Virus record (IMG/VR): IMGVR_UViG_3300037468_000169
Location: 1 to 37,676 of that record
Origin: a virus
Reading direction: 5' to 3' (one strand)
Length of the DNA stretch: 37,676 bases
In this document: positions 1 to 37,676 of the stretch, piece after piece
How the letters are laid out: every line of letters begins with the position of its first letter
How positions within the stretch are numbered: the stretch's first letter is position 1
The notes under the pieces: generated by a model
Seen by the model: only the letters and a program-made list of their open reading frames with translations
What the model was told of the DNA's origin: nothing
The model's database searches: none
Position numbers and translations under genes: made by a program

Positions 1-1006
1 AAATGTAAGTAAGTACAGATCATTCACTATTCAAGTAGTTTCCACTGCTACGGGAGGTAACTTCGTAATTGAAGGAAGTAATGACGGAACTAACTTTATC
101 AATGTACCCTCACATAATATTAGCTTGGCTGGTGGCGCAGTAGTTATTGGAGGTATAGGCTCTACTGTATCTAATATCATATATGCTGGCGCTTGCTTAA
201 TGCAGTATATAAGGTTGCGCATCAACTCAACTCTTACAGGCGGATCAGTTCAAGCTTTCGCTACTTTCAGCGCGACTACTTACGCTCCTGTTAGTCAGAG
301 TGTTGGTAATAACACCGCTGGTAGCTTACTTGCAACAGTCACTCCAACCACAGCCTTTAACTTTGCTAAAGCGGAGGACGCTGTAGCAGCTAGTGCTGAT
401 ATCTTAGCAGCCGTTGCAGTAGTTCGTAATGATCTATTAACTAGCAACGTAAGTGCTAGTGGTGATTATGCTGCACCCACTTGTGATATATATGGAAACT
501 TAGTAGTTAAGGATCAGCAGCGACATAAGGCAACTTATAGAACTGCTTTTGTTGTTGCCCCTGCTGCTACTGCTACTGATATATTCCAACTTATCGGAAG
601 CGCTACTAAGACTGTAGAGGTTACAAGAATAAGGATAACAGGTACACAGATAACCACTGGACAGGTTGCGTTTTATATTAAGAAGCGTAGCACTGCTAAC
701 ACTGGAGGTACTTCTAGTGCAGCTACTTTGGTGCCATTACTATCTACAGATGCAGCAGCTACAGCAGTGGGTGCAATCTACACAGCTAATCCAACTACTG
801 GAACTACTGTAGGCGATGTAGCTGTTAGATTAGTTCCAATAGTTGCTGCTGCCTCATTAGGTGATCAGGAGGTAAATATCGACTTTGGTGAACGAGGTCG
901 ACCGTTAATCTTATCTGGTGTTGCTCAGGCTATGGCTATAAATCTAAATGGCGTGACTATAACCAGCGGATCACTTGTCATAACTATTGAATTTACGGAA
1001 TACTAA
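1..1006 (+). CDS. Receptor/tail structural protein, C-terminal part (5' truncated by window edge)
   Basis: The frame is open from base 2 to the stop at 1004-1006, so the gene starts before the window; the first internal ATG-type start would remove well-formed protein. The sequence is rich in Ala, Thr, Val and Gly and is beta-strand-like. It contains an 'EGSNDGTNF' segment, a motif I know from phage virion adhesion-type proteins. No enzyme motif is visible. Four plus-strand genes follow almost without gaps and end with the tailspike, so a role at the tail or in receptor binding is inferred from context. The open frame at the right end of the window (from 36977) has the same style and is probably its N-terminal part, but the two do not join in frame. 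Codon use favours A/T-ending codons more than the head genes do. Confidence 0.7.
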   Translation, partial: NVSKYRSFTIQVVSTATGGNFVIEGSNDGTNFINVPSHNISLAGGAVVIGGIGSTVSNIIYAGACLMQYIRLRINSTLTGGSVQAFATFSATTYAPVSQSVGNNTAGSLLATVTPTTAFNFAKAEDAVAASADILAAVAVVRNDLLTSNVSASGDYAAPTCDIYGNLVVKDQQRHKATYRTAFVVAPAATATDIFQLIGSATKTVEVTRIRITGTQITTGQVAFYIKKRSTANTGGTSSAATLVPLLSTDAAATAVGAIYTANPTTGTTVGDVAVRLVPIVAAASLGDQEVNIDFGERGRPLILSGVAQAMAINLNGVTITSGSLVITIEFTEY

Positions 1007-1008
1007 GT

Positions 1009-1206
1009 ATGCCTATCTTATGTGTAAATTGCGTTAACTATGTTCGCGTGTATGGGAAGTGTAATGCGTTCTCATTACGCGATCCGCTAACTGGAGAGAT
1101 TACACCGCTAGCTGCTAGAGATTGCAGACTTTCTGAAAGTATGTGTGGAGAGTCTGCAATTAAGTTTGTGGAAGATACCGTTGAAAATGTGGAGGGTTGG
1201 AAATGA
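1009..1206 (+). CDS. Small cysteine-rich phage protein
   Basis: This is a 65-residue protein with cysteines at positions 5, 8, 18, 39 and 46. The first pair forms a CxxC knuckle, which suggests a small metal-binding fold. Its overall look (a CxxC pair near the start, a basic middle, an acidic tail) resembles short uncharacterised phage proteins found next to virion genes. It starts two bases after the preceding stop, and its TGA overlaps the next ATG, so it is translated as part of the receptor/tail operon. Its function is not recognised. It could be a virion component or an assembly factor. Confidence 0.65.
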   Translation: MPILCVNCVNYVRVYGKCNAFSLRDPLTGEITPLAARDCRLSESMCGESAIKFVEDTVENVEGWK

Positions 1207-1472
1207 GCGCCTTAATAATTACCCTAGCAGGTAAGCAGACTATTAGTGATTTAATTGCGGTTACTTCATTAACTCCTTTGGATGGAGCTACTATAGCGGT
1301 AGTAAAGCCTAGAGGCGCTCCTATTCGCTGGAGCGTAGGTGAAGATCCTAGCGCAGTTACTGGTAATCTTTTGCATCCGGGAGACTCTAGGCAATTTGAA
1401 GGAGATCTTAATCTTATCCGCTGCATAGAAACTACTCCTAGTGCTTCACTAGAAGTTACTTATTACTCCTAA
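1203..1472 (+). CDS. Small virion-associated protein, unknown function
   Basis: This is an 89-residue, mostly beta-type protein. I chose the ATG at 1203 rather than the TTG at 1197. The ATG overlaps the previous stop as ATGA and has a GGAGGG ribosome site at 1191-1196 at good spacing. There is no signal peptide or membrane segment, and no catalytic motif. It lies between a cysteine-rich peptide and another small structural-type gene in the tail operon. A minor structural or adaptor role is possible by context only. Confidence 0.6.
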   Translation: MSALIITLAGKQTISDLIAVTSLTPLDGATIAVVKPRGAPIRWSVGEDPSAVTGNLLHPGDSRQFEGDLNLIRCIETTPSASLEVTYYS

Positions 1473-1487
1473 TTAGGAATCATCCCC

Positions 1488-1826
1488 ATGAGTTCATCTT
1501 CTCAAGTAGCATTCCTGCCACTAGGCCCAACGGTTAGCTTTACCACAGCCACGCCTACAGCGCCAACAGCCGTGCAAGCGCCAGTCAAAGCTACGGAAAC
1601 AAGTTGCGGCCAGTTCAGAGTAGTTAATGATGGTTTAGTAACTGTTTTTTTAGCTATTGGGGCAACTAGCGCGGAGGCTATTTCTAACGCAAACGCGGTG
1701 GCGACATGCGTCCCAATTTTGGCGGGAGGCGTTGAAGTTCTTCGCTTTCCTGCGGGGGCGTTTTTTACCGGCGTGTCAGCTTCAAGCACCTCAGCCGTTT
1801 ATGTGACCCCAGGTCAAGGTCTTTAA
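1488..1826 (+). CDS. Small structural-type phage protein (MSSSSQ family)
   Basis: This is a 112-residue protein dominated by Ala, Thr, Val and Ser, with alternating hydrophobic residues typical of beta-rich virion proteins. Its N-terminus, MSSSSQVAFLPL, recurs almost identically in a 15-codon reading frame at 36619 (MSSSSQIPFLPL). That suggests the gene has been duplicated and one copy truncated. A GGAA-type ribosome site lies upstream of 1488. It sits two bases upstream of the tailspike start, so it is probably cotranslated with it. The function is unknown; decoration or tailspike-associated roles are possible. Confidence 0.65.
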   Translation: MSSSSQVAFLPLGPTVSFTTATPTAPTAVQAPVKATETSCGQFRVVNDGLVTVFLAIGATSAEAISNANAVATCVPILAGGVEVLRFPAGAFFTGVSASSTSAVYVTPGQGL

Positions 1827-1828
1827 TC

Positions 1829-3763
1829 ATGAGCACAGTAGAGGTAAAACCGCCTTTTGCGCAATATAACGGCCTAGACGGCCTGCCGCTGGAATCTGGG
1901 TACTTATATATTGGGACCGAGAACCTTGACCCGATAACCAACCCAATCACGGTTTACTGGGATTCTGCGCTATCAATTACCGCAGCGCAGCCAATACGGT
2001 TAATAAATGGATACCCGTCAAATAATGGGACGGCGGGAGCAATATTTACCGCATCAAAATACTCGGTAAAAACCAAAGACTCGAACGGCAGCACTATATT
2101 TTCGTCGGCGTCTGAATATGGATTATCGATTGACACCACACTCCGCGCAGACCTAGCCGCCTCTTCCGGATCCGCATTAGTTGGATTTTTGCAGGCTGGC
2201 ACTGGAACGCAGGCGATGACCGTTAATCAGTGGGCTAAGGGTCATAAGTCGCTATGGGACTATATACCAGCTGGAACTGTTACTGCCACTACTGACTGCT
2301 CTGATTATATACAAGCAGCGATTGATGACTTACCCAGCGATGTCAGCACGGTCGTGTTGCCAGCTAATTCAAAAATCAAGTTTAAAAAGCCGCTAGTTTT
2401 GCGCCGCGGTCAATCAATAATTGGCGATTCATCGACGGATTTAATCGCAGACTTCAGCGGCTGGACTGGCGACCTTGTTGCTATTAAGTTCTTGGTCGAC
2501 TCAACCGACAGTGGGTCGGAGATAACCAACTCGTTTGGCCCTGTGAGTGGTGGGTTTCGCCTCGTCGGAATGAACAACGCCAGCATAATCACTACGGGTA
2601 TTAAATTCTACACAAGCCTGACAATTGCAGTGTCTGCCGCTGTTCAACATTCCTATCTAGCAGCGTGCTTTCGCGATGTAACGATAATGAAATTCGATAC
2701 AGCGCTATACTTGCAGGAAGTCTGGCAAACAAATTATATCGATGTGCAGATAGCATATTGTAGGCAGGGCATCAAAATCGCCGGAAAATGCGCGAATGTT
2801 ACGTTCTACGGCCTGAAAATCACAAACCCTGATGATGCTAATGAATTCACGTCATCAACTGACGATACAGTCGGAGTGGAGATAGATTCTGGATTCCATT
2901 ACACGGCAGGCGCAGAAGGCCGCCCAGAAGGATTGGCGTTTATAGGCGGGCTGATTTACGGCAGTTATTATAATGCTCGGATAACACGCTGCTTGCAGGT
3001 TATTTTCGATGGCATGATTGTTGACGGCGCGGCAATGGATGGGTTTTATATCGCCAGCCCAGACATGATTACCATCAATAACTGCTATATCTACACTAGC
3101 GGCGCAGCAGGTGCCGGCATTCGATTCTTGTCTGTAGCATCGGGCGCAAACTCGCATACGACTATCACAAACAACCGCTTTGTCGGTTATGCGCCAGTCG
3201 TTACAGATACGGGTATCAAGTTTGTGGCGGGCGGAGCAACCCGAGCCAATGTCATTATTGACGGGAATACTTTCGTTGACTGGACCACAGCGATTGACCT
3301 CACTGAATGCCCTACTGATTCTATTATTCGCGATAATCACGGCAGCGGCATAATCACCAATTTTATACTTGTAACAAACGGCGGCGCTGGCACTGTAATC
3401 GATGGGAACACAACCACTAGCAGCATTTTTCCACTGGTTATGCACCCAACAGCCACCAGTGATTCAATCGTTGTCGGCTATAACAGGTCAGCTACGAATA
3501 GCACGCTATACAATGGCTCGGTGACGCTGACGGCTGGGGCGACTTCAATATCATTAACTAATGATTTTTATACTGGCAGCACGCCTTATGTTTTACCCTA
3601 CACGAAAATTGCATCTCTCGACTGCGCTGCAAATCCCGGGGTGTCTTGGTATCAGGATTTAACGAGCTGGTCCGCAGGCACCTTCCGAATAGCTGCGGCA
3701 CTTGCTTTTGATCTTACGATCAGATACACAGTGACTGCCGTTTCTTACACCAAATTTTATTAA
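1829..3763 (+). CDS. Tailspike with P22-type head-binding domain and beta-helix
   Basis: This is a 644-residue protein. Residues about 1-105 have the pattern of the P22 tailspike head-binding domain, including 'GYLYIGTENLDPITNPITVYWD', a proline-led segment and 'YSVKTKDSNGS'. A linker follows, with 'WDYIPAGTVTATTDCSDYIQAAI', the common entry to pectate-lyase-like beta-helices. From about residue 150 to 560 there are repeated short beta strands with N/D-G turns, consistent with a right-handed parallel beta-helix that would bind and often cleave host surface polysaccharide. The last 90 residues look like a separate beta cap. The receptor-binding part is expected to be host specific and horizontally exchanged. 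Catalytic residues cannot be assigned from sequence alone. Confidence 0.88.
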   Translation: MSTVEVKPPFAQYNGLDGLPLESGYLYIGTENLDPITNPITVYWDSALSITAAQPIRLINGYPSNNGTAGAIFTASKYSVKTKDSNGSTIFSSASEYGLSIDTTLRADLAASSGSALVGFLQAGTGTQAMTVNQWAKGHKSLWDYIPAGTVTATTDCSDYIQAAIDDLPSDVSTVVLPANSKIKFKKPLVLRRGQSIIGDSSTDLIADFSGWTGDLVAIKFLVDSTDSGSEITNSFGPVSGGFRLVGMNNASIITTGIKFYTSLTIAVSAAVQHSYLAACFRDVTIMKFDTALYLQEVWQTNYIDVQIAYCRQGIKIAGKCANVTFYGLKITNPDDANEFTSSTDDTVGVEIDSGFHYTAGAEGRPEGLAFIGGLIYGSYYNARITRCLQVIFDGMIVDGAAMDGFYIASPDMITINNCYIYTSGAAGAGIRFLSVASGANSHTTITNNRFVGYAPVVTDTGIKFVAGGATRANVIIDGNTFVDWTTAIDLTECPTDSIIRDNHGSGIITNFILVTNGGAGTVIDGNTTTSSIFPLVMHPTATSDSIVVGYNRSATNSTLYNGSVTLTAGATSISLTNDFYTGSTPYVLPYTKIASLDCAANPGVSWYQDLTSWSAGTFRIAAALAFDLTIRYTVTAVSYTKFY

Positions 3764-3782
3764 ACAATAGAAGGTTTTTAAT

Positions 3783-4049
3783 ATGGCCCTTTCAGTAGAT
3801 TGGCATTTGGTAAGCAACCTAGGTGACGTAGTTACAATTACGGCAGCTTATGTAAAAGTCGGAAAAATAGATGCCACAAAACTTCTGGCAGTGGCGCATT
3901 TGGACGTCTACCGAACCTCGGCCCTCGGGCCGGTGTTGAAGACTGATTTAATTTCATTTGTGCCAAATATGGACAGTAGTAATTTTTTCGAGCAGGCGTA
4001 TGATTACGCAAAAACCCTGCCCAAATATTCGGGTGCTGTAGACTGTTAA
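3783..4049 (+). CDS. Conserved hypothetical phage protein
   Basis: This is an 88-residue protein beginning MALSVDWHLV. The first part looks beta-rich, and the C-terminal 20 residues ('FFEQAYDYAKTLPKYSGAVDC') look helical. The style resembles short phage proteins that follow tail fibre or tailspike genes. It starts 19 bases after the tailspike stop, with an AGAAGG ribosome site at 3770-3775. No function is recognised. It could be a tailspike chaperone or a minor virion protein, but nothing in the sequence decides between these. Confidence 0.6.
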   Translation: MALSVDWHLVSNLGDVVTITAAYVKVGKIDATKLLAVAHLDVYRTSALGPVLKTDLISFVPNMDSSNFFEQAYDYAKTLPKYSGAVDC

Positions 4050-4074
4050 CTCAAAACACCAACAGGATGATAAA

Positions 4075-4188
4075 ATGCCAAACAAATCAAAGCCAAAAAA
4101 TCCGCCAGTTTCGAAAGGCAAAAAGCCCACTATTATGGTTTTCGCCATGGCACAAAAGCCAAAAGGCAAAGGCGGGAAGAAGAGCTGA
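4075..4188 (+). CDS. Lysine-rich small peptide
   Basis: This 37-residue reading frame starts at an ATG preceded by AGGA (4064-4067). It ends in a TGA that overlaps the next ATG. The composition is extreme: many Lys, Pro and Gly, with 'KPKGKGGKKS' at the C-terminus. Short basic peptides of this sort are common between tail and lysis genes in phages. The tight coupling to the membrane protein gene downstream supports translation. Binding to nucleic acid or membrane is possible from charge, but no function is known. Confidence 0.5.
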   Translation: MPNKSKPKNPPVSKGKKPTIMVFAMAQKPKGKGGKKS

Positions 4189-4595
4189 TGAAAAAGAGCC
4201 TAGCCCTAATGGCCTTGGTTGCCGTCGTTTACATGCTCCCACTAGGAGCTGATAGAACATGGCAGCAGGAGTTGATAATCAAGTCGGCGTTATCCATGGG
4301 GCTGGCGCTCACCGCTTTGGCGCTATCCAAAAAGCCTTGTTTTATCGTCGTGGCAGGGTGCGAAATCATTGCTTTGTTATATAATACAATTGTTGCTTTC
4401 TGTTATTCCATTGGGTATGTGGAGGCTGATTGGCTATATAGCGCGGCGATGGATTCCCTGTTTGCCGTCGAAATTTTGGCGTTATCGCTGGGGATGCTCG
4501 ATGAGTTTAGACGATTACAACTCGACGCTGACAGTGATCGTTACCGTGGCGGCGCTGATAAAAACAGTTTTCGCGTGGGTGGTGGCTTACAATGA
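4188..4595 (+). CDS. Multi-spanning membrane protein, possible holin-like
   Basis: This is a 135-residue protein with about four hydrophobic segments (residues about 5-19, 30-48, 52-78 and 86-105) and a charged C-terminal tail. It starts by TGATG overlap with the preceding lysine-rich peptide gene. A small membrane protein next to another one would fit a lysis or superinfection-exclusion role. However, a convincing holin/endolysin pair lies elsewhere (18215-19203), so this may be an auxiliary holin or unrelated. The final 30 residues are unusual and lie over a second reading frame, starting at 4501, that also looks coding. Confidence 0.6.
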   Translation: MKKSLALMALVAVVYMLPLGADRTWQQELIIKSALSMGLALTALALSKKPCFIVVAGCEIIALLYNTIVAFCYSIGYVEADWLYSAAMDSLFAVEILALSLGMLDEFRRLQLDADSDRYRGGADKNSFRVGGGLQ

Positions 4596-4680
4596 GTCGT
4601 CTAGAGCACATGCAAGATGTGGAGAGCCTGAGCCCACTATTCACGAAGCTGGCGCACCTGATAGCCGTGCCGGTAGCTAG
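4501..4680 (+). CDS. Possible overlapping single-TM peptide
   Basis: This 59-codon reading frame lies in a different frame across the end of the 4188 gene and the start of the 4592 gene. It starts at ATG 4501 with GGGG about seven bases upstream. It encodes a short charged N-terminus, a convincing transmembrane segment ('STLTVIVTVAALIKTVFAWV') and a hydrophilic tail. The hydrophobic helix may be an accident of the overlapping frame. Its start signal and topology fit a small phage membrane protein such as a holin or antiholin. It needs evidence of translation; confidence is modest. Confidence 0.38.
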   Translation: MSLDDYNSTLTVIVTVAALIKTVFAWVVAYNESSRAHARCGEPEPTIHEAGAPDSRAGS

Positions 4681-4858
4681 CGTTGGAGCAGTAGCCCCGC
4701 ACGTTCAAGAACAAGTGAGTTTTGCCCGGGAGATAATGAGCGCGCCAGCTTCGACTTATGCCAGCGTGCTCAGTGCTATTTACTTGACTTTAATGATCGT
4801 GAAAACCGTCCGCGAGCTGTACCTGTCATTCAAAAATAAAGACGCTAAAAATAAGTAA
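4592..4858 (+). CDS. Small membrane protein, possible holin-like
   Basis: This is an 88-residue protein starting at an ATG that overlaps the stop of the 4188 gene. It has a weakly hydrophobic segment at residues about 20-36 and a clear transmembrane segment at about 57-75 ('SVLSAIYLTLMIVKTVREL'), followed by a Lys-rich tail. Charged C-termini of this kind are usual in small phage holins. The gene ends 14 bases inside the convergent minus-strand gene. The function is inferred only from size, topology and neighbours. Confidence 0.58.
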   Translation: MSRLEHMQDVESLSPLFTKLAHLIAVPVASVGAVAPHVQEQVSFAREIMSAPASTYASVLSAIYLTLMIVKTVRELYLSFKNKDAKNK

Positions 4859-5384
4859 TGGTGGCCATATATCCCCAAGATTCCACTTTGTGGTTTGGGT
4901 TTGCCGTTTTTAAAATGCGCTGCAAATAATCAAATTCCAATAAGTCCTCGATGCCTATCATCTTATCTGGCCCGTCCTCTTGTCCTTCTGGCGTGCACAT
5001 CGGTAGCAGCTCGATCTTATCCATAATAAATTTTTCGTATTTCTGCCCGTCTTGGTCGGTGAAGTAAACCGTCAACAGCACGTCCCAGTCAAAATGCCAG
5101 CTCACCAAAACCCCGCAAACCGCGTCCAAGTTTCCTAGCAGTAAATCAACAAGCGCCTCGGCATTGCTCGGGCAAAACTCGCTGGTGTCCTCCCAAGAGC
5201 TGTTAAAGCTCAGTGTTGCACCCATGGCGGCTTGCCTAATAACGAGCTCTTTACGGGCATTAGCTTCGGCCTTGCGCTTCTCGAATGCCGCATCCAAAAC
5301 CTTAACTTGCCGGCTTAGCAATTGCATTTTTGTGCAGCCGCTGGGCCGGTATTTCTTCTGCCGTTTTGTTTTAGACGCCGCCAT
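4845..5384 (-). CDS. Hypothetical early protein
   Basis: This is a 179-residue protein with a basic, helical N-terminal part (residues about 1-50, many Lys/Arg/Gln, coiled-coil-like) and a mixed, acidic C-terminal part with several Trp and aromatic residues. I chose the ATG at 5384; a TTG at 5393 is an alternative. The gene overlaps the upstream gene by 14 bases and the convergent late gene at its 3' end. The family is not recognised. It is the last gene of the leftward operon that also carries recombination genes. Confidence 0.6.
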   Translation of the reverse strand: MAASKTKRQKKYRPSGCTKMQLLSRQVKVLDAAFEKRKAEANARKELVIRQAAMGATLSFNSSWEDTSEFCPSNAEALVDLLLGNLDAVCGVLVSWHFDWDVLLTVYFTDQDGQKYEKFIMDKIELLPMCTPEGQEDGPDKMIGIEDLLEFDYLQRILKTANPNHKVESWGYMATITYF

Positions 5385-5820
5385 TGCGCTCAACCCTATT
5401 CAATAACTCGCCTATTTCTTTATCCGAATAACGCGCCCTGGGCTTCGTTTTCGACTCAGCAAAAACTTCCTTGGCCCTAGTCCTAATTGCGTCCTCTGCG
5501 GATAATTGCGACGGGTACAGCCCTAGCGACCAGATGCCAAGAGTTGCGTGCCATAGGCGCTCCTGTGGCCTATATATAAGCGTCATTCTCGCACTAGCCT
5601 TGAGCCCACACCTAGCCTTAACTGCCAACTCTTCCTGTTGAGTCATCGGCCTATACGCTTCGATATTTTCGCAGTTCACATAAGCCGGAATGCTCACCAC
5701 TTCCCCGCCATTTTTCAAAAACTGCGCCATTAAATCCTGCAACTCCTGCCGCTCTTTATCTTTGAGCTGTACCGCGTGATGCGCAATCACCTCGGTTTCG
5801 AATGTTTTAATCAGTGCCAT
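5371..5820 (-). CDS. Hypothetical early protein
   Basis: This is a 149-residue soluble protein. The N-terminal half is helical and charged ('ELQDLMAQFLKNGGEVV'). The C-terminus has an acidic/basic helix ('YSDKEIGELLNRVERNGGV'). The overlap with both neighbours (14 bases each) marks it as part of a compact leftward operon. No motif tied to a function was found. A role in early takeover or in regulating the operon is possible from position only. Confidence 0.6.
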   Translation of the reverse strand: MALIKTFETEVIAHHAVQLKDKERQELQDLMAQFLKNGGEVVSIPAYVNCENIEAYRPMTQQEELAVKARCGLKASARMTLIYRPQERLWHATLGIWSLGLYPSQLSAEDAIRTRAKEVFAESKTKPRARYSDKEIGELLNRVERNGGV

Positions 5821-5995
5821 TGATGTTGCTCTCAGTTATTTCGTTAATTTTATCAGGGCACACGGAGTACCCGACAGGCGTTTGACCATTGTGCAACTTC
5901 CAAGGCCAGTATTTTTGACACCCCGAACAAATCCGCTCGGCGGTTGAGTGCAGGCTGACAAGTGCGGCGCCGCAGTCTGGGCATGGTTTGGTCAT
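5807..5995 (-). CDS. Small zinc-ribbon protein
   Basis: This is a 62-residue protein starting MTKPCPDCG. I chose ATG 5995 because AGGGGA lies just upstream; the longer frame from 6046 adds an unlikely N-terminus and has a poorer start. Two cysteine pairs, CPDC (residues 5-8) and CSGC (about 24-27), form a classic zinc ribbon. A 'QKYWPWKLHNGQTPVGYS' segment follows that I associate with short uncharacterised phage proteins. Zinc ribbons often bind nucleic acid or RNA polymerase, but the target here is unknown. Confidence 0.65.
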   Translation of the reverse strand: MTKPCPDCGAALVSLHSTAERICSGCQKYWPWKLHNGQTPVGYSVCPDKINEITESNINGTD

Positions 5996-6046
5996 GAATT
6001 CCCCTTGGTTAATAGGTGCCGTCTTTCCGGCTGTCCAGTTTCTCAC

Positions 6047-6185
6047 CTAGCTCGCTCGGCAAAACTTCCAGATACCCGAACAATTCGGTTTTCCAGTTGC
6101 CCGCGTCGCAGACTGCAAAGAGGGTGCGAAGGCGAAACCTGCGGGAGTTTTTTTAGGCCCACTGCCCGCTAATGGCGCTGGTTCG
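6047..6185 (-). other. Gap with a possible frameshifted gene remnant
   Basis: No intact gene is called between the zinc-ribbon and nuclease genes. On the minus strand one frame encodes a protein-like C-terminus ('NWKTELFGYLEVLPSELGEK' then a stop) without any usable start. A GTG start lies upstream in another frame, just before a run of seven A. Removing one A would join them into a peptide of about 50 residues. This may be a broken gene, a sequencing error in the homopolymer, or chance. Confidence 0.25.
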
Positions 6186-6836
6186 TCAAATCAAATACTT
6201 ATCGTGATCAACCGCGAATTGTGAAATGGCGTTTTCAATCCACTCATTAGCCAATGCGCATTTCTCTAGCATCGCCTTTTCAATTTCTAAATCACGGGTG
6301 TAGCGCGCTATTGTGATCCGGTGGTGCATTGGAATTGCCGAGTCTATAACGTGAATGGTGCGGTCGTCATAGTCGCGCAAAATATTTTCTGGCGTATCAA
6401 TTGCGCAATATGCAATTTCCCACTCTGGAAGATCAAAAAGGCACATATACCCGCGAGCTTGCCATTCGTAGCCTTTCTTGTCGCACATTTCTTCATTAAG
6501 TGGAAAAGTTAGCAAACTCCACGCAACTTTAATGTCAACGCCCTTTTTGGATGAAGCCGCGACTAAATCAGGTTCGCCGGTGATAATGCCATTATTGCGG
6601 CGCCCATCGCTAGTAACTTTTTTTAGGTCATACAAAAAAACGTCGTTATAAATCTGGATGCCTTCGTCTTCACATGCTCGGCCTTTTTGAATTGCGCGCA
6701 CATCGTCAAGGTTTTTGCGAACACCGAAAAGTGATTCGCGCACTGCTTCTAGCATGGCGCCCTTGGCTGTTTCCGACCATAATCTACTAGGGCGTGGGTT
6801 TGTCATTATCTGGGCAATTGAGCTACAGCGGATCAT
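6186..6836 (-). CDS. YqaJ/lambda-exonuclease-type nuclease
   Basis: This is a 216-residue protein with the PD-(D/E)XK pattern of phage recombination exonucleases. It has 'GRACEDEGIQIYND' (the conserved early Glu helix), 'ITGEPDLV' (the GxPD acid) and 'VDIKVAWS' (the DxK pair), followed by a helical C-terminal half. Such enzymes digest one strand of linear duplex DNA to give tails for an annealing protein. The gene upstream, overlapping by 4 bases, encodes a probable ssDNA-annealing protein, so the two would form a Red-type pair. The length is close to lambda exonuclease (226 residues). It could alternatively act in genome processing. Confidence 0.8.
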   Translation of the reverse strand: MIRCSSIAQIMTNPRPSRLWSETAKGAMLEAVRESLFGVRKNLDDVRAIQKGRACEDEGIQIYNDVFLYDLKKVTSDGRRNNGIITGEPDLVAASSKKGVDIKVAWSLLTFPLNEEMCDKKGYEWQARGYMCLFDLPEWEIAYCAIDTPENILRDYDDRTIHVIDSAIPMHHRITIARYTRDLEIEKAMLEKCALANEWIENAISQFAVDHDKYLI

Positions 6837-7468
6837 ATTAACCCCGCGTCAGCTATCACGTCCTGCTGTTCGTCTGTGAGTTCAAAATTAGCCAGCAATT
6901 TTTCAATTGTATATTCTCCGGCCGTAATTTTTAACATGGCCTTTGCCAGCCTTTCATTAGTTATAGCCTTTTTTAAAATACGCTCAGGCTCCTCCTCTTC
7001 GATAATTGGCACACTTTTATGCTTGTTTAAATCGCCTTTATGCCAATATTCCAGAGCACAACCAAACCTCATGCCGGCGTTTCGTATTGCGTCGCCTATG
7101 CGTTCTTTGGTGGCGTTCGGGCCTTTCTTTCCTTGCGCATCGCCATAGCCTAGCCTTGAAACGCCAAGCACGGTTAACTCTATCCACATACCGCCGTCCG
7201 CATCTAAAAGCGGAAGTCCGTTTGCGTCAAAAGAAATAGGCCGCCAAGCCCAAGCTGGATCTACATCTAAAAGCCGATCAGTTAGAGCCGCGTGGCCAAC
7301 GTATGCTAGGTGCATAACTTTGTCTTTGGCGTGGTATTGGCCGCAAAATTCACAATTTGCCTTTGGTATTTTGTCCATATGCTCTTTTGCTAGCATTGGC
7401 TTTGGCAGCCAGCTAACTAAGTTTTCAGGGAATGGCTCGCGCAATTTATTAAATCCTGCCTCGCTCAT
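6833..7468 (-). CDS. Probable Rad52-type ssDNA-annealing protein
   Basis: This is a 211-residue protein. The central part 'VGHAALTDRLLDVDPAWAW...DGGMWIELTVLGVSRLGYGDA' and 'KERIGDAIRNAGMRFGCALEYW' matches my memory of a phage family assigned to the Rad52-like annealing superfamily, with the helix 'IGDA.RNA.MRFG' as hallmark. A CEFCGQYH segment near residue 40 could bind zinc. The C-terminal 60 residues look like a separate helical, acidic interaction domain. Coupling to the exonuclease gene supports a single-strand annealing role in recombination and replication. I am fairly sure of the family and less sure of the fold assignment. Confidence 0.65.
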   Translation of the reverse strand: MSEAGFNKLREPFPENLVSWLPKPMLAKEHMDKIPKANCEFCGQYHAKDKVMHLAYVGHAALTDRLLDVDPAWAWRPISFDANGLPLLDADGGMWIELTVLGVSRLGYGDAQGKKGPNATKERIGDAIRNAGMRFGCALEYWHKGDLNKHKSVPIIEEEEPERILKKAITNERLAKAMLKITAGEYTIEKLLANFELTDEQQDVIADAGLI

Positions 7469-7599
7469 ATTGCCGCCTCAAGTAATTCGATCAATTTTGC
7501 ATAAACCACTGAGCGCGAAGGCCCAGCGGTGGTGATTGTTGCGTTCTCTATCTTGATGGTGCCGACCCAGTGGCCGGCTTGTGTTTGCCTAATTGCCAT
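7465..7599 (-). CDS. Small hypothetical protein
   Basis: This 44-residue reading frame starts at ATG 7599 with a strong GGAGGAG ribosome site. It ends with a TGA that overlaps the start of the annealing-protein gene (ATGA). It also overlaps the preceding gene. The peptide has a beta-like first half and a helical tail ('SVVYAKLIELLEAAI'). Tight overlaps at both ends argue that it is translated. No function is recognised. Confidence 0.6.
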   Translation of the reverse strand: MAIRQTQAGHWVGTIKIENATITTAGPSRSVVYAKLIELLEAAI

Positions 7600-8134
7600 G
7601 CTTAAGCTCCTCCAGCCATTCGCCTACGGCTTCGTCAAACATGCGTTCGGCGGTGCGCATGGTGTACTTCATGGCCACCTCTTGGCATACGGCCAGGAAT
7701 CGTTGTGGAGCGTGCTTCAGCATCATGGCTAGGTTGAACCCGTGGCCGGCCATAACGCCCGAATCGTCGCTGAACTTTTGGCGCAGAGCTTCGCACCAGA
7801 GCAGGTCGTCAAGCTCAGCCAGATCAACGATGTTGGTGCCTGTCGTATCGGCAGTAATAACCCAGCCGCGAGCCATTAGAAGCCATTGCTGTGGGTCTAG
7901 GACGAACAGGATTTGCTCGGCGCGGGTTGATAGGTCGCCGGCTGGCGTGAATTCATTGATGTAGGAATCCGCGTCATAGGTGTTGGCAGTGGCGGCCCAT
8001 CGTTGAATCTGATTACTTAAAAGTCGCGCCACATGCTCAGGAATGAATGCAAACTGGCATTCGTCGTCGATCTTAACGCCAGCTTGAATGGCCAGCCTTA
8101 CAAGCTCACTACCTTTATTCTTTAAGAAGTTCAT
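7589..8134 (-). CDS. Hypothetical first gene of the leftward operon
   Basis: This is a 181-residue soluble protein with mostly helical composition, several Trp residues and an acidic C-terminus ('FDEAVGEWLEELKHGN'). An AGGGG ribosome site lies upstream of ATG 8134. It is the first gene behind a good leftward promoter (8182-8210), which is where phages often place early regulators or host-takeover proteins. No domain is recognised. Its stop overlaps the following 44-residue gene by 11 bases. Confidence 0.6.
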   Translation of the reverse strand: MNFLKNKGSELVRLAIQAGVKIDDECQFAFIPEHVARLLSNQIQRWAATANTYDADSYINEFTPAGDLSTRAEQILFVLDPQQWLLMARGWVITADTTGTNIVDLAELDDLLWCEALRQKFSDDSGVMAGHGFNLAMMLKHAPQRFLAVCQEVAMKYTMRTAERMFDEAVGEWLEELKHGN

Positions 8135-8181
8135 AACCTGCCCCTTGGTTTCGGCCCGCTGAATTGCTTGCCTCGGTAGTC

Positions 8182-8210
8182 ATAGTAGCCACCTCGGTTT
8201 AGGTTTGCAA
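8182..8210 (-). promoter_or_regulatory. Leftward early promoter
   Basis: Read on the minus strand, TTGCAA (8210-8205) and TACTAT (8187-8182) are separated by 17 bases and each matches four of six consensus bases. It is placed about 50 bases upstream of ATG 8134 and points into the recombination operon. Confidence 0.6.
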
Positions 8211-8218
8211 GCGGTTTT

Positions 8219-8248
8219 GTAAAACATTTTCAGGCTTTTTTGTTTTAC
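8219..8248. repeat. Inverted repeat in divergent promoter region, possible operator
   Basis: GTAAAACA (8219-8226) and TGTTTTAC (8241-8248) are perfect inverted arms separated by 14 bases. A shorter GTTTT-GT-AAAAC palindrome overlaps the left arm. The right arm overlaps the proposed -35 of the rightward promoter, so a bound protein could control transcription in either direction. Confidence 0.45.
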
Positions 8249-8272
8249 ATTTTGCGCCGCTAATGCTACGCT
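8244..8272 (+). promoter_or_regulatory. Rightward promoter of the dut operon
   Basis: TTTACA (8244-8249) and TACGCT (8267-8272) are separated by 17 bases. The -10 is weak. It lies 25 bases before ATG 8298 and overlaps an inverted repeat that may act as its operator. Confidence 0.4.
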
Positions 8273-8297
8273 AAACGCTCTAGCAATCGGAGGTTGT

Positions 8298-8654
8298 ATG
8301 GACATATGGGTAGAACAGCGGGCGCACACGCTTAGCGAGCTGAGAAAGTGGGAGATGGTTGTGCAGGGGGCGGAATCCCAACTGCAAAAGCTGAGGGATT
8401 TATTTGGCCATGGTGATACGCCATTATTTTACGCCTTAGAATTGCTCCAGCTTGAGTACACTCTAGCTGTACAGGAAAAACTTAACATGGAGTGGGCCAA
8501 TGATGAGGATGGCTGGCTATATTGGTACTGGCTTGAAAATAAAATGGGCCGAGGTGGCCTAGAGGCTGGCTATGACGGAGAGCTTGCACAAATAACCAGC
8601 CTTGAGGAGTTGACAAATTTGATAATTGAGGGGTTGAAGCGTGACGGAAATTGA
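8298..8654 (+). CDS. Hypothetical helical protein
   Basis: This is a 118-residue protein, the first of the rightward small-gene operon, with GGAGG just upstream of ATG 8298. The N-terminal 60 residues look like a long amphipathic helix or coiled coil ('LSELRKWEMVVQGAESQLQK'). A Trp-rich acidic stretch follows ('DGWLYWYWLENKMGRGG'). No family is recognised. Its end overlaps the GTG start of the next gene by 14 bases. Confidence 0.6.
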   Translation: MDIWVEQRAHTLSELRKWEMVVQGAESQLQKLRDLFGHGDTPLFYALELLQLEYTLAVQEKLNMEWANDEDGWLYWYWLENKMGRGGLEAGYDGELAQITSLEELTNLIIEGLKRDGN

Positions 8655-8904
8655 CTCATGGGGAGCACTAATGGCGTCGGTTCGCCAGCGGGATGTGGTG
8701 CGCTTCAGTAATGGCACGGTCAGCGCGAGGGTGGCGCACGCCTGGGCGCAGAATGGGCTTCCTCATTTTGAGCACGATGGGGAAAAAAAGCGCTGGCGCT
8801 ATATCGTCAGGGCGGCGGCGATTCAGGGCATCACAATCACGGGCGATGAGATCCTGCGCCTATCAGCGGAACACAAACAGAAACTAGCAGAGGGTAAATT
8901 ATGA
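8641..8904 (+). CDS. Small basic protein, possible HTH DNA-binding
   Basis: This is an 87-residue protein with a GTG start overlapping the upstream gene. Residues about 28-62 ('SARVAHAWAQNGLPHFEHDG' followed by a basic 'KKRWRYIV' strand and an 'RAAAIQGI' helix) loosely resemble the winged-helix or excisionase layout, in which a recognition helix is followed by a basic wing. The match is weak and comes from reading only. If correct, it would be a candidate regulator in a genome where no repressor was otherwise found. Confidence 0.5.
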   Translation: MTEIDSWGALMASVRQRDVVRFSNGTVSARVAHAWAQNGLPHFEHDGEKKRWRYIVRAAAIQGITITGDEILRLSAEHKQKLAEGKL

Positions 8905-9137
8905 GCGACGAATGGCAAGAAATAGAAACGGCGCCGAAAGACCGGCAGATTCTCCTGAATGTTGGGCTACCGTGCCCGGTGGTTGGCGCCTACAACCCGA
9001 TACAAGAGGCGTGGGTTTATGCAAACTTTGGCCTTGGTTTATATCACGGGACGTATAACGATTCTTATTTTGAGAATGAGCATGAATATGCGCCAAAATG
9101 CTGGCGAGAACTTCCAAAACTCAGGGGGCTGGAATGA
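8901..9137 (+). CDS. DUF551-like small protein
   Basis: This is a 78-residue protein with 'EWQEIETAPKDRQILLNVG' at the start and a Trp-containing end ('CWRELPKLRGLE'). This is the pattern of the DUF551-type phage proteins (W-x-I-E-T-A-P-K-D and a final W-x-x-L-P). Family members are common in tailed phages, and their role is unknown. It overlaps both neighbours by 4 bases. The assignment rests on the N-terminal signature. Confidence 0.6.
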   Translation: MSDEWQEIETAPKDRQILLNVGLPCPVVGAYNPIQEAWVYANFGLGLYHGTYNDSYFENEHEYAPKCWRELPKLRGLE

Positions 9138-9607
9138 TTATCGAAATTGTAGAAATGAAAACGATGCGCCAGCGGCCCACGCGAGGCACAGACGGTGCGG
9201 CGGGCTTTGACCTATACGCAGACAAGACTAGCAGCGGAACGGTGAAAATACTGCCATTCGCGCGGGTTGTGTTCGATACTGGGGTGCGGGCCGCAATACC
9301 AACTGGTTTTGCCGGGTTCATTTGGCCTAGATCGGGCTTGGCGGTTAAACAAGGGCTTCAGGTGCTCGGCGGGCTGATCGACTCTGACTACCGCGGAGAG
9401 ATTAAAGTCTGCCTTTTTAACGGCACGGCCAATGTCGCAGAGGTTGACACATCCAAAGCCATTGCGCAGATAGTGTTCCAGCGCCACGAAACGCCCGTTT
9501 TCCGCTCGGTTCCCGTATTGCCGGACTCATGTAGGGGGGAGGGCCGTTTCGGCAGCACAGACGGCTTGCCAGACCCTTTCCCGGCGTTCGATGAGGTGCC
9601 CAGGTGA
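9134..9607 (+). CDS. dut: dUTPase (trimeric dUTP diphosphatase)
   Basis: This is a 157-residue protein with all five dUTPase motifs in order: AAGFDLYA (22-29), PRSGLA (65-70), GLIDSDYRGEI (80-90), AIAQIVF (109-115) and GRFGSTDG (137-144). It hydrolyses dUTP to dUMP and pyrophosphate, keeping uracil out of phage DNA and supplying dUMP for dTTP. The start at 9134 overlaps the previous stop; a longer frame from 9098 only adds residues overlapping the upstream gene. Motif V has Asp after GST where Gly is usual, which is a mild variation. It ends by GTGA overlap with a membrane peptide gene. Confidence 0.92.
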   Translation: MIIEIVEMKTMRQRPTRGTDGAAGFDLYADKTSSGTVKILPFARVVFDTGVRAAIPTGFAGFIWPRSGLAVKQGLQVLGGLIDSDYRGEIKVCLFNGTANVAEVDTSKAIAQIVFQRHETPVFRSVPVLPDSCRGEGRFGSTDGLPDPFPAFDEVPR

Positions 9608-9708
9608 TCGCGTTCATAGCCTTTGGGGTGATCGGGATTGGCATTTTTGCCGTGGTTTTGATAGTGGCCATGGCTGCTAGGTGCCTGAGCCGGCACACGA
9701 ACAGATAG
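9604..9708 (+). CDS. Single-TM membrane peptide
   Basis: This 34-codon frame starts at GTG overlapping the dUTPase stop (GTGA). It encodes an almost continuous hydrophobic helix (residues about 2-25) ending in a basic tail ('RCLSRHTNR'). It finishes immediately before a strong terminator, so it lies inside the transcript. Tiny membrane peptides of this form occur in many phages. The function is unknown. Confidence 0.5.
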   Translation: MIAFIAFGVIGIGIFAVVLIVAMAARCLSRHTNR

Positions 9709-9730
9709 CCGCCTACGGGCGGTTTTTTTT
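9709..9730 (+). terminator. Rho-independent terminator after dut operon
   Basis: A CCGCC (9709-9713), TACG loop, GGCGG (9718-9722) hairpin is followed by eight T (9723-9730). It begins right after the stop of the membrane peptide gene and eight bases before the 3' end of the oppositely oriented tRNA. Confidence 0.85.
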
Positions 9731-9737
9731 GGAGAAT

Positions 9738-9814
9738 TGGTCTGTGTGGCAGGATTTGAACCTGCGACCTCCCAGTTCCAAACCCGGCACGCTACCAGAC
9801 TGCGCTACACACAG
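9738..9814 (-). tRNA. tRNA-Pro(UGG)
   Basis: On the minus strand a full cloverleaf reads: acceptor CTGTGTG (9814-9808) pairs with CACACAG (9748-9742), followed by discriminator A and an encoded CCA (9740-9738). The D arm is GCGC/GCGT, the anticodon loop TTTGGAA gives anticodon UGG, and the T arm is GCAGG-TTCAAAT-CCTGC. The anticodon stem CCGGG/CTGGG has one G-G mismatch and one G-U pair, so it may be suboptimal. It would supply proline CCA/CCG decoding. It lies opposite to its neighbours and would need its own promoter. Confidence 0.88.
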
Positions 9815-9993
9815 ATGATTGTGGCGACGCCGCGCAATTCCTACTTGGCGTTTTCGAGAATTGCGCAGCATCATTTTGCGACGGGAGAGGCGGCAACCTC
9901 CCCCACCGCGGAGCTAATCGGCCGTCAGCCAAACGAACTCGGGGCGCAGCATAACACCATTAGGATTTTTTTAAAATATTTTCATCAAGCCTA

Positions 9994-10022
9994 TTGCGGT
10001 AAGCGTTTACCATGCTTATAAT
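9994..10022 (+). promoter_or_regulatory. Promoter with embedded GGTAA-N4-TTACC operator (copy 1)
   Basis: TTGCGG (9994-9999), a 17-base spacer and a perfect TATAAT (10017-10022) form a promoter. The spacer start carries a dyad, GGTAA-GCGT-TTACC (9998-10011). The same arrangement occurs at 16249-16277. The 254 bases between the tRNA and the next gene otherwise hold only this promoter and a GC-rich hairpin near 9881-9900. Confidence 0.75.
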
Positions 10023-10068
10023 GACCCCACACCGAGGCGATGACGCAGCGGGAACTAAGGGGAACAAC

Positions 10069-10218
10069 ATGACAAAAGAACGAGCATTGGCAATTTTTGA
10101 ATATTGGTTTGAGCACGACGGTCACTGGATGTTTGGCACAAGCGACGTGTCAAAATCGAAGGCAATGGCGGCTTGGAAAAGCCACGGAATCGACGGTCTG
10201 CCTAACTGGGCATGGTAA
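10069..10218 (+). CDS. Small hypothetical protein behind operator-promoter 1
   Basis: This is a 49-residue protein starting MTKERALAIFEYW. I chose ATG 10069 because a longer frame would start inside the -35/-10 region, and because AGGGGA lies just upstream. The sequence is aromatic-rich (Trp at several positions) and helical, with a final 'GIDGLPNWAW'. The leader (AAGGGGAA followed by a short spacer and ATG) is very like that of the gene at 16324, behind the second copy of this promoter. No function is recognised. Confidence 0.6.
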   Translation: MTKERALAIFEYWFEHDGHWMFGTSDVSKSKAMAAWKSHGIDGLPNWAW

Positions 10219-10227
10219 CAACCAACC

Positions 10228-10245
10228 AGCGCCAGCAATGGCGCT
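10228..10245 (+). terminator. Hairpin after small gene, weak terminator or attenuator
   Basis: AGCGCC (10228-10233) and GGCGCT (10240-10245) form a perfect 6-bp stem with a 6-base loop, 9 bases after the stop of the 49-residue gene. No T run follows, so it may stabilise or pause the transcript rather than end it. Confidence 0.4.
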
Positions 10246-10255
10246 ATTACTGAGC

Positions 10256-10303
10256 ATAACCGTGGTGGTTACTACCAACACCTGAAATAACCGCAGTGGT
10301 TAT
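10256..10303. promoter_or_regulatory. Tandem palindromes, possible operators
   Basis: ATAACC-N5-GGTTAC (10256-10272) and ATAACC-N5-GGTTAT (10287-10303) have the same half-sites and spacing. Their centres are 31 bases apart, about three helical turns, just upstream of the promoter at 10315. Two phased sites suggest cooperative binding of a regulator. Confidence 0.5.
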
Positions 10304-10314
10304 CAAGATTAGGC

Positions 10315-10342
10315 TTGCAATGGGTGGTGGTTGGTTTATAAT
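10315..10342 (+). promoter_or_regulatory. Promoter of the leader RNA and HNH operon
   Basis: TTGCAA (10315-10320), a 16-base spacer and a perfect TATAAT (10337-10342) form a promoter. Transcription would start at about 10349, at the foot of the structured leader. Confidence 0.65.
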
Positions 10343-10345
10343 TCA

Positions 10346-10455
10346 GGTGCAGCTAGGGTAATACCGAAAGCTCCTTCCCACTCATCTGAGTTGCTGCACC
10401 CGAGTGGGGCGTTGACCATACAACGTAAAAAAAGGCGGGTAAGACGGTGAGTGGG
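10346..10455 (+). ncRNA. Candidate structured leader or C4-like regulatory RNA
   Basis: GGTGCAGC (10346-10353) pairs perfectly with GCTGCACC (10393-10400). Inside that loop CCCACTC (10377-10383) is complementary to GAGTGGG at 10402-10408, and, extended by one base, to TGAGTGGG at 10448-10455. These pairings compete, which is what phage P1/P4-type C4 and CI antisense RNAs use to control the downstream transcript. A further CGTTG/CAACG hairpin lies at 10410-10425. The RNA class is inferred from pairing geometry and position only. No covariance search was possible, and other leader-type controls would fit. Confidence 0.4.
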
Positions 10456-10576
10456 TATTATTTCTAGGCGTTCTGCCGACCAAAAAATCCCATTTTCATA
10501 ATTGTTCGAGTACCAAAGTTTTTTGGCGTGCCTGCGATTACATCAAAAACGCCGTTGCACTACTTGTTGGAGAGAA

Positions 10577-10654
10577 ATGACGCCTGTCTGGGCGGCCATA
10601 CCGGCCGTACCGAAAGGGACTAACCTCACCGGCCAACATTTTATCGCGGTATGA
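10577..10654 (+). CDS. Possible 25-codon leader peptide
   Basis: An ATG with a good GGAGAG ribosome site (10569-10574) opens a 25-residue frame reading MTPVWAAIPAVPKGTNLTGQ and five more residues. It lies within the otherwise untranslated leader between the promoter at 10315 and the HNH gene. I have an impression that similar text occurs in translated enterobacterial prophage leaders (Icd/Ash-type regions), but I cannot verify this. It could be a regulatory leader peptide or chance. Confidence 0.35.
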   Translation: MTPVWAAIPAVPKGTNLTGQHFIAV

Positions 10655-10655
10655 A

Positions 10656-10863
10656 GAGACCCCAGCCGCAACACTGATGACTTTATGTGGGGGAGGGTGC
10701 TTGCAAGAGCGCATTTGGATGGTCAACTGTAGACAACTTGCATAGTTCTACAGCGGCGGTTGCCTACGCGAATGGCTCCGACGGAAATGGCCCTTTACCC
10801 GCCTTTGTGGGTAGGGGGATAGTTTCGGCAGAAAACCAGCAAATCCACCAACGGAAATATGAA
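10656..10863 (+). other. Rest of the long leader before the HNH gene
   Basis: No convincing gene is seen here. A GTG-started frame from 10687 runs in phase into the HNH protein and would add 59 residues of low-complexity, untypical sequence. I treat it as leader but cannot exclude an N-terminal extension. The region completes about 500 bases between promoter and gene with little coding content. Confidence 0.4.
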
Positions 10864-11484
10864 ATGCAAATAACCGAAATCATGTTAAAGCAGGCAAGAA
10901 CAAAAAAAGGAGGATACACGCTAAAACAAGTTGAAATGGCCATAGCGTTGGTAGGGAGCCCATGGATTAAGCCACTCCAAAAAGCAGATGTTGATTGTGA
11001 TTGGTGGAGGGATTTTTACAACGCTCAAACAGATCAGATGCCAGCGCCATTGAAGGTGAAGCCAAAAGCTCAGATTGTAAACCCAATGCCGCCAGATAAC
11101 GGGGATTGGTGCTGGAAGCCAAAGTCTGATGATATTCCAAAGGTCAAAATTGCTGGAAAAAAACCTAAAACAAAAAAGAAAAAGCGCAAAATTATTTGCA
11201 GGAAGGAAAACCAAGAATTTTACGACAGTAAGGAATGGCGAGAGTTGCGCGTTAGGGTTTTGGAAAAGCACGAGTGCAAGTGCATGATGTGTGGAAGATC
11301 ACCAAAAACGCATGGGGTTGTGGTTCATGTGGACCACATAAAACCGCGCTCAAAGCATCCTGAATTATCGCTGGAGTTCACCAACCTTCAGTTATTGTGC
11401 GAAGATTGCAATTTAGGTAAAGGCAATAAATATGAAACCGATTGGCGGCCAAACGGTTCACCAATTGGCAATGCCAACAACTAA
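10864..11484 (+). CDS. HNH endonuclease
   Basis: This is a 206-residue protein. The C-terminal 75 residues form an HNH nuclease: 'YDSKEWRELRVRVLEKHECK', CMMCG (first Cys pair), 'VVVHVDHIKPRS' (metal and catalytic His), 'FTNLQLLCEDCNLGKGN' (Asn and second Cys pair). The middle is very Lys-rich, typical of a DNA-binding linker. The N-terminal 70 residues look like a separate helical domain. Phage HNH proteins act as homing endonucleases or in packaging and replication. Here it lies far from the terminase, behind a long leader, so a homing or mobile role is plausible. The exact start is uncertain. Confidence 0.8.
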   Translation: MQITEIMLKQARTKKGGYTLKQVEMAIALVGSPWIKPLQKADVDCDWWRDFYNAQTDQMPAPLKVKPKAQIVNPMPPDNGDWCWKPKSDDIPKVKIAGKKPKTKKKKRKIICRKENQEFYDSKEWRELRVRVLEKHECKCMMCGRSPKTHGVVVHVDHIKPRSKHPELSLEFTNLQLLCEDCNLGKGNKYETDWRPNGSPIGNANN

Positions 11485-11496
11485 CTAGGGGCAATC

Positions 11497-11709
11497 ATGA
11501 AAATTACAGCAAGTAAAGGCGTGGCAAATATAGAATGTGGGGCGTTCAATTACAGCAACATACGTGGCTTGTACACGAGCGGAGACGGCCACAGCTTTCA
11601 GAATGAAAAGCTACAACAGACGGCAAAAATTGAGGCGTTTTTGTTATGCAAAATAATTGCGGAGTTGGTTTATAGACTGGCCGATATTAACGAGAAAGCC
11701 GAGGGGTAA
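11497..11709 (+). CDS. Hypothetical protein
   Basis: This is a 70-residue soluble protein. It has a short beta-like N-terminus containing 'GVANIECGAFNYSNIRGLYT' and a helical C-terminus. AGGGG lies upstream of ATG 11497, 13 bases after the HNH stop. No motif points to a function. It is the first of four small genes leading to the helicase. Confidence 0.55.
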   Translation: MKITASKGVANIECGAFNYSNIRGLYTSGDGHSFQNEKLQQTAKIEAFLLCKIIAELVYRLADINEKAEG

Positions 11710-11711
11710 GT

Positions 11712-11864
11712 ATGAGCAAGGCAGAATCACTAGAGCTGATAAAACTACTCTCGGCGCTCGAAAGTTGGGCATTTTCAACACAGTCTAAATTTCCGGAATA
11801 CCTAGTTGAGCGGATCGAGTTGGTGCTAGACAAACTCACGGCAGAGGTGCTGAGCGGTGGATAA
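11712..11864 (+). CDS. Small helical protein
   Basis: This 50-residue reading frame starts at ATG 11712, with GAGGGG just upstream overlapping the end of the previous gene. The peptide is predicted helical throughout ('LELIKLLSALESWAF', 'YLVERIELVLDKLTAEVL') and resembles a small coiled-coil or dimerising protein. It overlaps the next gene by 8 bases. It is unrecognised. Confidence 0.55.
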   Translation: MSKAESLELIKLLSALESWAFSTQSKFPEYLVERIELVLDKLTAEVLSGG

Positions 11865-12117
11865 ATACCAACTCGAAAACAAAAAATTCGTTGATGAGCA
11901 GCTAGGGAAACTGCCGCATCAGCACAGGGACGCAGCGCTGCACAAATACACGCAGGCAATCGCGGACGGGTATCAAGCCATGGTGATCGACGGAATGGCC
12001 ACACAAATGGCCGAAACGCGCTCGGTTGCGGCTGCTAATGCCAGGCTTGGCGATTACGTTGAGGCTAGGTTAAAAACACTGCGCGGGGCCACACAGGCGC
12101 CACCAATCATGAGATAG
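11857..12117 (+). CDS. Conserved small phage protein near replication genes
   Basis: This is an 86-residue protein with a GTG start overlapping the previous gene. The pattern 'LGKLPHQHRDAALHKYTQAIADGY' then 'AAANARLGDYVEARL' matches a small helical family I remember from phage replication regions (LP..R..A...Y...Y.. followed by A..AN.RL..Y). Its biochemical role is unknown. The position a few hundred bases upstream of the helicase and primase suggests a link to replication. Confidence 0.6.
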   Translation: MDKYQLENKKFVDEQLGKLPHQHRDAALHKYTQAIADGYQAMVIDGMATQMAETRSVAAANARLGDYVEARLKTLRGATQAPPIMR

Positions 12118-12126
12118 GCATAAAGT

Positions 12127-12411
12127 ATGGGAAGAATAATTGATTTGAAAGACGCCAAGCGCCGATCAGATGAAAGTAAAGAGCACTCAAAAAAAACCGA
12201 TTACGCAAAGTTTCTAATCGAGCACGGCGAGGAGTGCGGAGATTTTGAGCCCGCCCACTTCTGCTTAATTGCGGCGGGGCATAGCATGTGCGGAGGCAGC
12301 AGCTTGGATGTTTTTTTTAGCGATAAAGACAAAAATTCACTATACGAGTTCGTTGGAATGCTGGAGTCTGTGAAGCTGGAGGCGCTGGCCATGATTATGG
12401 AATTAGAATAA
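12127..12411 (+). CDS. Hypothetical protein
   Basis: This is a 94-residue protein with a basic, charged N-terminal 35 residues and a small domain containing 'CLIAAGHSMCGGSSLDVFFS'. It ends in a helix with 'GMLESVKLEALAMIMELE'. No family is recognised. It is the last gene before a short promoter-bearing gap, so it probably ends the transcript that begins near 10349. Confidence 0.55.
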   Translation: MGRIIDLKDAKRRSDESKEHSKKTDYAKFLIEHGEECGDFEPAHFCLIAAGHSMCGGSSLDVFFSDKDKNSLYEFVGMLESVKLEALAMIMELE

Positions 12412-12417
12412 TAAAAC

Positions 12418-12445
12418 TTGCGCAATTTTCGCAAAAAAGTAGAAT
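12418..12445 (+). promoter_or_regulatory. Promoter of the helicase/primase operon
   Basis: TTGCGC (12418-12423) and TAGAAT (12440-12445) are spaced by 16 bases. The -35 starts a TTGCG-N7-CGCAA inverted repeat that may bind a regulator. Confidence 0.5.
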
Positions 12446-12456
12446 AAGCACAGGCC

Positions 12457-12558
12457 ATGACGGAGGCGAAAAAATCTTTTAGTGGCCACACTATCGCAGT
12501 CTCGACAACTGTAAACAATCAAGCGGCAGAGCCTTCCAGAGTTGGCCCAATGCCGTAA
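12457..12558 (+). CDS. Possible small protein upstream of helicase
   Basis: This 33-residue frame starts MTEAKKSFSGHTIAVSTT, just downstream of the promoter at 12418. The ribosome site (CAGG) is weak. The composition is protein-like, with no membrane segment. It ends inside the left arm region of a 9-bp inverted repeat. It may be a real small gene or part of the helicase leader. Confidence 0.38.
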   Translation: MTEAKKSFSGHTIAVSTTVNNQAAEPSRVGPMP

Positions 12559-12605
12559 CTCAGTCCCCCCTTATACTGCGCTTGGCGGCAGTCGAGTTGG
12601 GCCAA
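12542..12605. repeat. 9-bp inverted repeat upstream of helicase
   Basis: TTGGCCCAA (12542-12550) and TTGGGCCAA (12597-12605) are perfect inverted copies separated by 46 bases, ending 16 bases before the helicase ATG. They could form an RNA stem that presents the ribosome site, or be two protein half-sites. Confidence 0.5.
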
Positions 12606-12621
12606 CCCTAGAAGGTTTTGC

Positions 12622-14130
12622 ATGAAATACGAAGATTTAAGACCTATACAGCAACACACGGTCGGGCTATTGCGCCCAGACTGGAAGAAATACGACACCC
12701 ACTTAATAAATGCGGCGTGCGGCTTCGGCAAAACGGCCATGGCCAGCTACCTATGCCAAGCGTTTGCGCAATCGCGACAAAAAACGCTATTTGCTGCGCC
12801 CTACGTCACCCTAGTTGACCAGACCTATACCCGTTTTAGCCAGTACGGCCACACCGATCTAGGCGTTATTTGGCAAAAAGACGAGCGCACAGACCCAAGC
12901 GCTATGGTTCAAATAGCCAGCGCGGACACGCTAATCAGGCGGGCATTCCCGACTGACATCAAGGTTTTGATCGTTGACGAATGCGACTTAAAGCGAAAGG
13001 CGATTCTGGAAATCATGAAAACGCCAGGCTTGAAAACCATCGGGCTCACCGCGACGCCTTACGCTCAGTGGCTCGGCACTCATTACCAGAATTTCATCAA
13101 GCCGTGCTCGACCCAACAGCTCATCGATGATGGCCTGCTGACGCCTTTTGATATTTCCGCGCCATTCAGGCCGGATTTGAATGGTGTCAAAGTCAAGAAG
13201 AACACCCATGGCGAGTACGATTACGACGAAGAGGCGATTAGCCAGATTATGGGCGATGCCAAGATTGCCGGCAACATCCTAGACAATTGGCTGCGATATG
13301 GGGAGAACGAACCCACTATTGGTTTTGCCCCAAACGTATCGACAGCGAACGCATACACTGCGCAATTTAGAGCCGCAGGCATAGCCGCCGAGGTGGTGAC
13401 CGCGGACACGCCGATTGAAGAGCGGAAGGTCATTTTCAGTCGGTTCGCTGACGGTATAGTCAAAGTTATTTGGAATGTCGGGGTGTTGGGAGCCGGCTTT
13501 GATTCAGACGTTAGGTGCATAATTTGGGCCAAGCCAACTAAATCCGAGCGCACTTGGGTTCAAGGGGTTATGCGCGGGAGCAGGCCAGCCAAAGGCAAGG
13601 CCAGCTGCCGGCTTTTTGACCATAGCGGCACATTCTACCGCCTAGGATGCCCAACACAGATCGAATATTTCGAGCTTCACGACGGTAGCGACGGCATGGA
13701 AGAGGCGCGCAAAGCAAAAAGGGAAAAACGCGAAAAGAGCACCGAGGGCAAAACATGCACACAATGTCAGCGCGTGAAAGAGGCGGGCGAGTACGTTTGC
13801 CGCAGATGCGGGCATAAACCAGTTGCGGGTGAAATCACGGTGGACGTTGACGAGACCATCGGGCTTCACGCGGTGACCGGAAAAGTAAAAACGTTCACGA
13901 TGGCAGAAAAGGCTCAATTTTACGGGGAACTTTTAGGATTTCAAAAAGAACGGGCAAACGCTGGCAAAATTTATTCTGACGGCTGGGTATCTAACCAGTA
14001 CCGACAACGGTTCGGAGTTTGGCCAAAAGGCCTGTCGAAAACACCGCTGCCAGTCAGCCCGACAACAGCAGGTTACATAAAATCCAGCCAGATCGCGTAT
14101 GCCAAGGGCAAAGCTAAGGCCAGCGCATGA
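12622..14130 (+). CDS. SF2 (DEAD/DEAH-like) DNA helicase
   Basis: This is a 502-residue protein with superfamily 2 motifs: Walker A 'ACGFGKTA' (residues 32-39), 'DECD' box (119-122), 'TATP' (143-146), 'GVLGAGFDSD' and a motif VI-like 'QGVMRGSR' near 310. The DECD box differs from the common DEAD/DEAH forms. A Cys4 zinc ribbon ('CTQC ... CRRCG', about residues 375-395) follows the helicase core. It would unwind DNA at phage replication forks or restart sites. It overlaps by 4 bases with a TOPRIM primase gene, so the two probably act together in replication initiation. Confidence 0.88.
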   Translation: MKYEDLRPIQQHTVGLLRPDWKKYDTHLINAACGFGKTAMASYLCQAFAQSRQKTLFAAPYVTLVDQTYTRFSQYGHTDLGVIWQKDERTDPSAMVQIASADTLIRRAFPTDIKVLIVDECDLKRKAILEIMKTPGLKTIGLTATPYAQWLGTHYQNFIKPCSTQQLIDDGLLTPFDISAPFRPDLNGVKVKKNTHGEYDYDEEAISQIMGDAKIAGNILDNWLRYGENEPTIGFAPNVSTANAYTAQFRAAGIAAEVVTADTPIEERKVIFSRFADGIVKVIWNVGVLGAGFDSDVRCIIWAKPTKSERTWVQGVMRGSRPAKGKASCRLFDHSGTFYRLGCPTQIEYFELHDGSDGMEEARKAKREKREKSTEGKTCTQCQRVKEAGEYVCRRCGHKPVAGEITVDVDETIGLHAVTGKVKTFTMAEKAQFYGELLGFQKERANAGKIYSDGWVSNQYRQRFGVWPKGLSKTPLPVSPTTAGYIKSSQIAYAKGKAKASA

Positions 14131-15071
14131 GCAGCACAATCGAAGAGGCGCGGGGCAATTGGGGCTATATTTTCGAGAAATACGGCCTGCCGCCTATCAC
14201 CGGAGGCAAACATTACCCGGGAGAGTGCCCGATTTGCAAAAGCAAGGGGGCCTTTAGGATTGACGACAGGTGCGGGGATGGCTCGTGGATATGTAAATGT
14301 GGATCGGGCTCAGGGTTCAAACTATTAGAGCAAGTGACCGGTAAAGATTTTAAAACGCTGGCGGCTGAAATTGACAAGCTGCTAGGCAGGACATACCAAA
14401 CGGGCGAACGCCAACCAACGGAAAAGATGAACAAGGTCAAGCAGGCCCGCGACAAGTTTTTAGCACTACCAAAAATAAAAGGAACACAGGCTCAGGAATA
14501 CCTAAACGCACGGGGGATTTACGAAATGCCCAGCCGCGGCATTAGGTTTGCAGATAGCGAGCTGGACAGCACCACAGGCAGTAGATTCGGAACAATATTC
14601 AGTGTGGCAAGTGACGATTATGGCGAGCCGGTTTACATTCATCGGACGTATTTGGATGGAGCAGGAAAGGCCGATATCGCCACACCTAGGAAGCTGTTTA
14701 GCTTGAAGGAATTTGAAGGCCCAGCAGCGGTTAAAATGTTTGAGGTCGCTGATGTACTTGGAATTAGCGAGGGAATCGAAACAGGCTTAAGCGCTCACGC
14801 ACTGTATAAAATGCCAGTATGGGCCACACTGAACACGAGCATAATGAGGAAATTCCGAGCGCCGACAGGAGTCAAAACACTCTACATTTTCGCGGACAAT
14901 GACAAAAACGGCGCAGGTCTGGCGGCAGGTTTCGAGTGCGGGCACAGGAACATTTTAACGAATAACGACGTTGTTGAGGTGGTGATCCGGTGGCCGGAGG
15001 ACTACGGAAAAGACTTTAACGATGTTTTGGTTGCCGGTGGCAAGGTTATCGAGTGGAGGTTGAGCAAATGA
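14127..15071 (+). CDS. DNA primase with zinc and TOPRIM domains
   Basis: This is a 314-residue protein. The N-terminal zinc-binding module has C34, C37, C56 and C58 ('GECPICKSKGAFR', 'WICKCGSG'), as in P4-alpha/T7-type primases. The C-terminal half contains 'GISEGIETGLSA' (the TOPRIM Glu) and 'IFADNDKNGAGLAAG' (DxDxxG), the metal-binding TOPRIM core. It makes RNA primers for phage replication. No fused helicase domain is present, because the neighbouring SF2 helicase supplies that activity. The start overlaps the helicase stop by 4 bases. Confidence 0.88.
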   Translation: MSSTIEEARGNWGYIFEKYGLPPITGGKHYPGECPICKSKGAFRIDDRCGDGSWICKCGSGSGFKLLEQVTGKDFKTLAAEIDKLLGRTYQTGERQPTEKMNKVKQARDKFLALPKIKGTQAQEYLNARGIYEMPSRGIRFADSELDSTTGSRFGTIFSVASDDYGEPVYIHRTYLDGAGKADIATPRKLFSLKEFEGPAAVKMFEVADVLGISEGIETGLSAHALYKMPVWATLNTSIMRKFRAPTGVKTLYIFADNDKNGAGLAAGFECGHRNILTNNDVVEVVIRWPEDYGKDFNDVLVAGGKVIEWRLSK

Positions 15072-15256
15072 AATATGCCGTGTGCGTTAAAAAGAATTTA
15101 CAGGAACGATTGTGCAGCGGCGGGCGTATTTGGGTCGGTTGGAATGCTGACGACTATGTGACGAAGGGCGAGCGAATAACCACAACAGACAAAGCCAAGG
15201 CGCAGGAATTAGTGAAGAATTTTTGGGAGCACGTCGTGGAGGTGAGCAATGACTGA
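15068..15256 (+). CDS. Small hypothetical protein
   Basis: This is a 62-residue protein starting MKYAVCVKKN. I chose ATG 15068, which overlaps the primase stop (ATGA) and has GGAGG at 15055-15059. A GTG at 15053 is an alternative but would sit on top of that ribosome site. It has a mixed alpha/beta look, with 'TTDKAKAQELVKNFWEHVVEV' at the C-terminus. The function is unknown. It overlaps the next gene by 8 bases. Confidence 0.6.
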   Translation: MKYAVCVKKNLQERLCSGGRIWVGWNADDYVTKGERITTTDKAKAQELVKNFWEHVVEVSND

Positions 15257-15710
15257 CTGCGAATTTACGGTAGACTCCGTAAACTCATTAAAGTGCGCCC
15301 ACATGTGGCTAGATGAGAATTTTAGGTCGAATGGATTCACGCGGTACAAGTTCAGGCATGGGAAAAGCGCCAGCCTGCCGATGAATGCCTTGCTCCACGT
15401 CTGGCTCACAGAACTTGCGGCGCATTTTGCCAAGTGCGACCCGAAAGAAGTTAGCGTGAACATGGCGGAAGGGATGAAGCGGACGGCAAAAGGTTTATGT
15501 TATCGGGAAACCGCCTGGAGCTGGCTAGTCTATGACGTGTGGTGCCCGATGACTCACAGGTCCAAGGTGGATTACACAAGCAGCGCGAGCTGGGCCAAAG
15601 GCGAAAAGTCTGATTTTTTGAATTGGTTGCAGGCGTTCGCGGCGCAGCATGGGTGCATCCTGGAGTCAAAAGGCGAATTTTCGGAACTGAAAAAGGCTCA
15701 GCATGAATAA
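15249..15710 (+). CDS. NinB-like recombination protein (putative)
   Basis: This is a 153-residue protein. The segment 'SLPMNALLHVWLTELAAHF' resembles the 'RSL-x-QN-x-LW' signature of lambda NinB, and the tail 'EKSDFLNWLQAFAAQHGCIL' resembles NinB's C-terminal helix and 'AFG-x-x-x-GV' end. NinB (Orf) is a single-strand DNA-binding recombination mediator that loads annealing proteins. The gene directly precedes ninG, as in lambdoid nin regions, which supports the call. The Gln of the QN pair is replaced by Met here. The identity is moderate by eye only. Confidence 0.5.
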   Translation: MTDCEFTVDSVNSLKCAHMWLDENFRSNGFTRYKFRHGKSASLPMNALLHVWLTELAAHFAKCDPKEVSVNMAEGMKRTAKGLCYRETAWSWLVYDVWCPMTHRSKVDYTSSASWAKGEKSDFLNWLQAFAAQHGCILESKGEFSELKKAQHE

Positions 15711-16230
15711 AATTAGGACCAAGAAGTGCCGGGCGTGCGGGGAGCAGTTCAAGCCGTTCAACTCACTAGCCAAGGCGTGCGGCATCCAGTGCGCACTTGT
15801 CTTGGGGCGAGAGGCTACAGCAAAAAAGGCCAAGGCCGAGTTTAAGGCTAAAGACACCTCAAGCCTTAAGCCTTTAGCCCAAAAGGTTTTCAACACCTAT
15901 ATCCGGCTCAGGGACGAGGGCGAGGGGTGCATAAGCTGCGAGAAGCCGAAAGATTGGCAGGGGCAATGGCACGCTGGTCACTACATGACAACCGGAGCGC
16001 GCCCGCAGTTGCGTTTCAACGAGCAAAACGTCTGGCGACAGTGTAGCCAGTGCAACCTATACCTTTCGGGCAATCTGGCGCAATACAGGCTGAAATTGGT
16101 AGACCGAATAGGGCGCGTAGCAGTGGAGGCGCTAGAGGCAGACACCAGCAGCGCGAAATTCAGGGCGGAGGATTACACCCGAATCATTACTGAATATAGG
16201 TTAAAAATTAAGCAGATGAAAAATAGTTAA
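15703..16230 (+). CDS. ninG: NinG/Rap recombination protein
   Basis: This is a 175-residue protein with the lambda NinG layout. It has an N-terminal Cys knuckle ('KKCRACGEQFKPF'), a basic Lys/Ala-rich helix, then 'GEGCISCEKPKDWQGQWHAGHYMTTGA' and 'NVWRQCSQCNLYLSGN', an HNH-like zinc centre. In lambda, Rap/NinG cleaves branched DNA and boosts Red-pathway recombination. Together with the exonuclease and annealing protein on the leftward operon, it completes a phage recombination set. It overlaps the NinB-like gene by 8 bases and ends 18 bases before the second operator-promoter. Confidence 0.9.
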   Translation: MNKIRTKKCRACGEQFKPFNSLAKACGIQCALVLGREATAKKAKAEFKAKDTSSLKPLAQKVFNTYIRLRDEGEGCISCEKPKDWQGQWHAGHYMTTGARPQLRFNEQNVWRQCSQCNLYLSGNLAQYRLKLVDRIGRVAVEALEADTSSAKFRAEDYTRIITEYRLKIKQMKNS

Positions 16231-16248
16231 GTTATTTGCATAAATCGC

Positions 16249-16277
16249 TTGCGGTAATCGCTTACCGCCGCTATAGT
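16249..16277 (+). promoter_or_regulatory. Promoter with embedded GCGGTAA-N4-TTACCGC operator (copy 2)
   Basis: TTGCGG (16249-16254), 17 bases and TATAGT (16272-16277) form the promoter. A perfect 7-bp palindrome, GCGGTAA-TCGC-TTACCGC (16251-16268), spans the -35 and spacer. It matches the module at 9994-10022 in all these features, including the leader that ends in AAGGGGAA before the ATG. Confidence 0.78.
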
Positions 16278-16323
16278 TACATCACTGCCAAGCAATACCG
16301 CTAGGCGGAATAAGGGGAAGAGC

Positions 16324-16530
16324 ATGCAAGACAAGCTGATCAGTTTAGGCGGAAAAGTGTGGGAAAAAGATGCGATGAAACGCATCTACTTGTCTCAGGA
16401 GCTTGCAAATAAAGCGGGGCTAGGAATTAGCTTCAATGAAAAGAAGCATAAGCTTTATTTTGATTGCTTGGCGTCAAAATTCGCCGGGTCTTCAGAGTGC
16501 TTCGTAAAAGCTTTGAACGCAAACATCTAA
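16324..16530 (+). CDS. Small hypothetical protein behind operator-promoter 2
   Basis: This is a 68-residue soluble protein with an alternating charged/hydrophobic pattern and a cysteine pair in its second half. An AAGGGGAAGAGC leader precedes ATG 16324, almost the same as before the 49-residue gene at 10069. The two proteins themselves are not clearly alike. A small regulator or host-takeover protein is possible, but nothing in the sequence proves it. Confidence 0.58.
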   Translation: MQDKLISLGGKVWEKDAMKRIYLSQELANKAGLGISFNEKKHKLYFDCLASKFAGSSECFVKALNANI

Positions 16531-16536
16531 CAACAG

Positions 16537-16556
16537 CCCGCGTCACCCGGCGCGGG
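16537..16556 (+). promoter_or_regulatory. GC hairpin before pentapeptide-repeat gene
   Basis: CCCGCG (16537-16542) and CGCGGG (16551-16556) form a perfect stem with an 8-base loop in the 42-base gap. It lies just before the GAGGGG ribosome site of the next gene. There is no T run, so it may pause transcription, protect RNA, or tune translation rather than terminate. Confidence 0.4.
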
Positions 16557-16572
16557 AATTGAGGGGAAAGAA

Positions 16573-17286
16573 ATGAAAATTGAAATAAAAAACAGATTCA
16601 CTCATGCACTAATATTTGCGCATGAGTGCGACGACAACACAATCAAAACCACGGCATTGGAGGCGATAAAGCAGGGAGCCGACCTGCGCGATGCCGACCT
16701 GCGCGCTGCCGACCTGCGCGCTGCCGATCTGCGCGGTGCCGACCTGTTCGGTGCCAATCTGAGCGGTGCCGACCTGCGCGGTGCCGACCTGTTCGGTGCC
16801 AACCTGAGCGGTGCCAACCTGAGCTGTGCCGACCTGAGCGGTGCCGACCTGAGCGGTGCCAACCTGCGCGGTGCCAACCTGAGCTGTGCCGACCTGAGCG
16901 GTGCCGACCTGAGCGGTGCCAACCTGCGCTGTGCCAATCTGAGCGGTGCCGACCTGAGCGGTGCCGACCTGAGCGGTGCCGACCTGTTCGGTGCCAACCT
17001 GAGCTGTGCCGACCTGAGCGGTGCTAAAATGTTCGATGAAATACTGGTTATTTCCCCATTATCAATAAACGGACTGTATTGGGACGTGCTAATAACTGGC
17101 GAGAATTTAAAAATAGGCTGTCAGCGTCATTCGCACATCAAGTGGATGGAATTTTCAGATGGCGAAATTTCACAAATGGATTCCTGCGCGCTGGCGTTTT
17201 GGGCTGAATGTAAAGCGATTTTGATGAATTTATGCGAAATTCAGAAAAAGAAAAGCGATGATTTTTGCATTAAAAATGGGAATTGA
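16573..17286 (+). CDS. Pentapeptide-repeat protein
   Basis: This is a 237-residue protein. Residues about 35-153 are nearly perfect A(D/N)LxG/C pentapeptides (ADLSG, ANLRG, ADLFG), predicted to form a right-handed quadrilateral beta-helix of about six coils. The N-terminal 34 residues are a small alpha/beta cap. The C-terminal 80 residues ('GLYWDVLITGENLKIGCQRH', 'WMEFSDGEISQMD', 'FWAECKAILMNLC') are a conserved non-repeat domain I recall from other phage pentapeptide proteins. Qnr/MfpA-type members mimic DNA and bind gyrase. Whether this one does is unknown, but a DNA-mimic or host-interaction role is plausible. Confidence 0.88.
   Translation: MKIEIKNRFTHALIFAHECDDNTIKTTALEAIKQGADLRDADLRAADLRAADLRGADLFGANLSGADLRGADLFGANLSGANLSCADLSGADLSGANLRGANLSCADLSGADLSGANLRCANLSGADLSGADLSGADLFGANLSCADLSGAKMFDEILVISPLSINGLYWDVLITGENLKIGCQRHSHIKWMEFSDGEISQMDSCALAFWAECKAILMNLCEIQKKKSDDFCIKNGN
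16676..17030 (+). repeat. Tandem 15-bp repeats encoding pentapeptides
   Basis: About 23 consecutive 15-base units based on GTGCCGACCTGAGCG, differing mainly at one or two codons (GAC/AAC, AGC/CGC/TTC, GGT/TGT). The DNA identity is much higher than protein constraint needs, which suggests recent expansion or homogenisation. Long open frames on the other strand and frames here are by-products of the repeat. Confidence 0.9.
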
Positions 17287-17295
17287 GGGGGAGTT

Positions 17296-17490
17296 ATGGC
17301 ACTTGATTTACAGTTTAGGATAGAGGCAAAAGACGCCAGTAGGTGGTTAGAAGAGGCGACAGCCAAGGCCAAAAAGTTGGCAGGCACTGACGACGCCTAC
17401 CTACAAGCAGACGTTTTTGTTTTTCAGCCGTCGTCCGGTCGGTGGTTCACGAAAAATGCGGGCAGCTTGAGGATGGTGGCGCATGGCTAA
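17296..17490 (+). CDS. Small hypothetical protein
   Basis: This is a 64-residue protein starting MALDLQFRIEAKDASRWLEE, with GAGGGGG upstream. A helical middle ('ATAKAKKLAGTDDAYLQA') is followed by a beta-like end with 'FVFQPSSGRWFTKNAG'. It overlaps the next small gene by 8 bases. No family is recognised. Confidence 0.55.
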   Translation: MALDLQFRIEAKDASRWLEEATAKAKKLAGTDDAYLQADVFVFQPSSGRWFTKNAGSLRMVAHG

Positions 17491-17620
17491 GCCAAAGAAG
17501 CTGATAATGGCCGAGATGAAATTGCGCAGAAAAGCGCAGGGATTAAAACAAGTGGCGTTTTGGCTAACAGAAGCCGAGGCCAATTCGGTTAAGCAATTTA
17601 TCGAGAAGATGAAAAAATGA
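17483..17620 (+). CDS. Small basic protein, ribbon-helix-helix-like
   Basis: This is a 45-residue protein overlapping both neighbours. A very basic N-terminus ('MKLRRKAQGLKQ') is followed by 'VAFWLTEAEANSVKQFIEKM'. The short alternating strand, the loop with Thr-Glu and the helix resemble ribbon-helix-helix DNA-binding proteins such as small phage repressors and antitoxins. This is a visual match only. If correct, it is a candidate regulator for the palindromic operators in this genome. Confidence 0.55.
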   Translation: MAKPKKLIMAEMKLRRKAQGLKQVAFWLTEAEANSVKQFIEKMKK

Positions 17621-17850
17621 TAAGAATCATTGGGGATCGAATAGCAATAGCGCCGCCAAGCTCGCCTATTTTGGTGACTGTGGAAAAGTCGGGCGACAAA
17701 CTCCGGCTTGAGTCAAGTTTTGCATCAACATTCAGGGCGCAGCAGATAATCAAAAGCCGTGCCAATAATATTTTTGGGGTGTTCGACCGTACCATGGTTG
17801 AGCAGTTCAAAACAATGGCTAGGGCATGGGTGGTGCAAAATGGAGGCTAA
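17617..17850 (+). CDS. Small hypothetical protein
   Basis: This is a 77-residue protein whose ATG overlaps the preceding TGA (ATGA). The first half is beta-like ('IRIIGDRIAIAPPSSPILVTVE'). The second half is helical and basic. There is no membrane segment or catalytic motif. It is one of a chain of very short overlapping genes between the pentapeptide and lysis genes. Confidence 0.55.
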   Translation: MIRIIGDRIAIAPPSSPILVTVEKSGDKLRLESSFASTFRAQQIIKSRANNIFGVFDRTMVEQFKTMARAWVVQNGG

Positions 17851-17854
17851 ACCC

Positions 17855-18025
17855 ATGCCACAGAGCGGCTGGCACGAGCACAACAGCCACAGGCCGCCCG
17901 TGAAGGGCGGGAGCTGGGTGACGGTGATCGACCGGCTTAGCGGCATCAAAATGACAGGCCCGGCGCGTGAGTTTTGCTGGGAAAACGTAGTTAAGTTCAG
18001 GGTGATTCGTGAAAGTTCCAGATGA
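17855..18025 (+). CDS. Small hypothetical protein
   Basis: This is a 56-residue protein beginning MPQSGWHEHNSHRPP. I chose ATG 17855 because GGAGG lies at 17842-17846. An ATG at 17840 overlapping the upstream gene is an alternative that adds five residues. A 'GGSWVTVIDRLSGIKMTGPA' segment is beta-like and the N-terminus is His-rich. The function is unknown. It overlaps the next gene by 17 bases. Confidence 0.5.
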   Translation: MPQSGWHEHNSHRPPVKGGSWVTVIDRLSGIKMTGPAREFCWENVVKFRVIRESSR

Positions 18026-18188
18026 AGTCATTGAGCATTGCGCGGCGCATAAGCTGTGCAAAGGCTGTAAAATAGGGTGCACTGCGCCAGTTTCGGACCG
18101 TGATTTCGACGGCTGGGTAGAGTCGCAGATTGCGAAAATAGAGGCGTTTTTGGCTGAAAAAAGGCGAAATTCTGCGGAAATGTGCTAA
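18009..18188 (+). CDS. Small cysteine-cluster protein
   Basis: This 59-residue frame starts at GTG 18009, overlapping the previous gene. Cys at positions 11, 17, 20 and 24 (with His residues at 10 and 14) form a probable metal site ('HCAAHKLCKGCKIGC'). It is followed by a helical, charged C-terminus. The compact overlap and zinc-finger spacing support a real gene. A nucleic-acid or protein-interaction role is possible. Confidence 0.55.
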   Translation: MKVPDEVIEHCAAHKLCKGCKIGCTAPVSDRDFDGWVESQIAKIEAFLAEKRRNSAEMC

Positions 18189-18214
18189 AATAACAGCAAA
18201 TTAAGGGGTGAATT

Positions 18215-18781
18215 GTGATTATTGACTTGGTTAAAAAGGCGTTAGCAGCCGAGGGTTCCAATATCGAGCCGGAAGCCTTAGCGGCATTTTTGGACGTCGA
18301 AAGCGCCGGCAAAGGTTTTAGTGCCGATGGGAAGTTGATTATTCAGTTCGAGCCGAAATACTTTAAAAGGTTGTCGCCAAAAAGCTCGCCGGATGGTGTG
18401 TGGGACACGAACCAAGTTCAAGGGCAGCAGTCAGAGTGGGCCGCATTCAATAGCGCATTCAAGCTAAACGCACTGGCTGCGATGGGGTCGTGCTCGATAG
18501 GAATGCCGCAGATTATGGGCACCCACTGGAAGCGGTTGGGTTATTCTAGTGTTGGCGCAATGTGGGACGACTTCAAAACTGGCGAGCAGGCACAGGTCAA
18601 TGCCTTGGTGCGGTTCGTAAAAACCGATTCACGGCTTGAGGAGGCGCTAAAAGCCAAAGATTGGACGAAGGTCGCCACGATTTACAACGGCGCCGGCTTC
18701 CGTGAGATCGCCAAAAAGTACGGCGGTGACCCATATGACATGCGGCTTGATAAAGCGTACAACAAGAGAAAAAAAGCATGA
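18215..18781 (+). CDS. Endolysin, N-acetylmuramidase family
   Basis: This is a 188-residue protein with the pattern of the DUF3380-type muramidases: 'ALAAFLDVESAGKGFSADGK' (with the catalytic-type Glu), 'LIIQFEPKYFKRLSP', 'SCSIGMPQIMGTHWKRLGY' and 'IYNGAGF'. It cleaves the glycan backbone of peptidoglycan at lysis. It starts at GTG 18215 with AAGGGG upstream. There is no signal peptide, so export depends on the holin encoded directly downstream, which overlaps by 4 bases. No cell-wall-binding domain is present, in line with a Gram-negative host. Confidence 0.88.
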   Translation: MIIDLVKKALAAEGSNIEPEALAAFLDVESAGKGFSADGKLIIQFEPKYFKRLSPKSSPDGVWDTNQVQGQQSEWAAFNSAFKLNALAAMGSCSIGMPQIMGTHWKRLGYSSVGAMWDDFKTGEQAQVNALVRFVKTDSRLEEALKAKDWTKVATIYNGAGFREIAKKYGGDPYDMRLDKAYNKRKKA

Positions 18782-19203
18782 GCCTAGACCCATTGACAGC
18801 ACTGCTAGACATCGGCAAAACGGCGCTAGATAAATTCATTCCAGACCCACAAGCAAAAGCGCAGGCAGTCCTAGAGCTGCAGAAGCTTCACGCAGCGGGG
18901 GATAGCGAACAGCTCCAGGCGCAGGTGCAGCTAATCTTGGCCCAGACCGACATCAACAAAGTCGAGGCGGCGAGCTCATCAGTTTTCGTAGCAGGGTGGC
19001 GACCGTTTATAGGCTGGGTATGCGGATTTGCATTGGCTTACGACTTCATAGCTGAGCCGTTCTTGCGGTATCTAGCGCAAGTGGTGTTCAGCTACTCGGG
19101 AACGTTTCCGATCATCAATACGGACGCGCTGAGCACCATTCTCATGGGGATGCTAGGACTAGGTGCAATGCGCACAATCGAGAAGATGGGAGGTAAGGCG
19201 TGA
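18778..19203 (+). CDS. Holin of the 3-TM type
   Basis: This is a 141-residue protein. The N-terminal 60 residues are helical and soluble. They are followed by 'VFVAGWRPFIGWVCGFALAY' and two further hydrophobic segments ending in 'GMLGLGAMRTIEKMGGKA'. The 'AGWRPFIGW' motif is characteristic of the 3-TM holin family found in gene transfer agents and phages. It would open the membrane for the adjacent muramidase. The start overlaps the endolysin stop. No Rz/Rz1 spanin pair was recognised next to it. Confidence 0.8.
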   Translation: MSLDPLTALLDIGKTALDKFIPDPQAKAQAVLELQKLHAAGDSEQLQAQVQLILAQTDINKVEAASSSVFVAGWRPFIGWVCGFALAYDFIAEPFLRYLAQVVFSYSGTFPIINTDALSTILMGMLGLGAMRTIEKMGGKA

Positions 19204-19241
19204 TCATCAGAATGGCAGGCGAGCTAGAGGACCAATTGTGA
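19200..19241 (+). pseudogene. 13-codon frame between holin and ParB gene, possible remnant
   Basis: A GTG overlapping the holin stop opens a 13-codon frame (VIIRMAGELEDQL) whose TGA overlaps the GTG start of the ParB-domain gene. It may be the relic of a gene deleted when the modification cassette was inserted, or simply a translational bridge. There is no evidence of function. Confidence 0.25.
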
Positions 19242-20029
19242 AATACTCATTCGAAGATAAGGCGCGGATAGAGCTAGAGCATAGAAGTGTTAGCGACCTG
19301 ATACCCTACGCACTGAACTCACGAACGCACAGCGACGCACAGGTGAGCCAGATAGCAGCGAGTATTAAAGAGTTCGGCTTTACCAACCCGCTTCTGATTG
19401 ACGAGCAGGGCGGCATCATAGCGGGCCATGGGCGGCTAATGGCAGCCAAGAAGCTGGGACTGCAAGAGGTGCCAACGATCACACTGGGCGGGCTCACAGA
19501 GGCGCAGAAGAAGGCTTATGTTATAGCTGACAACCAGCTCGCGCTGAATGCTGGCTGGGATATGGACACGCTAAGGGTTGAGATTGAGCACCTAAAGGAG
19601 GTTGATTTTGATATTGACCTGCTAGGGTTTGGAAAAGATCAGCTAAATGAAATATTGTCACTGAAAGACGCTATCAGCCCTAGCCCATACTCACAAAAAG
19701 TTGGCGCGCCGACCTATGAACCTACAGGAGAAAAACCATCTTTAGAGGAGTTATTTAGCGACGAAAAAGCCATGGATTTGATAACTACGATTCAGGCGAG
19801 CAAGCTGGAAGAAAAAGAAAAACAATTTTTGATGGCTGCGGCCTCCAGGCATATTGTGTTCAATTATGAAAAGATCGCCAACTTTTACGCACATTCAACA
19901 AAAGAATGTCAAGAACTGATGGAGTGTAGCGCCTTAGTCATTATAGACTTTGACAAAGCTATTGCGAACGGGTTTGTGCAATTAGCTAAGGAAATGGACG
20001 ACATTCTGAGCGACGACGACGATGAATAA
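19238..20029 (+). CDS. ParB-domain protein of a DNA-modification cassette
   Basis: This is a 263-residue protein with GTG start 19238 and AGAGGA upstream. Residues about 15-110 form a ParB/sulfiredoxin-type domain: 'LIPYALNSRTHSDAQVSQIA', 'IKEFGFTNPLLID', and the signature GGIIAGHGRLMAA at 58-70. In many phages this domain is fused to a DNA methylase. Here the methylase is absent and is replaced by a C-terminal region with 'PTYEPTGEKPSLEELF' and 'SALVIIDFDKAIANGFVQLA', which I associate with DNA hypermodification loci. It probably recognises or prepares DNA for the glycosyltransferase encoded two genes on. It overlaps the next gene by 8 bases. Confidence 0.8.
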   Translation: MKYSFEDKARIELEHRSVSDLIPYALNSRTHSDAQVSQIAASIKEFGFTNPLLIDEQGGIIAGHGRLMAAKKLGLQEVPTITLGGLTEAQKKAYVIADNQLALNAGWDMDTLRVEIEHLKEVDFDIDLLGFGKDQLNEILSLKDAISPSPYSQKVGAPTYEPTGEKPSLEELFSDEKAMDLITTIQASKLEEKEKQFLMAAASRHIVFNYEKIANFYAHSTKECQELMECSALVIIDFDKAIANGFVQLAKEMDDILSDDDDE

Positions 20030-20972
20030 CGATTATACCTTCGTGAGACATGGTCAAACGTTTTGGAACAAGAATGGAATAATGCATGGACAGTTCGATA
20101 TTCCTTTGAATTATACGGGAATCAAGCAATCGGTAAGCATAGCCAACGAATTAAAAACGCAACATTTTGACGCTTGCTTATGCTCCCCCCTGAGCAGGGC
20201 GAAGACGACAGCATATTCCATATTGGCACACCACAAGAACGTCAAAATATGCTTCGATGATAGGCTAAAGGAGATGAGCAAAGGAATGCTAGAGGGAAAA
20301 CACCTAAATAGCGAGATGCTGTTAAAGGATGAAAACCTCACACTCATCAAAAAATTTGGCATAGAAAGCAAGAAACAATTTTTTGCCAGAGTGAAAGAGT
20401 TTATCGACGAAACAGAAAAAAAATACAACCACAAAAAGATTTTGATAGTCGCGCATAGTGGCACTATCAAAATGCTTCTATTCTCGTTTAATCCCCCTCA
20501 GGAAGAGTTGCACAAAGCATACTATCGAATGCACATCAAAAATTGCAAGGCATACAAACCAGAATTATTCAATAGCGAGATCAAAAAGATGAAAATCGGA
20601 TTTTTTCCAATGGTGGCAGATATTTTACATACTGGCCATGTTTTATCTATAGAAGAGGCAAAGAAACACTGTGATTTTTTGATCATAGGATTGCACTGCG
20701 CGCCAGCCTACAAAACCACTAGGCAATCTATTTATGAACGATATATGCAGTTAAGGGCAGTGAAATGGGTGGATGAGGTCGTTCCCTACGAGAGTGCAGA
20801 GAGAGACGCAGATATGTTCACGTCATTAGATTATGACGTGTACTTCTTAGGGCACGACCACAAAGGAGAGGAATGGGAGTCAAGAAAAGCAATAGAAGAA
20901 GCGGGGAAGGACATTGTGTACCTAAAAAGGCATCACGGTTACAGCAGCAGCAGGCTAAAAGGTGAGCAATAG
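20022..20972 (+). CDS. Histidine phosphatase fused to TagD-like nucleotidyltransferase
   Basis: This is a 316-residue two-domain protein. Residues about 4-185 are a phosphoglycerate-mutase-type phosphatase: RHG (9-11) with the phospho-accepting His10, 'CSPLSRAKTTA' (54-64) and 'VAHSG' (143-147). Residues about 190-312 are a cytidylyltransferase-like domain: 'KIGFFPMVADILHTGH' with HTGH at 203-206, 'SIYERYMQLRAVKWVDEVVP' and 'YSSSR' near 307, as in glycerol-3-phosphate cytidylyltransferase (TagD). The fusion could make a nucleotide-activated polyol or sugar and remove a phosphate before or after activation. It lies between ParB and glycosyltransferase genes. Its base composition is visibly more A/T-rich than that of the terminase genes, suggesting transfer. 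Confidence 0.82.
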   Translation: MNNDYTFVRHGQTFWNKNGIMHGQFDIPLNYTGIKQSVSIANELKTQHFDACLCSPLSRAKTTAYSILAHHKNVKICFDDRLKEMSKGMLEGKHLNSEMLLKDENLTLIKKFGIESKKQFFARVKEFIDETEKKYNHKKILIVAHSGTIKMLLFSFNPPQEELHKAYYRMHIKNCKAYKPELFNSEIKKMKIGFFPMVADILHTGHVLSIEEAKKHCDFLIIGLHCAPAYKTTRQSIYERYMQLRAVKWVDEVVPYESAERDADMFTSLDYDVYFLGHDHKGEEWESRKAIEEAGKDIVYLKRHHGYSSSRLKGEQ

Positions 20973-21822
20973 CAGAAAGACAGCCGTTTTTATACTTTCG
21001 CACGGCAGACATGACAAAGTCATAACGCATAATGCTTTGCGAAATCATGGGTATACTGGTCGTATATACATTATCCTTGACGATGAAGATAAGACGCTAA
21101 GCGAGTACGTGGAAAAATACCGCGATGATGTAATCGTATTCAGTAAAAGTGAGTATCGAGGAAAGTTCGACATCATGGACAACTTCCAAGGAAATAAGGT
21201 GATTGTTTATGCCCGCAATGCTTGCTACGACATAGCTAGAAAATTAGGACTGGACTACTTTTTTGAGTTTGAGGACGACTATAACCAATTTACACATCGT
21301 TTTAGTGACGGTGACAAACTCGGGCAAAATCCAGTCAAGAACATGGACAAAATTCTGGACGCGATGATTGACTGCTTAGATACCACGGGAGCCTCGACCA
21401 TAGCACTATCACAGGGCGGCGACTTCATTGGAGGGCTAAAGACATTTAAGCGCGAAGCATTCAAACGCAAGGCCATGAACAGCTTTGTATTCAAAGTGAA
21501 CAAAGACCCCGCCGATGATGTAATATTCATAGGCAGAATGAACGACGACGTCAATACGTACCTAACATTAGGGAAAGTAGGTAAGATTTTCAGTCAAGTG
21601 CCTAATGTAATGCTCAACCAAGCGCAGACTCAGGCTAGCGCCGGAGGCAATACGGAGGTTTACAAAGAGTACGGGACCTATGCAAAATCATTCTACAGCG
21701 TGATGGCGGCTCCCAGCTGTTGCAAGGTTAAGCTAATGGGGACAACCAACCAAAGGCTTCATCACAACATTAAGTGGGTCAATGCAGTCCCCAAAATTAT
21801 AGATGAGAAATTCAAACTGTAG
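20962..21822 (+). CDS. TET-associated-type DNA glycosyltransferase (TAGT)
   Basis: This is a 286-residue protein with GTG start overlapping the fusion gene by 11 bases. The order of motifs fits the TAGT family of GT-A glycosyltransferases described in base-modification operons: 'AVFILSHGRHDKVITHNAL', 'GRIYIILDDEDKTL', 'ARNACYDIARKLGLDYFFEF' then EDDY (DxD-like metal site), 'LSQGGDFIGG', 'FIGRMNDDVNTYLTLGKVGK' and 'KVKLMGTTNQRLHHNIKW'. Family members transfer a sugar to a hydroxylated pyrimidine in DNA. No TET/JBP oxygenase or hydroxymethylase is visible here, so the acceptor is open. The terminase starts 12 bases downstream, which fits modification of DNA before packaging. Confidence 0.8.
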   Translation: MSNSRKTAVFILSHGRHDKVITHNALRNHGYTGRIYIILDDEDKTLSEYVEKYRDDVIVFSKSEYRGKFDIMDNFQGNKVIVYARNACYDIARKLGLDYFFEFEDDYNQFTHRFSDGDKLGQNPVKNMDKILDAMIDCLDTTGASTIALSQGGDFIGGLKTFKREAFKRKAMNSFVFKVNKDPADDVIFIGRMNDDVNTYLTLGKVGKIFSQVPNVMLNQAQTQASAGGNTEVYKEYGTYAKSFYSVMAAPSCCKVKLMGTTNQRLHHNIKWVNAVPKIIDEKFKL

Positions 21823-21834
21823 AGGCACATCAAA

Positions 21835-22224
21835 ATGGCTAGACCACAAATAGCGCTAGACTACAAAACGCTAGACGGGCTGTGCAAGCTGCAGTGCACC
21901 GGGGAGGAGTGCGCCAGCGTTCTCGAGATCAGTTATGACGCACTAACTGATGCGCTTAGACGTGATGGGCACGACGGTTTTCCGGAGTACTTTAAAAAGA
22001 TGGGCTCAGGAGGCAAGGCCAGCTTACGCAGGATGCAGTGGAGGGCGGCAGAGGGTGGTAATGCGACGATGCAGATTTGGCTGGGCAAACAGTACTTGTC
22101 GCAGACGGATAAAACGGATCTGAACACGGCGCTGTCGGGCTCGCTCACAACCACGTCTACCGTCGATTTTACCGGCTTGTCCGATACCGCACTTGAAGAG
22201 CTGGCCAATCTGCGCAAAAAGTAG
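21835..22224 (+). CDS. terS: Terminase small subunit
   Basis: This is a 129-residue protein with an N-terminal helix-turn-helix-like part ('LDGLCKLQCTGEECASVLEI', 'SYDALTDALRRDG'), a basic middle ('SGGKASLRRMQWRAAEGGNA', 'MQIWLGKQYL') and a C-terminal tail ending 'LSDTALEELANLRKK'. This order matches small terminase subunits that bind the packaging site and recruit the large subunit. It stands directly before the large terminase gene. The C-terminal tail would contact that protein. Confidence 0.82.
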   Translation: MARPQIALDYKTLDGLCKLQCTGEECASVLEISYDALTDALRRDGHDGFPEYFKKMGSGGKASLRRMQWRAAEGGNATMQIWLGKQYLSQTDKTDLNTALSGSLTTTSTVDFTGLSDTALEELANLRKK

Positions 22225-22285
22225 ACAATCTGGCGCGCAAACGTAGTTGATCGTGGCGACAGTGCCGAAAAACACGGGGTTTTAA

Positions 22286-23737
22286 CTGAATATCACACAG
22301 CAAGACCTAATCAACGCAGAAAGAGAGCTATGCAAACGCTCCCTTTCTGCATTTGCGCGTCGAGCGTGGCACGTCCTGGAGCCTACTACTAAGCTCAAGT
22401 GGGGCTGGGCGCTGGATGCCATTTGCTTGCACCTAGAACACGTTACGAGCGGTGACATCACGCGGCTATTGATGAACGTGCCACCCGGCTCGATGAAATC
22501 CTTGCTGACGTCGGTCATCTGGCCAGCGTGGGAATGGGGGCCGAAAGGGATGCCGGAGATGCGTTTCGTTGGTACTGCGCATGAGGAGGGCCTAGCAATC
22601 CGCGACTCTCGCCGGTGCCGCGATCTAATCAAGTCCGAGTGGTATCAGGAGCTCTGGCCTATCGAGCTCAAAAGCGATCTGGACGGCAAAAGGGAGTTTG
22701 GCAATACAGCCATGGGTGTGAGACAGGCGCGTTCATTCACAAGCCTAACAGGCGTCCGTGGTGACCGAGTAATACTCGACGACCCAATCAGCGCAGACAA
22801 CGCGAACAGCGAAGCGAAGCTTGAAGCCGCCCGAGTAACGTTCACCGAAACCCTGCCGACGCGGGTCAACTCCGACAAGTCAGCAATCGTCATCATCATG
22901 CAGCGGCTCAATGAGGCGGACGTGAGTGGCGTCATATTGGCAATGGGCCTGCCTTACGTCCACTTGCACATCCCCATGAGGTTCGAGCCAGATCACCGCT
23001 GCACAACATCCATAGGTTGGACTGACCCGCGCACATACGACGGGGAGCTGATGTTCCCTGAGCGTTTCAGTGAAGCGCAGGTGCGGGAGCTTGAAGCCAC
23101 ACTTGGAAGTTATGGCGCAGCGGGCCAGCTCCAACAACGTCCGGCCCCAAGGGGTGGTGGCATCATCAAGACGGGATGGTTTAAATACTGGACGGCCTTA
23201 CCTGCGCTTGAGTACCGCGCAATCTTTGCTGATACGGCAATGAAGACGGGCGAGAAAAACGACTATTCGGTGCTGCAATGCTGGGGCCGCTCAACGTCTG
23301 GGCAAGCGGTAATGATCGACCAGATTCGCGGCAAGTGGGAGGCGCCGGAGTTGGTACAGCAGACGCGCGCGTTTTGGATGAAGCACAACGGCACTGGCGG
23401 ATCCACTCTGCGCGGACTATACGTTGAAGACAAGGCAAGCGGGACCGGCCTAGTCCAGACGCTAAGGCGCGAAGGTCTGCCGATTATCCCGGTGCAGCGC
23501 AACAACGACAAGTTCAGCCGGGCGAGCGATGCAGCGCCGTTTATCGAGTCCGGCAATGTGCTTTTGCCTGCCGATGCGCCGTGGCTGTCTGATTTCCTCG
23601 CCGAGGTGTCTAGCTTCCCCAGTGGCGCACATGACGACCAACTAGACCCTATGTTCGACGCCATCAAATCAGTGCAGACAACACCGGCGATTCAGCGGTT
23701 GCGGGCCGCACCAATCGCAGTCCGAAACCGCTGGTAA
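22286..23737 (+). CDS. terL: Terminase large subunit, apparent CTG start
   Basis: This is a 483-residue protein. The ATPase has Walker A 'VPPGSMKS' (about residues 65-72, Met where Gly is usual) and Walker B 'VILDDPIS'. The nuclease domain has 'IFADTAMKTGEKNDYSVLQC', 'GLYVEDKASGTGLVQT' and 'GAHDDQLDPMFDAI'. It translocates DNA into the capsid and cuts it. The conserved N-terminus ('NITQQDLINAERELCKRSLS', 'ARRAWHVLEP') lies upstream of the first ATG/GTG/TTG in frame. The only opening is CTG 22286, right after an in-frame TAA and with GGGG at 22276-22279. Starting at the TTG at 22427 would remove this N-terminus. Confidence 0.9.
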   Translation: MNITQQDLINAERELCKRSLSAFARRAWHVLEPTTKLKWGWALDAICLHLEHVTSGDITRLLMNVPPGSMKSLLTSVIWPAWEWGPKGMPEMRFVGTAHEEGLAIRDSRRCRDLIKSEWYQELWPIELKSDLDGKREFGNTAMGVRQARSFTSLTGVRGDRVILDDPISADNANSEAKLEAARVTFTETLPTRVNSDKSAIVIIMQRLNEADVSGVILAMGLPYVHLHIPMRFEPDHRCTTSIGWTDPRTYDGELMFPERFSEAQVRELEATLGSYGAAGQLQQRPAPRGGGIIKTGWFKYWTALPALEYRAIFADTAMKTGEKNDYSVLQCWGRSTSGQAVMIDQIRGKWEAPELVQQTRAFWMKHNGTGGSTLRGLYVEDKASGTGLVQTLRREGLPIIPVQRNNDKFSRASDAAPFIESGNVLLPADAPWLSDFLAEVSSFPSGAHDDQLDPMFDAIKSVQTTPAIQRLRAAPIAVRNRW

Positions 23738-23754
23738 CAAAAAACGCCACATAC

Positions 23755-23792
23755 TGACAAATATTGTCACTTCGCAAAAATTAGTCCATAAT
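23755..23792 (+). promoter_or_regulatory. Promoter with dyad before the head operon
   Basis: TTGTCA (23764-23769), 17 bases and CATAAT (23787-23792) each match five of six consensus bases. The -35 is the right arm of a perfect palindrome, TGACAA-ATA-TTGTCA (23755-23769). A repressor or activator could therefore control portal, scaffold and coat transcription separately from terminase. Confidence 0.7.
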
Positions 23793-23818
23793 TGACACAA
23801 CTTCACCAGTGTGCACTT

Positions 23819-25897
23819 ATGGCTCTCTCACAGACTGAAAAGTTAAAACGCATCCACGCTGACGCCCTCACGGAATTTGACGAGGTGCAATCTGCCGTCC
23901 GTGACGAGCGCAAGCAGTGCCTTGAGGACCGGCGTTTTTACTCAATAGCTGGGGCAATGTGGGAGGGCACACTAGGCGAGCAGTTCGAGAACAAGCCTAA
24001 ATTTGAGGTTAATAAAATACACCTCGCCGTTATCCGCATTATCAACGAATACCGCAACAACCGGATCACAGTTGATTTCGTGAGCAAAGACGGCAGCGCC
24101 GACGATACACTGGCAGACGCTTGCGATAGCCTTTACAGAGCAGACGAGCAGGACTCGACGGCTAATGAAGCCTACGACAATGCGTTTGAAGAGGCGGTGG
24201 GCGGTGGCTTTGGTGCGTTCCGCCTTCGGGCAACATACGAGGACGATGAGGACGATGAGGACGAGCGCCAGCGGATCCGCATAGAGCCGATCTACGACGC
24301 GGACACATGCGTCTTCTTCGACCTGCAAGCCAAACGCCAAGACAAATCAGACGCCACCAAGTGCTGGGTGCTCACGTCGATGACGCGCAGCGCCTACACG
24401 ACTGAGTACAAAGACGACCCCGCCAGCTGGCCGAAAGACATCACGAGCACATACTTCGATTGGGCCACACCGGATCTCATTTACATAGCCGAGTATTACC
24501 GTGTGGAGACGGTGGCTGAAACCGTTTATTACTACCAAGCGATTGACGGCAGTGAAGAGCGTTACACAGACTCGGATTTCGAAGACGATGAGGAGCTGCT
24601 AGGGCGCCTTAAAGCTATTGGCACTAAGAAGCTGCGCGAGAAGAAAGCCAAGCGCAAGCGTGTCCATAAATACATCATGAGCGGGTCTGGCATCCTTGAA
24701 GATTGCGGGATTATTGCCGGCCCCAACATCCCTGTTGTCGTAGTGTACGGCAAACGCTGGTTCGTCGATGGAATAGAACGGTGCATGGGTCACGTTCGTT
24801 TAGCTAAAGATGTGGCGCGATTAAAGAATATGCAACTCAGCAAACTTGGGGAGATTTCCGCACTTTCCAGCGTTGAGAAACCCATCTTCTTGCCAGAGCA
24901 GATAGCAGGCAATGAGGACCTATGGGCCGACGACAACACCAAGAACTACCCATATTTGTTGGTAAACCCGATCACCGACGCAGCAGGCCAGACACTACCA
25001 TCAGGCCCGATTGGCTACACCCGCGCTCCGCAGATACCTCCAGCAATGGCTGCGCTCCTGCAAATTACTGAGCAGGACATGGCCGAGATACTGGGCCGCG
25101 CAGATCAAGGTGAGCAGATAGCTTCCAACCTTTCAGGTAAAGCCGTCGAGCTAATCCAGAACAGCCTGGGGATGCAGACCTACATCTACGTCTCGAATTT
25201 CTCCAAGGGTGTTCAGCGAGCAGGGCAAATCTGGCTGGGAATGGCTAGAGAGCTCTACGTTGAGAAGGGCCGCAAAATGAAAGGGGTCGGCACTCAAGGC
25301 GAGCTATCTACCCTAGAGCTAGGCCGACCAATCGAGAAAGATGGCATCTTCAAAACCGAAAACGATTTAACCAAAGCATCATTTGATGTCGTCGCGGAAG
25401 TCGGGCCAAGCTCCTCAAGCAAAAAATCAGGCACAGTTAAAAACCTGATTGAGATGATACGGATTACCACCGACCCCGAAACCTCCTCGGTGCTGCAATC
25501 CATGGCAATGATGAACATGGAAGGGGAGGGGCTACAAGACACCCGCGACTATTTCCGCAATCGCCTAGTGAAAATGGGTGTTGTTAAAGCAACCCCAGAA
25601 GAACAGCAGGAAATGGCGCAGGCAGCAGCTAATCAGCCACCAGATCCAAACGCAAAACTTGCCGATTCACTCGCCAACGAAGCCGACGCAAACGCAGCTA
25701 AGGCACGGGCCGACACAGTTGGAGTAATCGCCAAGTCCGAATTAACGCACGCGCAAACCATTGAGACGCTGGCCGGCATTGAAGTTAGCAAGCAGGACGC
25801 AGCGATAAAAATGGCGCAGGCGATACAAGGCGCACAAGCGCAGCAAGCAGAATTTACACCGGCACCCGCTCAGCCGGCCACCATGAGCGAGATATAA
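23819..25897 (+). CDS. P22-type portal protein
   Basis: This is a 692-residue protein, close to P22 gp1 (725). The start at 23819 lies downstream of the promoter; a TTG at 23792 overlaps the -10 and is rejected. Typical features are the early 'DRRFYSIAGAMWEG' and 'FEVNKIHLAVIRIINEYRNN' segments, an acidic loop ('EDDEDDEDERQRI'), a long helical stretch and an Ala/Gln-rich C-terminal barrel-like helix region (about 590-692). It forms the dodecameric portal vertex through which DNA enters and leaves. It lies between terminase and scaffold as expected. Confidence 0.9.
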   Translation: MALSQTEKLKRIHADALTEFDEVQSAVRDERKQCLEDRRFYSIAGAMWEGTLGEQFENKPKFEVNKIHLAVIRIINEYRNNRITVDFVSKDGSADDTLADACDSLYRADEQDSTANEAYDNAFEEAVGGGFGAFRLRATYEDDEDDEDERQRIRIEPIYDADTCVFFDLQAKRQDKSDATKCWVLTSMTRSAYTTEYKDDPASWPKDITSTYFDWATPDLIYIAEYYRVETVAETVYYYQAIDGSEERYTDSDFEDDEELLGRLKAIGTKKLREKKAKRKRVHKYIMSGSGILEDCGIIAGPNIPVVVVYGKRWFVDGIERCMGHVRLAKDVARLKNMQLSKLGEISALSSVEKPIFLPEQIAGNEDLWADDNTKNYPYLLVNPITDAAGQTLPSGPIGYTRAPQIPPAMAALLQITEQDMAEILGRADQGEQIASNLSGKAVELIQNSLGMQTYIYVSNFSKGVQRAGQIWLGMARELYVEKGRKMKGVGTQGELSTLELGRPIEKDGIFKTENDLTKASFDVVAEVGPSSSSKKSGTVKNLIEMIRITTDPETSSVLQSMAMMNMEGEGLQDTRDYFRNRLVKMGVVKATPEEQQEMAQAAANQPPDPNAKLADSLANEADANAAKARADTVGVIAKSELTHAQTIETLAGIEVSKQDAAIKMAQAIQGAQAQQAEFTPAPAQPATMSEI

Positions 25898-25907
25898 CGG
25901 GGTCAAA

Positions 25908-26726
25908 ATGATTGAAAAAAATGCAGAGCAGGTTAACGAAGAAATCGAGGAGCTTGATCAGGCGCCAGAAGTTGAGGCAGTTGATGAGACGGATGATGAG
26001 GACGTTATAGAACTTGCGGGCGAGTCGCAAACGCCAGAAGAAGCGGAGCACGAAAATGCGCCGCTATGGGTTAAAGAAGTTCGCAAAACAAACAGAACTC
26101 TGGCACGTGAAAACCGCGAATTGCAGCGCAAGTTAAGCGAATTGCAGACCGAGCCCAAACCGGCTGCACTAGGCGAAAAACCCACGCTTGCAAGTTGCGA
26201 ATATGACGAAGACGAGTTTGAGGCAAAGCTGGACAAGTGGAAAGACGCCAAAGCCGCACAAGACGCCCAAGAGAATCTGAAGCGTCAAGAGGCGGCCAAA
26301 GCGGAAAAAGATTGGCAGGACCAATTAGCCAAATATTCCGCAGCAAAAGCCAGCTTAAAAGTGCGTGACTACGAGGACGCAGAAGCGGCGGCACTGGAAG
26401 CACTAAGCGTTACACAGCAAGGTGTTTTGATTCAAGGCGCCGACCACGCCCCAAAGGTTGTTCATTACCTCTACAAAAACCCAACAAAAATGGCCGAACT
26501 GGCCGCAATTAAAGACCCCGTGAAATTCGCTTTTTCGGTGGCAAAACTTGAGGCACTTTTAACTGTGACGAAACGACAACCACCACCACCAGAGAAGATC
26601 CCGCAGGGTTCAGGTAAGTCAACCCATGCGCTCGACTCAAAACTTGAGCAACTAATGGCAGAAGCCGATAGAACTGGAGACCGCACAAAAGTCGCTGCCT
26701 ATCGGCGTCAAATCAAAAACCAATAA
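25908..26726 (+). CDS. Capsid scaffolding protein
   Basis: This is a 272-residue, highly charged, almost entirely helical protein with an acidic N-terminus (residues 1-50, Glu/Asp-rich), a coiled-coil centre ('RKTNRTLARENRELQRKLSE') and a basic C-terminal helix-loop-helix ('LEQLMAEADRTGDRTKVAAY' followed by 'RRQIKNQ'). This composition, the length and the place between portal and coat genes define P22-like scaffolds, whose C-terminus binds coat protein and drives procapsid assembly. There is no protease nearby, so it probably exits intact. Confidence 0.82.
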   Translation: MIEKNAEQVNEEIEELDQAPEVEAVDETDDEDVIELAGESQTPEEAEHENAPLWVKEVRKTNRTLARENRELQRKLSELQTEPKPAALGEKPTLASCEYDEDEFEAKLDKWKDAKAAQDAQENLKRQEAAKAEKDWQDQLAKYSAAKASLKVRDYEDAEAAALEALSVTQQGVLIQGADHAPKVVHYLYKNPTKMAELAAIKDPVKFAFSVAKLEALLTVTKRQPPPPEKIPQGSGKSTHALDSKLEQLMAEADRTGDRTKVAAYRRQIKNQ

Positions 26727-26737
26727 GGTGAATTATT

Positions 26738-28012
26738 ATGTCTAACCAGTTTTCAAAAGAAGAAAAGGTAATGTTCGACCAGTCGCTGGAGGCGTTTCAG
26801 GACGGCCTAGCGATGTCAACCAACGTAACCGTCAAGAATGTTAACCCCACAGATATGGAGCGAGGCGGCGATGTTATGCGCTACCCAATGCCCTATATCG
26901 TTTCCAGCTATGACGGCGCCGACCAAACCACAAACTTCAAATCACAAACTCAACTTACTGTGCCAATCACCATTGGTTACGACAAGTCTGTTCCTTGGTC
27001 AATGAGCGCGACAGAATTACGCGACGCGCTGCAAAACGAAAATCTTGGCAAGTCGGCGCGTCAGAAATTAGCTTCTGACATCAATACAGCCGTGCTTAAC
27101 GTTGCAGCAGCTCAGGGCACTTTGTTCGTCAAACGCTCAGCAGCAGCCGTGGGTTTTGATGACGTGGCTCAGTGTGATGCGATATTCAACGAGCAAGGCA
27201 TCGCCGGCGAAGACCGTAAATTGTTTCTCACCACCCGCGACTACAACGGCATGGCGAATAACCTGCAAGTAGCGTCGCGTTCGTTTGGTAATAAAATCAG
27301 CGACGAAGCATTGCGCCGTGGGCAAGTTGGCATGGTGTCTAGCTTTGAAACCTACAAACTGGACGTTGGCAAGCGTTTAACAGCAGCAGCAGGTGGCGGA
27401 TCGTTAACTATCGACACCCGTGCAGCAGCGGCTAACTACTACACCCCAGCGGCCACTAGCACAGCCACCACCACTGGCGAGAAGTCTAACGTCGATAACC
27501 GCTACCAGACCATCACCATTAGCTCAACAACTAACGTTGCGGCTGGCGATGCGTTCACTATTGCAGGCGTTGAAGCTGCACATCACATCACCAAAGGCTC
27601 AACTGGCCAGCTAAAAACGTTCCGCGTGATTAGCGTGCCAAGCTCCACGACCTTGGTAATTTCCCCTCCTATCATCAGCAACCAAGGCGCCACAAACGCA
27701 GAGGCGCAATATCAAAACGTTGTGCTAACTGAAGCATCAGCTGCCGCAATTGTGTTCCTTAACACCTTTACCGCAAACGTGAATCCATTTTGGCACAAGG
27801 ACGCAATGTTGTTGATTCCCGGCAAATTGGCGGTTCCTACCGACGCTGGCGCAAGTGTTATGCGCGGGTCAACTGATCAGGGTATTGAGCTGGTAATGAT
27901 TAAGCAGTTTGATATTGAAACCCGCTTAACTCGGTTCCGATTCGATACTTCCTTTGGCGTCGCGTGTGTTCAGCCAGAAATGGCCGGCATCATGATGTTC
28001 TCGCAAACCTAA
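26738..28012 (+). CDS. Major coat protein, P22-type
   Basis: This is a 424-residue protein, near P22 coat (430). The HK97-fold core is interrupted by an Ig-like/telokin-like insertion at about residues 245-320 ('NVDNRYQTITISSTTNVAAG', 'FTIAGVEAAHHITKG', 'VISVPSSTTLVISP'), the hallmark of the P22 lineage. It forms the icosahedral shell around the scaffold. The C-terminal part contains 'WHKDAMLLIPGKLAVP' and 'RFDTSFGVACVQPEMAGI', as in related coats. It is followed by a small hairpin that may reduce read-through. Confidence 0.9.
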   Translation: MSNQFSKEEKVMFDQSLEAFQDGLAMSTNVTVKNVNPTDMERGGDVMRYPMPYIVSSYDGADQTTNFKSQTQLTVPITIGYDKSVPWSMSATELRDALQNENLGKSARQKLASDINTAVLNVAAAQGTLFVKRSAAAVGFDDVAQCDAIFNEQGIAGEDRKLFLTTRDYNGMANNLQVASRSFGNKISDEALRRGQVGMVSSFETYKLDVGKRLTAAAGGGSLTIDTRAAAANYYTPAATSTATTTGEKSNVDNRYQTITISSTTNVAAGDAFTIAGVEAAHHITKGSTGQLKTFRVISVPSSTTLVISPPIISNQGATNAEAQYQNVVLTEASAAAIVFLNTFTANVNPFWHKDAMLLIPGKLAVPTDAGASVMRGSTDQGIELVMIKQFDIETRLTRFRFDTSFGVACVQPEMAGIMMFSQT

Positions 28013-28018
28013 TAATCT

Positions 28019-28034
28019 GGGGGCTTCGGCCCCT
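28019..28034 (+). terminator. UUCG hairpin after coat gene, partial terminator or RNA stabiliser
   Basis: GGGGC (28020-28024), TTCG loop, GCCCC (28029-28033) form a very stable hairpin 7 bases after the coat stop. It is followed only by TGTATTT, so termination is probably partial and may set a high coat-to-downstream ratio. Confidence 0.55.
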
Positions 28035-28063
28035 GTATTTCCATACAGCACAGGAAGAAAATT

Positions 28064-28666
28064 ATGTCTAGCTATCTTGTCGGCGGTGGCCGCGTACAAA
28101 TCACAATCCCTGCTACAGAATCCGTGGCGGTTTATACTCAAGGCACAGCGCAAGTGTCGCGCTCTTCGGGCTTCGTTAACCAGCCTGATTCGGTGTCGCT
28201 ACTCGATACCATTAGCAACGAGCAAGTTGTTTTCGGCTCGTACACCAACGGCGCCACCATTATCATTGAAGCCATTGGCGGTTTGCCGGTGTTCTATGAA
28301 ATCGGTGCGGCTCCTATTGTTAAGCAGTCTCGAGTTTTGGCGCCAATCCAAGCTACTCCGGTCGCGTTAAACGCCACTGGCGCGGTTACTGCGGCGGCGA
28401 TTATCGGAGGCATTTTAACCTCTACCACTGCGGCAGCCGTGGCGGGAACAGTGCCAACAGGTACAGTGCTTGATGCAGCTGCGGAGTGGAATGTTGATGA
28501 CGCAGTTGATTGGTCGATCATCAACACTGGTGGCAACACGTTCACAGTTACAGCAGCAACAGGCCATACGCTAGTTGGAACCATGACCGTGGCAACTGTA
28601 GTTTCTGCGCAGTTCCGCACGCGCAAAACCGCTGCCAATACGTTTGTGACCTACCGCCTTTCCTAA
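28064..28666 (+). CDS. Structural protein after coat, possible decoration or minor capsid protein
   Basis: This is a 200-residue, Ala/Thr/Val/Gly-rich, beta-type protein. The first 85 residues form one domain ('GGGRVQITIPATESVAVYTQ'). The rest has a low-complexity linker ('AAAIIGGILTSTTAAAVAGT') and a final small domain. It is placed between coat and head-completion genes and bracketed by the hairpin at 28019 and the terminator at 28674, so it is probably made in high amount with the coat. Decoration or head fibre roles are possible; no direct proof exists. Confidence 0.6.
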   Translation: MSSYLVGGGRVQITIPATESVAVYTQGTAQVSRSSGFVNQPDSVSLLDTISNEQVVFGSYTNGATIIIEAIGGLPVFYEIGAAPIVKQSRVLAPIQATPVALNATGAVTAAAIIGGILTSTTAAAVAGTVPTGTVLDAAAEWNVDDAVDWSIINTGGNTFTVTAATGHTLVGTMTVATVVSAQFRTRKTAANTFVTYRLS

Positions 28667-28673
28667 TGGTACC

Positions 28674-28699
28674 GCCCCCGTAACTGGGGGCTTTTATTT
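28674..28699 (+). terminator. Rho-independent terminator after coat/decoration genes
   Basis: GCCCCC (28674-28679), a 6-base loop and GGGGGC (28686-28691) are followed by TTTTATTT (28692-28699). The stem is perfect and lies 7 bases after the stop. Read-through would feed the tail genes at a lower level. Confidence 0.8.
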
Positions 28700-28708
28700 G
28701 GTGTAAAT

Positions 28709-28912
28709 ATGCAATTCCCCGCACTACTGTACAAATGCCCAGGTGATCACTTTGGTCCAGAAGGCACAACATATTCAAGCGCCAGAGTTAAAAGCGATTC
28801 TGAGTGCGAGCAATTACTGAAAGAAGGCTGGCACGAAACAATGCCGGAAGCCGTAAAATCGTTTAAACTGAGCACTGAAAAGCGCCCAAAGCTGGGTTTA
28901 ACCAAGGGTTAA
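28709..28912 (+). CDS. Small head-associated protein
   Basis: This is a 67-residue protein starting MQFPALLYKCPGDHFG, with basic and acidic patches and a Lys/Arg-rich tail. Short proteins with this 'PALLYK-P' opening sit between coat and head-tail connector genes in many phages. The ATG lies 10 bases after the terminator T run. No specific role is known. Stabilising or closing the head is a guess from context. Confidence 0.6.
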   Translation: MQFPALLYKCPGDHFGPEGTTYSSARVKSDSECEQLLKEGWHETMPEAVKSFKLSTEKRPKLGLTKG

Positions 28913-28915
28913 TTT

Positions 28916-29386
28916 ATGGGCTGGACGAAACAACAATTAGTTGAACAGGCATTCGAAGAGATTGGCATGGCCAACTATGTTTTCGACTTGCAGGTTGAGC
29001 AGCTACAGAGCGCCATGTACCAACTCGATGCAATGATGGCCGAGTGGCACGCGTTTGGTGTTCGCCTTGGTTATCCGTTGTCGTCCAGCCCCAGTGATTC
29101 CAGCCTAAGCACAGACACCAACGTTAGAAATTCAGCGGTGCAAGCCATACGCAAAAACCTTGCCATTATGCTTGCGCCAGCTTACGGGAAAATGGTTAGC
29201 CCAGACACTAAAGCGGCGGCCAAGAGCAGCTATAACACCCTACTGAGAATTTCATCACGGCCACGCGAAATGCAAATGCCACGGAATATGCCGCGCGGCG
29301 CCGGTGCTAAAAATTACGACTTTCCTTTCGTTACTCCTCCGACCGACGCCACTATTGACGGCCAAGGCTTTGAACTTTTCGAGTAA
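28916..29386 (+). CDS. P22 gp4-like tail accessory factor (head-tail connector)
   Basis: This is a 156-residue protein with the gp4 pattern: 'QLVEQAFEEIGMANYVFDLQ' then 'YQLDAMMAEWHAFGVRLGYP', a Ser-rich loop, 'AVQAIRKNLAIMLAPAYG' and a Pro/Arg-rich C-terminus. In P22, twelve gp4 subunits bind the portal after packaging and start closure of the head. The length (P22 gp4 is 166) and the position just before the gp10-like gene's region agree. The start follows the previous stop by 3 bases. Confidence 0.85.
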   Translation: MGWTKQQLVEQAFEEIGMANYVFDLQVEQLQSAMYQLDAMMAEWHAFGVRLGYPLSSSPSDSSLSTDTNVRNSAVQAIRKNLAIMLAPAYGKMVSPDTKAAAKSSYNTLLRISSRPREMQMPRNMPRGAGAKNYDFPFVTPPTDATIDGQGFELFE

Positions 29387-29391
29387 ATATT

Positions 29392-29835
29392 ATGGCCACA
29401 AATATTCCAGTAACCACAAGCGTTTCAGGTCTTCAGCCATTATTTTATGATGCTGGCAATGATTACGTTTCGCGCTCCTCGATGGCAACGTTCGTCGATT
29501 ATTTGCAGGGGCAATTAACGGCGCCCGGCTTCACCCCGCAATATGCCGCTCCTTCCGTATCTGGCACGGTTGTGACGGTTACAAACAGCAGCGAGAGCAC
29601 GTGGTTGATAATTCATCCTCTTGCTGGATACGCTGCAATGACCATCACGCTGCCATTGCTAGCAAACTGCATTGACGGGCAAGAGGTGCTGGTTATTTGC
29701 GCCCATATTGTTACCACTCTGACGATTAACGGGAACGGCTCAACTGTAGTTGGTGCCCCTACGGCATTAACTGCAAACGCATTTTTCCGTCTGCGATTCG
29801 GTTCGCTCAACTCAACATGGTATCGAGTCGGCTAA
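29392..29835 (+). CDS. Small beta-rich structural protein
   Basis: This is a 147-residue protein. After a 45-residue N-terminal part, the C-terminal 90 residues show the repeated beta pattern 'ITLPLLANCIDGQEVLVICA', 'TLTINGNGSTVVG' and 'FFRLRFGSLNSTWYRVG', typical of the last domain of phage fibres and adhesins. The protein at 36666 has the same kind of pattern, so the two may share a fold. Here it sits between gp4-like and gp10-like genes, so it is probably a tail-hub or fibre component. Its stop overlaps the next start. Confidence 0.6.
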   Translation: MATNIPVTTSVSGLQPLFYDAGNDYVSRSSMATFVDYLQGQLTAPGFTPQYAAPSVSGTVVTVTNSSESTWLIIHPLAGYAAMTITLPLLANCIDGQEVLVICAHIVTTLTINGNGSTVVGAPTALTANAFFRLRFGSLNSTWYRVG

Positions 29836-31262
29836 TGCAAATTCCCCTGCTCAACGGCGTTTATACCGACAGTGGGCCGGAATTTCGCACGTCCTACCCT
29901 GTGAATCTTGTTCCGGTCCCTAAAGGCACTGGCATTAGTTCGGAGTATTTGCGCCCAGCGGATGGGATTATTTCCAATGGCACAGGAACAGGTTTAAACC
30001 GAGGCGGTATCAATTGGAACGGCGTCTGCTATCGGGTGATAGGCACTAAGCTAGTGAGCATTTCCAGCACAGGCGCAGTCACTACACTGGGCGACGTGGG
30101 CAGCGGTGGGCTAGTCACCTTCGATTACTCATTCGATAATCTAGCGGTGTCGTCCGGTGGGAGATTTTACTACTGGGACGGGGCCACACTGACGCAAAAC
30201 ACCGATGCAGATTTAGGCACGGTGCTGGATTTTACGTGGATTGACAGCTACTACATGACTACCGATGGTGAATTTTTAGTGGTGAATGACCTAACCACAG
30301 ACGCCAACGGAAACCTAATACCTAATTACCCATCAATTAACCCGCTGAAATACGGCTCGTCAGAAATAGACCCCGACCCAGTTGTTGCTGTGCTGAAGCT
30401 GCGCAATGAAGCCGTGGCAGTTAACCGGCACACAATAGAATTTTTCGACAATGTTGGCGGCACTTTATTTCCGTTCCAGCGGCTAGAAGGCGCACAGATT
30501 ACCAAGGGTTGCGTGGGGACTTATGCTTGTTGCATATTCCAGCAAACCGTCGCATTTATCGGCGGCGGCAGGAATGAGTCGCCAAGCATTTATTTAGGGG
30601 TGAATGCCTCAGCCACCAAAATCGCAACTCAAGAAATTGACACGATATTGCAGGGATTCACTGAGGCGGAATTGGCGCTATGCAAAATCGAGGCCAGAAT
30701 AGACAAGTCGCACGAGTTCCTTTATGTGCACCTTCCAGACCGCACCCTAGTTTTCGACGGCAGCGCATCGCAGGCAGCCGGGCAGCAGATATGGTTCACG
30801 CTCACAACCTCCACAGGCGGATTCAGCCAATACCTAGCACGTGATTTCGTGTGGTGCTATGACAAGTGGCTAGTGGGCAACCCTGCAAGCGGAGCAATCG
30901 GCTACCTGAGCAACACAGTCAGCTCACATTGGGCCGCCAAGGTTCGCTGGGAGTTTGCGACGCAGATAGTTTACGCTGAGAGCAAAGGGGCCGTGTTTAA
31001 TGAATTGGAATTGGTGGCGCTCACTGGGCGCACGGCAGTTGGTGTGGATGCAACAATCAGCACCTCCTACTCGCTGGATGGCATTTCTTGGAGCCAGAAC
31101 CGCTTTATTTCAGCAGGAAGCAATGGAGAGCGGCGTCAGCGCCTAGTGTGGTTCCAAAACGGTTCTATGCGCAATTGGCGGGCACAGAGATTCCAAGGCG
31201 ACAGCGACAGCCAAATAACATTCGCACGGATCGAAGCAAAATTTGAGGCGTTAGCGTACTAA
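29835..31262 (+). CDS. P22 gp10-like packaged-DNA stabilisation protein
   Basis: This is a 475-residue protein, close to P22 gp10 (472). I chose ATG 29835, which overlaps the previous stop (TAATG) and gives 'MQIPLLNGVYTDSGPEFRTS', parallel to the P22 N-terminus. It has the family's run of beta-propeller-like segments: 'YRVIGTKLVSIS', 'TWIDSYYMTTDGEFLV', 'VVAVLKLRNEAVAVNRHTIE' and 'HEFLYVHLPDRTLVFD'. It forms a hexameric ring below gp4 that keeps DNA in the head and receives the tailspikes or needle. The order of genes supports the call. Confidence 0.88.
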   Translation: MQIPLLNGVYTDSGPEFRTSYPVNLVPVPKGTGISSEYLRPADGIISNGTGTGLNRGGINWNGVCYRVIGTKLVSISSTGAVTTLGDVGSGGLVTFDYSFDNLAVSSGGRFYYWDGATLTQNTDADLGTVLDFTWIDSYYMTTDGEFLVVNDLTTDANGNLIPNYPSINPLKYGSSEIDPDPVVAVLKLRNEAVAVNRHTIEFFDNVGGTLFPFQRLEGAQITKGCVGTYACCIFQQTVAFIGGGRNESPSIYLGVNASATKIATQEIDTILQGFTEAELALCKIEARIDKSHEFLYVHLPDRTLVFDGSASQAAGQQIWFTLTTSTGGFSQYLARDFVWCYDKWLVGNPASGAIGYLSNTVSSHWAAKVRWEFATQIVYAESKGAVFNELELVALTGRTAVGVDATISTSYSLDGISWSQNRFISAGSNGERRQRLVWFQNGSMRNWRAQRFQGDSDSQITFARIEAKFEALAY

Positions 31263-31759
31263 TGGCCGGACTAAAACTAAGCCGCGACCAGCTCGCGCAA
31301 TTTCTCAAAAACCACGAGCAGATTCGGCAGTTCGAAAACTTGTTTAGCGCTGTGGATGAAATAGCCCCGGACGTTATTGATGAAATCAACACTTTAGCTG
31401 GAAACGCTCAGGCCACAGCCGTTCAGGCGCTCGACTCATTAAGCAGAATAGCGGCAGCTTTGGAGATTTTAGCATTAGCGCCGACAATTCAGGACGTTGT
31501 TTTTCCGGATAATCTTGTACCGCCACTGCAAATAGGCACCATGGGAGAGCAGCAGCGGGATAACGTTTCAATAACTGGCGGGACTGTGACCGCCCAACTG
31601 ACGAATAATCAAACGATCCTGCTTGCGACGTCTGCCACATTAACTGATGGCTCTGGTGCCTTAGCTGGAACCTTATTGAATTCACCAGTTGCCGGAAATC
31701 CAACGAAGTGGATCACTATCAACGACAACGGTACAACCCGACGAATTCCAACTTGGTAA
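31262..31759 (+). CDS. Tail-hub region protein with coiled-coil start
   Basis: This is a 165-residue protein. Residues 1-80 are helical and acidic ('LKLSRDQLAQFLKNHEQIRQ', 'ALDSLSRIAAALEILALAP'). The C-terminal half is beta-rich with 'IGTMGEQQRDNVSITGGTVT', a turn pattern common in phage fibre ends. The layout suggests a trimeric fibre or needle-like protein: coiled coil, then beta cap. It overlaps the gp10-like stop by one base. No clear P22 gp26 similarity is visible, but it occupies a similar place and could fill a plug or needle role. Confidence 0.58.
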   Translation: MAGLKLSRDQLAQFLKNHEQIRQFENLFSAVDEIAPDVIDEINTLAGNAQATAVQALDSLSRIAAALEILALAPTIQDVVFPDNLVPPLQIGTMGEQQRDNVSITGGTVTAQLTNNQTILLATSATLTDGSGALAGTLLNSPVAGNPTKWITINDNGTTRRIPTW

Positions 31760-31765
31760 ATAATT

Positions 31766-32101
31766 ATGACAGTTACAGCGAAAAATATAATTCCGCCAAA
31801 ACAAGCGGAGAACTCGCAGACTACTCAATATACGGCGACGAACTGCAAAGCGATCATTGATAAATTCACAGTAACGAATACCACAGGCGGCGCGGTTACA
31901 TTCAGCGTTAACCTAGTGGTATCTGGCGGGTCAGCAAGCGCCGCAAACCGCGTTATTAGCGTGAAAAGTATTGCGGCGGGTGAATGCTATACCTGTTCTG
32001 AGTTAGTCGGGCAGGGGCTAGAGTCTGGCGGGTTCATTTCCACCCTAGCAGGTGCCGCGACGTCGCTCACAATCGTCGCGTGGGGCCGAGAGATTACCTG
32101 A
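31766..32101 (+). CDS. Small beta-rich structural protein
   Basis: This is a 111-residue protein with the repeated pattern 'KFTVTNTTGGAVTFSVNLVV', 'NRVISVKSIAAGECYTC' and 'LVGQGLESGGFISTLA'. It resembles small phage virion proteins with an immunoglobulin- or jelly-roll-like fold. It lies between tail-hub and ejection genes and is followed by a promoter and a long inverted repeat. A minor tail or head-surface role is likely; the exact job is unknown. Confidence 0.58.
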   Translation: MTVTAKNIIPPKQAENSQTTQYTATNCKAIIDKFTVTNTTGGAVTFSVNLVVSGGSASAANRVISVKSIAAGECYTCSELVGQGLESGGFISTLAGAATSLTIVAWGREIT

Positions 32102-32102
32102 T

Positions 32103-32151
32103 TTGCAAAAGTGACAATTTTGGGCAATAATTGACGCGCTGAGTCACTTTT
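32103..32151 (+). promoter_or_regulatory. Internal late promoter flanked by a 9-bp inverted repeat
   Basis: TTGCAA (32103-32108), 17 bases and AATAAT (32126-32131) form a promoter. AAAAGTGAC (32107-32115) and GTCACTTTT (32143-32151) are perfect inverted arms around the -10 and start region. They could be operator half-sites or form an RNA/DNA stem. It would raise expression of the cupin and ejection genes. Confidence 0.58.
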
Positions 32152-32183
32152 AGCCGCCAGCAGCTTTCCCCCAGTGGAGACGT

Positions 32184-32633
32184 ATGAAAAACAACTTGGC
32201 GGCTATGCCACAATCAGAAATTCTCGCCGAATCATGCGTCCTCCCATCGCGTGCGCAAATTGTAGACCTGCAGAACGCTATAATAGATTCCGGCCTCGCC
32301 GTAGAGCTGCCTGAGCCGACCCATTTTTTCGCTAAAGGCATGTACATGCGTGAGCTGACTGTGCCGGCAGGAATGCGGCTAGTTGGTAAAATCCACTTGC
32401 ACGAGCATTTTTTAATTGTGACCAAAGGGAAGGCGGAGGTTGTTAGCGAATTTGGCCGAACTACCGCAGAAGCTGGCCACCTATCCATTTCACCCGCCGG
32501 CGTTAAGCGCGTGGTAGTTGCACTAGAGGACACACAATTCGTGACTATTCATTTAAACCGCGATGACTCTCAAGACTTGGCGGTAATCGAAGCTGAGCAC
32601 ATAGAGCCCGAAGAATTGAAGAGGATTAACTAA
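32184..32633 (+). CDS. Cupin-domain phage protein
   Basis: This is a 149-residue protein. The core 'GMYMRELTVPAGMRLVGKIH' followed by 'HEHFLIVTKGKAEVV' and 'AGHLSISPAGVKRVVVALED' then 'FVTIHLN' shows the two cupin motifs with metal-type histidines in 'HLHEH'. The second motif's histidine position is occupied by a different residue, so metal binding may be partial. Such cupins occur near ejection genes in podovirus genomes. Their role is unknown; both structural and enzymatic roles have been suggested. It starts behind an internal promoter and overlaps the next gene by one base. Confidence 0.65.
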   Translation: MKNNLAAMPQSEILAESCVLPSRAQIVDLQNAIIDSGLAVELPEPTHFFAKGMYMRELTVPAGMRLVGKIHLHEHFLIVTKGKAEVVSEFGRTTAEAGHLSISPAGVKRVVVALEDTQFVTIHLNRDDSQDLAVIEAEHIEPEELKRIN

Positions 32634-33364
32634 TGACTTGGGGGATGGTAGCGGTAGCAGGCGCAACCCTAGTGAGTGGAGTCGTCAGCTCACAAGCGCA
32701 AGGGCGCGCAGCAAAAAAACAAATTAGAGCAGCTGACCAAGGCATAGACGAGCAGCGACGACAATTTGACGCAATGAAAGCCGGCCTAGACCCGTATGCC
32801 AAAGCTGGACAGCCAGCGCTAGAGCAGCAGCAAGCGTTATCCGGTTCGCTAGGGCCAGAGGCTCAGCAGGCGGCAATTCAAGCAGTTCAAAATGGGCCGC
32901 TATATTCTGGATTGGCGCGTCAAGGCGAGGATGCTATCTTGCAAAATGCGTCGGCTACAGGTGGCCTCAGGGGCGGGAATACTCAAGCTGCACTGGCGCA
33001 GTTCCGGCCTAATTTGATGAATTCACTAATTGAACAGCAGTATCAGCGCCTCGGCGGGCTTGCTGGAATGGGTCAAAATTCAGCGGTAATGACTGGGCAA
33101 GCTGGGATGATGACCGGACAACAAATTGCAGGCCTTTACGGACAACAGGGTGCGGCTGGCGCAGGCGCAACTATGGGAAAGGCGAATACATTCGGCCAGT
33201 CCGTGAATGGTTTGGCTGGTGCGTATGGCGGTTTCATGGGCAACGGTGGGTTTAGTCAGTTTGGCGGCAAAGCGCCGCCACCTGCGACTGGCGGCAGCGG
33301 TTTTGGGCTTATGCAAACAAGCAGCGGGATAGACCCTAACGCATACTACCGTGGAGGGCCATAA
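32633..33364 (+). CDS. DNA transfer (ejection) protein, small
   Basis: This is a 243-residue protein. It has a hydrophobic N-terminal segment ('GMVAVAGATLVSGVVSSQAQ') followed by a helical 'AAKKQIRAADQGIDEQRRQF' and 'LDPYAKAGQPALEQQQALSG' region. The long C-terminal part is rich in Gly, Ala and Gln. This layout matches the smallest ejection protein of P22-like phages (gp7-type), which leaves the virion with the DNA and helps build the trans-envelope channel. Two longer ejection-type genes follow directly, giving the usual set of three. Confidence 0.72.
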   Translation: MTWGMVAVAGATLVSGVVSSQAQGRAAKKQIRAADQGIDEQRRQFDAMKAGLDPYAKAGQPALEQQQALSGSLGPEAQQAAIQAVQNGPLYSGLARQGEDAILQNASATGGLRGGNTQAALAQFRPNLMNSLIEQQYQRLGGLAGMGQNSAVMTGQAGMMTGQQIAGLYGQQGAAGAGATMGKANTFGQSVNGLAGAYGGFMGNGGFSQFGGKAPPPATGGSGFGLMQTSSGIDPNAYYRGGP

Positions 33365-33367
33365 TCA

Positions 33368-34597
33368 ATGGACCCGATCAACTATAATGTAAATATCCCA
33401 AACCCTGTAGAGGCATTTCAGGGCGGAATGATGAATCAACTGCAAATTAACGCAGCAAAAACCGCTATGGCCAATCAGGCCGAGGACCGGCAAAAGGCGC
33501 AACTACAGGCTGTTTGGGCCGCCAAAAGTGCGGAAGAACAAAGCCAAGATTTAAGAATGAGCGGTCAAATGTTGTCGGCATTAAACGCAAAAGACAGCGG
33601 TGCCGCGCTAAGTATTATCGATGCTCGCCTACAGGCTTTGAAAAACTCCGGCAATGAAAAACATGCAGCAGACTTGCAGAGGCTGCGAGATATTATTGAA
33701 AAGCACCCAGAATCAGCGACCCAATCATTGCAGACAATGCTGGCCACAGTGCCCGGCGGCGATAAAATAATTGAATCGCTAGGTAAGATTGGTGAAGCTA
33801 GCCAAAAGGCAGCACTGGCACCCGGCGAACTGGAAAAGCAAATATCAGACAAAGAAAGGTCAGCGGCTGATACCGCACGAATTAAGGCGGAAACAAACCG
33901 CATAAACGCAGAGATTACGCGCGGACGGCCGGCTAATGAAACCGCCAATAAAAAAGACTGGGACGAATACCAACGGTTGCTGAAATTAGACCCCGAACAG
34001 GCGGCTGCGTTCGGTCGTGCCGCTGGTTTTGTCTCGCAAGAAGGGATGAAGTTGTCAGATTTTAACTCTAAAGAAATATCCGAATCCTCGAAGCTGTCAA
34101 CGGCGTACTCGGCGGATGCTGGAAAATATTCAACAGCAGCTGAGCAAATACGCAAAGCACGTTTGAGTGGCGGGCTATTGAGCTCATGGGGCGAGAAGTA
34201 CAAAGAAATAACCGGAGAGCAAGACGGGGTTACTGCATTGCGCAGGCAGGCAATGGAAATAGTGAACAGCGAGGCAATCAAGGCGCTTCCGCCTGGCCCA
34301 GCTACTGACAGAGACATTACACTCGCTAGAGAGCCATTCCCTACTGAAAAAGCAAATGGTGAATATGTCGCTAATTGGCTTGATGCGGTTTCACGGCTGA
34401 GCGCAAAAAAAGCCGAGTACGAAGCACACAAAGCGGAATTTATAGCGAAAAATGGAGGCCAGAGAGACGCAAGCGGCGGAACAACTTTATCAACTTGGAA
34501 AGCCAAGCAGGAAGAGCAAGCCAAGGCCGATAAAGCTAATCAGCCAGCCCCCCCTACCGCCGGTTCGAGTCGATTCAAAATCGAGGTTGTTAAATAA
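33368..34597 (+). CDS. DNA ejection protein, middle (gp20-like)
   Basis: This is a 409-residue, mostly helical protein, rich in Ala, Gln, Lys and Glu. It has 'NPVEAFQGGMMNQLQINAAK' near the N-terminus, a long heptad-like central part and a disordered Lys/Pro/Ala-rich C-terminus. Composition, size and place between the small and large ejection genes agree with the P22 gp20 class. The 'YNVNIPNPVEAFQGGM' opening is common in this family. It would be carried in the head and injected early. Its stop overlaps the next gene's ATG. Confidence 0.7.
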   Translation: MDPINYNVNIPNPVEAFQGGMMNQLQINAAKTAMANQAEDRQKAQLQAVWAAKSAEEQSQDLRMSGQMLSALNAKDSGAALSIIDARLQALKNSGNEKHAADLQRLRDIIEKHPESATQSLQTMLATVPGGDKIIESLGKIGEASQKAALAPGELEKQISDKERSAADTARIKAETNRINAEITRGRPANETANKKDWDEYQRLLKLDPEQAAAFGRAAGFVSQEGMKLSDFNSKEISESSKLSTAYSADAGKYSTAAEQIRKARLSGGLLSSWGEKYKEITGEQDGVTALRRQAMEIVNSEAIKALPPGPATDRDITLAREPFPTEKANGEYVANWLDAVSRLSAKKAEYEAHKAEFIAKNGGQRDASGGTTLSTWKAKQEEQAKADKANQPAPPTAGSSRFKIEVVK

Positions 34598-36591
34598 TGC
34601 CGACCTATGAAGTGACAGACCCAGCCAGTGGTAAAAAAGTTCGGCTAACTGGCGACTCGCCACCCACAGATGCGGAATTGGAACAGATTTTCGCAGGGAT
34701 AAACACGCCACAGCAGCAAGGCCTAGGCGACGTTTTTGGCGACCTACAGCCGGGGCAGCAATTCCAGCAGGGGCTGGCGCCAGAAGTCCCCACGACCATG
34801 GGCCAAGCCATTCAAGGCGGAGCAGAGGCTGGCGGCCAGATGCTCGCCGGCATGGTTGGCGGTTTGCCGGGCATGGTTTACGGCACCGGAAAGGGTTTAA
34901 CGCAAGCAATTCTAGATGGGTCATACGGCACGCCAGAGGCATCGGCAGCGGTAGAGCAGGCGGCGATGCAAGGCATGGAGGCCGGAACTAAATTCTTCAC
35001 TGGCGAGATGTCGCCGACCGGCCAGCGCTACGCGCAAAACGTTGCAACGGCGGCAGCCCCGCTCATGGCATTAGGGCCGGCAGGAATGCCACTAGCAGCG
35101 CCGGAAATGGCTCTAGCTGGCGGCTTAGCACGTCAGGCGGCACCTCAGGCTATGGCCGCCGCAAACGTCGCCCGTGGCGCAGTAGGCGAAGGAGTACAGT
35201 CTGCGCGGCAAAGGTTGCAGAGCGTTATGGGTCCTGAGCAATCGGCCCCAGCCTATGGTGAGGGAATGTCAGCAGGCTCGGCAGCGGTTCCGTTGCAAGA
35301 TGTTAGAGGTGCGCAAGCTTCTGGGCTGCCGGTTCCATTCAACCTAACCCGTGGCGAGCTAACGCGCGACCCGATACAGCTCGGAACTGAAAAAGAGCTG
35401 ATTAAGGGGGAGTTTGGGGCACCGCTAAGAGAGAGGGCGCAGGAGCATAGGCTCAAGGCCATGCAAAACTTTGACGCATTGGTCGACGAAACCGGCGCGG
35501 CGGCAATTGACGCGACGCAGACCGGTAGCGCGCTCATTGATGTTTTAAGCCAAGGCTTGAAAGCGGCAAAGAATAAAACCCGCATAGCATATAAAAAGGC
35601 AGCCGAGTCTGAAGAAGCAAATGCACCTGTGGACATTGGCGCGCCAGTGGCTATTGGCGAGGGTGAGCAAGCTATTGAGTCGTCTGTTATAGGTTATTTA
35701 AACAGTCAAATAAAGGGGCTCAAATCTTCATCAGTGACCGATGATGCGCAGAAAGTTTTTGTAAAAATGGGGCTCGCTATGGAGGAGCCTGACGGCTCAT
35801 TGACACCATTGCCAGCCACAGTTGGGCAGATGGAAGCTGCGCGCTCAAACATTAGTGGACTCGCCAAATGGGACGATGCAAAAGGCTTGCGGGATGAGAC
35901 AATTCTTAAAAAGTTAATTGATGCGCACACAGCTCCAGTATCTGGACCATTATTTCAAGAGGCAAGAGCGACGCGCGTGGCGCAGGCTGATAAATTCGAG
36001 AATAGAGCCATTGTTGCTCGGCTGCTAAGGCAAAAGCGCGGGACTAAAGACCCAGAGGTGCCGGCGGAGCGAGTTTTTAGGCGCACAGTATTAGGTGGAA
36101 CCACAGAAGAACTGGCATTTTTGAAAAAACTAATCCGCTCTCATGGCCCTGAAGGCAAGCAAGCTTGGGCGGATCTGCAAGGGGAAACGGTTAAATATAT
36201 TCGCGATGAAACGTCTAAAGGGCACGGACCAGATGCTGCTGGTAATGCTCGGTTGAGTTCTGCACGAATGCACCAAGTCGTCTCCAATTTAGATAAAACT
36301 GGAAAATTAGATTTAATGCTTGGGACTCGAAACGCCCAATTGATGCGTGACCTAAACGAAGTGTTGCAATACGTTTCAACAGTGCCGCCAGAGACTCTTA
36401 TAAACTCATCAGGAACTACGCTAACGCTAATGGCAGCGCTTGCGGAATCTGGGGCTCTAGGGGCTACAATTGGCCTCCCACTGCCTATTTTAACTGGGTT
36501 AAAAGTGGCAAAAACGCAAATCAAAAATGCAAAAATTCGAAAAAAAGTACAGCACGCCCTAAACTTGGCTCAGCCGCAGGGCAGCAACTAA
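34597..36591 (+). CDS. DNA ejection protein, large (gp16-like)
   Basis: This is a 664-residue protein, near P22 gp16 (609). It opens with 'YEVTDPASGKKVRLTGDSPP' and 'TDAELEQIF', a short N-terminal motif shared by many phage ejection proteins. A Gly/Ala/Gln-rich stretch, a long helical middle (about 260-600) and a hydrophobic segment near 610-635 ('LTLMAALAESGALGATIGLP') follow, the last possibly membrane-inserting. A basic tail ends it. It probably helps move DNA across the inner membrane. No lytic transglycosylase motif was seen. Confidence 0.72.
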   Translation: MPTYEVTDPASGKKVRLTGDSPPTDAELEQIFAGINTPQQQGLGDVFGDLQPGQQFQQGLAPEVPTTMGQAIQGGAEAGGQMLAGMVGGLPGMVYGTGKGLTQAILDGSYGTPEASAAVEQAAMQGMEAGTKFFTGEMSPTGQRYAQNVATAAAPLMALGPAGMPLAAPEMALAGGLARQAAPQAMAAANVARGAVGEGVQSARQRLQSVMGPEQSAPAYGEGMSAGSAAVPLQDVRGAQASGLPVPFNLTRGELTRDPIQLGTEKELIKGEFGAPLRERAQEHRLKAMQNFDALVDETGAAAIDATQTGSALIDVLSQGLKAAKNKTRIAYKKAAESEEANAPVDIGAPVAIGEGEQAIESSVIGYLNSQIKGLKSSSVTDDAQKVFVKMGLAMEEPDGSLTPLPATVGQMEAARSNISGLAKWDDAKGLRDETILKKLIDAHTAPVSGPLFQEARATRVAQADKFENRAIVARLLRQKRGTKDPEVPAERVFRRTVLGGTTEELAFLKKLIRSHGPEGKQAWADLQGETVKYIRDETSKGHGPDAAGNARLSSARMHQVVSNLDKTGKLDLMLGTRNAQLMRDLNEVLQYVSTVPPETLINSSGTTLTLMAALAESGALGATIGLPLPILTGLKVAKTQIKNAKIRKKVQHALNLAQPQGSN

Positions 36592-36618
36592 AACCAAAAA
36601 ATTACACAGGATTAAATC

Positions 36619-36666
36619 ATGTCTAGCTCCTCACAAATACCATTCCTGCCATTAGTGGGCAAATAA
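36619..36666 (+). pseudogene. 15-codon remnant of the MSSSSQ-type gene
   Basis: An ATG with AGGA upstream (36607-36610) opens a 15-residue frame, MSSSSQIPFLPLVGK, then TAA. The first 12 residues match the N-terminus of the gene at 1488 except for two positions. The following gene starts within the stop (TAATG), so the short frame may still serve to couple translation. It is best explained as a truncated duplicate. Confidence 0.55.
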
Positions 36667-36977
36667 TGCTTAAGACCGCGAGATCCGGCAGCAGCGGTGG
36701 GGCAATATCCCGCACGGTTGTAATAGCGACCAGTAATACAACCTTGGGCGCTGCCGCAGCTACGGATTACGTCTGTTTTGTACAGGGAGCTTACACGATC
36801 ACGCTGCCAACAGCCGTGGACAATACTAATTTATACTCAGTGACGAATATGCACACAGCAAATATCACTATTGACACCACGAGCGGTCAGACGATGAACG
36901 GGTCACTAACAGCAGCGATGATTCCAGACCAGTCGCTGGATTTCGTTTCTGACGGATCGAATTGGAGAATATTCTAA
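36666..36977 (+). CDS. Small adhesin-like structural protein
   Basis: This is a 103-residue protein. Residues 25-103 contain 'FVQGAYTITLPTAVDNTNLY', 'NITIDTTSGQTMNG' and 'SLDFVSDGSNWRIF', a beta-strand pattern I know from the ends of phage fibres and adhesins. The protein at 29392 has a similar C-terminal pattern. Both its start and stop overlap neighbours as TAATG, so it belongs to the receptor-type operon. A virion surface role is likely. Confidence 0.6.
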   Translation: MLKTARSGSSGGAISRTVVIATSNTTLGAAAATDYVCFVQGAYTITLPTAVDNTNLYSVTNMHTANITIDTTSGQTMNGSLTAAMIPDQSLDFVSDGSNWRIF

Positions 36978-37676
36978 TGGCTTACATTCCGCCAAATCCA
37001 AATGGGCAAGCTACTTCTGCTAATAGCGCGCCTGTAGTTATTGCTAGTAACCAATCCGCAGTTCCGAGTAATCAAACTCAGATAAATGGCGCTGCAGTTG
37101 CCGCAGGTTCTGGCGCTTCATCTACTGGAACTCAGCGAGTTATCTTAGCCACTGACCAGCCAGTTATCCCTGCAAACCAGACTCAAGTTAATGGCGTAGC
37201 CGTAGCAGTAGGCTCCGGAGTTAACTCAACTGGTACGCAGCGAGTAACGATAGCTACGGATCAGGCGGCTGTGGCATCTAACCAGACTCAGGTAAACGGT
37301 ATTGCGGTAGCTACTGGTGCAGGCAACTCTTCTACAGGCACTCAGCGCGTAGTTATCGCGACTGATGATGTGAACTTAGCTGCAATAAATACCGCAACAG
37401 CAGCAGTTAATACAAAGACTCCAGCATTAGGACAAGCTACTTCTGTTAATAGTTCTCCAGTGGTTTTAAGTTCTGCGCAAGAAGCCATATTAACTAACAT
37501 TGAGGCGCTAATAAACTCTCAAGCTGGGGATACGGCTACAACTGCGTTAACTACTACTTCTATAGATGCAAAAACTCCAGCGTTAGGTAGGGCGGCAGAG
37601 GCATCTAGTTCGCCAGTAGCCTTATGCGTTGAGGACGTTACAGATTTAATTATGATTGGGCAAGCAGCGCAGACTG
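36977..37676 (+). CDS. Repetitive receptor/tail structural protein, N-terminal part (3' truncated by window edge)
   Basis: The frame is open from ATG 36977 to the window end (233 codons). It carries three tandem copies of about 33 residues ('SNQTQINGAAVAAGSGASST' followed by 'GTQRVILATDQ'), then spaced copies of 'ALGQATSANSAPVVIAS'-type repeats. Such repeats occur in large phage virion proteins of adhesion or fibre type. The partial protein at 1-1006 has the same A/T-rich codon use and style, and is probably its continuation in a circular genome. Its start overlaps the previous stop (TAATG). Confidence 0.72.
   Translation, partial: MAYIPPNPNGQATSANSAPVVIASNQSAVPSNQTQINGAAVAAGSGASSTGTQRVILATDQPVIPANQTQVNGVAVAVGSGVNSTGTQRVTIATDQAAVASNQTQVNGIAVATGAGNSSTGTQRVVIATDDVNLAAINTATAAVNTKTPALGQATSVNSSPVVLSSAQEAILTNIEALINSQAGDTATTALTTTSIDAKTPALGRAAEASSSPVALCVEDVTDLIMIGQAAQT
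37065..37368 (+). repeat. Three tandem repeats of about 99 bases
   Basis: Units beginning at AGTAATCAAACTCAG, GCAAACCAGACTCAA and TCTAACCAGACTCAG encode nearly the same 33-residue module. DNA identity is lower than protein similarity, so these are older repeats than the 15-base units at 16676-17030. Confidence 0.65.

Follow-up and report, generated by a model that had tools for sequence, protein, structure and literature searches.

What fills the roughly 500 bases between a promoter-like sequence and an HNH endonuclease gene in the virus record IMGVR_UViG_3300037468_000169 (37,676 nucleotides, referred to here in their entirety as the window)? The original prediction described positions 10346-10863 as a long structured leader with competing pairings, possibly related to the C4 antisense RNAs of phages. 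Comparison with loci from other phages supports a structured leader RNA behind the promoter, and the region is almost certainly a member of a family of structured phage RNAs, as judged from sequence comparison. The pairings listed in that prediction are real, but they are not the source of the region's interest. The true signal is comparative and lies mostly 3' of the part that had been stressed.

Table 1. Predicted features of the RNA region and its surroundings (window positions)
Feature	Position	Strand	Basis
Sigma-70-like promoter, TTGCAA-16-TATAAT	10315-10342	+	consensus match; recurs in relatives
5' domain	10346-10560	+	this form in window and L002 only
Conserved RNA core	10560-10691	+	model R1 (window among its 20 building sequences), 53.3 bits, E 1.2e-12
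Helix P1, 5' strand TGTTGG, pairs with CCAACA 10633-10638	10565-10570	+	covariation
Motif AGAGAAATG (family AGAGA[A/T/G]ATG)	10571-10579	+	near-invariant columns
Motif CTCACCGG, opposite AGAGAAATG	10625-10632	+	invariant CTCACCG
Helix P1, 3' strand CCAACA	10633-10638	+	covariation
Conserved GAAGAG after P1	10653-10658	+	alignment
Hairpin CTGTAG 10727-10732 / CTACAG 10748-10753	10727-10753	+	compensatory in L002
Segment X copy 1, ACGGAAAT	10781-10788	+	repeat within member
3' hairpin CCCTTTACCC 10791-10800 / GGGTAGGGGG 10809-10818	10791-10818	+	also in L003 and L016, with changes
Segment X copy 2, ACGGAAAT, 3' border of RNA	10851-10858	+	repeat within member
HNH endonuclease gene, 206 aa, homing-type	10864-11484	+	PF01844 E 3.8e-11; PHROG 144 HNH

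The segments CCCACTC (10377-10383), GAGTGGG (10402-10408) and TGAGTGGG (10448-10455) are all present in the 5' domain, which starts with the predicted stem between GGTGCAGC (10346-10353) and GCTGCACC (10393-10400). The GAGTGGG at 10402 had been placed inside this stem but in fact lies outside it, so that CCCACTC/GAGTGGG pairing would form a pseudoknot with the stem. The competing arm, however, is not kept in L002, a contig that is the only close relative: there the counterpart of CCCACTC/GAGTGGG is CCCACAC/GGGTGGG, with one pair broken, and in the alternative arm GAGTGGG has become TAGTGGA, which leaves approximately 4 bp. The stem close to the 5' end of L003, another relative, is a different one (GCTGTCGG/CCGACAGC), and many family members carry only a short hairpin, or nothing, before helix P1. 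A perfect 12-nt complement in the window (10431-10442 and 10795-10806, 352 nt apart) was rejected, as its pairs break in L002, one becoming G-U, without compensation; it is probably due to chance, since it is uncompensated in L002 and competes with the conserved 3' hairpin.

As predicted, the region has little coding content, the only open reading frames of at least 60 amino acids being the HNH frame, where it extends upstream of its gene, and a frame of 62 aa on the minus strand. The folding energy of the 515-nt region is ordinary (z = -0.97, with 17 of 100 shuffled sequences folding equally well), and that of the first 135 nt is not above chance either (z = -1.10). Folding energy was therefore rejected as evidence for structure. 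The opposite strand carries a phage tRNA-Pro (TGG) at a distance of 0.5 kb upstream of the RNA (9738-9814, minus strand).

The conserved core and its distribution

The adjoining HNH protein was used to reach L002, with 87% DNA identity over the stretch that runs from the promoter through the HNH gene, and likewise L016 and L003, which share the motifs AGAGAnAUG, CUCACCG and GAAGA. Patterns built from these motifs identified further phages. Membership was tested by the presence of helix P1 at the exact register with at least six Watson-Crick pairs, which separated members from chance matches almost completely, the exception being L122, a chance match in another register that was left out. Early exact patterns had found nothing, or known loci only.

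The RNA was found in more than 40 phage loci, often in two copies per genome, and the PAK_P1 copy matches 157 phage records. Pseudomonas phages with the RNA include SYP, PAK_P1 and its relatives, EM, PHB09, UAVern, VCM, PPSC2, KIL1, PN09, NoPa and phiPMW. Searches at E 1e-5 of 299 genomes from a Pseudomonas genus set, and of 369 genomes from the class to which it belongs, detected no copy on bacterial chromosomes; this is weak evidence because the filters were strict and there was no positive control. A pattern scan of bacterial genomes returned 53 loci, none with a full P1.

Homologs with compensatory changes, the check proposed together with the original prediction, were found for P1, the middle domain and the 3' domain. 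For P1, all 7 pairs were changed on both sides among 20 members, and 94% of cells pair when the invariant GAG/CUC pairs are included. The covariation score was 0.635, compared with 0.172 in shuffles and at most 0.118 in slid controls. Model R1, with 96 positions, gave 43 matches in later viral loci with E-values from 1e-22 to 1e-8, some of these being building sequences.

The middle and 3' domains and the duplicated segment X

Beyond P1, it is the larger, Pseudomonas-type group of members that demonstrates the pseudoknot of the middle domain and the details of the 3' domain. The middle domain of this group contains two crossing helices (columns 11-16/50-55 and 38-43/90-95), that is, a pseudoknot, with 13 of 14 pairs changed on both sides and 79 doubly changed cells. 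Its covariation score of 0.860, versus 0.211 in shuffles and at most 0.175 after sliding, is somewhat favored by the fact that the helices were placed by inspection of the same alignment, although the margin is large. In the 3' domain, 13 of 23 pairs were changed on both sides (score 0.401, versus 0.199 in shuffles).

A more divergent group consists of the window, L002, L003 and L016, in which the 5' domain is longer and the 3' hairpin, ending in GGGTAGGGG, is simpler. The window shares P1, the motifs and segment X with the Pseudomonas-type group. Its middle domain is different, so the evidence for the pseudoknot is that of the Pseudomonas-type group and not of the window. In L002, the hairpin CTGTAG/CTACAG reads CTCTAG/CTAGAG, a compensatory change.

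Segment X is a word of 8-13 nt that, in nearly every member, precedes the 3' domain and recurs where the RNA ends, the two copies being identical within a member and different between members. Among 28 non-redundant members, the longest shared word was at least 8 nt in 25, compared with 14% of between-member comparisons, and its mean length was 8.7 within and 6.4 between members (0 of 20000 permutations). In a few members, such as L108 and L165, the best word is not clearly a homologous X, and L016 has no X. In copy B of several phages with the same small zinc-ribbon gene next to it, X is ATCTACGAG, AGCGTCATGAG or GTCCAGCGAGATG, each in both places. The two copies of X thus vary jointly even where locus and downstream gene are the same, which argues that X is not set by an outside target. 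No consistent third site in cis complementary to X was found, and occurrences of X elsewhere in the PAK_P1 genome or the window followed no pattern. The two-fold, jointly changing X is a puzzle without a good explanation from any mechanism that we considered, the cis leader discussed below included.

Promoter, operon position and neighboring nucleases

The strong promoter of the original prediction is present as a consensus match, but chance alone yields a mean of 2.4 such matches per 2 kb. The promoter is credible only because a promoter-like sequence recurs in relatives, all promoters having been called by consensus alone. L002 has TTGGCA..TATACT at the position of the window's promoter. In most members, the promoter-like sequence ends 2-6 nt 5' of the model start; in several it is located 15-35 nt before the model start, and in the HNH group further away. 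No member has a T-run directly 3' of the RNA, the few T-runs being inside the RNA or well beyond it, and no intrinsic terminator was found at the RNA end in the members examined.

Genes after the RNA always run in the same direction as the RNA. The gene next to the RNA encodes a DUF4326 protein, a zinc-ribbon protein that is followed by tRNAs, or a nuclease from one of several families, and the operons headed by the RNA are of the replication, tRNA or homing-nuclease type. Each of the two PAK_P1 copies, at 28.2 kb and 89.5 kb, stands at the head of its own block of rightward genes. In PAK_P4, VCM, PPSC2 and KIL1, the tRNA array is headed by copy B. In the PAK_P4 record, a putative promoter is marked before copy B but no ncRNA is annotated there, although RNA-seq-based ncRNA annotation is present elsewhere, a point against the leader explanation favored below. 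A strong ribosome-binding site and a two-codon minigene (ATG/GTG-AAA-TAA) occur approximately 80-100 nt past the RNA, between the RNA and the zinc-ribbon gene, in PPSC2 (L139), VCM (L138) and L103. In EM, UAVern, KIL1 and PAK_P4 (L135, L137, L210 and L209), a putative RNA ligase gene is found near copy A, upstream and on the opposite strand.

The HNH gene, for which the RNA had been suggested as a partner, is not a constant neighbor. Only in the window, L002, L003 and L016 was it reached together with the RNA through the HNH protein; most members, among them Pakpunavirus and Otagovirus genomes, have no nuclease beside the RNA, and the nucleases that do adjoin it belong to mutually unrelated families (HNH, HNH_3, Endonuclease VII and a CapR/PHROG 681 endonuclease). 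The HNH gene of the window encodes one of these several nucleases at the 3' border. In two phages, L095 (9704-10675, minus strand) and L085 (3279-4268), the nuclease after the RNA has CapR homology domains.

Genes next to the RNA are also gained, lost or exchanged. Immediately past X copy 2, a single gene has been gained or lost between PAK_P1 and PAK_P4. SYP and L094 are collinear and approximately 86% alike, yet the 3' part of the RNA and the next gene have been exchanged together, with one break just past GAAGAGG. This clean cassette exchange relative to L094 is located at 3034-4217 of L085. The window and the L002 contig are collinear at approximately 70-81%, whereas the block of RNA and HNH gene is 87% alike. 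A block more alike than its surroundings, together with cassette exchange and the unrelated nuclease families found after the RNA, fits co-conversion by a nuclease that homes into a conserved RNA gene. From these alignments, the HNH gene is probably a homing hitch-hiker, whose product would use the conserved RNA gene as a landing site and co-convert its 3' part.

Known RNA classes and alternative explanations

Rfam searches at the gathering level with eleven member loci returned tRNA only, and at E 10 no relevant family was found for the window (9900-11500) and three members. A description of the RNA was also absent from the literature searched, which was limited to open-access papers. With neither an Rfam match nor a description in these papers, the RNA class appears to be new, a claim that covers the class and not the mechanism. 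It comprises RNAs of approximately 300-500 nt that are supported by covariation, have a pseudoknot in the main group, and are unannotated in well-studied Pseudomonas phages. They are repeated neighbors of homing nucleases and head operons of the replication and tRNA type.

The class stands beside GOLLD and ROOL, large structured RNAs of unknown function that phages encode, in many cases close to tRNA islands (PMC12286853), with the addition that cultured phages carry members. Proximity to tRNAs is shared by the copies in PAK_P4, VCM, PPSC2 and KIL1. Membership in GOLLD or ROOL was rejected, as their Rfam models gave no match, and the length of 300-500 nt, the AGAGAnAUG/CUCACCG core and the duplicated variable X set the new RNA apart. 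Small RNAs are known from the same wider group of Pseudomonas phages, some near tRNAs (PAK_P3 sRNA1 and sRNA2, PAK_P4 sRNA1; PMC4933390). The PAK_P3 sRNAs were rejected as homologs, as model R1 has no match in PAK_P3, and PAK_P4 sRNA1 (at 91948) is in a different place from copy B. A group I intron was likewise rejected; the Rfam intron models did not match and the RNA starts behind its own promoter.

We favor an operon leader that acts in cis, but consider an RNA acting in trans almost as likely. The preference is tentative and derives from the promoter-like sequence just upstream, the lack of a T-run after the RNA, the common direction of the genes, and the copies heading different gene blocks. 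The RNA would be made from the promoter as the first part of the operon transcript and would fold into P1, closed by AGAGAnAUG/CUCACCG, followed by GAAGAG, a pseudoknotted middle and a 3' domain flanked by X. The put leaders of the temperate phage HK022 offer a model for such an arrangement, as they are structured RNAs of approximately 70 nt behind early promoters, are present in two copies per genome, and head operons. The RNA described here resembles them in its position directly behind a consensus promoter, its frequent occurrence in two copies per genome and its place at an operon head, a likeness of layout and not of compared sequence; it differs in its length of 300-500 nt and its pseudoknot, and no boxA-like or put-like motif was identified in it. 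Like put, the folded leader may alter read-on by RNA polymerase or the processing of the transcript. Antitermination in particular, a trait of put, is a doubtful prediction for the new RNA. Taken as a whole, our best explanation, that of an RNA family member serving as a cis operon leader next to a homing HNH gene, has about an even chance of being correct. Considered alone, a separate structured RNA acting in trans in the manner of GOLLD and ROOL is somewhat unlikely. It would have its own promoter and be ended by processing, the downstream genes being incidental. The GOLLD/ROOL-like genomic habit, the promoter-like sequence of its own and the exchangeable downstream genes argue for such an RNA, and a second promoter-like sequence directly after the RNA in some Pakpunaviruses means that the RNA could be a separate unit; the constant orientation relative to the next genes and the lack of an intrinsic terminator are points against it.

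The remaining explanations fare worse. The RNA shares with the C4 antisense RNAs of P1, P4 and P7 its phage origin and short repeats with alternative pairings (CCCACTC and the two GAGTGGG copies), but the analogy is not supported, as the Rfam C4 model does not match the window even at E 10 and the competing repeats are not conserved; moreover, the family is much longer, has another core and architecture, and mostly lacks the 5' domain, so that an antisense immunity RNA of this kind is extremely improbable. A guide RNA dedicated to the HNH protein, comparable to the HEARO or omega RNAs of IscB and IsrB, is suggested by the position of a structured RNA of approximately 300 nt upstream of an HNH gene in some members and by a Lys-rich stretch before the HNH domain. 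It is nevertheless very improbable, since the HEARO model gave no match, no RuvC-type Pfam family matched the adjoining HNH protein, the nuclease is exchangeable or absent, and the RNA is missing from those HNH relatives among L004-L015 that were tested. Improbable too, to a lesser degree, is a guide in which X copy 1, by pairing with X copy 2 on its template strand, brings a nuclease or recombinase to the 3' border. X matches within but rarely between members, no consistent third site in cis is complementary to it, the gene difference between PAK_P1 and PAK_P4 starts at X copy 2, and nucleases adjoin in some members; against this, the joint variation of both X copies speaks against an outside target, the nucleases belong to ordinary homing families, most members have none adjacent, and 8-13 bp is short. 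If this guide reading is true, the RNA would specify a site of gene exchange, with homing nucleases among the genes gained and exchanged there.
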